From assembly GCA_022605425.2 (NCBI GenBank), contig CM061247.1, positions 1,413,501 through 1,477,500 on the forward strand: a stretch of DNA of 64,000 nucleotides, read 5' to 3'. Position numbers and translations under genes: made by a program. Origin of the DNA: Hamiltosporidium tvaerminnensis (Eukaryota; Microsporidia; Dubosqiidae). The notes beneath the pieces were generated by a model that was given only the letters and a program-made list of their open reading frames with translations, was not told the DNA's origin and ran no database searches. Positions 1 to 64,000 of the stretch are shown in pieces. Numbering within the stretch: the first letter of the stretch is position 1; each line of letters opens with the position of its first letter.

Positions 1-155
1 TTCAAAAAATCCGGATTAATAAATTTTTCCTCGTAAAAATAATTTCTTTTATCATAAAAATTTAAAGAAAAACGTAGTCAAATTTATTAAGAATCTAGAA
101 ATAGAAAAATATTTATTTAATTATTCAGGAAATAGGAATTAAATAAATATTTTTT

Positions 156-809
156 TTATTTATTTTTACTACAACACTGTAAGTTTGATATGACATCTAT
201 AATTCTGGCAGTTTCATTTTTAAAAAAGATAAAATCATTTTTATGATTTAAAATTCTTTCTAATTTTTTTATTTCCATAAAAATTATACTTTTAAATTTA
301 CATTCATGAACAGCAAGTTCAGTTTTTAAGAAAATTAAAATATTTTTTATATCTTTTGTACATTTACTGCACATTTTTAGTTTCGTATCACATTTGTGTT
401 TTTTTATTTCAAAATTGGGAGAAATCCTATTTTCTAAGGAAATATTGTTGTTGATAGGAATTGCTGGGTTTTCAAGGTTGGGATTATTCAGATTTTCTGT
501 ATTATCGGTTGGTTTTTTTATATTTAAACGCGTTTTTCTTTCAAAGGTTTGTGGTTGATACGAATTTTCTATGACTATAAAATTATCGGATTCTGCGTTG
601 GTAATAGCATTTTTGTATCTGAGAACCATAAGTTGCTGTCTCGGTGTAAGTTTGGAAATATCTGGCTGCTCGTATATCGATTTGAATGGAACGTATTTTC
701 CAAGTGTCTTTCTTTTTTTAGTTTTCTTTTTTTTTATATTTTTCTTAAGATTTTGTATTGGCTCGTAGGATTGTGGAGATGGAAGGTAATAATCAGAACT
801 GTTGGGCAT
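156..809 (-). CDS. Hypothetical basic protein, 217 aa
   Basis: I do not recognise this protein. The ATG at 807-809 opens a 217-residue frame. The N-terminal third is strongly basic, with a lysine/arginine run near residues 22-35 that could act as a nuclear localisation signal. Around residues 54-66 there is a compact motif, SKLTPRQQLMVLRY, that looks like a short conserved helix. The C-terminal part (about 135-217) holds several cysteines (KCD, MCSKC, HECK, CCSK) and is predicted helical; the spacing does not match a zinc finger I know. The gene is on the minus strand, as is the RhoGEF gene that follows. Codon use and composition match neighbouring housekeeping genes, so I take it as real. 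A nuclear role is inference from the basic stretch only. Confidence 0.6.
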   Translation of the reverse strand: MPNSSDYYLPSPQSYEPIQNLKKNIKKKKTKKRKTLGKYVPFKSIYEQPDISKLTPRQQLMVLRYKNAITNAESDNFIVIENSYQPQTFERKTRLNIKKPTDNTENLNNPNLENPAIPINNNISLENRISPNFEIKKHKCDTKLKMCSKCTKDIKNILIFLKTELAVHECKFKSIIFMEIKKLERILNHKNDFIFFKNETARIIDVISNLQCCSKNK

Positions 810-1104
810 ATCTTGATAAATCTTTGTGTATTTATAGATTATTTGGCGGGAAACTTACCCTCCAAAAATTATCGGTTAAGGATAATAAAAAATATTTTTT
901 TTGCTATTCAAAGAGTAAAATTCTAATACAATAAAAAGTTGTGAACATGCAGTGTTAAGTATAAATATAAACGAATATAAAAAAATATTAAAAGATGAAA
1001 ATCGGCAACTGAAAATAAAAAATTGAAACTTTAAAAAAAAATTAAAAAAAAGCGAAAATATAATTAAATAACATTTCTATTTATTTAAGGGATATAAAAT
1101 GAAT

Positions 1105-2805
1105 CTACACGTGTTTTATAAAAATATATAATTTATCTTTGCAGAACACTCGCGTGGCGAAGAAATCATCTTGATTTTCTATCGAAATTAATTCATTGCC
1201 ATCTTTAAAATAAAATTTAAAATTTTTATAATGTGCAAGATTTATAGAATTTTCTGTAATATTTTTTTCGGGATATAAATAGTTGGCAATTCTTGAAAGA
1301 GATTTCTTTTTAAAATCATCAAAATCTGAAAATAATTCTTGGCAAATTATAAAATTAAGGTCTCCAAATTGTATTTTAGAGGCGAAGAAGTTTAAAATTG
1401 TAGATTTTGAATCAGATTCTTTATATTTTGTTCGAATTTTTTTATCTTTAAATTCTACTTTTCCTGCAGATGGAATCGATTTGTAATTTCTTGCTTCTGA
1501 ATCTTCTTCTTTGATTTCTAACTTGTTTTTTGAATCTTTTGTGGTATTTATTATCTCTTCTACAGATACTGCCGCCTCTCTGCTGATAAAAGGTATCACA
1601 GTCAGTTCTTTACTTTCATTTGTATCTTTCCAAACAACTTTCAAATTATACTCGTCATTTTTATCATACAATTTACATTTTTGAACACAAAAATACAAAA
1701 TAGTCTCCAAAAATATAAGTCTATCCGTTTCTATTTCCACAAAAACCATTCCTTTTTCAAAATACAAAATCAAGTATTTGCCTCGTCTTTTTCTATAAAA
1801 GAATACAGCATAATTATGTAAAAGGTATTCTCCCAACTCGCTGTCATTTAACTCATCACTGTTCTCAATCCTCTTTCTGATCTTAAAATAGAATTCCTTT
1901 TCATCCAGCTTTTTTTTCTTATCATTAGCCATTTCCGCTATTTCTTTAAAACAATTTTCCAAATAAATGTAATATCTTTGATCTGAAATGTAACAAAATT
2001 TTTTCAAACATTTAAAGAAAGATATGTAACCAAATAGATGCTGAATCGGTTTCATAAATGATTCATGTAATTCTTTAGGAGAAGAAAGATTTTTAATCTT
2101 TACACTATCAAGTTTCTCTAAAATAATATTCATTCCATTCTGATAATAATAAAAATAATTTAGATATTTCAATTTAATATCTTCTATATTTTCCATAAAT
2201 GGAATATAAATAGAAAAATTGTTACTTTGAATCAACTTTTGAAGATATTTATTCAATTTTCTCTGTAAAATACAAAAATTATCAATATTTATATTTGAAA
2301 ACTCAGATTCTACAAAATTTGGATCTTCTATAATTCTTTGCTGTATTATTTTAAGCGACATTAAATACCTTAAAAAGTTTTCTTCATTCAACAATATTTC
2401 ATTTACTTTGTGTTCAAATATATTTTTGTCACCTAAAGTTTTATTTAATATCTTGTCCAGCCAAATTACAAGCTTTTCATATTCCAAACTATCTAAAACT
2501 AATCGTTTCTGTAAATATACTTTCTGAAATTCAATTATATTTATATCTTTGTGTCGCTCTTCCAAAACAGAAATAAAATTTCGTGGATCCGAATTAATAA
2601 TTTGGTGATATTCATTTAAATATTTGTAAATAGATTTATCGCATAAAATACCATGCAATATCTCACGATTTGCTTTATTTTTATTTTTTTTATCTAAAAT
2701 TTTACTTCCATCTATTTTTAAAAGTAAATCATCTATCTTCTTACAACCTAATATTTCTTTAAATTTGGTAATCACATTACTAGATAGTTCCTCACTCACA
2801 AACAT
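1105..2805 (-). CDS. Cdc24-like RhoGEF (DH domain, PB1-like C-terminus)
   Basis: A 566-residue protein that I read as a guanine-nucleotide exchange factor for a Rho/Cdc42 GTPase. A DH domain spans roughly residues 130-310. The first conserved helix fits at 134-155 (VNEILLNEENFLRYL). The most diagnostic helix is at 246-270, where LHESFMKPIQHLFGYISF matches the DH signature L-x-x-x-x-x-K-P-I-Q-R-x-x-x-Y. Residues about 330-400 have the alternating hydrophobic pattern of a PH domain (weak). The last 80 residues resemble a PB1 domain (YFKDGNELISIENQDDF), which in yeast Cdc24 binds Bem1. The N-terminal 100 residues could correspond to the Cdc24 calponin-like region. Yeast Cdc24 is 854 residues, so this is a shortened version. 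Expected role: activation of Cdc42/Rho at membranes for polarity and growth. Family assignment is inference from motifs. Confidence 0.7.
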   Translation of the reverse strand: MFVSEELSSNVITKFKEILGCKKIDDLLLKIDGSKILDKKNKNKANREILHGILCDKSIYKYLNEYHQIINSDPRNFISVLEERHKDINIIEFQKVYLQKRLVLDSLEYEKLVIWLDKILNKTLGDKNIFEHKVNEILLNEENFLRYLMSLKIIQQRIIEDPNFVESEFSNINIDNFCILQRKLNKYLQKLIQSNNFSIYIPFMENIEDIKLKYLNYFYYYQNGMNIILEKLDSVKIKNLSSPKELHESFMKPIQHLFGYISFFKCLKKFCYISDQRYYIYLENCFKEIAEMANDKKKKLDEKEFYFKIRKRIENSDELNDSELGEYLLHNYAVFFYRKRRGKYLILYFEKGMVFVEIETDRLIFLETILYFCVQKCKLYDKNDEYNLKVVWKDTNESKELTVIPFISREAAVSVEEIINTTKDSKNKLEIKEEDSEARNYKSIPSAGKVEFKDKKIRTKYKESDSKSTILNFFASKIQFGDLNFIICQELFSDFDDFKKKSLSRIANYLYPEKNITENSINLAHYKNFKFYFKDGNELISIENQDDFFATRVFCKDKLYIFIKHV

Positions 2806-3121
2806 TATTTACTATTTGATTATCTGTTTTAAACTATCTGATTCTTTGTTTCAGTACATCTATTGAAAACTCGATACATTGTCTCAGTTAGGACGGGTAT
2901 CGAGTATTTACAAAAAAAATAAAATGTTTTTTGATATAAAAGTTTATTTTTAAAAATAAATTTAACTTTTAAACTTTTAAACTTCTAAATATTTTTTTAC
3001 TTCTTGAATTTCTTATAAATTATTAAAATTATAATCTCAAAATTTTTTTATTCACATTTTGAGTTATCTTCATTGTTAGGTGTTAGGTTTAAATAAAATA
3101 TTTTCATTGTTTTTCTAAGAT

Positions 3122-3214
3122 AAATGATAACTAAAGTTATTTAATAAAATTCTGAGTATAAATATTTTTTACCATTTTTATATATTTTCTTCCACCTCTT
3201 AAATGATAACTAAA
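3122..3214 (-). mobile_element. 65-bp truncated non-LTR insertion with 14-bp target-site duplication
   Basis: The segment 3136-3200 matches the extreme 3' end of the non-LTR element found at 10446 and 47724 (TATTTAATAAAATTCT... and ...CTTCCACCTCTT, read on the plus strand). It is flanked by perfect 14-bp direct repeats, AAATGATAACTAAA, at 3122-3135 and 3201-3214. This is the standard footprint of target-primed reverse transcription with extreme 5' truncation. The insertion is antisense to MLH1, about 340 bp upstream of it. Confidence 0.85.
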
Positions 3215-3282
3215 TTTATAAAGCTAACTAAAGTATAATAAGACTGTTTAAGAGTAGTAAAACTCATTGAAAAAATATAAAA

Positions 3283-3430
3283 ATGAGTAAAAATCAAATT
3301 ATTTTAAATCTACAAATCTTTATAAACTCAACTAACAATAATTTTATAAAAATTGGTAAAAATCAAATTATTTTAAATCTACAAATCTTTATAAACTCAA
3401 TTAACAATAATTTTATAAAAATATGTAAAT
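3283..3430 (+). repeat. Tandem repeat, 69-bp unit, two copies
   Basis: Two copies of an AT-rich unit containing ATCAAATTATTTTAAATC repeat with a 69-bp period (starts near 3293 and 3362), plus a decayed partial third copy. It lies just upstream of MLH1. A short ORF read through it is a by-product of the repeat. Confidence 0.8.
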
Positions 3431-3449
3431 CTTTTTTAAATCTACAAAT

Positions 3450-3489
3450 CTTTTTTAAAACAGTGGCAAGTGGATATTTGTTTTCATGA
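3450..3489 (-). mobile_element. 3'-end fragment of the 0.7-kb retroposon
   Basis: TTTTAAAACAGTGGCAAG followed by TATTTGTTTTCATGA matches the terminal sequence of the 0.7-kb repeats at 36800 and 48591. Only about 38 bp remain, representing the element's 3' end and lying antisense to MLH1. No target-site duplication is evident. Confidence 0.7.
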
Positions 3490-3527
3490 AAAATTGGTAA
3501 AAATAAAATTATTTTAACTAAAATAAA

Positions 3528-3536
3528 AACCCATTC
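3528..3536 (+). promoter_or_regulatory. CCC-type start-proximal motif of MLH1
   Basis: AACCCATTC lies directly before the ATG. CCC/GGG-type motifs just upstream of the start codon are an established feature of microsporidian genes. Confidence 0.5.
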
Positions 3537-5657
3537 ATGAAAATAATTCAATTACCTCAAGAAATTATTTCAAGAATATCTGCTGGTGAAGTAATAATAA
3601 GACCATACAACATAATAAAAGAAACTTTAGAAAATTCATTGGATTCTGGATGTAAAAATATAAAAATAAATATTTCTTGTAATATATTAGATGAGATAGT
3701 AATAAGTGACGATGGGTGTGGAATTAATCAAGGTGATTTTAATTTACTATGTGAGCGACACTGTACGAGCAAGATATCAGATTTAGAAGATTTGTTTAAT
3801 TTGAGTAGTTTTGGATTTCGAGGTGAAGCACTTGCTTCTATAAGTCTCGTTTCTGATGTAAGTGTACTTTCTAAACGAAAAGAATACGAATTGGGATTTT
3901 TCTGTGAGTATGAAAATACCAAATTAAAAAGTATTAAACGAAGTGCCTCAGAAAACGGCACAAAATTTTTTATAAAAAATATATTTAAAAATAATAGAAT
4001 TAGAAAAGAATATTTTTGTAAAAGAAACGAAGAAATTAGAGATATTTATGATTTAGTGGTGAGGTACAGTATTTTCTATTACAGAATATCTTTTACCTTA
4101 AATATTGATAATAAAAATAAAAACGCATTTTACAGTTCAAATGGATACAAAGACGAATATAACCATGAATCTTTGGTTAATAAAGATACAGACGAATATA
4201 ATCTTGAATCTTTGGTTGATAAAGATAAATACGAATATAATATTGAAGGATCAGTTGATAAAGATAAATACGAATATAATCTTGAAGCATCAGTTGATAA
4301 AGATAATGAAAATGAAATTAAAAGAAAAATGTTAATCGATAATTACAAATTAAATGAAAATTTAAAATTTTTGGAATCAGAAAAATTCAAAATATTTTTT
4401 TCTTTACCGTTTGTAAATTATAAAAAATATATTTTTATTTTATTTATAAATGGAAGATTGGTAGATCAAAAAAATATTAAATCTGCTATTTTATCTGTGT
4501 ATAAGCCTTATTTGCCTAAAAATACGTTTCCATTCATTTATATAGAAATATTTTTAGAAAAAAATATTTTGGATGTAAATGTACATCCGTGTAAAAAAGA
4601 AGTTTTATTTTTGGATGAAGAAAAATTTATAAAAGAGATTTGTAAAGAAATAAATTTTAAAATAAAAAACGAAGAAATTTGTTTCAAAAAAGAAAATGAA
4701 AATAAAAAAAATAATTTTGGAGAAATTAAGGAATATTTAAATTATAATGAAAATAGAAATGATTCTTCTAAGATTTATACTGATCCTTTGAGTTTAAGTT
4801 TGGATGAAATTGTTTTGGAAGGTGGAAATGAAACAAGTAAAATATATAAATTAGAAAGTTTAAAAAAATTAAAAAATGAAATTGAAGAGATAAATACGGG
4901 ATTCTTTAAAAATTTAGTGTTTGTAGGTGTCATGGATAATCGGGTTTTAATTCAATACACTTCATTCCTATTGCTTTGTTCTTTTACAGAACTGGTAGAA
5001 GAATTTTTATATCAGAGAATTATTTATGAATTTGGCAATTTTGAAGAAATTCAAAATATTGAAATATTTCTTAATTTCACTGATTTTGAATCGACTGGAA
5101 TCTGTAATTTTAATGGTAAAGGTGAAGAAAATAATAATTTTAACGATGCAAACATGAAATCTACCAAAACTTTAAATTTAAATATGGAAAATAGCAATTC
5201 AAATCATAAAAAAATTAAATTTCTAAAATCTTCTGACCAAGTCGATTCAAACTTAAGTTCTAAAAAAGAATATAATTCATTAAAAAATAAGGAAGAAAAC
5301 ATCTATAAAAATATAAATATTTCAAATCAAATGATTGGACTTCTTGAAGAATATTTTTCAATAAAAATTTACAAAAATAAAATAATTACTGTTCCTAAAC
5401 TTTTATGTCCAATTACAGATACAAAAGTGTGGAATTCAATAATTAATAGAATTGCTAATTTAGAAATGGTTAATGAATTTGAATGTTTAAAAGAAATTAT
5501 TAAAATTGTCAGTGAAGAAATTTCTCAGTGTATTTTACCAAAAAAAATAGTTTTTAATGAAATAAAACGAAAAATAATTGGAACTAAAAAATCATTAAAA
5601 ACCTTCAAAGTAATTACTCAGTTATCAGAACTCTACAAACAATTTGAAAGATGTTAA
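3537..5657 (+). CDS. MLH1: DNA mismatch repair protein MLH1
   Basis: A 706-residue MutL-family ATPase. The N-terminal GHKL motifs are clear: ISAGEVIIRP (14-23), ETLENSLDSG (29-38), DDGCGI (58-63) and FGFRGEALASIS from residue 92. The C-terminus ends exactly in FERC, the conserved tail of eukaryotic MLH1 that reaches into the PMS1/PMS2 endonuclease site. This separates it from PMS1 and MLH3. It should dimerise with a PMS-type partner and act after MutS homologues in the nucleus. Oddity: residues 206-257 are four tandem copies of a 13-residue, 39-nt unit (consensus near DEYNLESLVDKDK), inserted within the N-terminal transducer half; this expansion has kept frame. The start is the first ATG, preceded by a CCC motif. 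Length is close to human MLH1 (756). Confidence 0.95.
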   Translation: MKIIQLPQEIISRISAGEVIIRPYNIIKETLENSLDSGCKNIKINISCNILDEIVISDDGCGINQGDFNLLCERHCTSKISDLEDLFNLSSFGFRGEALASISLVSDVSVLSKRKEYELGFFCEYENTKLKSIKRSASENGTKFFIKNIFKNNRIRKEYFCKRNEEIRDIYDLVVRYSIFYYRISFTLNIDNKNKNAFYSSNGYKDEYNHESLVNKDTDEYNLESLVDKDKYEYNIEGSVDKDKYEYNLEASVDKDNENEIKRKMLIDNYKLNENLKFLESEKFKIFFSLPFVNYKKYIFILFINGRLVDQKNIKSAILSVYKPYLPKNTFPFIYIEIFLEKNILDVNVHPCKKEVLFLDEEKFIKEICKEINFKIKNEEICFKKENENKKNNFGEIKEYLNYNENRNDSSKIYTDPLSLSLDEIVLEGGNETSKIYKLESLKKLKNEIEEINTGFFKNLVFVGVMDNRVLIQYTSFLLLCSFTELVEEFLYQRIIYEFGNFEEIQNIEIFLNFTDFESTGICNFNGKGEENNNFNDANMKSTKTLNLNMENSNSNHKKIKFLKSSDQVDSNLSSKKEYNSLKNKEENIYKNINISNQMIGLLEEYFSIKIYKNKIITVPKLLCPITDTKVWNSIINRIANLEMVNEFECLKEIIKIVSEEISQCILPKKIVFNEIKRKIIGTKKSLKTFKVITQLSELYKQFERC
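4152..4307 (+). repeat. In-frame 39-bp tandem repeat inside MLH1
   Basis: Four consecutive 39-bp units, each starting GACGAATATAA or TACGAATATAA, encode four 13-residue repeats. The units differ by several substitutions, so the array is not brand new. Confidence 0.9.
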
Positions 5658-5998
5658 TTAAAGTAATTTTAAGAATTTTTAATTTTGATAATTTCTATTT
5701 TCTTTGCAATAAAATAATTTATTTTAAAATTTACAAGTAAATCATTTCTTTGTCATTTTTATAAGACCATTTCTATGTTCTTTATAAAAAAGTAAGTAAT
5801 TTTTGTTTCAAATTTTTTATAGAAAAGTTTATTTACAATTTCTAAATAAAAAATTATCGTTTTTTAATTTGACAATCGAATAATTTTTCATTTTCATGCC
5901 TCGATTTAAATGTTAAATAATAAATTTATTTATTTTTTTTCATTAAAAATTTTACTCTTTAAATACAATATTCATGTTCTTTGCACTAAAAAAAGATA

Positions 5999-6164
5999 AA
6001 AATGTAATTTTTAAAAGTAAATTACCAGTTCAATGATTTAATATTAAATTTTTTGATAATCAATTTCTAAAGTTTCTAATAAAAATGTAATTTTTATAAG
6101 TAAATTACCAGTTCAATGATTTAATATTAAATTTTTTGATAATCAGTTTCTAAAGTTTCTAATA
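5999..6164. repeat. 83-bp direct duplication covering the POP1 3' end
   Basis: Two copies with an 83-bp period (ATTACCAGTTCAATGATTTA at about 6021 and 6104). The second copy contains the last codons and stop of POP1; the first is a duplicate lying beyond that stop and still spells the same C-terminal residues (LETLE-DYQKI) on the minus strand. Confidence 0.9.
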
Positions 6165-7788
6165 GAAATATTATTTTACACATTTTGGTAGAATTAAAAT
6201 TTCTAGCGAAATATTCTTCTTTCGTATTTACATCTTCTGTGACAAAACACAATCCTCTGGATTTTCCAGATGTAAAACAAAATGAACCTCTAATTACCAA
6301 GCCTATTTGATGGGTATTTTGAAAAATAATTCCGTTTCTTTCGATACATCCTTGAAGTGCTTCAAAATATAAAATTTTTACTGAATTAAAAATATTTTTA
6401 AAATATTCTGTATTTGTAAAATCATATTCGTATTGATTTATTCTTTTACTGATTGGTCTTTTGATATCTTTATTTTTAATATCAATTGCTACCTTGGAAT
6501 GAAAATCTAAAGATAAAGAATTTTTTAAATTGTCAAAAATATGAATTATTTTTTTACATTCAATTCCTAATCTAAATAATTCTAATATTGAAATAGGAAT
6601 TATGCCTTTGTTTATAAGAAAATGAAAAATATTTGATAAATATTTTCTTCTTAAAATAATTTTTCCATTTTCTAATGAGTCATTTGATTTAATAAAAATA
6701 TATTCAGAGGTTTCTAATTTATTAATTTGTAAGGTTTTTGTTTCTTTTTGTAAATTTAAACCATCATTTGTATCTTCTGTTTCATTTAGACTGCAATCCT
6801 CATTTTCTCTGCTTGGAAAAATATAATTTTCTAAATATTCATCAATTTCAAAATTTATAAATTTTTCTTTTTGGTAAATTCCTGATTGAGAAAAAAAAGT
6901 GGTATTTTTAATCACAGAAATAATTCCTTCCCAAATAAATAAAAATGGCTTTGAAAATACTTTTAAAAATTCTTTGAATTCTAAACAATCAACATAAATT
7001 ATTATAAAATATTTTTTTGTAAAAAATGATTCAAATATAAAATTTTTGCCTTCAAAATCAAATTCATATTTTTTTATTACAAATTCTTCTTTTATGTTTA
7101 TGTTTTTTCTTGCTGATTCCAATTTATTTTCATTTGATTTTAAAATACCATTTTTACTTTCTTCATTAACCGTTTCCTTTTCTATTTTCATTTGAATATT
7201 TGAATGTAACTTTTCATTAAATTCTTCTTCATTTCTCTTTTCCGTTTCTATTTTCATTTGAATATTTGAATGTAACTTTTCATTCAATTCTTCTTCATTA
7301 ACCGTTTTCTTTTCCATTTTCATCTGCATGCTTTTAATTGTATTTATATTTTCATCTTCTCTATTTCCTATTTCATTTCTTTTGAAAACAGCAATTCGTT
7401 TAAAAGATTCGTCAAATATAAATCCCCTTTCTAATGACTTATATATAAATTTATCAGACTTTATATTTCTCTTATAAGGAAGTTTACTATTAAATAAATC
7501 TATCATTTTAAATCGTTTTGCATACCAAATATGTGTTGGTAAATAATTAAATTTCAATTTTCTGTTTCTAAACCTATTTAAATACAGTTTCTTTAGATAT
7601 TTTTTATGTATTTTAGGTGTGTTTCTTGTATCATAATTTCTTGTTCTTCTTCTTTTATAAAATGGAAGTCTTTGAAAAAGTTGTGATTTTTTTGTACTTT
7701 TTGATAAAGAATCTTCCATTTCTTTTATTTCAAATTCTCTTGCCGTTATAAACTTTAATGCATCTATTTCTTTTTCTTGTTCAGACAT
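6127..7788 (-). CDS. POP1: RNase P/MRP subunit POP1
   Basis: A 553-residue protein with the POP1 N-terminal signature: TAREFEIKEME (residues 15-25), FQRLPFYKRRRTRNYDTR (38-55) and LPTHIWYAKRFKM (83-95). The C-terminal part (ERNGIIFQ, GLVIRGSFCFTSGKSRG, GLCFV) fits the C-terminal POP1 domain with its glycine-rich end. POP1 is the large protein subunit of RNase P and RNase MRP, for tRNA 5' processing and rRNA processing in the nucleus/nucleolus. Residues about 156-210 contain an acidic, glutamate-rich repeat in which NEKLHSNIQMKIE recurs; this looks like a lineage-specific insertion. Yeast POP1 is 875 residues, so the protein is reduced. The last codons are duplicated immediately downstream. 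The start is the first ATG of the frame. Confidence 0.92.
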   Translation of the reverse strand: MSEQEKEIDALKFITAREFEIKEMEDSLSKSTKKSQLFQRLPFYKRRRTRNYDTRNTPKIHKKYLKKLYLNRFRNRKLKFNYLPTHIWYAKRFKMIDLFNSKLPYKRNIKSDKFIYKSLERGFIFDESFKRIAVFKRNEIGNREDENINTIKSMQMKMEKKTVNEEELNEKLHSNIQMKIETEKRNEEEFNEKLHSNIQMKIEKETVNEESKNGILKSNENKLESARKNINIKEEFVIKKYEFDFEGKNFIFESFFTKKYFIIIYVDCLEFKEFLKVFSKPFLFIWEGIISVIKNTTFFSQSGIYQKEKFINFEIDEYLENYIFPSRENEDCSLNETEDTNDGLNLQKETKTLQINKLETSEYIFIKSNDSLENGKIILRRKYLSNIFHFLINKGIIPISILELFRLGIECKKIIHIFDNLKNSLSLDFHSKVAIDIKNKDIKRPISKRINQYEYDFTNTEYFKNIFNSVKILYFEALQGCIERNGIIFQNTHQIGLVIRGSFCFTSGKSRGLCFVTEDVNTKEEYFARNFNSTKMCKIIFLLETLETDYQKI

Positions 7789-8224
7789 TCTTTAACGGTC
7801 AAATAAAAGGACTTAAAAATAGTAAATTTTTTATTTTATTCTAAAAATATTGCAGTGTTATTTTTCCGGTATAATTTTAATAAAACACTATAATTTTAGA
7901 AATTCGGAATATGATTTATTATTAATTTACGTTAGAACCCTAATCTGTCATTTCCATTTTAATAGTCAATATATGAGTGTCTATATTTAATCCATGTAAT
8001 AATTTTATTTGATTTATGACTTAAATATATTTTTACCCCTTGGAAGTCAAAATTTATACCGAGAAATCATATATCCTTTTAGAATTCCTGGATGATTGCG
8101 AATATATTAAAATATGAAATGAAAAAAACAAATCAAACGTGTGATTTATTTTAAGAGGTAAAAGAAAAACTCCCTCAAAAATTAAAAAGTCTTTACGCAA
8201 ATAAAAAACAATAAACTAATAAAT
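7789..8224. other. Intergenic, no feature seen
   Basis: AT-rich spacer between the POP1 start and the terminal inverted repeat at 8225. I see no ORF, RNA gene or recognisable repeat. Confidence 0.6.
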
Positions 8225-8275
8225 GTCACGGGCCAATAAACTCCCTCTCATGTCCAATGAACCTTCGTTATTTCC
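8225..8275 (+). repeat. Left terminal inverted repeat
   Basis: Begins GTCACGGGCC; pairs with the right terminus ending at 10455. Confidence 0.85.
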
Positions 8276-8879
8276 TACACATTTTTAATCTTGATAACAC
8301 CCTTTATTTTTTCATATAGCCTTTTAATTTTTATATCCTTATAACGCACTTATTCCCTTTATTCGTATAAATCTTCTTATTTTAGTTTCCTTTCCAATAT
8401 TTTTTATCCATCCTTTTTTAACATTTCTTTTTTATAAACAAATAGGTTGTCTTAATTATGGATAAAATATCCAAAAACATTTATATTTTTCTTTTCAGTT
8501 CTTTTTTTGCTTTTTTCAGTTATTTGCATTTGCTAGAATTTGTAGGGCAAAATTTCGTTGTAGAATTTGATACAGGCACTAAAAAACATAAAATTGCATA
8601 TACATTTGACTAATGGTTTCTTATTATTTGTTTTTTTTTCTAAGTATTCAGTTTATGTATATATAAAAATATAATGTAACCAAAATGCCAAAATTGTAAG
8701 TTGTAAAAATACGAAAGAAAAAGAAATTCTTACTTCCTATTTAAAAACCGGTCAGTATCCAACTGCGTATTCCAAAGAAGAAAAGATTTTTTCAGCCATA
8801 ACATTTTACTTTGCTTGGAGATGATATTTGTTTTAAAAGCGCGATAATCTTATAAGAGCCGTTTTGGATTTGAAAATGC

Positions 8880-10032
8880 CTTGATTAAGCAAATTATTCA
8901 AACAGAGCATGCTGTTGCACACATCGGAGTAAATAAAATGATGGCTTTGATTGCAAAAAATACTATGGAATTCCCAAGGAATATATAAAAGAGTATGTTA
9001 AAGACTGTGAAGCATGTGGCGATTGCAATCTAAAAACAATTCAACCTATTTATATAAATCATATTACCAAAAAATATGATCTATTTATGATGGATTGTGT
9101 AGATCTCAGGAGATATAGTGATCAAAATGATACATATAGCTGGATTCTTTATGTAATCGACACATACACAAAACATCTCTGGAGCTTTTGGATGATTGAA
9201 AAAAATTCGAAATTAGTAAGAGATTCATTTAAATTTTTATTTAACAACTTCGGTGTCTCGGTGGCAATACAATCCGATAACAGTCGAGAGTTTAAAAATG
9301 CACTACTTGAAGCCTTTTTAACAGATGTTAACATCAAAATTATACATAAAAGACCACGCAATTCAAAGGCGAAAGGTTAAGTGGAACGTGTAAATCAAAC
9401 CATAAAAAGATGGCTAGCGAAGAAATTGCATGAAACTGGTGGAAGAAGGTGGATTGAACATCTTAATAAGTTGTTTGAGCATATAATAGAACAATACATA
9501 ATTCAACAAACAAATCTCCATTTATGCTTTTCTTCGGATAACCAGGTTTTAAAAATTCACTTTCTAGAAGCATAATAATGAAAACGAAGCCAGTATGATA
9601 GTGCCTGCTATTGATATAGATCCTGATATAGTTTTAGTCGAAGAAAATGCAACGGATACACAATGGATCCTGGAAATCGCCTCGGATGTACATGAAGAAT
9701 TTACCGAAACGGTAACCACTATAATAGCTGATGATCTCGGAAGCGAGCGTAAGATTCGTTCGGATGTGGCTAAGGATTTTAAAAAGTATAGAGAAAGAAT
9801 TATAGAAAGCAATAATTCGAATAAACCCAAGAGAGATTTGTCTATTGGAGATCAAGTTTTGATTAAAAAAAGACTTAGATATAAATACTAAAACTAAAAG
9901 AGCGCCTTTTGACTCTTTTTGCGATAATTCGGTTTTTACAGTTACCGTTATTTTGATGAACAACATGATTGAAGTAAAAAACAATGATGGTGATATCAGA
10001 ACAGTTTTCAAAAACGCAATAAAACGTATGTA
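8880..10032 (+). pseudogene. Broken integrase of the TIR element
   Basis: Pieces in order: an HHCC zinc domain (EHAVAHIG at about 8905, then DCEACGDC at about 9007, with a frame change between them); the catalytic core with D1 in MMDCVDL (9087), D2 in IQSDNSREF (about 9268) and E in VERVNQTIKRW (about 9381); then a C-terminal module with LSIGDQVLIKK (about 9838) that continues after another frame change to the TAA near 10030 (KRAPFDSFCDN, IEVKNNDGD). A TAA stop at 9378-9380 sits immediately before the catalytic glutamate segment, and at least three frame changes are visible. The ORF is dead as written, although all three DDE residues are still encoded. Confidence 0.8.
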
Positions 10033-10404
10033 ATTTAATTTACTTTGCAATTATAATAAGCATTTTTTATTATTTAAGTACTATAATGAAAGTTTTATGC
10101 CTATTCTGGCAAAACTTGAAATATATTTTTTTGGGAGGAAATTCAAGTTAAAAACTAATTAGCATTTTTCAAACAGACCCCCCTATTAAATTTAGAGAAA
10201 AAAATTACTTCCTTTTTTCAAATATATGGCCTTACGTAAAATATATGAAAATAACGGGGGTTCTATAAATAATTAGAAAATAAGGAGGGTTCTATAAATC
10301 ATTGAAAAATAAAGGGGGGGTTGTATAGGAAATAACGAAGGCTATATAAATCATTAGAAAATAACGGGGTTCTATAAATCATTAAAAAATAAAGGGGGGG
10401 TGTA

Positions 10405-10455
10405 TACGAAATAACGGGGGTTCTATTGGACATGGGGGGTTTATCGGCCCGTGAC
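10405..10455 (-). repeat. Right terminal inverted repeat
   Basis: Ends GGCCCGTGAC; reverse complement of the left end with a few indels. Confidence 0.85.
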
Positions 10456-12620
10456 AATAAATTTATTTAATAAAATTCTGGGTTAAAATATTTTTAACAT
10501 TTTTAAATGTTTTCTTCTACCTCTTTAACCACTATTGTCTCTTATTCCAAATCCGAATCTTCATTTATGTTATTGGTCGGTTCCTCTAAAGTGGTTCCTC
10601 TTTGTGAAATAAAGGGTGCTTTATTTTTCGGTTTAAAATTCCTTACAACATCTTCCTCTGTTTTCGCTTCTTTTAAAGGGGGTATTGGTTCCTCATGCAT
10701 CTCTGCTCTCATAATAACACCCATTGACGCTCTCTCCCAGCTCTCTTCGGCATTTAGTCCTGACTCAAGTCCTCTTCGTCGATCAAAGTAAATTGTTTCG
10801 ACTGTCTTCTTAAGTACTATAGACTGAATGTATGCCTCTACATTCATGGGTATTTCTAGTCTTTTAATATGAGAATTATGGTATTTTGTCACTAATGTCC
10901 CAGGTCATGGCATAAGGGATTATCTCAACACTACACTTATAAATAAGGCCCAACTCATTGGCTAGCAGGTCATACTTCCTAAGTTTTTCAGTTTCAACTA
11001 TTTGAAGTGAATCTTGGGAAGTGATTCCTACTTCAATGAGTGTTATCTTATTCTTCTTCTTATCTAAAATAAATATGTCGGGTCTGTTATTCCGAATTTT
11101 AACATCAGTTTTAATTCTGGTGTCCACTCTTATCTCTGCATACTCATTATCAAGAATTTCTTGAACTGAGTGACTCCTAATTCGTTTAGAGGACTTAAAC
11201 ATATATCTATTTAAGAGAAGTAAGTGTAGGCATCTAACCACTTCATTATGCCGTCTGGCGTAGTCATGGCCTAGCATTTTTTCACATCGAGTTTCTAGAT
11301 GATCTACAGTCTTACCAGACTTCCCGCAGTGTTGACACACACCATCTGCTCCCCAGAATACATTTCTATCCTGAATATAGCAGAACACTGCTTCATCACG
11401 CGGCCTAAAATTTTCTCTCTTTAACCATCTTGAAGAGTCACTAACACTCACAAGCTCATTTTTTCTTGCATTATATAACTTTGAATGTAGTTTTCGTTTT
11501 TCTATTTCGTTATATAGTTTTGCAAGTTGAGCTTTTTCTAAACTTTTCTTAGTGACTTCTTCTACCAACCTGTACTTTACTTTTAAGAAGCCTTTTATTA
11601 GTGCAAGATGGGTTTTATTGTTAGTCTCCACCTTGAGGATTGCTGCTCTTCTAGTTGATATTTCTTTACTTTTTTCCAGACAATCCAAGAGTTGCAGAAG
11701 CATATGTTCGCTTCGCAACTCAACACTATAAAGGCCTCTTCCAATTCAGTTGTAGGAAGATACAAACGCTCTTTACATCTTGGGCAAAGATGTATCTTAT
11801 TCTTCACCAACACCGCACGCACTGCATCATCTAACTTAGAGAAGTCAGCCGGTTCAAGTCGAAGTACTCCTATGTGATAGTTGATTAACGATATCGCATG
11901 TTTATTAATTTCAGAAAATAAATTTTTTGCATTTAATCTAGTGTGACAAAGTCTTTCAACTCTTGATATAAGTTTGCTCTGTACTTCTTCAAATGAGCTA
12001 CGTGTTGGGATTCCTCTGCTATCTTCTATTATTCCTAAATATTTGTAAACATTAACACCTTCTAAAAAATTAGCAGTATCTTCACAACACGTATCATTTG
12101 TGGCTGACTTCTCTTTGTTAATCTCTGAGCCAATCTCCTTTTAAAATTCCTTTGCCTCGCCTGTCATAGCACTCAATGTGGAGCTGTCTTTTGCGAGGAG
12201 CTTTAGATCATCAATAAACAAGAGATGATTAGTAGAATAGGATTCTGCATCTGTTTGTACTGTCACCTTTGTGTATTTTTTCAGCTTTCGGCTCAATAGA
12301 TCCCTACACTAACAAACAATAATGGTGACAGACTATCTTCTTGCAGCATCTTTTCTTAATATTTTTCTGCATGATTTTTTGAGGCCCTACTGATATATCA
12401 ATTTTCCATTTTGATATAATTACCTTAATAAATTTCAGGATACAATCAGGTAAATTAAGGTTTTCAATGCATTGAGTTAAATAAGCATGATCTATTGAAT
12501 CTAAGCTTTTTTAACATCAATCCATGTTGCTTTAAGATTGTTTCCATACTCTTATTTAAGGAAATGTTAAATAGAGCCTGCTCTTTCGCTCCTTGCACAG
12601 AAACTAATAAATACAGTTAT
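10446..12620 (-). mobile_element. Non-LTR retrotransposon, restriction-like-endonuclease type, 5'-truncated
   Basis: On the minus strand, in order from high to low coordinates: GAKEQALFN (about 12600), the palm motif-A region TWIDVKKA (about 12520), a B-like motif QEDSLSPLLF (about 12330), the catalytic FIDD (12207-12218), a thumb region, a C-x2-C-x8-H-x4-C zinc motif (CQHCGKSGKTVDHLETRC, about 11290-11345), and an endonuclease core (RPDIFILDKKKNK, then LIEVG, about 11030-11090). The order RT, CCHC, PD-type nuclease is that of R2/R4/Dong-group elements. The 3' end is TTTTATTAAATAA with no long poly(A). The 5' part before the RT is missing. Confidence 0.8.
10507..12620 (-). pseudogene. Reverse transcriptase/endonuclease ORF of the non-LTR element, frameshifted
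   Basis: The frame is broken several times: after VKKA at about 12507, between the B-like motif and FIDD (about 12300), near 11735, and at about 10890 where two bases are missing relative to the copy at 46474. The longest open piece is 10876-11718 (280 residues: zinc motif plus nuclease). The last piece, from 10892 downwards, carries the acidic tail that in the other copy ends in VVEENR and a stop. Confidence 0.75.
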
Positions 12621-12859
12621 CATGTGAAACACTATATATGATTAGCAAATAAAGTGTTTGTTATTTAATAAGGTTCTTTCTTGCATAGACGATACAATGC
12701 ATGTGGTGTGGAGTTTGATAGGATTTATCTATATATACAGGGTATCGGACATTTTTATCTTATTAGACCAGAACTTAGAAGCGGTCTTTAATATTTTAAA
12801 TTGTGATTTATGAAATCCGCTTGAAAATCTTTGATTGATGCAAATGAAAAAAAAGTATA

Positions 12860-13795
12860 TATTGTAATTGGGGCAATTTTAAAAGTCAAAAATAATAATA
12901 AAACCCATCTTGCATCGATAAAAGACGACCTTAACGTAAAATATATGATAGAAAGAAAGTTTGAGGTAGGACTAATAGAGGAATTTTAATGTGTAGTTTT
13001 ATATAGCAAAATAGAAATACTAACTAAGTCAAGGCCATGATAAAAATAATAAGCTATTTAATATTATTTTTCCCACAGAAAGGCATAAAAAAGGATGCAT
13101 CAGGGTGCTTGATCTATGAGTTTTTTTTTCATATCTCGATATATAAAAGTACTGTTAAGAGTAGAGGGGAGTTCTCCTGTATTTTAATATAAAATGATAA
13201 AACAATAAAGTATTTTCCATTTCGATGTAAAATATTACACCAAAATGACTATATCAGACGACATAATAAATGAGTTAGATGCCTACGCTCGTTTATTCTA
13301 AATTGATACGAATTTAAGCCTAACAGATGATATAGGAGTCATTCAGTTCAGAAAATTTAGACGACGAGTATGTGATATTTAGGCAGATGCCTTGATCAAA
13401 ATCCTCTCAATGCCAGATTAATTGACACGATATGCTTATTTAAGATAAAGCCTAAATATAAAAACGCTGGTTTAGGCGGAACTACACCCAAGATTTACTT
13501 CAAATTTCGAAACTAAAAAGTTTAGAATCTATTGTTTTTAATCCAATAATTTATGTCTTGTTTATACGATTAGTATTGAGACAATCTTCTTTTGATAATC
13601 TAGGTGGTGTTGAGAAAAATACCATAATAAATACTTTAAAAAGACTTCTGATACTTATGAAAAAAAAGACATACAATCAGTTCATACAGCTCAAAAAGAC
13701 AAACGAAACAGTTTCCTTTGATCTACCTATAAATCTTGAACAAATACCCAGGATTTTAGGAATGAATATTTCTTATTCAATACGATGAAATGATA
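12860..13795 (+). mobile_element. Strongly decayed second non-LTR copy, opposite strand
   Basis: Blocks match the 46474-47400 copy at the DNA level: AATAATAATAAAACCCATCTTGCA (from about 12891), GAGTTAGATGCCTAC (about 13271) followed by AGGAGTCATTCAGTTC (about 13336), and AACGAAACAGTTTCCTTTGATC (about 13702). No frame survives. The 5' end faces the 5' end of the 10446-12620 copy, so the two are head to head. A 76-residue ORF at 13558-13788 is a remnant of this copy. Confidence 0.65.
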
Positions 13796-14131
13796 GCAGA
13801 ACGTCTATACACGTTTAAAAATTTTTATGAACGAATAAAACAATATTTTCTAAAAAAATCTGCAAAATATTGGCCTTAAGATATAATTTGTATGTTTAAT
13901 TACGATATAACATATCTATATAAAGGTATCAAATATAAAAAAATTTCAAATAGACCAAGGAAAGAAGTAGAAAAAAATAATCACCGAGTAATTTATCCAG
14001 AATTGAATAAATTTATTTCGAATCGAAATTATTTGCAAAATTATAAATTTTTAATTTTTTCGTTACAAATTGAAACAACTAGAAAAAATAATTAAAAAAG
14101 GGTCAAAATTTATTTTAATCCAAGTCTAAAT
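13796..14131. other. Spacer downstream of kinase 1
   Basis: A 67-residue ORF (13892-14095) has no recognisable features. The stretch next to the kinase stop (AAAATAAATTTTG on the minus strand) resembles the sequence just after kinase 3 at 44980. Confidence 0.4.
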
Positions 14132-15374
14132 CTATTCTTCGGCTTGATAATTTTCGTTTCTATAAAAGAAATCAAGATACTCTATTCTATCTAATTGTGT
14201 CATGAATTGAATTGGTTTGAGAGTTCGATCGGATTCTACATATAAAAATCTTTTTTTTGTAATTTGTTTGAAGCCCAGGTCTAGGTTACTGTGCGAATCG
14301 CGATTTTCAGTAAGATTTAATTTTTTAGCTTTACTAGTATAGCGTAGCGATGTTAGTATATGACAACAACAAAGAATTTCTACCGCTCTTTTACTTTTTA
14401 TGTTAATCGTTAATTTTTTATCTTTTTTGATTATAGATCCGGTTTCTGTCTCTATCGTGAAGTCTTCTAATTTCCCAAAGCAAAACATTTTATCATATAA
14501 GAAATCAAAATATGCTGATAAAAGCAAACTTTCAACAGAAGGTCTGTTCATCGGATTATATTCAATACATTCTAAAAACATATTATTAGATTCACTATCT
14601 GAAATGGGTATAAAGGTTTCAAATTTATAATTAAATTCTTGAAATATGAAATAAGTTAAAATACCAAATGAATATATATCAGACTTCTCATCATATTCTA
14701 TAGATTGTTTTAATTCGGGTGAATATACTTCGTATTCTTCAAGTGCAGACGGAGAAATATTATTGAAAGGAAAATCTAATCTTGATTTATAGCAAGCCAA
14801 TCCAAAATCACAAATTTTTATATTTAAATTTTCGTCTATTAAAATATTGTTGTTTTTTAAATCATTATGAATAATTTTATTTAGTTTTAAATAATATAAT
14901 GCATCTATAATCTGTTTAATAATGATTTTTTTATCGAAAATCGATAGAAAGTTTCTTTTAACGTATCCCAACAGATCATATTCAAAAAAATCCATTTCTA
15001 AATAATAAAAAAACCTGTTAGAAAATAATCTTCCGGATATAATATTCGGGTGATTTAATTTTTCTAGAATAGATATTTCGTTCATTATTTGTGCAAAGAG
15101 AAATGGTTCTTTGATAAAGACTTTCAAGGCAATGGGTTTTACCAAAGAGAAACGCGATGCTTTAAATAGTTTCCCATATGTACCTTCGATAATGAATCCA
15201 ATATCATAATAGTAATCTTCATTTAATATGGCAACTATTTGTCTGATCTGTTCTTGTTTTAATGTTTCATTACTATCTATCTTCACTGTCCTCTGAAAAA
15301 TATATTGACGCGCAGTAGGTTTTGATCAACAGAATAACCAATAATATCCCAAAATTTGACGAAAAACACTTCAT
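14132..15374 (-). CDS. Secreted-type protein kinase (paralogue 1), frameshift after the signal peptide
   Basis: The kinase frame (14132-15286) opens without an ATG; its first usable codon is GTG, unlikely in a eukaryote. One base out of frame, an ATG at 15372-15374 starts a 33-residue peptide with a good signal sequence (FGILLVILLIKTYC) that stops at 15273. Paralogue 3 has the same order (GILLVLLTNKIYC, then the kinase), so a one-base indel near 15275-15300 splits this gene. The kinase itself looks active: glycine loop IEGTYGKLF, ALKVF lysine, HNDLKNNN catalytic loop with N replacing the usual R of HRD, CDFG, and YSPE. A private tail follows (CCCHILTSLRYTSK, then LDRIEYLDFFYRN). A CCC motif precedes the ATG (reverse strand, 15381-15383). 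Either a recent frameshift or a sequence error. Kinase assignment is firm; secretion is inference. Confidence 0.8.
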
Positions 15375-18300
15375 TTTTGTGGGTAAATTGTACTGGCAAA
15401 TATATATGTAAAAATCGCTTATCTTATCAGGGTTATCTAAACTATTTTGAGGAAAAAATATTTTATCAACAATTTAATATAGATATGAAAGATTTTTTTG
15501 AAAATAATATACAATCTATTAAATTTATGATGTGTGAAATTCAGAAGAATTTTTGTTTCAAAAAGCTTAATAAGATTTTATGATTCTTTTTCTATGATTT
15601 TCGTTCTTGAATCAAAAAAATTACTATAGGAAAAATAGTTCCGATTAAAATGAGATTATTATTACCGTATAACATACGTAATATGGTTTTATCAAAAACA
15701 TAGAGATAGAGGGATATAAAATTGACCGAATCTATACGATAAAAAACATTATTTTTTGCAGTGAAGAAATCATTTCGTTTAGGAGAACTAACAAAAACAA
15801 ACTATTTTATGTCTGTAATTTTAGCTTTGCTTTTTTTGTAAATTATTTAATTTTATGTTAAATTTAGGCGTTTGAAATATCTTATTCCGAAGGAAGATAG
15901 TCATTTTACTGGTTAGTATCTCTGTATATTTCTATTTGCCTATGAAGCTGTATAAGAAATACAAGCTTGAAATAAAGATCAAGACAAGAAATGCCTATTC
16001 TAGATGTTTGTGTCGTGATGGAAGAATCCAACTTTCTTTTTTTATCGCTTTAGCTATTTTACACATTACTAAATCATATCCTTAATTCTACTAAAAGCAT
16101 TCAATACTTTGGTTTTTTGTTAAGTCTTGGCGCTACATACATCAGTGAATATTTAGACATTCTTAATAGGCTTTGGAAATGTGCTATAAATAACGAATAA
16201 GCTAATATTGCCTCATGTTTATTATAGGAACGATTACGTATCTTTTTTAGAAACATTAGAATGTGCATAAATTTTATTAAATTATTCAAGTTATTAAGTA
16301 GAATGGATCTAGTTGTATAGTTGATAAATTTAAAAGAATTCAGAATCAAAGTTTATGTTTATTAAAAATCGAGGTTTTACTATAAGATAAGCAAATAAAT
16401 CCAGTAAAATACTATTGTGTAATAATATGTCTCTAACACAAATTTTGGACTGTAAATATGAATAAAATAGAAAAATAGTTCCCAAGCGTTACCCGAAGAA
16501 AAGACAAGTATTTTTCTTCTAAAACCGAGATAGCAGAAACGCGAATGAAGAATAAAAAAATTGACTTTTATTTATAAATTATTTTCCTTTTTTAAGAGAA
16601 AAAAACATTTTTTTGTATATAGATATTTGCAAAGTGTTTAACGATGTGAAAAACTGTACTTCATGATAAAATTAAATATGTAAACCAATAATATAAAAGA
16701 ACTTACTGCAGAAGAAGAAACCTAAAAAAAATCAGCGACAAAATGAAAACAAAGCAGATTTAACAATAGTAGACAGGGAAGTGTATTTTGTGTAAAAATA
16801 CAAGTTACAAAACTTGATTTTGGATTTCATAGAATGTAAATAGGTGTTAAAATCATCAAATTTTAATTATTTTTTTTCTTAAATCGAAAATCCTAATGAG
16901 TAATTCTATTTTTTAAAACTCTTTTGACATCTTTTAGAATTATGATTCGGACTAGAAAGTCTTGTACAAACACTTAAGAATAATTAGAAAATACATAAAG
17001 TCATTTTACTGTTCTTGTTAGAAGGCTATAAAATATTAGATTTCAATGATAAATCTGATGTTTATTTTTCATTAAGAACATCGATTTTATAATTTTAATT
17101 TTAAATAAGAACAATATTTTGGTAATTATACAATTTTTATCAACATAGTTTCTAGAACAACAAAAAGATACATAAAAAAAGTGTTACTGGCTGATTGGTT
17201 CTTTTTAGAACATAAAAACAGTTTAACTGTTTTCAGCTTTGAAAAGCCAAGACTTTCTTTGCTACTTATATGTTTCTATATGTAAATTTACCAAAATCAC
17301 TATCTAAAAATTATAGTTCTAGTTCAAATAAAATACAGAAAACAAAATAAAATACTCAAAATAGAGTCAAGCTAAGTATAGAATATTGATACTAAACTAT
17401 TACTTGAAAGGTATACACAAAAATAATTACTTAAAATATGGCTTGTAGGAAAAAAAAATCGCAGTGTGTATAACATTTATTCTTTAAAACAAGACGCAAT
17501 CAAGAATTCGGATTTATATTTTTTTTATGCCAATAAACATTTTCATGAATACTTAATTTTGGTTTCATTAAGATTCATCCTTAAAAAAGCAGCTAAAAGG
17601 TCTTGAGTTCTTAGAATCAATTTCTAAACATTTTTTTACAAACATATAAATTTGCTATAATTGTGCTTTTTTACTTGAATGATAAACCATAATGTTTAAT
17701 TTCCCGATATTTGGAGGGTTCGGTATAACTCACATTATATAACCGTCAAAATATAGAATATTCATAATTAAAAATTGCTTTTTAAAACATGGGATCTGAT
17801 TTTCTTTACTGAACTATAAAAACTAAAGATTTTTGTGGTATAATAATGCAACAAACATACAAGTATAATTCTAATGAAAAAAAAATCAATCCTTAAACCG
17901 TTTATGATCATTATTATGTGTAGCTTCTAGAAAATTTTACATTTAATTGTATACCTCAATGCTAAAAACTGTAAGAAATAATTCATTTTTTGAATTCAAG
18001 ACTATTTACGACATATTATTTAAATACATAGCATCATATTTACAAAATCATTAGATATAGCCAGGAAAATTCTAATTGTCTAGGCAAGAAAAAGCAAAGG
18101 CACAATTTCGTTTTTAAAAACGATTTTTTCGGTTTTAGATAATTAAAGATAACTTGTCGTAGAATGCTCAGAATTTAAAGAATAATTAACAGAACAAAAA
18201 AACCAACAAATGAATAATATGAAATAGTTTAAATTTCTATCTTAGATACTTTTTTTGTGAATCTGACAATTAAAGATTACTTTTAACAATAATATGGTTT

Positions 18301-18447
18301 TTATATCGTTATATTAATATGCTAAAGACATTGACGTTATATTATTGTCTGGGAAAATCGGGTTTCTGCTAAAACAACCTATTTTGTTCAAATGAATAAA
18401 AAAATACATTTAAATCGCATGTTTATATTTTAGACTAAAATATCTTT
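15375..18447. other. Gene-poor decayed stretch
   Basis: About 3 kb of AT-rich sequence full of stops in all frames. Short ORFs (for example 16101-16349 minus) show no motif. I see no RNA gene or repeat boundary. Confidence 0.5.
15381..15383 (-). promoter_or_regulatory. CCC motif before the out-of-frame signal-peptide ATG of kinase 1
   Basis: TTACCCACAAAA precedes the ATG at 15374 on the minus strand. It supports that ATG as the original start. Confidence 0.45.
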
Positions 18448-19168
18448 TTCAAAAGTATCACCTCATTTTTAAAATAGTGGCATAATTTATTTTTGCTTTT
18501 ATGACTTAAAAGTACTTCTAGCTTTTAAATCAAACTGCCCCAAAGACTGTATCAATATCCCCCACAATACCTACCTCTCATGGCTTTTAATCTACCAGGT
18601 GGGTAAAACCTAATTAATAGGCGAGGCAGTTGGCCGGAATTCGTTAATTTCCTGCTGCATGGAGTGTGATTGAAGGCCGAAGCTCCCCTGGGCTCCCCCA
18701 TGACTATGCAGCATTCCCACTTACTCTACACTTTCCGAATCTGATAAACTTCTAGCTAAGATTTATTTTAAAGACTTATATAGGGTCTACATAGACAGCG
18801 CAATGAAATACAACAGGTATATCCTGCTACTTAGCTCGTCCGGCTTACAACGATTTTATTTTTTATATCTCCCAGGCGCTAAGTATTCTTACCCGAGTAA
18901 TCAAGGCTAGGTTCCTATGCTTTATCATGACAATTACCTACATGTTTGGTTGAATTTGCAATCTATTTATATAAAAACTACATAATATATTTTTAGAAAA
19001 AGTTTCGCCATTTCGTAGATCTCTCCTCCTCATAACAACTCCTATAGAACAACCGAAGATGTAGTGTGGTTTTATTCCCACCAAAAATCCAAACAATGAT
19101 CTCACACCAAGTTCACACTCTCGTTGCCAAACAGAAAGTTTTTTATGATGTTATCCTCTCTCCACTGC
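18448..19168 (-). mobile_element. 0.7-kb retroposon, copy A
   Basis: Read on the minus strand it begins near GTGGAGAGAGGATAAC and ends ...GCCACTATTTTAAAAATG. It shares long blocks with copies B-E, including CCTATTAATTAGGTT, ATGCTGCATAGTC and the segment around AACCACACTACATCTTCGGT. It is clearly more GC-rich than its surroundings. This copy is the oldest-looking, with many indels. No clear target-site duplication. Confidence 0.85.
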
Positions 19169-20897
19169 TGCCAATTATATATATAATATTTACTTATTAC
19201 TATTTATGAAATATTAATAAAAATTTAAAATTTTTTTGTGTGAACTTACAAAATTTTATTTGATATTTTTCGTCTTTGTTAAAAACGTTGATATATTTAG
19301 AATAATTACAGATATATATCGATTTGACACATCTAAAAGCATTACAAACCAATGCAGATTAAATTTTATAATTAGATTGAATCTTTAACGATTTCAATAT
19401 CATTTATTGAAATTTTTACAAATTTGAAATAAAAGTTTGAAGGATTCAAAAAACGAAATCAATAATTTTTTGTTACTGTGATTAGAATTTTGTAAACATT
19501 ATATTATAATCGTCATTTTCATTTATATGTAGTTAAGACTATTCATTCTTGTATTTTACTAATAAAAATTAAATATTTGAAGAGACGAGGGCTATTTATT
19601 TTCAAAGCTTCACATATGTATATGATCTAATATTTTTCTTTAACATTGTAAATATTTTTTTTTCATATAGGTTTTCAATGATATATAAATTGAGCCAGCG
19701 TCAAATCTGCGAAAAGCTTAAATAATTTTTTAAATGAATTTGGATTAGAATTCTTTTATTAACTGCATTAAAAACTTCATCGGAAAAGTTCCAAACTTAG
19801 CATATTAGAAAAATTATCTATTATTTTCTTATTTGTATTCATACAGTTTCGTTACCAGTAATTCATGATAAAAGAATAAATCTCGACCTTTCTATGATCG
19901 AGTAAAATGCCCCTACGGCGGCGACGAATTACCTCAAATGGTTATAAGTTTTGGATTTACGACACCAATAATAGTGCGCTGATTAGGAATATGACACTTA
20001 TGATTCTTTCATAAATCTTACACACCCAATAATTGTGTGTAGAAGTAGAAAATGAAACAATTTAAAAGGTTTGATTAGCTATAAAAATATTTGCACCAAA
20101 TATTCTTAAAAAATTTTTTTACTTGTTTTATTGAATCATAAAAGAAGCATTTATATCTATATGTTGTTCTTATAGTTTTGATTTTTACTATAGGATTCAA
20201 TGTAATAAATTTAGAATGATTTTTAAGCTTTTTTTTATTAAAACATAAACAAATATATGCTATGATTAATGTTGCTTGTTTTTCACAGTGTAATTTATTT
20301 ATATCCTTAATTATAATTGCATAACAGATTTTGTTTGGATAGTCCCATGAATTTTCATAACTGATTGAATTAAAATATTTTTTAAATATTATCTTGAGAG
20401 TTATATACCGATGAATTCACCTATGCAACAATCAGAAAAAAACCTTTTTTTAAAACAAAGAAAATGTTTCAGGAATACTCCACGAGAAAGAACGCAAAAT
20501 GTGATTAAAATAGATAGTAAACAGAAAAATAAACGTAGATGCTGTGATAAAGCTCTGAAAATATTGAAGGCATGGAAATCAGCAGAGGAAAATATCTAAA
20601 GTAGAAAAGATCCTGAATTTTTATTAAGACCGTACCCAGGGTCTCTAAAATTGCAGATATGAAATGCTACTAAAATACACAGGTAAACAGATCAGGCAAG
20701 GGTATTAAGACCAAACTGAAAATATTTAAAATTATAGCGCAGCTAATTAAGTTTAAGAAGATAATGAACTTTATTTTTACTTTTTTCTTATGTAAATTCA
20801 AATTTATTTCAAGAAACTTAAAAGCTGCTTTAGTATATTCTACCAGCTTTTTATCAAATAATTAATTTCGGATGTTTTTTCTACAATTTATTTGAGG
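19169..20897. other. Intergenic, no supported gene
   Basis: AT-rich. A 62-residue lysine/arginine-rich ORF at 20411-20599 (plus) has no homologue I recognise and may be chance. Confidence 0.4.
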
Positions 20898-22124
20898 CTA
20901 ATTAGAAATTTCGCATTCTGCTTGATATTTTTTGTTTCTATAAAAGAAATCAAGATACTCTATTCTATCTAATTGAGGCATGAATTGAATGGGCTTAAAA
21001 ATACCATCAGATTCTACATATAGAAATCTTTTGGTTGTAATTTGATTAAAAGAATTATTATTTGCGGATCTACAATTTTCTTTGAGATTTAATTCTTTGG
21101 ACATGCTAATGTACAATGGGGATGTCAAAATGTGACAGCAACAGTAAACATCAACAGTTGCTTTATTTTTTATATTAATTCCTAATGTTTTATCATGTTT
21201 AATTATAGAACAGAATCCGGTTTCAATTATAAAATCTTTTAATTTTCCAAAACAAAACATTTCTTCGTATAAAAAATCAAAATATCTAGACAAAAGCAAA
21301 CTATCAGCAGATGGTCTGTTTTTTGGATCCAATTCCTTACATTTCAAAAACATATTATGGGATTCAGTATCGGTAATAGGCTTGTACGTCTCAAATTTAT
21401 AATTTATTTCATTGAATATGAAATAAACTAAAATACCAAATGAATATATATCGGATTTTTCGTCATATTCAATGGATTTTTTGAATTCAGGAGAATAAAA
21501 TTCAAATTTTTCAAGAATTGATAGTGAAAATTTTTTAAGAGGAAATATCAAATTTTCTTTTTTACAAGCGAACCCGAAATCGCAAATTTTTATGTTTAAT
21601 TTTTTATCTATTAAAATATTATTATTTTTTAAATCGTTATGAATCACATTATTACTTTTCAGATAAAACAATGCATCTAAAACCTGTTTTAAAATCATTT
21701 TTTTGTCGTTAATTGATAAAAAGAATGCGCGAACATACCTGAAGAGGTCAAATTCATAGAAATCCATTTCTAAATAATAGAAATAATTATTACAAAATAA
21801 TTTTCCTGATATAATATTTGGATGATTTAACTTTTCTAAAAAAGATATTTCCTTCATGATATCATTGAAAGAAAAAAATTCATCGGTATAGACCTTCAGA
21901 GCAACAAAATTGGGATGTGATAAGTGTCTGGCCCTAAATATTTTTCCATATCCCCCTTCTATAATAAATTTGATGTCAATATAATATTCTTCATATAGTA
22001 TCGTAACTATTTCTTTAATCTGTACCTGTTTTCTTTCTTCTTTATTTTCTTTAGAAATTGCATGATATGAATTTGAAGTGCAATAAATTTGAATTAACAG
22101 AGTTATCAATATAATTTCATTCAT
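20898..22124 (-). CDS. Secreted-type protein kinase (paralogue 2), intact
   Basis: A 408-residue kinase and the only uninterrupted member of the family here. Residues 1-16 (MNEIILITLLIQIYCT) form a signal peptide. Kinase features: glycine loop IIEGGYGKIF (54-63), VALKVY with Lys77, alpha-C Glu92, catalytic loop HNDLKNNN (162-169) with Asp164 and N163 in place of the usual Arg, CDFG (181-184), and YSPE in the activation segment. The catalytic residues are therefore all present. The private C-terminal tail holds CCCHILTSPLYISM and LDRIEYLDFFYRN, shared with paralogues 1 and 3. A CCC motif precedes the ATG (AACCCTTTAAGGG). Expected location: secretory pathway, possibly exported toward the host or the parasite surface. 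Substrate unknown. Copy B of the 0.7-kb retroposon lies about 210 bp upstream. Confidence 0.85.
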   Translation of the reverse strand: MNEIILITLLIQIYCTSNSYHAISKENKEERKQVQIKEIVTILYEEYYIDIKFIIEGGYGKIFRARHLSHPNFVALKVYTDEFFSFNDIMKEISFLEKLNHPNIISGKLFCNNYFYYLEMDFYEFDLFRYVRAFFLSINDKKMILKQVLDALFYLKSNNVIHNDLKNNNILIDKKLNIKICDFGFACKKENLIFPLKKFSLSILEKFEFYSPEFKKSIEYDEKSDIYSFGILVYFIFNEINYKFETYKPITDTESHNMFLKCKELDPKNRPSADSLLLSRYFDFLYEEMFCFGKLKDFIIETGFCSIIKHDKTLGINIKNKATVDVYCCCHILTSPLYISMSKELNLKENCRSANNNSFNQITTKRFLYVESDGIFKPIQFMPQLDRIEYLDFFYRNKKYQAECEISN

Positions 22125-22135
22125 TGAACTGAAGT

Positions 22136-22150
22136 ATCCCTTAAAGGGTT
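22136..22150 (-). promoter_or_regulatory. CCC/GGG palindromic motif before kinase 2
   Basis: On the minus strand AACCCTTTAAGGG lies about 12 bp before the ATG at 22124. Confidence 0.45.
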
Positions 22151-22329
22151 TATTTAGTTTATAAATATAATTGTAAAAAATCGAATATAATATTTTTATC
22201 AGGGCACTAAATTATTTCGGAACGCCAAAACTATCATAGTATCAAAATTAAACTGGACTTTTGATGAAGTCCGGATTGATTTTTTAGAATTTTTCCCTTA
22301 AATTATGAATACGTTATTTTTTACTAAAA

Positions 22330-23038
22330 AATATCAGATTTTTAAAACAGTGGCATAATTTATTTTTTCTTTTATGATGTTAACGAAGTTCTAGGTTTTA
22401 AATCAAACTAACCTCAAAGACTGTATCAATATTTCCCACGATACCTACTTCTCAAGGCTTTCATCTACCGGGTGTCTAGAACCTAATTAATAGGCGAGGC
22501 AGTTGCCCGGAGTTCGTTAATGTCCGTTGCATGGAGTGTGATCGAAGGCCGAAGCCCACTGGGCTTCCCTAAGACTATGCAGCATTTCCACTTACTCTAC
22601 ACATTCTGAATCCGATAAACTTCTAGCAAATATATATTTCTGAGAGTTACATGGGGTCCACCTAGACAGTGCAATGTCATACATCAGGTATAACCTGCTA
22701 CTTAGCTCTCCCGGTTTTTAATGGTCTTAATTTTTATATCTCCCAGGCGCTAAGTCTTCTAACCCGAGTGAGCAAGGCTAGGTTTGCATGCTTTTACATG
22801 GCAATTACCTACATGTTCAGCTGCGGTCTGCAATCTGGTTACATAAAAAACTACAAATAAATTTGTAGAAAAAGTTTCTCCATTTCGTAGACCTTTCCTC
22901 CTCATAACAACTCCTATGGAACAACCGAAGATGTAGTGTGGTTTTATTCCCACCAAAAATCCAAACAATAACCTCACACCAGTTTCACACACTCATTGCC
23001 AAGCAGAAAGTTTTTTATGTGGTTATCCTCCCTCCACC
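22330..23038 (-). mobile_element. 0.7-kb retroposon, copy B
   Basis: Starts on the minus strand at GGTGGAGGGAGGATAACC and ends ...GCCACTGTTTTAAAAATC. It carries a 77-codon ORF (22759-22992 minus, MCETGVRLLFGFL...) nearly identical to the one in copy D. A stable hairpin with a TTCG loop (GGGC-TTCG-GCC on the minus strand) is kept near 22553. Confidence 0.9.
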
Positions 23039-24981
23039 TATTTTCTTAATTAATTGTAAAATAAATTATTATTAAAATATTATTTCGAACTTTTCGACAT
23101 TTAATTTAAATAATAAAACATTATTCTACCTAATAAATGCAGAATTGCTTCTATAAGTGCTTTTGTGTATAAAATCCGTTAAAAACATTCAAATTATACA
23201 ATGATAAAAACCATTAAGAGTTATAAAAAAATTTAGACTAATAGATCCACTATGTTTAGCTTTATATAAAATTAATTAATATTACAGTCATCTGTGTTCA
23301 AATTGCTTTACAAGATACTCTTTAAATCATTTAAACGGAACAAAAATACAAGTTATAAGATATAGTGTTGTTTGCTTAAAAGTTTAATATAGGAATAACT
23401 CAAAATTTGAAATATGGAATGGTATTGTAAACACATATAATAAGTGTTCTTATAAGAGCTAAAAATACCAGTAAGGTTATGAGCATATAATTGTAAGCGC
23501 CGTAAAAAATTGGAATCATTTCTCAAATCGAACGAAATTTACTGCGATACAAAATGTAGATGAAGATTTAGAAAAAAAGTCACACTGTCTTGTATATCAA
23601 GCCAATGCAAAGTATAAGCCCATTCCCATAATAATATTTCGCCAATCAGTAAAAAATTGTAGAGCAAGAAAATATCAAAATTTTGAATTTTGACCTGCGG
23701 ATAATTTGCTAAATTATTAGCATTGGTTCGAAATCTAGAAAAAGAGCAAATTTAGACTAAAGAATTAGTAAAGCAGGGAAAAGAAGTAGAATATGCTAAC
23801 AATATATAATAGGATGCATAGTATGGATAAATTTTATTATATTAAAACGTATTGTTTTGAAACCGTTATAGAAAATATAATTTACTGCAAATTGCATATA
23901 GAAGAGATATAATTTTTAAATTTTATAGAAACAAAAAAATTAGCCTAGAGTGTGCAAAGGAAGTAAAATAACAATTATAAAATCAAAAAGGCTTTATAAT
24001 GTATAATTATAATTTGCTGCTATATACTGTTTAATAAAAATATAAATGAGAACGTGTGGATATCAAAAATCACGGGTTCCGTAAAACCATATGATGATTT
24101 TTGCTTTTCGAGATATTTAATAAGTTTCATAGAGGATACTTCGTTTAACATATTTTTAGAAAACTGATGTAATGAAAGGCATATCTTTCAATTATTTGTT
24201 TCATGTATATTTAAATCGATAAAACTAATTCATAATTTTTTTAAATAATCAAAAATTCTATAAAATCGCAACAAACTATAATCAAATATTTTTAACGACT
24301 AAAAATTTGCGAATATTTTCATCTAATGCGCAAAACCGCTATCAATAAATTATTGTTCATAAGATATAATTATGGGTTGAGAGTGGTTGACCAAATAAAA
24401 ATTTCTGTTTGGTAACGAATGTGTACAATTCGTATTAGAATCATGGCTGCTGTTGTGGTGAGATAATGTCCACACACAATCTTTAAGTCAATCCCTTATA
24501 ATCGCGAGTTACAACTGATTAGAAGAAACAAATGGATGTTTTTTATTTATTCACCTTCGACACTACGAGTTAAAATAGGAATAGAATAAGAAGTAGATAA
24601 TTAATTCTTCTAAAATATCAAAATTTTCTATTCTATTTAAATCATTTATGTATAAAATGCATGATACATAGAAGTGTAAATTAAATTTTGAGTCACAAAT
24701 CCTGCTTGATTTTGCTAGATATTCAGAATTAAAACTTCACTTTCTAAGTCTAATTTTACAGATGATCTGATTCAAACAGAAAAAGCGATGTCTTCTGCAA
24801 CTTATAAAACAGTACTGAAAAATCCAATATATTGATATTTTTAATAGAATATTATGAATTCAGTACATCTAAAATAAGGTCACAAATGCAAAAATTCAAG
24901 TAGAAAACTTCTAGATTCTCTAATTTAAATATTTCATTCAACCCAGTTAGACAAATCATAAAATTTTTCAAATATACCAAT
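23039..24981. other. Gene-poor AT-rich stretch
   Basis: No ORF of note and no recognisable RNA gene. Near 24380-24440 there may be a decayed fragment of the 0.7-kb retroposon (GGTTGACCAAATAAAAATTT then TTGGTAACGAATGTGT), which is weak. Confidence 0.45.
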
Positions 24982-24989
24982 ATTTAAAG

Positions 24990-25206
24990 CCGCGGTTCAA
25001 AACCGGGGGTGCGGGAACGTATTCTTGAGTGTTACAGAAGCCCAGTCAAAACTTCAAGCCCAAAATTAAATTCTGATTATAGTTGTTTTGTAACAAAATA
25101 GAACAACAAATTTGCAAAAAATCGAAACACTTTTTCATTGGGAGTTACTTAGACCAATTTTCAGATTTAAAGAAATGCGGCTCACTTAAAAGGCTAAAAA
25201 CCACTG
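24990..25206. mobile_element. hAT-like miniature inverted-repeat element, 217 bp
   Basis: The left end CCGCGGTTCAAAACC and the reverse complement of the right end CAGTGGTTTTTAGCC are imperfect inverted repeats of the hAT type (family consensus near CAGNGGTTCTCAACC). The flanks ATTTAAAG (24982-24989) and CTTTAAAG (25207-25214) agree at 7 of 8 positions, as expected for the 8-bp hAT duplication. The inside is noncoding. The GC-rich left end (GGGGGTGCGGGAACG) stands out from local sequence. Confidence 0.7.
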
Positions 25207-25674
25207 CTTTAAAGTATTAGAGCCGGAATAAGCGTTTTCTTAATGTAAAATCTTAATTACTGGCTTTCTAAATTAAAAATTTTAAAAAAATGTGTTTTTT
25301 ACATAAAGAAAAATCTACATTTGCTCAAATATTTTATTTATTCAATAGTCTTTAATAAAAAAAAGATTCTAACTTTTCTTCTGTATCATATTCTGTAATT
25401 ATCGTTTTATGTATATATTTTCGAATATTTTCCAGAACCACAATTATTTTTTGAATATCAAACCTCAAAATGATATATATGTTAGGTTGTACACACTTAA
25501 ATACATTATTCACTTCAATTCTTTTTGAACCTTTTTTAATTTAAGAAATGTATATAAGACGAAAAACAGCAAAAACAAATAAAAAATATTAAGAAGTTAA
25601 AATGAAATTTAAAAATCGGAAGCTGCTACTTCTAAATATACACATAGTAATGCTAAGATTTTGATTTTAACCAT

Positions 25675-26850
25675 TCATATTCTTTTAAAGATGTGATAAG
25701 TCCTCATGATCATAGTCTCAATATGATTTTTGCAAATGTTCTTCTGCTTTTTGTCGTATTTTGATAGAAAGCTATCCCTGGTAAATTGCAACATAATTCC
25801 AAGCTTTTCTTCATAAATACCAGTCATTTTGCTTTTGTTCATCTTTTGATTGCTATCGAAATTCATCTTTGTTTTATAACATCACTTTGCTTGAAATATA
25901 AAAGAAAGAACTGTAATACCGCGCTCTTTTTCATATAAGCTACATACTTGTCTCAATATTTAAATAAGGCAGTTGAATGAATATCAATTTTATGATATTT
26001 TATGCTTAAACATCTTTTGATCTTCCTCAAATGTCATTTTGATGTTTTGATTTGTTGTTTCCTGATATTATACTATTTTGAAATTGAAGACTATTCTGCA
26101 TAGATTGCATATTCTTATTATTTATCAGCGTTTTTGCGTATGCGAAGTTACAATGCGTATATAAGGGTTTAAGAATTGCATCATATTTGGTCCTATTCTA
26201 ACCAAAATCACATGTCTATTGCTAAGCATTCTATCATTTTCCGGAAGATGATTTAATTTTATACCAAGGTTTCATAATATTGTCTAATATCACCACTAAA
26301 CCTGTTTGTAATTTCGTAGATTTTTCACTCTTGCGCTAATAGAACAAGTGTTTTATACGGTATATTTTTCCTAATTGATTCGTTTACAAACTCTTTTCTA
26401 TTATCTGTTTCTAGGCGACAAAACCCATCGTTATGAAAATATGTTTTTCAGGCTCATTTGCAACATAAACTGCTGACATTGTTTGTAATGGTAATATAAT
26501 AAAAACTTTGAGTGCATATCAAGAATGGGTAAGATCGATCTGAATCCGTCATTATTTGTTTAGTATTTTCACATATAAAAAAATATTTTAACAACCCTTT
26601 CGCATGAATAATACAAGATATAGTCCGTATTTGTTGTTTCAATCACGAGACCGGCTATGTAATCTAAATTAGCATGTTATAAGCAATTTTCTTTTCATTC
26701 TCGCTCAAACCAGCAGTGTTTCTGATAATTTATTGATACATCGTTTTTGTGTCAATAGGATAAAGAAGGTTTTATTTCTAACGATTGTCTTGTGCGATCA
26801 TATTTTTATCCTCCAAATTGTTTTTACAATGTTGTCAACATCTTTCGTTT
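25675..26850 (-). pseudogene. Decayed integrase-like coding remnant
   Basis: Minus-strand fragments include LSENEKKIAYNML (about 26700), a 62-residue open piece at 26454-26642 (RTISCIIHAKGLLKYFF...), LETDNRKEFVNESIRKN (about 26350-26410), which resembles the D-N-x-x-E-F second catalytic segment of retroviral-type integrases, and a 63-residue open piece at 25675-25866. Many stops and frame changes separate them. The source could be an LTR element or another integrase-type transposon. The call rests on one motif plus general layout. Confidence 0.35.
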
Positions 26851-27299
26851 AAACCCTATTATTTTCGATGTATATATATCGGCTAATAATTTCAAAACCC
26901 ATCTTGTCTAATTGCAATTTTTATTGGAAGGTAGATGTCTCGAAATGTTTCAGTATTTTATACGTTTAATTTACTATCTTTCACAATAAATTTCATTTCG
27001 ATTAAATTTTCAACCCGTATAATACTTAAATAAATTTTTCTTCCAAAACATGCATACAAACAAAAACTGGAATCCCAGTTATATGAAAGTTTAGCTGAAT
27101 AAATATTTGATTTCTAAATCTTTTTTATTAAATTTTATTTAATTTGGTTATTAAATGAGGTAGAAATTTTTTAAGATCAAAATCCAAAGACAATTTTTTT
27201 TAACTAAGCTTAAAAAATATTATTTTTACACCTAAGTTCAAATTAAACTCTCACATATTTTTGTTTTAGTTTTTGTTTCTGAAACAATAAGTTTTTTCA

Positions 27300-28231
27300 G
27301 TCTCTGGTTATTTTCTAGGATTGCTTTGGGAGATGGAGAACTCTGTAATTTTACATACTAAGTTTTTTTCCACTTCTGATCTAAAATTAAGTTTAGATGT
27401 TGCTTCGCTATAGCATATCTATGCAGCCCGTATGATGTCGCTATATATCCATTGCCCAGGAACACGGGATTCTCCAGATCTACTGACAGTTCAATTAATA
27501 TGATCCGTGTTTTACTATTATTCAAGCTGTTTGATCTTTCTTCTACTTCACACCACCACTTTCTAATAAATTTCGCAAGATTTTTTGAAGCTATTCAAAA
27601 ATTCACTTCTCGGCTTAAGTACTCAAAGATATCGCATTGAAAGATGGTCCAGTAAAGGTATGGAGCGATTTCACGTCGTTCTCTATCCTCTTCTGAATTT
27701 ACCTTCTTTCTGCCTCATTTTTTGCTAGCCTTTTTAAAACATCGAGAGTTACGGCGATGCCTAATTTCTCATTATAGTACCTGCGAAACTCTGTACATCC
27801 AAATTATAGTATTCTTTTAAACTTTATCTATATTGCAAAAAAACAATTTGAAGTCATTACTTAGGGTCGGCTGTCACTGAATCGAGTATTTTCCGCAGTG
27901 CCATTAGCCCGTTATGTTCAGGAATAGCTAGATGCCAAAGTTCGTCATGACGTACAATGGCTCGCACGCAGAACTTCAACCACACAGGGAATTCGTGTAT
28001 TAGACGAGGGTAGGGTATCACGCTCGGTATTTTGCATGTTGGTGCATGTTTGATCTGGTGGTAGATGTGTTTTTTTGTGTAGGAGTAGGAAAGTGGAGAA
28101 TTCGTAGTTAGGTGTTGCTTACATTTTTGCGCCATGATTTCACTATTATTCCCCTTATAGGCGTCGTTTGTAGCCTTTATTTTATCATTTTTACATTTTC
28201 GCTGCCAACATTTTTCCCTATACCCATACAA
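27300..28231 (-). pseudogene. Decayed ORF of unknown origin, relatively GC-rich
   Basis: The best piece is a 124-codon ORF (27857-28231, minus) containing PRLIHEFPVWLKFCVRAIV and LAIPEHNGL. It stops with TAA, but further minus-strand sequence still reads like protein after frame changes (FRRYYNEKLGIAVTLDVLKR at about 27730-27790, then EEDRERREIAPYLYW). Composition is richer in G+C than flanking spacer and base use differs from SEC8. I take it as a remnant of a mobile element or transferred gene; I do not recognise the family. Confidence 0.4.
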
Positions 28232-28266
28232 GAAATTATAAATATAAATATATTTTTAATAATTCA

Positions 28267-28275
28267 AACCCTTTA
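28267..28275 (+). promoter_or_regulatory. CCC-type motif before SEC8
   Basis: AACCCTTTA abuts the ATG at 28276. Confidence 0.55.
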
Positions 28276-30561
28276 ATGGATGATATACCATCTCTAATTA
28301 GAGAATTAAGAGTAGATTGGGAAAAAACATTAGATGAAGATTTTAATCCTTTACCATGTGCATTAGCACTTTCAGATTCCGATTCTCAAAAAAGTGCTAC
28401 GTTTAAAGATATGTATCACAAGTTGGATGAAACGATGACAAATATAATCGAAAAGAATTATCAGGGTTTTAGCGATTTTGTTTTATTATATGGACATGCA
28501 TTTAAATTAAATCAGGAATGTTATAATACATTACAAATGATAATAAAAGATTGTCAAATTATTAAAAACACATATTCGGAGGATTTTTCTCATTTATCCA
28601 AAGAAAAACGAGAATTATTAGATCAGAAGAAAATTTTAGAGATTTATAAGGCATTGGATACTGTAAAAAATATATCGAATTTTCTCAATGAAAAAATCGA
28701 AAGAGAAAGATTTCAAGAAGCATCTACTGATTTTTTAAATATTTATGATCTTACAAATGAATATGATTTAAAAAGTTTAAAATGTTATAAAAATTTATCT
28801 GATGATATAATTTCACTTAAAACTTCACTATTAAATAATATTTTTAAAAAAATTAAAAAAACAATTTTTAGTGGTGAAGAAGTAATTGAAAATAAGGCAT
28901 TGTTGCAAAAAGAGGATTTAGAAGATGAATATATTGATACATTGGGATGTTTAATAAGGCTTGGAGAATTGAAGGAATTGGATATTTATTTTTATAAAAA
29001 TTTCTCAAATTTCTTTTTTGAAGATATGCAAAAAATAATTTATAGTTGCATGGAATCCGATGATAAAGTGACGTGTCTTGTAAAAAAATCGGTTTTGTAC
29101 ATTCTAAATATTTTAAAAACATTTGAAGTTCTAATTTCTCTTATTAAAAATATTGATAAAACCAATATTAATTTAATACAGAATCAAGAAAATTATTTTG
29201 AAGTAGAAATTGATGATGAATATCATTTTTTTGGAAAAAATGGAACTATAAAATTAGAAGATATATTAATCATAGAAACTAAAAAGTTTTTAGAATTTTA
29301 TAGTAAAATTAAAGATTATGATCAACCAGAATCTATTTTTTCATTAGATAATGTTCTTGACACAGTAGATTATTCATCAATATTTCTAAAAAAATATGCA
29401 GTTTCTAAAAGAATGGAGAATAATTCCAAACACGATTTTAAAATTTCTTATAACAAATATTTTTCCATTTTTAAGCCAACACCAGAAGTACTATTTCTAT
29501 TTTATGAAAATATAGGAGTAGAATTTCCTAAATTAAAAGAAAATATTAGAATTTATATTACAGAAAAATATATTAAAATTAAAGATAAGGAATTATCAAG
29601 TAAAATAAATGATATAATTTTATCCGAACACGCATTTTATTGTGATTTCAAAAATCAAAAATTAATATTTTTTGAGAAACTTGTAGAAATTGTAAAAAAA
29701 TGGTGCAACGAAATGAAAAGAATTGGATTTTTTGATAATTGGAATGTAATCAATCAAATATTTGTTTCAGTTTTGAAAAAATATAAAGAATGTTTCCTTA
29801 AAATATTTAAATGTAATTTAATAATAAAAAGTATTTTTAAATTTGACTCAAATGGTAATATTGATGAAAATATTATTTTAGAAAGAAATATTAGAAATGA
29901 AATAAATGAGAAAGAAGAAGGTATTGATAAATTAACAAGATTTTTAATGATTAAATCAATATATAAAGAAGATTTAATATTTAAAAAAAATGAATATTTA
30001 AAAATTTTAATTACAATTGATACATTTAATAAATTATATGATTTATACAAAGAAACTATAAAAGGATTTGAAAAAAATCAAGTTATTCCTGAATTAGAAG
30101 CTTTATCTCATGAATTTGAAGCTACAGTAAAAATATTTATACTTGCACTTAATTTTGAATTAATTGTAGAATCGATGTATTTTTATATAATTTTTTTTAG
30201 AGAATGTACGTATGATGATTCATGTAATGAAACTTTACAAAAAATATTTGATATTTTTAAAGAAATTAAAAATGCGTTTAAAATTGTTCAAATAAATTTG
30301 GATATTTTGTGGTGTTTAAATCCTATTTTAGAAATATTTTCTAAATATTCTATTAGATACGTTAGATATCTCAATGTAAACAATTTGGAAGATTTAAATG
30401 TTTATATTGAAAAGATTGAACTGATAGAGGAAATATTTTATGGACTTGGAAGTACTACAGGAATGACAGAATGGTTAAATATTTTAAAGTCTACACAAAA
30501 TAACAAATCTACAAATGAAGAAGAAAAAATACTCATTGATAAAATCAGTAGACATTGTTAA
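28276..30561 (+). CDS. SEC8: Exocyst subunit SEC8 (EXOC4)
   Basis: A 761-residue, largely helical protein. The N-terminal 100 residues follow the Sec8 pattern: DEDFNPLPCALALSDSDS (residues 20-37), then a helix FKDMYHKLDETMTNIIEKNYQGF matching the Sec8 coiled-coil entry helix (E...T...I...YQGF), then a run of heptads. The family form is NP-x-x-LAL-x-L-x-D followed by such a helix. The remainder is low-complexity, Asn/Ile/Lys-rich helix typical of divergent exocyst subunits. Sec8 is part of the octameric exocyst that tethers secretory vesicles to the plasma membrane. Yeast Sec8 is 1,065 residues, so the C-terminus is shortened. Start chosen at the first ATG, next to a CCC motif. Specific subunit assignment rests on the N-terminus. 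Confidence 0.75.
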   Translation: MDDIPSLIRELRVDWEKTLDEDFNPLPCALALSDSDSQKSATFKDMYHKLDETMTNIIEKNYQGFSDFVLLYGHAFKLNQECYNTLQMIIKDCQIIKNTYSEDFSHLSKEKRELLDQKKILEIYKALDTVKNISNFLNEKIERERFQEASTDFLNIYDLTNEYDLKSLKCYKNLSDDIISLKTSLLNNIFKKIKKTIFSGEEVIENKALLQKEDLEDEYIDTLGCLIRLGELKELDIYFYKNFSNFFFEDMQKIIYSCMESDDKVTCLVKKSVLYILNILKTFEVLISLIKNIDKTNINLIQNQENYFEVEIDDEYHFFGKNGTIKLEDILIIETKKFLEFYSKIKDYDQPESIFSLDNVLDTVDYSSIFLKKYAVSKRMENNSKHDFKISYNKYFSIFKPTPEVLFLFYENIGVEFPKLKENIRIYITEKYIKIKDKELSSKINDIILSEHAFYCDFKNQKLIFFEKLVEIVKKWCNEMKRIGFFDNWNVINQIFVSVLKKYKECFLKIFKCNLIIKSIFKFDSNGNIDENIILERNIRNEINEKEEGIDKLTRFLMIKSIYKEDLIFKKNEYLKILITIDTFNKLYDLYKETIKGFEKNQVIPELEALSHEFEATVKIFILALNFELIVESMYFYIIFFRECTYDDSCNETLQKIFDIFKEIKNAFKIVQINLDILWCLNPILEIFSKYSIRYVRYLNVNNLEDLNVYIEKIELIEEIFYGLGSTTGMTEWLNILKSTQNNKSTNEEEKILIDKISRHC

Positions 30562-31566
30562 AATACCATAAATATTTGTTTGATAATCGTTAATATTTTT
30601 ATTGAATTCATATTATAAAATTTGTTAATTCATAATTTTTCCTTTAATAGTATTATTCTTCATGGAATAATTTTCCTTTACTACTTTGTCTTCAAATATT
30701 TGTTTAAGATGTAATATTAAAATATTCATATTCCTGTGTAATAATTTTACTAAATGCTTAACAAATATTCCTAATATATTTAATGTATAAATAATGTTAA
30801 TAATTTATTACTTCTAAAATATTTGTACGAATAGTATGAAAATGTATGTGAAATACTCAACCACTGCCTTACTCAAAATTTCGAGTTTAAATTTATATTT
30901 TATAAATAATCTATTAAATTTTATTTTATTAAGAAACAGGTTTTTGTGAATATAAATTATAAATTTGCATTTTGTGGTTCTAAATTTTTAAATCTAAATA
31001 TAAATTTAGAGTTTAATTTCTATAAATTTATAAACTAATATAAACTAATATAATCTTTTATTCTGTTCTTTAAAGAATAAAATTTTATTTAATTTATTTA
31101 ATATTTAATTTATTTAATTAGAAAAGCTTAATCTCTTTATTTATAATTCTTATGTCTATTGTTTAAGTTATATATATATTTAAATACATTTTTACTGATT
31201 AAAAAGCTTCAGACTTGATAGATTTAATGTCTATATAAGTTCCAGACGGTTCGTATTAGTGATATCACATTATCAAATATCATAAAATTATCATAGAAAT
31301 GGTTGTATTTTGAAAAAAAAAGAGATTTTTTACATTTTAAACCGTGAAAAATTTGGAATATAATTTATTTTAATTTTGAGGCTGTTTGTATATAAAAACA
31401 TGCTTTTAAATATTTGTATTATAACATAATTGTATAAATTTAAAGGAATATTATAAAGACATTCAAGTTCTAAAAAAAATTGTAAAACGTAAAAATATTA
31501 AATTTATTTTACAAAAGTATTTCGTGAAAATTATTTTTTTTCCACAAAAATTAAATGATCTATAAA
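30562..31566. other. Very AT-rich intergenic, no feature seen
   Basis: About 1 kb between the convergent 3' ends of SEC8 and PRP17. Homopolymer-rich with no ORF or recognised repeat. Confidence 0.6.
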
Positions 31567-33135
31567 TTAATTCCATAAATGAAGAAAATTATCATCACCA
31601 CCAGTTGCAAATTTAGAAACATCTTCTTCATTCCATGCCATACATCGTATTGCATCTGTATGCATTTGTATATTTCTAACACATTTACCGGTATCCCAAT
31701 CATAAAAATAGGCTTTTCCATTTTTATCCCCAGAAAAAATTCTTTGTCCATTTGGTGAAACACCCAACTCACAATAAATACCATTATCAGGAAATATTTT
31801 GATGGTTTTTTCCAGAATTTCAAATGTATTTAAATCTAAAAATTTTAATGATTCTGATCCTTCTCTAAAAAAAATATTTTTTTTAATTAAATTAATACTT
31901 AAAGAAGAATATCCAATTAAATTTTTATATTCTTTAAAAATTTTAAAATTATTTTCTAAAACTTTTAAAGATTTGTTTTCAAATGAACAAACAAGTGTGT
32001 TATCATTGTTTAAACATATAATTTCTTTAACAAATCCATCATTAAATTTCATTTCGTTTTCAACATTTTTTGTTCTTTTATCATACAATTTGATTGAACC
32101 ATCATAACATCCCACATAAAAATAATCATTAGAAAATCCCGCTAAACCAGTTACATAATCTTTTGTTTCTATTCTTCGTTTACATCTTCCTGTTTCAATA
32201 TCCCATTCCTTGACAAATCCATCATATGAACCAGATATCATTGTTTTACCATCTGTACTTGATAAAATACCGCTTATTCCTTTAGAATGCCCTAAAAATG
32301 TTCGAATTGTTTTTTTCTCTTCAAAAGATTCAATTAAACAAATTTTTCCATCCAAACCACCACTCAGAAGTAAATTTGAATATCTTTTTAAAAAAAGAAC
32401 TTTTCTTACACTTCTTATATGATCAGTTATTGTTAAATCACAAACTTTCGGAATTCTTTCAATCAAATGTTCTAAATATTTGTTGTAGCCAATTGGTCTT
32501 CGTAAATAATTTGCTGATATTTTATTATTATTAATAATATTTCCATAATATTTACTTTTTTCACTTCCAATCACAAAAAACGGATTTTTCATACGTAAAC
32601 ACCAATCAATTTCGTCTTTAATCATTTTTATACGATCAAGTTCTAAATTTTGTATTTCAGTATCAATAAATCGTGCCCATGGTCCTTTAAAATCCATAGA
32701 AGATGGATCACCAAAATCTTCTCTTAAAAGTTTTTTAAATTTATTTTTTTCTGTACAATTCAACATACCAACTTCATTTTTTAAACTATTTCCATCTTGA
32801 CCTCCAATAGTAACCAAATTCACATTTTTATTTGAATTATTTTTTATATTTTCCCCATTTTTTATTATTAAATTTCTATTTTTAGTATCTAAATTATATT
32901 CTTTACCTTTAATAATTGCTTGATTATTCAATAAATTACCTTCAGAATTCAAATCTATTTTTTTATCAGTATTTTTACAACTCGTATTTTCCATATTTTT
33001 AATAAATTTTCTATTTTCATCAAAATATTCATTTTTTTCTTCTTTTAAATTATTAATTTTGGTTTTGAAATTATTCTTTACTTCCGTTAAATTACTAAGA
33101 CTCTTTTCAATATTTTTTTCTTTATTAGAAATCAT
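31567..33135 (-). CDS. PRP17: Splicing factor PRP17/CDC40 (WD40)
   Basis: A 522-residue protein with a C-terminal WD40 propeller (about 235-522) of which DGKICLIES, SGSYDGFVKEWD, YDGSIKLYD, SGDKNGKAYFYDW and GGDDNFLHLWN are blade ends. The diagnostic feature is GPWARFID at 151-158, matching the conserved GPWA-x-[YF]-[IV]-D of Prp17/CDC40 just before its propeller. The C-terminal order of blades (SGDxNGKxxxxDW then HxDxIRCMAW then ATGGDD) also follows Prp17. It acts in the second step of pre-mRNA splicing. Its presence implies that the organism still splices introns. The N-terminal 130 residues are Asn/Lys-rich and poorly conserved. The start region is duplicated (33085-33226): the used ATG at 33135 may be a duplicate of an ATG that sat in a longer frame from 33308. 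Confidence 0.85.
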   Translation of the reverse strand: MISNKEKNIEKSLSNLTEVKNNFKTKINNLKEEKNEYFDENRKFIKNMENTSCKNTDKKIDLNSEGNLLNNQAIIKGKEYNLDTKNRNLIIKNGENIKNNSNKNVNLVTIGGQDGNSLKNEVGMLNCTEKNKFKKLLREDFGDPSSMDFKGPWARFIDTEIQNLELDRIKMIKDEIDWCLRMKNPFFVIGSEKSKYYGNIINNNKISANYLRRPIGYNKYLEHLIERIPKVCDLTITDHIRSVRKVLFLKRYSNLLLSGGLDGKICLIESFEEKKTIRTFLGHSKGISGILSSTDGKTMISGSYDGFVKEWDIETGRCKRRIETKDYVTGLAGFSNDYFYVGCYDGSIKLYDKRTKNVENEMKFNDGFVKEIICLNNDNTLVCSFENKSLKVLENNFKIFKEYKNLIGYSSLSINLIKKNIFFREGSESLKFLDLNTFEILEKTIKIFPDNGIYCELGVSPNGQRIFSGDKNGKAYFYDWDTGKCVRNIQMHTDAIRCMAWNEEDVSKFATGGDDNFLHLWN

Positions 33136-33308
33136 CGATTCGGTTGTATTTTCTTCTCCCTTTAAATTACTAAGACTCTTTTCAATATTTTTTCTTTATT
33201 AGAAATCATCGATTCGGTTGTATTTTCTTCTTCTATATTTTCTATCTTTAGACATAAATTATTTTCATTTTTTTTGTCCTTCATAAAGGGTCTTTCTGTA
33301 TTAAACAT
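33085..33308 (-). repeat. 71/72-bp duplication at the PRP17 start, with frameshifted older N-terminus
   Basis: The block around AGAAGAAAATACAACCGAATCGATGATTTC occurs twice. The proximal copy reads on into PRP17. The distal copy has one A fewer in the AAAAAA run and hits a stop after MISNKEKILKRVLVI. An upstream ATG at 33306-33308 (MFNTERPFMKDKKNEN...) leads in frame into the distal copy. The upstream exon-like piece is therefore cut off from PRP17 by a one-base change. Confidence 0.8.
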
Positions 33309-33364
33309 ATATTACTTGTTATTTCTACGTAAACGATAAAAAAATTTAAGTAAAAAGATAGAAA

Positions 33365-33645
33365 ATATTTTATTTAATAAAATTCTAAGTTAAAATATTT
33401 TTACTATTTTTATATGTTTTCTTTCTACCTCTTTAACCAATACTGTCTCTAGAAATAAAAGTATAAAAATAAAATTCTAAGTTAAAATATTTTTACTATT
33501 TTTATATGTTTTCTTTCTACCTCTTTAACCAATACTGTCTCTAGAAATAAAAGTATAAAAATAAAATTCTAAGTTAAAATATTTTTACTATTTTTATATG
33601 TTTTCTTTCTACCTCTTTAACCACTACTGTCTCTTTTTCCAAATC
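33365..33645 (-). mobile_element. Triplicated 3' end of the non-LTR element
   Basis: Three 92-bp units (33377, 33469, 33561) each match the terminal ORF codons and 3' UTR of the non-LTR element (plus strand: ATAAAATTCTAAGTT ... CTACCTCTTTAACCA-TACTGTCTCT). The last unit extends furthest into the ORF (TTTCCAAATCCGAC). The units are joined by AGAAATAAAAGTATAAAA. Confidence 0.85.
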
Positions 33646-45004: not shown

Positions 45005-46440
45005 TCATTCAATAAAATCTGATTTATAAAACTTTTATACTTTTTATAAATTTTCTCTAACTCATCGACCGCATTCTTATTCTGTTAATTTTAAGACTTC
45101 TTTTGTATTTATTGTCTGTTCCACTAGTTTGTTTATTTCGCTATAATTTGAGATGTTTGGTTTTTTAGGTTACTTTTGCAATACCATCACTTCCTTGCAA
45201 GCTTGCTTTGCAGATGGCATTAGTTCCTCGTCAGTATTTAATCATTTAATATCACTTCAGTGACACTATTTCCCAGCTCTCTTCAGCATCTGGCTCCGAA
45301 TTAAGTCCTAAACCTCGATATATTTAACATTTTGACTGTCTACTTAAATAGTATCGAGCGAACTATTTCCTTTTTCATGTGTATTATCAGTTTTTTTAAG
45401 TATTATTTTTGTTACTTTTCCTCAAAATCATTCATTATTATTGTATAAGAGATTATCTAGCATCAACTTATATTATATATCCAAATCATTGGCCACTGGG
45501 TTATATTTTAAACTTTTTTAAGTAAAAATTATTTGAAGTGCATACTAGAAAGTAATTTTTACTTCAACGAGAGTTATCTTGTTTTGACCTCCGTTTCAAT
45601 ATCAATATCCCGGATCTAGATTTCGGAACTTAAAATCGGTTTTTATTTCAGTGTTCATTATTATTTGAACGTATTAACTTTAAAGAATTTTTCGAACTGA
45701 GTGATTCTTAATTTTTCTACAGAAACAAATTAGTATTGATTTAAAAACATTAAGTTTAAGAACCCCAGGTCTTCCTGTTTTTCCCAGATATAATCATGTC
45801 CGAATAATTTCTCTCATCAAGCCGAATCCTTTATTGTTTTATAACCGAATTACTGTTGGTGTATTCTTTGGAACTCTTCATAAAGATTTTTATCTTGGAT
45901 ATATCAGAAAAAATATATATTTCGTGGCTTAATATTATATTTTTTAGATAATTGCAGAGTAAATAACAAATATAAGATGATTTTTTCCGATATTAATACA
46001 CTTTCTTTAAATTTTCATTTTTCTATTTTATAATAAAAGTTTGTAAGTTTATATTAAAATATTTTTTTGATGCCTTCTTCCCGCCTGTATTAGCTTTAAA
46101 AACCATTTTTTCTCTGCAAGATAGGTTTTTGTTTGGTATTCTTTAGGTGTATAATTGCTGTTCTTCGAATATATATTTTTTTGCTTTTTCCCACACAATC
46201 CAAAAGCTGCAGAAGCATATGTTCGCTCGGCAAAAAAAAAATATGTAGACCTCTAGTTTTTTAGGCCCTTAAAACTGCTAGTCGCACAATTACAACTCGG
46301 TCTGCGTGTATCCTACCATTTTTTACTAAACCTTCAGACACTGCCTCATCTAAGTCTAAGAAGTCTACCGCTTTAAGTTAAAGTATTCCTTGATGATAGT
46401 CTTCTAAAATAACGCTGTTTGATAATTTGCTGAAAATAAT
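45005..46440 (-). mobile_element. Decayed non-LTR copy, minus strand
   Basis: It starts about 20 bp after kinase 3 with a diverged 3' end (ATTCAATAAAATCTG). CCCAGCTCTCTTCAGCATCTG (about 45276) matches CCCAGCTCTCTTCGGCATTTA of the 10446 copy (about 10737). GAAGCATATGTTCGCT (about 46213) and the 46310-46360 block match 11695-11850 there. No long frame survives. Its 5' side faces the next copy head to head. Confidence 0.7.
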
Positions 46441-46447
46441 TTTATTG

Positions 46448-47724
46448 CATGTAAAGGCCTACATTGTGTTGAGTTGCGAAGCGAACATATGCTTCTGCAA
46501 CTCTTGGATTGTCTGGAAAAAAGTAAAGAAATATCAACTAGACGAGCAGCAATCCTCAAGGTGGAGAATAATAATAAAACCCATCTTGCACTAATAAAAG
46601 GCTTCTTAAAAGTAAAGTACAGGTTGGTAGAAGAAGTCACTAAGAAAAGTTTAGAAGAAGCTCAACTGGCAAAACTATATAACGAAATAGAAAAACGAAA
46701 ACTCCATTCAAAGTTATATAAGGCAAGAAAAAATGAGCTTGTGAGTGTTAGTGACTCATCAAGATGGTTAAAGAAAGAGAATATTAGGCCGCGTGATGAA
46801 GCAGTGTTCTGCTATATCCAGGATAGAAATGTATTCTGGAGAGCAGATAATGTGTGTCAACATTGTGGGAAGTCTGGTAAGACTGTAGATCATCTAGCAA
46901 CTAGATGTGAAAAAATGCTAGGCCATGATTACACTAGACGAAAATGAAGTGGTTAGATGCCTACACCTACTTCTCTTAAATAGATATAATTTTAAGTCCT
47001 CAAAACGAATTAGGAGTCACTCAGTTCAAGAAATTCTTGATAATGAGTATGCAGAGATAAGAGTGGACACCAGAATTAAAACTGATGTTAAAATTCGGAA
47101 TAACAGACCGGACATATTTATTTTAGATAAGAAAAAGAATAAGATAACACTTATTGAAGTAGGAATCACTTCCCAAGATTCACTTCAAATAGTTGAAACT
47201 GAAAAACTTAGGAAGTATGACCTGCTAGCCAATGAGTTGGGCCTTATTTATAAGTGTAGTGTTGAGATAATCCCTTATGTGATGACCTGGGACGGTATTG
47301 TGACAAAATACCATAAATCTCATCTTAAAAGACTAGAAATACCCATGAATGTAAAGCATACATTCAGTCTATAGTACTTAAAAAGACAGTCGAAACAATT
47401 TCCTTTGATCGACGAAGAGGACTTGAGTCAAGACTAAATGCCGAAGAGAGCTGGGAGAGAGCGTCAATGGGTGTTATTATGAGATCAGAGATGCATGAGG
47501 AATTAAAACCTTATTTAAAAGAAGAGAAGAGAGAGGAAGATGGTGTTAAAACTTTAAAACCAAAAAATAATACACCCCTTATTTCACAAGGAGGAACCAC
47601 TTTAGAGGAACCGACCAATAACATAAACGAAGAGTCGGATTTGGAAGAAGAGACAATAGTGGTTAAAGTGGTAGAAGAAAACAGATAAAAATGTTAAAAT
47701 ATTTTAACCCAGAATTTTATTAAA
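46448..47724 (+). mobile_element. Non-LTR copy, plus strand, zinc finger and nuclease part
   Basis: 5'-truncated just before VELRSEHMLLQLLDCLEK. It retains CQHCGKSGKTVDHLATRC (about 46857-46910), the nuclease core RPDIFILDKKKNK then LIEVG (about 47108-47165), the acidic tail ending VVEENR, and a 3' UTR ending TTTTATTAAATAA. It is about 95% like the 10446 copy by eye where both are readable. Confidence 0.85.
46474..47688 (+). pseudogene. Endonuclease ORF of the non-LTR copy, two frameshifts
   Basis: Three open pieces: 46474-46947, 46925-47374 and 47467-47688. Two bases are missing near 46942 relative to the copy at 10446, and one is missing near 47357. At the first site the other copy keeps frame; conversely this copy keeps frame where the other lost two bases. 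Confidence 0.85.
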
Positions 47725-48570
47725 TAAATTGCATTTAAACAAGGGCATTAAAGTTTTTTCATTCTTGCTATTGATTTAATTTGTACTTTTTAGAAGGGGA
47801 TATCGGGTTGAACCTTCTATCTACTATTATTATAAAATTATTTTCCCTCACATCTTTTGAATGTTTAAAATTATCTACGTTCAAGGAATCAATTCATACA
47901 TCCGTCTTTTGAATTAAATTATTTCAATGCTCTTGAGAAATCCTTTAGCTAATCTTCGTTATACAGCGAACGCAGCTATTTATTCAAAAATTTAAAGATA
48001 ATGACTGAACAAGAGTAGATATGGTTTGTGAGGATCTGCTTCTTTATGCATTGCCACTTTTGTATTTCTCATTGAGTTTGCGGCTAGTGGATTCAAAGGC
48101 AACACAAAAAGCAAATTCGACACGCTAATTTTCAGCAATTTTTTTCTCGATTTTTTTGTTCATTATTTTCTTAATACTTTATTAAATATGCATTTTTAAT
48201 TTTAATTTGTCAGCTTAATAAATTTCAGATATAGTATACAAAGATTATTAAATGCATCAAAACAATTAAGCTTCACATATTAGATTGTAAGCTTCTTTGG
48301 TTTTATTGAAGGTTGCTAAGTAGTAGGTTTCGCTGCTTTTAGTGTTAAATTATAACTGACCTACATTTGCTTCGTTGAATATTTCTGTACTATTCTTTAA
48401 TTATAGCTCGTTTTTTTATACTTTGAGCTGCAAGAAGGCCTAACCTAATTTCTTAATAGAATTTTACAGGTTTTACATTCAACTAATTGGTATTCGTTTG
48501 TTACTCTTTGCTAGAGATATTTAGCAATGAGATAAACAGTAAATAGTCACGAAGATATTTTTTTTTAAGA
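47725..48570. other. Intergenic, nothing recognised
   Basis: AT-rich, no ORF over 60 codons, no repeat seen. Confidence 0.5.
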
Positions 48571-49335
48571 TAGAACCTCTAAATATAAAAGAAATCTATT
48601 TAAAATTATCACATCTTTTATAAAACAGTGGCAAGTGTTATATTTGTTTTCATGACATTAACGCAGTTCTAGGTTTAACATAAATAACTGCTACCCCAAC
48701 ACTTCATCAGTAACCCCTGCGATACCTACGTCCCAAAGTCTTTCATTTACCAGGTGTGTAGAACCTAATTACTAGGCGAGGCAGTTGCCCGGAGTTCGTT
48801 AATGTCCGTTGCATGGAGTGTGATCGAAGGCCGAAGCCGTACCTGAGCTCCCTAAGACTATGCCGCATTCCTACTTACTCTACACTTCCCGAATCAGTAA
48901 ACTTCTAGCCAAGATATATTTCAGAAATTTACATGGAGTCCCCCTGGACAGTGCAATATCATACCAACATGTATAACCTGCTATTTAGCTCTTTCGGCTT
49001 TAAATGGTTTTATTTTTTAATCTCCCAGGTGTTAACTCTTCTAACCGAGTGAACAAGGCTGGGGTTCTATGCTTTTACATGGCAATTGCTTACAAGTTCA
49101 TAATGTTTACAGTCTAGTTACAGAAAAAACTAAAAAATAAATTTGTAGGAAAAGTTTTGACATTTCGTAGACCTTCTCCTCGTCATAAAAAATCCCCTGG
49201 ATCAACCGAAGATATAGTGTGAGTTTATTCATACCAAAAATCCGAACAATAATTCTCAACCCAGTTTCACTTACTCATTGCCAAGCCGAAAGATTTATTT
49301 GGTATTTTCCTTAACTAGAACTTCTAAATATAAAA
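48571..49335 (-). mobile_element. 0.7-kb retroposon, copy E, with about 20-bp target-site duplication
   Basis: The body is about 48591-49315 and antisense to the plus strand. The flanks at 48571-48590 and 49316-49335 agree at 19 of 20 positions (TAGAACCTCTAAATATAAAA versus TAGAACTTCTAAATATAAAA). The internal block CGAAGGCCGAAGCC is retained. Confidence 0.88.
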
Positions 49336-49856
49336 AGATTCTTCTCAAAAATATTATTAATTATTTTTCTGAAATTTGATACTATAAACGGCTCTGATTT
49401 CTAATTTGAAGCCAATTAAAATTCTGATAAATATTTAATACAAAATTAAATTAAAAGATAAGTATCTGATACAAATTTTCTTAATTAATCCTACTATGTG
49501 ACAATATTAAAACCTATTTCATTAGTAGGCTCTACAATTACAAGTTCATCAGTGTTCAAAATATTATCTGATTCCTAAACCTTGCTCATTTGTGCTTATA
49601 TAAATTCCTAAATAACTTTAGGCATAATTATCCTTTCAGAAAGAATTCATTCTTTATGAAAACGTATTTTGTCTGTAACATTCAATGAATTGCTTCGAAT
49701 ATTGCAAACCCACAAAAGATTATTTATTAACTGTAATAATATATTAACTTTCGCATAATTTTCTTAAGGTTTTTGACTCTGTAACGCAGAGTTTTTTTTT
49801 CGTTTAGTGCTTTTTATAGAAGATATATGCCCGATACTAAATCTAGAATTTCACAC

Positions 49857-50700
49857 TTATGCTTTCCTTCCAAGGGAATCTAAGCGGTTTTTACGTATTT
49901 CTTCGTCATAGCATTTATCTACAGCGTAAAACATATGCGCGGCGTCCGTAATATTCCAGGTACAAGAATCGGCATATTTTTTGACCATTTGATTTATGAT
50001 GTGCATAAATTTACTGCTAAGAAATTCACATAAGTGTTTTTGCGTATGTATCAATTAGTTTTGACTTTACTTATTCGAGATTTTCCCGAATTTATTCAAA
50101 AACCTAGCTTTCAGGTCTAAAACAAAGTAAAGACTATTAGAGAGCATAGTTAGGGATACAAGAGTGGTTTCACATTTTCTCATTGCCCTTTTGATTTTCT
50201 TGCCTTATTTTATGTCTAAGTTAACATATACAAAGCTACTGGGAAGCCAAATTTTTCATTGTTGTGCTTATGATGAACTACCTAACAATTTCGAGACATT
50301 CTGCCAAAACGTGTCTGTAATGCAAAAAAAGCACTTGAGGGCATTTCTATGAAGTGATGGTTACGATAGCAGATATTGTCAACGGATTCATTTGTTTTTC
50401 GCGTTTAAGAATACTAGATTTTGGATTATTGGTCGTAAAATGGCTCACGGATATAAGGTTCAAACGAAGAAGTAAGGGGTTTTATCTGAAAAAATAGGAT
50501 GTAAATTCGACGGTTTTATGTTTATTACATGTTTGGCTAAACAGTATATCTGATGTTTTTAACATGAGAAAAAATAGAATTCACCAGTAGGGTTTACTCC
50601 TGATTTTACACCACTTATTACGATTATCATTCACCTCATAAGAGCCAATTGAAGCCTTTATTCTACTATTTTTTGGTTTGTTACCAATATATTATCATTA
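49857..50700 (-). pseudogene. Possible decayed coding remnant
   Basis: A 65-codon minus-strand ORF (49857-50054) contains WNITDAAHMFYAVDKCYDEE, which reads like real protein. The DNA near 50630-50700 (AGCCTTTATTCTACTATTTTTTG) resembles 28160-28195 (AGCCTTTATTTTATCATTTTTAC), the start of the decayed ORF there, so the two may be copies of one element. Stops interrupt everything between. Weak. Confidence 0.3.
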
Positions 50701-50791
50701 CCCTTATTTCCTACTTTTAAAAAGTTGTAGATTGCAAAAAAACTTAAAATTTTAAAAAAACATCAAATTTTTTACTAATTTACCTTTTTAT

Positions 50792-50800
50792 CCCTTAAGA
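50792..50800 (+). promoter_or_regulatory. CCC-type motif before the 648-aa ORF
   Basis: CCCTTAAGA directly precedes the ATG at 50801. Confidence 0.45.
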
Positions 50801-52747
50801 ATGAAAATGGTTTATTTACACAAAAACAAATCAATAAAAACATATCTTAAAAAACCAATAAACATCCTAATATTCATTACATTCTTCATCTACACATACA
50901 TCGTAAAACTTATACAAAATATCCTCAAATTTATAAACTCCCATCCAATTATTTACATATATCTTCTCAAATTTACACTCACAATCCTCAAATTTACATT
51001 CCTAAAACAAAACATAAATCTAAAATTAAAATATTATGAAATAGAACAATTCTATGAACATATATTACCAATAAAATACATACTATCATACAACCTAAAG
51101 AACAAAACATACACATTATCAAATATATTTCCATCTTTTCTATTTCTTCTATTATTTATTAATTATTTATATTCCTCTTTTGAATACAAATTTATCTGTA
51201 ATTTATATTTCATATTTGAAATATTCTTTGAAAATGAATATATCGATTATAAACCTGAATATATTTATATAAAAGATATTCTTTTATATTTTTTACGAGA
51301 TATTATGATAACAGAAGATATTTCTTCAGAAGTAAAATTTATATTCCAATATCTGTTTATATTTTTCATATTTTTGTGGTCATTTACAATGATTAATTTT
51401 AAACATAAAAATTTAATACTCAGAATAAGAAACCATATATATATTTTATCTAAGCCTTTCTATAATAGTATGGATTTTTCAAATAGAATTTCCTCAATAA
51501 GAAATAATTTATACATTTTCTCAAACCTATTCAATAATATAAGATATTTAAATCTGTTAAATAGAATTTCCTCAATAAGAAATAATTTATACATTTTCTC
51601 AAACCTATTCAATAATATAAGATATTTAAATCTGTTAAATAGAATTTCCTCAATAAGAAATAATTTATACATTTTCTCAAACCTATTCAATAATATAAGA
51701 TATTTAAATCTGTTAAATATAATTTCCTCAATAAGAAATAATTTATACATTTTCTCAAACCTATTCAATAATATAAGATATTTAAATTTTTCAACCAAAC
51801 TATACAACCACACATCCATAATTATATCTCATTACTCAAAACACTTTTTAAATATAAAATTCTTTTTAGAATTTTTACCAATTTTAATAATTAATTTAGA
51901 TAATATATTACTAAATATAGAAATAAATAAATTTGAAAAAAAAATAATTCTTCAAAATATAATTGTATCTTCTCAAATACAAAATATATTTAATATTTTA
52001 AACACTATAACACATTTTATACCAAAAGAATACCAACAAGTATTTAGAAAGTATATTTCATATTATTTTATTTACATTTCATTTATTCTTCAATATTTTA
52101 GTAATTTAGAACCTAACACAATACTTACAGATATAAAAAGTAGCAAAGGTAATAATATGATAGATAGTAATACTAATAGTAATAGAGATAGTAATAGTAA
52201 TAGAGATAGTAATAGTAATAGAGATAGTAATATGTTTGATAGTATTACTAATAGCACTAATAGCACTAATAATAGTATTACTACTAATAACAGTAATACC
52301 AATAAACTTACTACTAATAACAGTATTACTAATAATATTACTACCAATATCAGTATTACTAATAACAGTAATATCAGTATTACTTATAATATATCTACAT
52401 ATCTAAGAATTAATAACAATTCTATTATTAATTACTTTTACAACTTTTTATTTCATTCAATTTTATTTAATTTAGATAATATATATTATACACAAGGTAT
52501 AATATATGAATATACTACAAAATCATTTAATAATATTATGATTTCTAAAATAATATATTTAATGAATAGAATAGTTATAAAAGATAATTATTTATTAATT
52601 TATATATTAAGTATATATTTTATATATGTAAGTATTAATATATATTTATATTTATTTATATTCATTTTATCTTTAATAATCGTTTTTTTTATTGAAATAT
52701 TTTTACATTCAAACAGTCTTTTAGAAAATGTAAAAGAAATGATATAA
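50801..52747 (+). CDS. Repeat-containing hydrophobic protein, 648 aa
   Basis: Not recognised. The frame is open for 648 codons in very AT-rich DNA and starts next to a CCC motif, so I treat it as a gene. Composition is dominated by Ile, Asn, Leu, Phe, Tyr and Ser. Hydrophobic segments near residues 24-45, 48-70, 108-128, 183-203 and a long C-terminal block (about 600-640) suggest a multi-span membrane protein. Residues 228-331 are four nearly identical 26-residue repeats (unit NRISSIRNNLYIFSNLFNNI plus RYLNLL). Residues about 445-530 are Asn/Ser/Thr/Asp low complexity (SNRDSN repeats, then ITTNNS repeats). IMP3 lies convergently downstream. It could be a divergent membrane-trafficking or peroxin-like protein, but nothing visible supports a specific family. 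Confidence 0.55.
   Translation: MKMVYLHKNKSIKTYLKKPINILIFITFFIYTYIVKLIQNILKFINSHPIIYIYLLKFTLTILKFTFLKQNINLKLKYYEIEQFYEHILPIKYILSYNLKNKTYTLSNIFPSFLFLLLFINYLYSSFEYKFICNLYFIFEIFFENEYIDYKPEYIYIKDILLYFLRDIMITEDISSEVKFIFQYLFIFFIFLWSFTMINFKHKNLILRIRNHIYILSKPFYNSMDFSNRISSIRNNLYIFSNLFNNIRYLNLLNRISSIRNNLYIFSNLFNNIRYLNLLNRISSIRNNLYIFSNLFNNIRYLNLLNIISSIRNNLYIFSNLFNNIRYLNFSTKLYNHTSIIISHYSKHFLNIKFFLEFLPILIINLDNILLNIEINKFEKKIILQNIIVSSQIQNIFNILNTITHFIPKEYQQVFRKYISYYFIYISFILQYFSNLEPNTILTDIKSSKGNNMIDSNTNSNRDSNSNRDSNSNRDSNMFDSITNSTNSTNNSITTNNSNTNKLTTNNSITNNITTNISITNNSNISITYNISTYLRINNNSIINYFYNFLFHSILFNLDNIYYTQGIIYEYTTKSFNNIMISKIIYLMNRIVIKDNYLLIYILSIYFIYVSINIYLYLFIFILSLIIVFFIEIFLHSNSLLENVKEMI
51482..51793 (+). 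repeat. 78-bp tandem repeat, four copies, in frame
   Basis: AATAGAATTTCCTCAATAAG recurs at 51482, 51560, 51638 and (one base changed) 51716. Near identity between copies implies recent expansion or homogenisation. Confidence 0.95.
52135..52390 (+). repeat. Asn/Ser/Thr low-complexity coding repeat
   Basis: AATAGAGATAGTAATAGT-type units come first, then ATTACTAATAACAGT-type units. The second set is partly complementary to the first, the same purine-first order as the VPS13 islands but without the GGGTGTTA core. Confidence 0.75.
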
Positions 52748-53095
52748 GAGTATATATAAGAATAAGAGTATATAAGAGTATATATAAGAGTAAGTGTATA
52801 TAAGTGTATATATAAGAGTAAGAGTATATAAGTGTATATAAGATATAAAAGTATAATAAAATTTATAATAAAATCAATATTTAATTATTATATAACCTTT
52901 ATATTAATTAAATTAAATATTTTTATTAAATCAGTATTTAAAAATAAATAAATAATTCACTTAAACTTATATATTATTACTTATATATTATTCATATATA
53001 ATACTAATCTTATTATTATTATTCATATATCTTATTCATAATCCTATCCACTTATCCTATCCACTTATCCTATCCACTTATCCTATCTACTTATC
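52748..53095. repeat. Simple repeats between convergent genes
   Basis: 52748-52860 is GTATATAAGA-type microsatellite; 53040-53098 is about five copies of a 13-bp TTATCCTATCCAC-type unit. The middle is plain AT-rich DNA. Confidence 0.85.
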
Positions 53096-53632
53096 CTACT
53101 CATATTCATCATATTTATTTTCTAATTCTAAAATACTCTTTTTAATCTTTGAAGATTCAGACCAACTTATAAAATTATCCATAATTTTACTTACAAGAAT
53201 ACCAGAATCTTTAACAATTTTACTTCCTAATTTAACATGTCCATGTTCTATAAACTTAGAAGCATCTTTAACACTTGTAACCATTTTATTACGAACCATT
53301 AATGTAGACAATCTACGTTCACAAAAATTAGAAACTTTAATTTTGTTACAATCAATTAATTTTTTATTTTGAATTAAACCAATACTAAACAATCGAGAAA
53401 TAAGTAATTTTCCTAAATATTGACGTGTCTCGTCTGTCTCTTTTAATCGAATTAAAGAATTTGTAAGTTTTCGTATGTTTCCTACTATTTTGTTGTATCT
53501 GTTATAATCTTCTCGGTCTTGTAAATAGTATTTTGTAGATAATATATGTTCTCTGGTTGTGTTCGTAGATTTCCATTGTAAAAAATTTACTTTTTTTAAT
53601 AACCGTTGCTCATGATATTTCAATTTTCTCAT
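53096..53632 (-). CDS. IMP3: U3 snoRNP protein IMP3
   Basis: A 178-residue protein that aligns end to end with IMP3 (yeast 183 residues). It starts MRKLKYHEQRLLKKVNFLQW, the family N-terminus; the central part has LQDREDYNRYNKIVG and RLSTLMVRNKM; the S4 RNA-binding domain follows at about 105-160 (ASKFIEHGHVKLGSKIV); and the end reads ISWSESSKIKKSILELENKY, the SSKIK motif of the family. IMP3 joins the U3 snoRNA with the pre-rRNA in the small-subunit processome in the nucleolus. Highly conserved compared with most genes in the window. A CCC motif lies upstream on the minus strand (about 53647). Confidence 0.96.
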   Translation of the reverse strand: MRKLKYHEQRLLKKVNFLQWKSTNTTREHILSTKYYLQDREDYNRYNKIVGNIRKLTNSLIRLKETDETRQYLGKLLISRLFSIGLIQNKKLIDCNKIKVSNFCERRLSTLMVRNKMVTSVKDASKFIEHGHVKLGSKIVKDSGILVSKIMDNFISWSESSKIKKSILELENKYDEYE

Positions 53633-53730
53633 TTTTTTTTCTTTTTGGGTGAAAAAAATGGATTTTATATTTAAAAAAGTCGTTTTTTCTTTATTAACAG
53701 TAAAAAAGAACAGAAATAAAGGGTTATAGT

Positions 53731-53850
53731 ATTTAAGGGGTGTTAACTTATAGTGTTGTTATTTAAGGGGTGTTATCCTATAGTGTTGTTATTTAAGGGG
53801 TGTTATCTTATAGTGTTGTTATTTAAGGGGTGTTATCTTATAGTGTTCTT
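53731..53850 (+). repeat. 30-bp tandem repeat with GGGGTGTTA core, four copies
   Basis: ATTTAAGGGGTGTTA plus TCTTATAGTGTTGTT repeats four times with few changes. It is the G-strand block of the intergenic island. Confidence 0.95.
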
Positions 53851-53869
53851 ATTAAAGTATGTTAATTAT

Positions 53870-54250
53870 CAGTAGTATTACTAACACCCTTAACGTTACT
53901 ATTATTATTACTAACACCCTTAACGTTACTATTATTATTACTAACACCCTATAGTCTACTACTCTTATCACCCTTTTAACTACTACTTTCTATCCTTATA
54001 ACTAACACCCTTATAGCCTCACTCCTTATAACTAAAACCCTTATAACATCTATCCTTATAACTAACACCCTTTATCACCTCACTCCTTATAACTAACACC
54101 CTTATAACCTCTATCCTTTTAACTAACACAAATCTAACTAACACCCTCCTCAACCAATATACTCCTCTATCACCTCACTCCTTATAATATAACACCCCCT
54201 CTCCCCATACCCTACTCTACCATTCCCCCTATAATATAACACCCCCATAC
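53870..54250 (+). repeat. TAACACCC-rich block, noncoding
   Basis: Degenerate units near ACTAACACCCTTATAACCTC repeat to about 54250. Most contain TAACACCC or AACACCC, the reverse complement of the core of the preceding block. It forms the 5' flank of VPS13. Confidence 0.9.
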
Positions 54251-54339
54251 TCCTCACTCTACAAATCACCTTTAAAACATTTGTTTTATTCCTTTATACT
54301 TAAAACCCACCCAAAAAAACCCATACAAAATAAAAAAAA

Positions 54340-57300
54340 ATGTTCAAAAGTATAGCAACAGCACTTCTAAACAGAATATTAGGAAATTACATAGAAAATT
54401 TAAACAGAAAGCAATTAAAAATAGGTATTTGGAACGGTAAAGTAGAAATGTCAAACATTATATTAAAACTACCACCTACTCTTTCCTCTACATATTTTAC
54501 ACTAATTAAAGGTACAATACAATCCCTTTCACTTACCATTCCCTGGTCAAATATTTCTAAAAATTTTTCTTTTCTTGAAATTACCAACATACAAATTACA
54601 TTGTTAACAGGTATTACAGATCCTTATAAAATTAAGAAATATATTATTGAAGCATTAACCGAGAAGATAATCAAGAGTATAAGTGAGGGTATAAGTGAGG
54701 GTATAAGTGAGGGTAGTAGATATGATAATAATAATAGAGGTACTAGTAGTAGAGATACTAACAATAATAACAGAATAGATACTAACAGTAATAACAGAAT
54801 AGATACTAACAGTAATAACAGAATAGATACTAACAATACCTTTATTACTAGAATTGTTGCTAAAATATTAAATAATTTACAAATTATTATTAAAGAAATA
54901 GAAATACGTGTTATTACACTAGAAGGACATATTTTTAAGTTTAAAATAGATTTAATTAAAATGAAAAGTTGTAATTCAAAGTGGGATATGATAGAGGGTG
55001 TTAGTGATAGGGATATGATGGAGGGTATAAGGGGTGTTAGTGATAGAGGTAGTGGAGTAGAGGGTGTTAGTGATAGTACTAATGAACAACACCCTGTTAA
55101 TAATAGTATTAATGAACAACACCCTGTTAATAATAGTATCAATGAACAACACCCTGTTAATAATAGTACTAATGAACAACACCCTGTTAGTGATAGTATT
55201 AATGAACAACACCCTGTTAGTGATAGTACCAGTCAACACCCTGTTAATAATGACACTAATACACAACACCCTGTTAATAATAGTACTAATGAACATCACC
55301 CTATAAATAACAATACTACTCATCACCCTGTTAATAATAGTACTAATGAACATCACCCTGTTAATAATAGTATCAATGAACAACACCCTGTTAATAATAG
55401 TATCAATGAACAACACCCTATAAATAACAATACTACTCATCACCCTATAAATAACAATACTACTCATCACCCTGTTAATAACAATACTACTCATCACCCT
55501 GTTAATAACAATACTACTCATCACCCTGTTAATAACAATACTACTCATCACCCTATAAATAACAATACTTTTAAAATAATACATGTTAAAGGATTCTCTA
55601 TAAATATAAATAATTACCTTTTATTTGATTTAGAAATAATAACAATAAAATGTACAATAAATAATAAAAACCTTTTATTTAAAACAGATATAGAAATACC
55701 AAATATAAATACAGAATTAACAATAGATTCTTATAAAAAGGTTATTGAATTTATACATACGATTTTAGTTGAAAAAAATAAAAATGAAAATTTAATGATT
55801 AAAAGTATTAACAGTAAGATTTTAGAAATAGAAGAGTTTATAAGGAAAGGGGGTGTTAATGATAAGAGTAGTGTAATAGGGGGTGTTAATGATAAGAGTA
55901 GTGTGATAGGGGGTGTTAATTATAAGGATAGTGTAATAGAGGGTGTTAATGATAGTACTAATGAACAACACCCTTTATATATAAGTACAGATGTACAACA
56001 CCCTTTATATATAAGTACTAATGAACAACACCCTGTTAACAATAAGACTAATGAACAACACCCTGTTAACAATGTATATAATACACAACACCCTGTTAAC
56101 AATCAGACTAACGAACAACACCCTGTTATCAATGTATATAATACACAACACCACGTTAATAACAACACTAATGAACAACACCCTGTTAACAATCAGACTA
56201 ATGAACAACACCCTGTTAACACCACTACCCCTAATATAACTCTTAACACTACCCCTAATATAAATACCCACATATGGAATTTAATTTATCAAATATATTT
56301 TGAAAAATACAAAATAAATACATTTGATAGAAATGACACTTTAAATATTTTAAAAGAAAATGAGAAGTATTGTGACCTTTACAGAAAGAAAATAAATAAA
56401 AAAATAAAAAAAGAAGAAGAAATAGAATTAAATGAATTTGAAAATAAAAATTTAATAAAAAAAATTATTAATTTACGAAATGAAGTTCTTCATGAAAAAA
56501 CACCTAAAAAAAGCTTCTTTTCATATTTTTGGAACAAAAAAATCAGTAAAGAAGATAAAAAAGAAATTTACAAAGTAATAGAATATACAGACAGCAAAGG
56601 TTAGTATAGTTGGAGAAGTGGATAGTAAAGATAGTAAAGGTAGTGTAAATGCTTTAAGTAATGTAGATAGTGGATAGGAAAGATACTGTAAATACTTTAG
56701 ATACGAATACTAATAACAATAATCTTACTCTTCCTACTTCTCCTTACTTAGACTCTGACTCTTTAGAATATGTAGATGCCTTAGAACCAAGTGATGAGAC
56801 ATATAAGAAACTAACAAGAGAAGTAGATAATAAAGAAAATGGTAGTAGAGAAATAGATAGTAAAGAAATAGATAATAAAGAAGTAGGTAGAAGAGAAGTA
56901 GGTAGTAGAGAAATAGGTAGTAGAGAAAAAGATAGTAAACAATCAATATCTAAAAAATACGTTTGTAATTTTTTAGTTAAAAATTTTAATTTTAATTTCA
57001 AGGTAAATGAAAATATTAAATATTCTATTTCTATAGAAAATTTAGAATCTTTTATAAGTAAAGAAGGAAGAAGTATTGATTTATCTTTAAGTGTTTATAA
57101 TTTTAATATATTTTATAAGAAATATGATAAGACATATAAAATATTAAGGAATAAGAGGGGAGTAGAGGGTAGTACTAGTAAGGAAGAGGGTGTTAGTGAT
57201 AGAGGTAGTAAGGAAGAGGGTGTTAGTGAATAGGGGTAGTAAGGAAGAGGGTGTTAGTAATAGAGGTAGTAAGGAAGAGGGTGTTAGTTATAGTACTAGT

Positions 57301-60300
57301 AAACAAAGGGGTGTTAGTAACAGTACTAGATAAACAAAAGGGTGTTAGTAACAGTACTAGTAAACAAAAGGGTGTTAGTAATACTAACAACAATACTACT
57401 AACTTTTGTAATGTTATTTATATTAAGGAGAAGAATACTTTAAATATTTTTATAAATGAAATGAAAATATTGAATTTTAAAAAAATATTTCTTTTATTTG
57501 ATAAATTAAAAAATAATAAAATAAATGAAATAATAAGACTTTTAAGTATAAAGGATATTTTAGAGGGTGATAGTGGAGGGGGTGTTAATAATAGTGGGGA
57601 TAGGGGTGTTAATGATAGGGATAGTAAACAACAGGGTGTTAATAAGAGTAGTATGTATTTTGGGGGTGTTAATGATAAGGATAGTAAACAACAGGGTGTT
57701 AATAAGAGTAGTAAAGAAGAGGGTGTTAATGATAAGGGTAGTAAAATAGAGGGTGTTAATGATAAGGGTAGTAAGGAAGGGGGTGTTAATAATAAGGATA
57801 GTAAACAACAGGGTGTTAATGATAAGGATAGTAAGCAAGAGGGTGTTAACGGTAGTACCAATAATTATCACCCTCTTAATAACAATACTAATAATTATCA
57901 CCCTCTTAATAACAATACTACACAATCAACACCCCTTTAATAATAACCTCACTATAGTCTTAAATATTAGAAAACCTAAAATATCAATTTCTAAATACGT
58001 GTTAAGAGAAATGGGTTTTATATTAATAAATCAAAGTATAAATATTAAATGTAAAGAAATAATACTTAATAGTGTTATTTGTATGAAGAATAAGTTTAAT
58101 TTACAAGTAAAAGATTTAGAAATATTTATATTTAAAAATAGAATTAAAGAGTATATTGTTAATAAGATACCTATAGAAATAACAGGTAGTATAGTAGATA
58201 GTGTTATAGGTTGTTATGATATAGGAAAGGGGGAGGGTAGTGGAGTAGAGGGTGTTAATGATAAAGGTAGTGTATTAGAGGGTGTTAAGGATACAGGTAG
58301 TATGGAAGGGGGTGTTAGTGATAGAGGTAGTAAACAACAGGGTGTTAGTGATAGTAGTGTATTAGAGGGGGTTAATGATAGTACTAGTAAACAAGAGGGT
58401 TTTAACTATACTACTGACCAGCAACACCCCTTTAACAATACTACTAACCAGCAACACCCCTTTAACAACCTACCTAATCAACAACACCCCTTTAGTAATA
58501 CTACTCTTTCTGTTCTACACTTAGACTCTTGTATTGATAAATTACGTATTAAGATACCTAAAGACCTTTTATTTATAAGAAGTAGTAATATAAAGGGTGT
58601 TAATAACAATACAGGTAACTTACACCCTGTTAATAACAATACCACATATTACCCTGTTAATAACAACACATACAATCAACACCCTGTTAATAACAACACT
58701 GATATACAACACCCCTTTAGTAACAACACTGATATACAACACCCCTTTAGTAACAATACTGATATACAACACCCTGTTAACAACAACACATACAATCAAC
58801 ACCCTGTTAACAACAACACATACAATCAACACCCTGTTAATAACAATACCACACAACACCCTCTTAATAACACTAGACTTACCTTTAACTTATCTATAAA
58901 CAATCTTATATTAGATTTACCTTTTATTTCTTATAAATTAAAAGGTAAAGAAATAACATTAGTTAGTGATTTAAATGTAGAAATATTTACTTTTAATTTT
59001 AATATAAAAGGTAATAAATTAAAAGGGTGTTATAGAAGAGATAAGTGGACAAAAAATATTTTTTATAATTTTAATGATTTTAGATTTAAAGGTAATGAAT
59101 ATGTTGTTAAGTTAAAGAAGGAAATAGAAGAGATGCTTATGTTTATAAAGGGTGGTAGAGATAATAGTGTGTTAGGGGGTGTTAATGATAAGAGTAGGAT
59201 AGAGGGTGTTAATAATAAGGATAGGATAGAGGATGTTAATGATAAGGATACTGAACAACACCCTGTTAACTATACTACTGATAAACAACACCCCTTTAGT
59301 AACAGTAGTAATCAGCAACACCCTGTTAATTATACTATTGATAAACAACACCCTGTTAATTATACTACTGATAAACAACACCCCTTTAGTAACAGTAGTA
59401 ATCAGCAACACCCTGTTAATTATACTATTGATAAACAACACCCTGTTAACTATACTACTCATAAACAACACCCTGTTAATTATACTACTGATAAACAACA
59501 CCCTGTTAACAATACTACTGATAAACAACACCCTGTTAACAACACCCTTTTATTTACTAACCTACGTCTTAATATAATAACACCTCTTATTTCCATACTA
59601 ATAAAAGTAAAAGAAATTAAAAACAAAAATATAAAGAAAATATTAATAAAGACAAATAACACCCTGTTAAATATAAGTAAAATATCACTTATAAATAACA
59701 CCATAACTAATATACGTATTATTAAAGATGAAAGTACAGATAAAGATATATTTTATATTTTACAATTCTTAAAAGAATTAGAAATAATACCTTTTACTTC
59801 TAACAGTTCAGAAGAAGAAGTATTTATTATAAGAAATGTTAAAATTATTTCTTATTTCTCTCTTTCTTTATATTCTAAGGTTATATTTAAAAGTAAAAAT
59901 ATTTATATTTTATTTAAAAAGGATTCATTAAGAATAGAGATACCTATATCAATAGGTGTTAGTGATAGTGAATTAGAGGGTTTTAGTGATAGTAGTAGGT
60001 TAGAGGGTGTTAATGATAGTGGAATAGAGGGTGTTATTGATAGGTAGTAGGTTAGAGGGTGTTAACCTAAGTAACTATAATTATAAGGGTGTTAACATAA
60101 GTACTAATAAACAACACCCCTATAACACTAACAATACTACTTATCACCCCTTTAACACTAATAATACTACACAACACCCCTATAACACTAACAATACTAC
60201 ACAACACCCCTTTAACACTACTATTAATACTTTAAATGTCTCTCTTGTTATTTTAAAAGATACTAATGGTTTAATAATAACACCTGTTATTACTGGTAGT

Positions 60301-63300
60301 ATAGATAATGAGTTTTATCGTATTTTAACAAGAAATATATTAGAAATTATAGAAATAACACTTAATATTATAGATTGTTTACTTATTAAAAGTAAAGAAA
60401 CTACTTTTAATTTTAATATTTTACCTTTAGTATGTGTTAGGTTATATTGTATTATTGGTAATAGTGTAATAGAGTTAGGGGTGTTAGATAGTAGTATAGA
60501 GATAAAGGGTGTTAGTGGTAATAGTTTTATAAAGGAAGAAGGGGGTGTTAATGATACAGGAGTGGATAAGGATAGGGGTAATGGATTAGAGGGTGTTAAG
60601 GATAAGGATATGTAAGAGGGTGTTAAGGATAAGGATAGAATATAAGGGGTGTTAATGATAAGGGTAGTAATATAAAGGGTGTTAGGGATAAGAGTACTAA
60701 TATAAAGGGTGTTAGGGATAAGAGTAATAAAGATAGTTATAAGGGTAGTAATAAGGGTAGTTATAAAAGTAACAAGGAATTACTAGATGCCTTATTAAAG
60801 GGTATTAATAACAATACTAACAACTATAATAATAACACTACTAATAACACTTCTAATACTACCCCTTTAGATGTTATTTCTACTGATTTTATATATCAAC
60901 AGTTTATAGAGAATTACCCTTTAATAGATATATTAACACCCTTTCTTTTACTTACAATTAATATTAAAGAAATAAGTCTTAAGCCTATAAAATATTACTG
61001 TAATATAAAGGGTGTTAGTGACTATAAGGATATAAAGGGTGTTAATGATAAGAGTAATATATTAGAGAATATAAAGGGTGTTAATGATAAGGATAATATA
61101 TTAGAGAATCTAAAGGGTGTTAATGATAAGGATATAGAAGAGGGTTTAAATTATAAGGATATAAGAGGTGTTAGTGATAAGTATAATCAAGAAGAGGGTG
61201 TTAGTGATAGGGATATAGATGAGGGTGTTAATGACAAGAGTAATGATTATAAGGATAATCAAGAAGAGGGTGTTAGTGATAAGGATAATCAAGAAGAGGG
61301 TGTTAGTGATAGGGATATAGATGAGGGTGTTAATGACAAGAGTAATGATTATAAGGATAATCAAGAAGAGGGTGTTAGTGATAGGGATATAGATGAGGGT
61401 GTTAATTATAAGAGTAATGATTATAAGTATAATCGAGAAGAGGGTGTTAATGATAGGGATATAAAGGGTGTTAATTATAAGAGTAATGACTATAAGTATA
61501 ATCGAGAAGAGGGTGTTAATGATAAGGACATAAAGGGTGTTAATTATAAGAGTAATGAACATAACCCCTTTATTCTTATTACTAATTCTACTATTATTAT
61601 ACTTAAAGGTACTTTAGGTATTAACACCCATATATCTATAAGAAATATAAATACTTTACAATCACTTACAATACTTCTTCTTATAAAACAATCATTTATA
61701 ACACCTGATTTTTCATATGGTATACCTACATTATTAACACCTTTTAATATATATCTTAAAATATATAATATAGAGTATACAACAGTAGAATACGATAGTG
61801 TAGTAAAGGGTGTTAATGTAGAGGGTGTTAGGGATAGTGGTATGGTAGAGGGCGTTAGCGATAGTACATATAATTATAACACTGTTAGCGACAGTACTAA
61901 CACACAACACCCCTTTAACAACACTACTAACACACAACACCCCTTTAACAACAGTGCTAACACACAACACCCCTTTAACAACAGTGCTAATACACAACAC
62001 CCCTTTAACAACAGTGATACTAAACAAGACCCCTTTAACAACACTAATACACAACACCCCTTTAACAACAGTACTAATACCCCCACTACCAATATTAACA
62101 CCCCCACTACCCCCACTAACACCCCCACTACCCCCACTAACACCCCCACTACCAACACTAACACCCTCATTCTCTCTAATCTCACGTTAACACCCACTGG
62201 CTTACAACTATTTATTACTAAAATAACACCATTCTATTACACTAACACCCCTTTAAGACTTAAAGTATCCTTTATTATAAATCCCCAGTCAGTAACAACA
62301 AGAATAACAATAAGTGATTGTAATATAAAATTAAAAATAAAAAATATAAATGAAATACAATCTCTTATAAATTACACCTTAAAAGAAATAAAGAAATATA
62401 CCTTTTATTCTATAGAAAATAGAATATCAATAATATCTTTAATATTATTTGATAATACAATAATTATATGTAAGAATAACGGGTCTTATTTTATAAAAGT
62501 ATTATTAAATTTTATATCAATAACAATAGAAAATGAAATTATTTGTAAGTGTGTTATAGGGGTGTTATATTATGATAATTATTTATTAGATTATTACCCT
62601 TTAATTGATCAATTTAGTATAAATATAAGTGTTATTAATGAAATTATAAGTGTTAATAGTAAAGAAGTAATAAGAGGTGTTATTAGTGATGGGTTGTTAA
62701 GGGAAATAAGGTATTTTAATAGTTTAGGTGTTAAGAATATACTTTATAATTATAGTTGTAGTGATATGGTTATAAGGACAATAAGTAAGATATTAAAGGT
62801 AGTAGGTAATAGTAGGGGTGTTAGTAATAGGGATAGTAGGGATATGGTAGAGGGTGTTAGTAACAATAGGGATAGTAAAGAGGGTGTTAGTAATGGGGAT
62901 ATGGTAGATAGTAAACAACAGGGTGTTAATATAAGTACTAGTGAACAACAGGGTGTTAATATTAGTACTAGTGAACAACAGGGTGTTAGTAATGGGGATA
63001 TGGTAGATGGTAAACAACAGGGTGTTAATGACAGTACTAATCCTTTACACCCCGTTAATGACAGTACTAGTAAACAACAGGGTGTTAATATAAGTAGTAA
63101 TACTACCAATGAACAACACCCCCTTAGTAACACTACTAACAATAACACCCCCACTAACACCTGTTACTTTACTGATAATATAGCTACTCTTACTATTAAC
63201 AATACTGTTTTATATTTACCTTTAAATAAGGAAGGTACAAATTTATATACATTTAACACCTCTTTACTTGCTATAGAAATAACACTATCAGAATTAAAAA

Positions 63301-64000
63301 GAAAAATAAATATTTATAACCCTGTTATTATAAAGAATATGACAGAATTTAAAATAACAGTAGGATTATCAAATAATTATAATGATATATTAACACCCTT
63401 TAGTAATAGTACTATAATAACACCCTTTAATGATAGTTCTTTATTATTAAAAGGGTGTTATTTATTATTACAACCTTTTGGTTATAAACAAGGTAATAAA
63501 GGTGTTAATATTAGTAATATAAATAACACCCCTACTTCTATATATTTTACTTGTAATGATTATAGAGCTATGCATATGGTGTTAATAGTAGATGTTATAC
63601 AATATAAGTGTAGTGATAGTAATATAGGGTTTAGTATAGGGAGTGGTGATAGTAGTATGGGATTAGGTATAGGGAGTGGTGTTAGTAGTATGGGTGGTAA
63701 TAACACCCCTTTAAATAACAGTAGTGGTAATAACACCCCTTTAAATAACAGTACTGTCAATACCCCTTTAAATAACAGTAGTGGTAATAACACCCCTTTA
63801 AATAACATTAGTGGTAATACCCCTTTAAATAACAGTAGTGGTAACACCCCTTTAAACAAGAGTAGTATCAATACCCCTTTAACCACACACTCTAACAATA
63901 CCCTTTTCTATATCCTTATTTACCCTCTTTATTACCTTTATAACTCTACTCCTTACCCTTTAACTTTCTCTATAATTAACACCTCTCTTAACTGTTGTAC
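54340..64000 (+). CDS. VPS13: VPS13 (chorein), N-terminal part, partial at window end, frame changes present
   Basis: The N-terminus is a chorein domain: LLNRILGNYIENLNRKQLKI (residues 9-28), WNGKVEMSNIILKLP, then IQSLSLTIPWSNI, all typical of VPS13. VPS13 is a bridge-like lipid transfer protein at organelle contacts. Coding runs 54340-56604 (frame 1), about 56604-56677 (frame 2), 56670-57233 (frame 0), about 57234-57332 (frame 1), about 57333-57940 (frame 2), about 57930-60047 (frame 0), about 60031-60615 (frame 1), then about 60648 to 64000 (frame 0), open to the window end for more than 1,100 codons. Frames are given as start coordinate mod 3. Between islands the sequence is ordinary VPS13-like beta/hydrophobic pattern (for example FLVKNFNFNFKVNENIKYS). 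Thirteen or so low-complexity islands interrupt it (EGVND-type then QHPVNN-type peptides). The frame changes lie in or beside low-complexity repeat. Pseudogene, assembly error or unusual decoding are all possible. Confidence 0.8.
54975..63900 (+). repeat. Polarised GGGTGTTA / TAACACCC islands inside VPS13
   Basis: Approximate islands, G block then C block: 54990-55560, 55845-56250, 57165-57930, 58235-58510, 58590-58880, 59155-59550, 59950-60215, 60470-60960, 61010-61640, 61805-62180, 62810-63150, 63490-63540, 63655-63900. G blocks encode peptides such as EGVNDKDS and KQQGVND; C blocks encode QHPVNNNT, QHPFNN or NTPLNN. In 55081-55560 I count 17 CACCCT in 480 bp. Each island can pair with itself because the C block is largely the reverse complement of the G block. 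Confidence 0.9.

Follow-up and report, generated by a model that had tools for sequence, protein, structure and literature searches.

The stretch analysed here, referred to as the window, comprises 64 kb of the genome of Hamiltosporidium tvaerminnensis, a parasite of Daphnia with an assembly of 21.64 Mb. Its distal part carries a VPS13-like gene whose frame from 54340 matched the Pfam profile VPS13_N (E 8.4e-24), bearing out the identity proposed in the initial annotation. The gene and its 5' flank contain islands of a short G-rich word (G-word) and its complement (C-word), listed below.

53731..54250, no strand: noncoding island in the VPS13 5' flank; each of the six frames contains stops
53731-53857: G-arm of the noncoding island, four 30-bp units with 4 exact G-words
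53877-54250: C-arm of the noncoding island, nine exact C-words and almost no G
54340..64000, plus strand: VPS13-like gene, leaving the window; frame changes split the gene in this assembly
54990..55569, plus strand: coding island, 3 G-words then 9 C-words
55845..56221, plus strand: coding island, 4 G-words then 8 C-words
57155..57383, plus strand: coding island with frame changes inside, 7 G-words only (exact words 57188-57376)
57575..57943, plus strand: coding island, 10 G-words then one exact C-word and ATCACCC variants
58236..58505, plus strand: coding island, 4 G-words then 3 C-words
58595..58872, plus strand: coding island, 1 G-word then 7 C-words
59145..59552, plus strand: coding island, 2 G-words then 11 C-words
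59955..60220, plus strand: coding island with a frame change near 60042, 4 G-words then 3 C-words
60461..60735, plus strand: G-only coding array, 8 G-words (exact words 60479-60713)
61000..61558, plus strand: coding array, 15 G-words
61805..62250, plus strand: coding island, 2 G-words then QHP-frame and NTP-frame C-words
62800..63152, plus strand: coding island, 8 G-words then 2 C-words
63391..63460, plus strand: small cluster of three words, C-C-G, the sole reversed one
63613..63882, plus strand: G-rich stretch, then NNTPLNN C-words

The figure of about 13 coding islands given in the initial annotation agrees with our count by eye. The G-block was said to precede the C-block in each of them, which is true of most, but at the level of exact words 57188-57376 and 60479-60713 hold G-words only; the noncoding island is G-first as described, and the statement that no island is reversed was nearly right, the exception being the three-word cluster. 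A single C-word at 61623 follows the array at 61000..61558, and the flanking sequence there is common to the isolate protein P0154. Exact matching found 76 copies of GGGTGTTA and 28 of TAACACCC in the window, of which 75 and 26, respectively, fall within 53700-63900. A genome-wide pattern count gave 3175 + 3003 copies of GGGTGTTA versus 132 + 143 for a reversed control word (6178 versus 275), an excess over chance that confirms the dense repetition of one word and its complement. An Rfam scan of the window returned 0 matches. Besides the window, about 0.29 Mb of sampled loci were examined at the sequence level, together with genome-wide pattern counts, and the picture is one of short arrays dispersed in genes and between genes, mostly on one strand up to a midpoint and on the opposite strand thereafter.

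The islands are minisatellites of about 30 bp with two arms, G-words on the left and complementary C-words on the right, whose GGG and CCC triplets keep a single register of about 30 bp across the strand switch. In the window and sampled loci L001-L025, the GGG-CCC spacing was exactly 30 bp at 19 of 31 switches shorter than 80 bp and 60 bp at three more; with a limit of 65 bp, the spacing was 29-32 bp at 16 of the 21 non-open switches and at 19 of the 29 open ones. The period has its mode at 30 in both the open and non-open classes, with units mostly of 27-39 bp, and the usual centre is a two-fold-symmetric junction of about 32-33 bp, GGGTGTT-N18/19-AACACCC. Outside open frames, the G-arm interior consists of A43 C4 G22 T30 percent and the C-arm interior of A30 C23 G3 T44 percent, compositions that are near-exact complements. 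Mirror copies of unit interiors between the two arms were absent from the islands compared, and therefore no recent inverted duplication is visible. The description of the two blocks as encoding unrelated peptides did not hold: they have both register and reading frame in common (EGVND / QQGVNN / QHPVNN).

In genome-wide counts of block order, a check suggested in the initial annotation, the G-first arrangement prevails. G-then-C word pairs outnumbered C-then-G pairs by 131 to 45 places at spacers of 4-28 and by 240 to 46 at spacers of 35-65, counted as word pairs, of which one island can yield several. The 131 is a pattern count with letters checked for a minority of places, while the 45 comprises 44 of 50 listed places plus a 51st, nine of the 45 forming one local satellite. 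A raw count of 239 G-then-C places (spacer 4-34) was set aside in favour of spacer 4-28 because about 20 of the 50 listed places were copies of one 43-bp piece; this piece (spacer 29) belongs to a repeated, transposon-like ORF. Among sampled islands delimited by triplet gaps of at most 65 bp, 31 of 33 mixed islands were G-first, as were 16 of 18 once loci picked by their junction were excluded. The same polarity outside coding DNA was evident in the 17 of these islands with stops in all six frames, all of them G-first, most clear noncoding mixed islands coming from loci picked by a G-C junction. Clustering at 100 bp gave 34 of 39 G-first (4 reversed, 1 tie; 20 of 25 without junction-picked loci), and at 150 bp 34 of 38 (3 reversed, 1 tie). 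At seven junction-picked loci, 26 of 27 further words lay on the expected side. The polarity is strand-symmetric and also present outside genes. Of 62 clusters with at least three words, 13 contained G-words alone and 10 C-words alone, and interleaved G-C-G-C arrays were present at sampled loci L025, L027 and L029.

Two general sources of this polarity were considered and rejected. A general GC-skew switch was discarded, the random sample showing no general polarity: G-C versus C-G skew switches numbered 55/61, 21/15, 16/14 and 9/11 at 60, 100, 150 and 200 bp. At the same scales, the island-rich window leaned towards G-C (27/18, 17/7, 19/6, 14/6), and the targeted loci did so at short scale (55/38, 45/23, 40/38, 32/36). 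Hairpins as an explanation of block order were not sustained by folding of ten window islands (40 shuffles each): four folded with z ≤ -3.1, two had z of 0.0 and 0.3, and swapping the blocks shifted the folding energy by at most 5.4 kcal/mol. Islands with swapped blocks fold about as well, and folding therefore cannot set the order.

The layout (G-rich)n-(C-rich)n is that of a head-to-head telomere fusion, and a break-centred repair process could produce it if both 3' ends gained G-rich repeats, in a telomerase-like or polymerase-theta-like manner, and were joined head to head, so that G-then-C would appear on both strands. The orientation matches, each arm has little C on the strand that points its 3' end at the centre, and a second coding repeat family has exact CCCTAACCCT units. 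We nevertheless consider this origin improbable, since 1 kb of one chromosome end (C3) consists of a TTAGGG repeat with 145 CCCTAA and 0 AACACCC, some islands contain several switches, and the units differ between islands, so that no single RNA template fits. On the evidence of that chromosome end, a telomere-variant origin of the word itself was not supported.

Most steps in the VPS13 region, which was selected by homology, keep the reading frame, 100 of 110 being multiples of three. Among its 65 C-words, 48 had C where T would create TAA in the QHP frame, compared with none of nine in the adjoining noncoding island. This region replaces two measures that are partly circular and not main evidence: C preceded AACACCC in 85 of 85 cases in the xAA phase, where stop-free frames exclude T by construction, and G-G steps were multiples of three in 148 of 158 open versus 36 of 88 non-open cases, a split set aside because the open class itself favours in-frame spacing. 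More informatively, a C preceded the C-word in 96 of 182 cases within frames and 12 of 230 outside. The codons in the arrays, GAG over GAA (75 versus 8), AAG over AAA (47 versus 6), CAG over CAA (45 versus 0) and CAC over CAT (113 versus 0), show that the DNA word is kept at synonymous sites, while outside the words GAA, AAA, CAA and CAT are in the majority in the same frames. Together with the frame kept in VPS13, this suggests that the arrays are DNA-driven but translated. The proposal that hairpins are bypassed or removed in the mRNA appears unsupported, given the spacing in multiples of three and the stop-avoiding C. In protein comparisons, islands that shift frame in the window are continuous in another isolate and in H. 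magnivora. A 2009 study gives RT-PCR evidence that in-frame protein inserts of this species, which may not belong to the island family, stay in the mRNA (PMC2784321).

Island-bearing genes include those for RNA polymerase subunits, a Sec7 protein and, by database name, Prp8. Selection on the protein for a repeated disordered linker, EGVND-like and then QHPVNN-like, would accord with hydrophilic, in-frame inserts in conserved proteins and with helicase islands placed between stretches matching SLH1 and ASCC3. As a cause it is disfavoured by the noncoding islands and by codon choice, and we regard it as very improbable: polarity, period and composition are the same where all six frames have stops, synonymous sites are strongly biased towards the DNA word, and the two C-word frames, QHP and NTP, give different peptides. 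The DNA-level cause put forward in the initial annotation is supported.

The islands turn over fast between isolates while their flanks are almost identical. Between two H. magnivora proteins, the VPS13 islands showed 123 gap columns, 828 identical and 81 substituted positions, and the flanks 4, 757 and 24, respectively. Helicase islands also differ among isolates, and copy number and word content vary at the same site across isolates and species. Islands occur in both Hamiltosporidium species, with island sites in VPS13 common to both. Local expansion, as claimed in the initial annotation, was supported. This variability bears on a rather unlikely alternative, in which a dimeric protein recognises GGGTGTTA on both sides of the centre in steps of about 30 bp, or roughly three helical turns, and the words would be under selection for a role in chromosome organisation or replication. 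The dyad symmetry, the step mode of 30 in coding and noncoding DNA, and the retention of the word at synonymous sites while interiors vary are all consistent with such arrays, yet copy number and words that change at one site are unlike a fixed binding platform, and many arrays are one-armed. It is quite improbable that a mobile palindromic element (RPE- or MITE-like) inserted the dyad at many sites, with arrays growing later. The 6178 dispersed words and the VPS13 sites common to both species would fit, but no constant outer ends were noticed by eye, junction interiors differ, and only 16 of 22413 30-mers were common to unlinked islands, which is weak against background sharing (160 of 39948 28-mers in ordinary background, probably through transposable elements).

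The best reading, held with moderate confidence, is that of dyad-seeded minisatellites that expand arm by arm and are filtered for frame inside genes. The dyad would be the founding seed of each two-armed island, with units of about 30 bp stacking on either side, GGGTGTT-bearing on the left and AACACCC-bearing on the right. Each arm would grow and turn over separately via replication slippage or unequal exchange. AACA-GGG-TGTT and AACA-CCC-TGTT are reverse complements of one another, and template switching between the AACA...TGTT arms might invert the GGG/CCC of some units where they stand. The left arm would mostly be able to copy G-units and the right arm C-units, so that the order would be held on both strands, in coding and noncoding DNA alike, and within genes selection would merely filter for unit lengths in multiples of three and no in-frame stop. 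The looser order at 100 and 150 bp, the one-armed islands, the interleaved arrays and the lack of mirrored unit interiors count against this dyad-seed model, as does the origin of most clear noncoding mixed islands from junction-picked loci. No founding dyad without an array was found, all seven small candidate solitary-seed loci having more G-words on the left. Slippage alone does not explain a constant step of about 30 bp across islands with different interiors. More tentatively, the islands could represent a new class of repeat locus, strand-symmetric and centred on a dyad, with a palindromic centre of about 32 bp serving genome-wide for nucleation or breakage and outward 30-bp amplification of units G-rich toward the centre. 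If so, amplification from the dyad would run through genes and intergenic DNA and add translated linkers to essential proteins.

A mutational process with strong strand-symmetric polarity acts on many genes of one genus. In the same arrays, drive at the DNA level, seen in word, register and mirror composition, can be told apart from filtering at the protein level, seen in the reading frame. They are a natural system in which to test how minisatellites in coding DNA arise, change strand and spread, and some essential proteins hold inserts that change quickly and take their shape from a process at the DNA level. This microsporidian has for the most part longer proteins than its small-genome relatives (PMC2784321), and the islands may be one reason.

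The shared word, register and polarity were undescribed in the literature searched (Hamiltosporidium or Octosporea bayeri, microsporidian minisatellites, the word itself, megasatellites, RPEs and template switching), a search that does not establish absence in print; the parts of PMC12449221, PMC4202319, PMC2784321 and PMC10542269 available contain no description of the islands. For Octosporea bayeri (= H. tvaerminnensis), the available part of the 2009 report describes conserved proteins that carry inserts 15-57 aa long, all in frame, and mentions no common word, register or polarity (PMC2784321). As in minisatellites (VNTRs), the islands have tandem units within about 10-100 bp and copy-number variation at a locus; a single strand orientation is lacking, the G-arm and C-arm being joined at the dyad, although 23 of the 62 clusters are confined to either G-words or C-words. 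Like coding minisatellites and the megasatellites of Candida glabrata, which are in-frame tandem units of variable number in ORFs of unrelated genes, they lie within unrelated ORFs, in frame and in variable number. The megasatellite unit is longer than about 135 nt, in contrast to about 30 bp here, and the islands differ further in occupying housekeeping genes and intergenic DNA and in their dyad strand switch and strongly preferred order. Rickettsia palindromic elements are likewise palindromic, located within ORFs and translated, but they measure about 100-150 bp and are conserved over their length, whereas the islands conserve only words and spacing, with differing junction interiors and local arrays. 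Interstitial telomeric repeats and head-to-head fusions share the G-rich then C-rich order, but the island word differs from the TTAGGG repeat of this species. Inversion of an inverted-repeat spacer by template switching (PMC8604942) resembles the relation between AACA-GGG-TGTT and AACA-CCC-TGTT, which form an inverted repeat with a flipped spacer, but the islands are tandem arrays with a genome-wide order in which the flip is a supposition, no event having been observed. Finally, the coding palindromes of nematomorph mitochondria are perfect inverted repeats of up to 284 bp in protein genes (PMC6649704), whereas the islands mirror only short words.

The high density of the two complementary words reported in the initial annotation was real: the window, spanning G000:C2:1413501-1477500 and with a GC content of 26.5 percent, contained 76 copies of GGGTGTTA (G-word) and 28 of TAACACCC (C-word), and the gene named there as VPS13 kept that identity. 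When the search was extended to the genome (21,638,905 bases, 17 contigs), 3175 and 3003 copies were identified, compared to 132 and 143 for a reversed-word control.

Islands were defined by symmetric clustering, with triplets separated by at most 65 bp, a minimum of three words, and both kinds present. Of these, 31 of 33 were G-first, i.e., G-words on the left and C-words on the right of the plus strand. The fixed polarity stood as a strong tendency, and the initial finding of no reversed island was nearly right; the two exceptions were a reversed three-word cluster in the window and a single C-word ahead of a G-array in locus L024. At 100 bp the count was 34/39 (4 reversed, 1 tie) and at 150 bp 34/38 (3 reversed, 1 tie). 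Among the loci sampled outside the window, L021-L025 were chosen by plus-strand G-words and L026-L029 for holding a G-C junction; leaving out the latter, biased set gave 16/18 at 65 bp and 20/25 at 100 bp. Whole-genome counts are independent of locus choice and take the word pair as unit, such that one island may count repeatedly; they gave 131 G-C versus 45 C-G places for spacers of 4-28 (51 C-G places in all, 45 of them with spacers up to 28), 240 versus 46 for spacers of 35-65, and 51 versus 15 for T-prefixed 8-mers with spacers of 4-34. In seven small loci picked by their junctions, 26 of 27 further words lay on the expected side (left 20/20, right 6/7). Translated frames of the sampled DNA held 30 mixed islands at the peptide level, of which 29 were G-first; in database proteins, a redundant set retrieved with G-first queries, it was 165 of 171 (4 ties, 2 reversed). 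Since a G-then-C arrangement remains G-then-C when reverse-complemented, this order is independent of gene direction. It also extended beyond coding DNA, as the 17 islands in which every one of the six frames has stops were without exception G-first at 65 bp; some of these are frame-shifted coding arrays (e.g., window 60005), and others, as assessed solely from open frames, seem to be intergenic (window 53738 and stretches of L027, L028, and L029).

Nine of the 45 C-G places belonged to one local satellite of about 86 bp (G000:C17:727297-728024), whose nine C-then-G pairs form the largest reversed cluster seen. Raw junction counts were inflated by a repeated RSEMHEEP ORF carrying a 43-bp GGGTGTT...AACACCC piece (L004 629-1198; L022 9142-9645, minus strand; e.g., G000:C1:131149-131191), which we guess probably belongs to a transposable element.

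Neighbouring words were mostly 27-39 bp apart, with a mode of 30, in coding and noncoding DNA alike. Segments with stops in six frames kept this mode, and multiples of three made up 36/88 G-G and 48/82 C-C steps, compared to 148/158 and 135/149 in stop-free segments, a partly circular split. The VPS13 region, picked by homology and hence a non-circular measure, pointed in the same direction, with 100 of 110 steps of up to 65 bp being multiples of three. With the mode shared by both classes and multiples of three enriched in genes, the step of about 30 bp seems to be a feature of the DNA itself, filtered for frame inside genes.

Codon choice in 113 frames (45,456 aa) followed the word. The codon before GV was GAG in 75/83 Glu, AAG in 47/53 Lys, and CAG in 45/45 Gln, while A-ending codons prevailed at other positions (GAA 2110 vs. 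564, AAA 3028 vs. 910, CAA 804 vs. 191); His before Pro was CAC in 113/113, and elsewhere CAT prevailed (521 vs. 201). The DNA word is thus preserved at protein-neutral sites against the frames' usual choice, in agreement with the earlier claim that protein selection does not explain it. The base 5' of AACACCC was T in 214/230 words outside frames and in 9/9 in the noncoding island (53731-54250), and C in 48/65 in the VPS13 region, where T would create TAA in the QHP frame. Together, synonymous-site retention and replacement of the stop-making T suggest, at the sequence level, that the arrays originate and are maintained at the DNA level and are also translated.

The VPS13 gene was split by frame changes in the window sequence, which may reflect either misassembled repeats or true changes in the sequenced isolate. 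At 60041/60043, the H. magnivora protein P0107 and the isolate protein P0154 read on unbroken, and P0154 was also continuous from 60636 to 60648. These changes and other window features were as follows:

Window 56604, 57233, 57940, 60041-60047, 60612-60648: VPS13 frame changes, several inside repeat arrays
Window 51481-51787, 33376-33634: tandem repeats, 78 and 92 bp, 99 percent matches, no GGGTGTTA word
Window 3537-5657: MLH1-like mismatch repair gene; the instability of repeats could be influenced by the state of mismatch repair

Comparison with H. magnivora VPS13, a check proposed initially, located islands at matching places in four aligned pieces. In the flanks, 757 residues were identical and 24 were substituted, with 4 gap columns; the piece 56739-57236, which contains a repetitive stretch without the word, accounted for 18 of the substitutions. 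The corresponding counts were 828, 81, and 123 in the islands, whose units also varied in number and kind among H. tvaerminnensis isolates. An island-only protein query returned 33 matches from 203 candidates, all named Hamiltosporidium, and the VPS13 protein at least 59 among the best 8000 candidates (58/59 so named); this search reaches relatives sharing short exact words, and such matches are no proof of absence elsewhere. Both peptide motif kinds were counted in 15 named carrier proteins, including RNA polymerase beta subunit, Rpb1, AAA ATPase, Sec7, TFIID subunit 2, USP7, poly(A) polymerase, CPSF1, INO80, ubiquitin-activating enzyme, and Prp8 domain proteins. The 1637-aa helicase frame of L022, similar to SLH1/ASCC3/BRR2, was intact and held two word islands plus another, degenerate one. 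The word-island genes listed below also carried a second family of coding repeats, which contains telomere-like AACCCTAACCCT units followed by AATAAATGCATAAAC (peptides NPNPTLTLNKCIN and INNLSRDKCINN):

L022 aa 405-480, 890-975; L004 aa 320-700; L024 frame 4146-5660: second coding repeat family

Regarding mechanism, the hairpin foreseen for each island was recovered in part: z ranged from 0.3 to -3.9 in ten window islands (four at or below -3.1, six at or below -2.2). Swapping the blocks left folding energy within 5.4 kcal/mol of the original; a reversed island would fold equally well, and hairpin folding was therefore rejected as the cause of arm order. We lean towards a dyad seed, which would come first and would have been dispersed through the genome, with arm-wise expansion from it. 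No armless dyad occurred among the seven loci examined as candidates. Across the switch, GGG-to-CCC triplet distance was 30 bp in 19/31 cases and 60 bp in 3/31 (window and L001-L025); in a larger set, 29-32 bp spacing characterized 16/21 switches outside open segments and 19/29 inside. An array of dimer-binding sites, ranked second, is an unlikely account of the islands. Between words, C made up 4-5 percent and G 22-25 percent of G-arms; in C-arms, G accounted for 3-8 percent and C for 20-23 percent. The two arms were near-exactly complementary in composition in non-open segments, yet in the islands inspected their interiors were no mirror copies of one another. Break-centred head-to-head synthesis, third in rank, seems more doubtful still. 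A mobile palindrome was considered the least probable of the four.

As for known systems, in-frame inserts of H. tvaerminnensis (then Octosporea bayeri), possibly of the same family as the word islands, were followed by RT-PCR, and none was reported as removed from mRNA (PMC2784321). Finally, AACAGGGTGTT is the exact reverse complement of AACACCCTGTT; what distinguishes QQGV from QHPV units is therefore the orientation of the spacer within a short inverted repeat. Spacer inversion by template switching is a published mechanism (PMC8604942), and we infer that it may act in the Hamiltosporidium islands.
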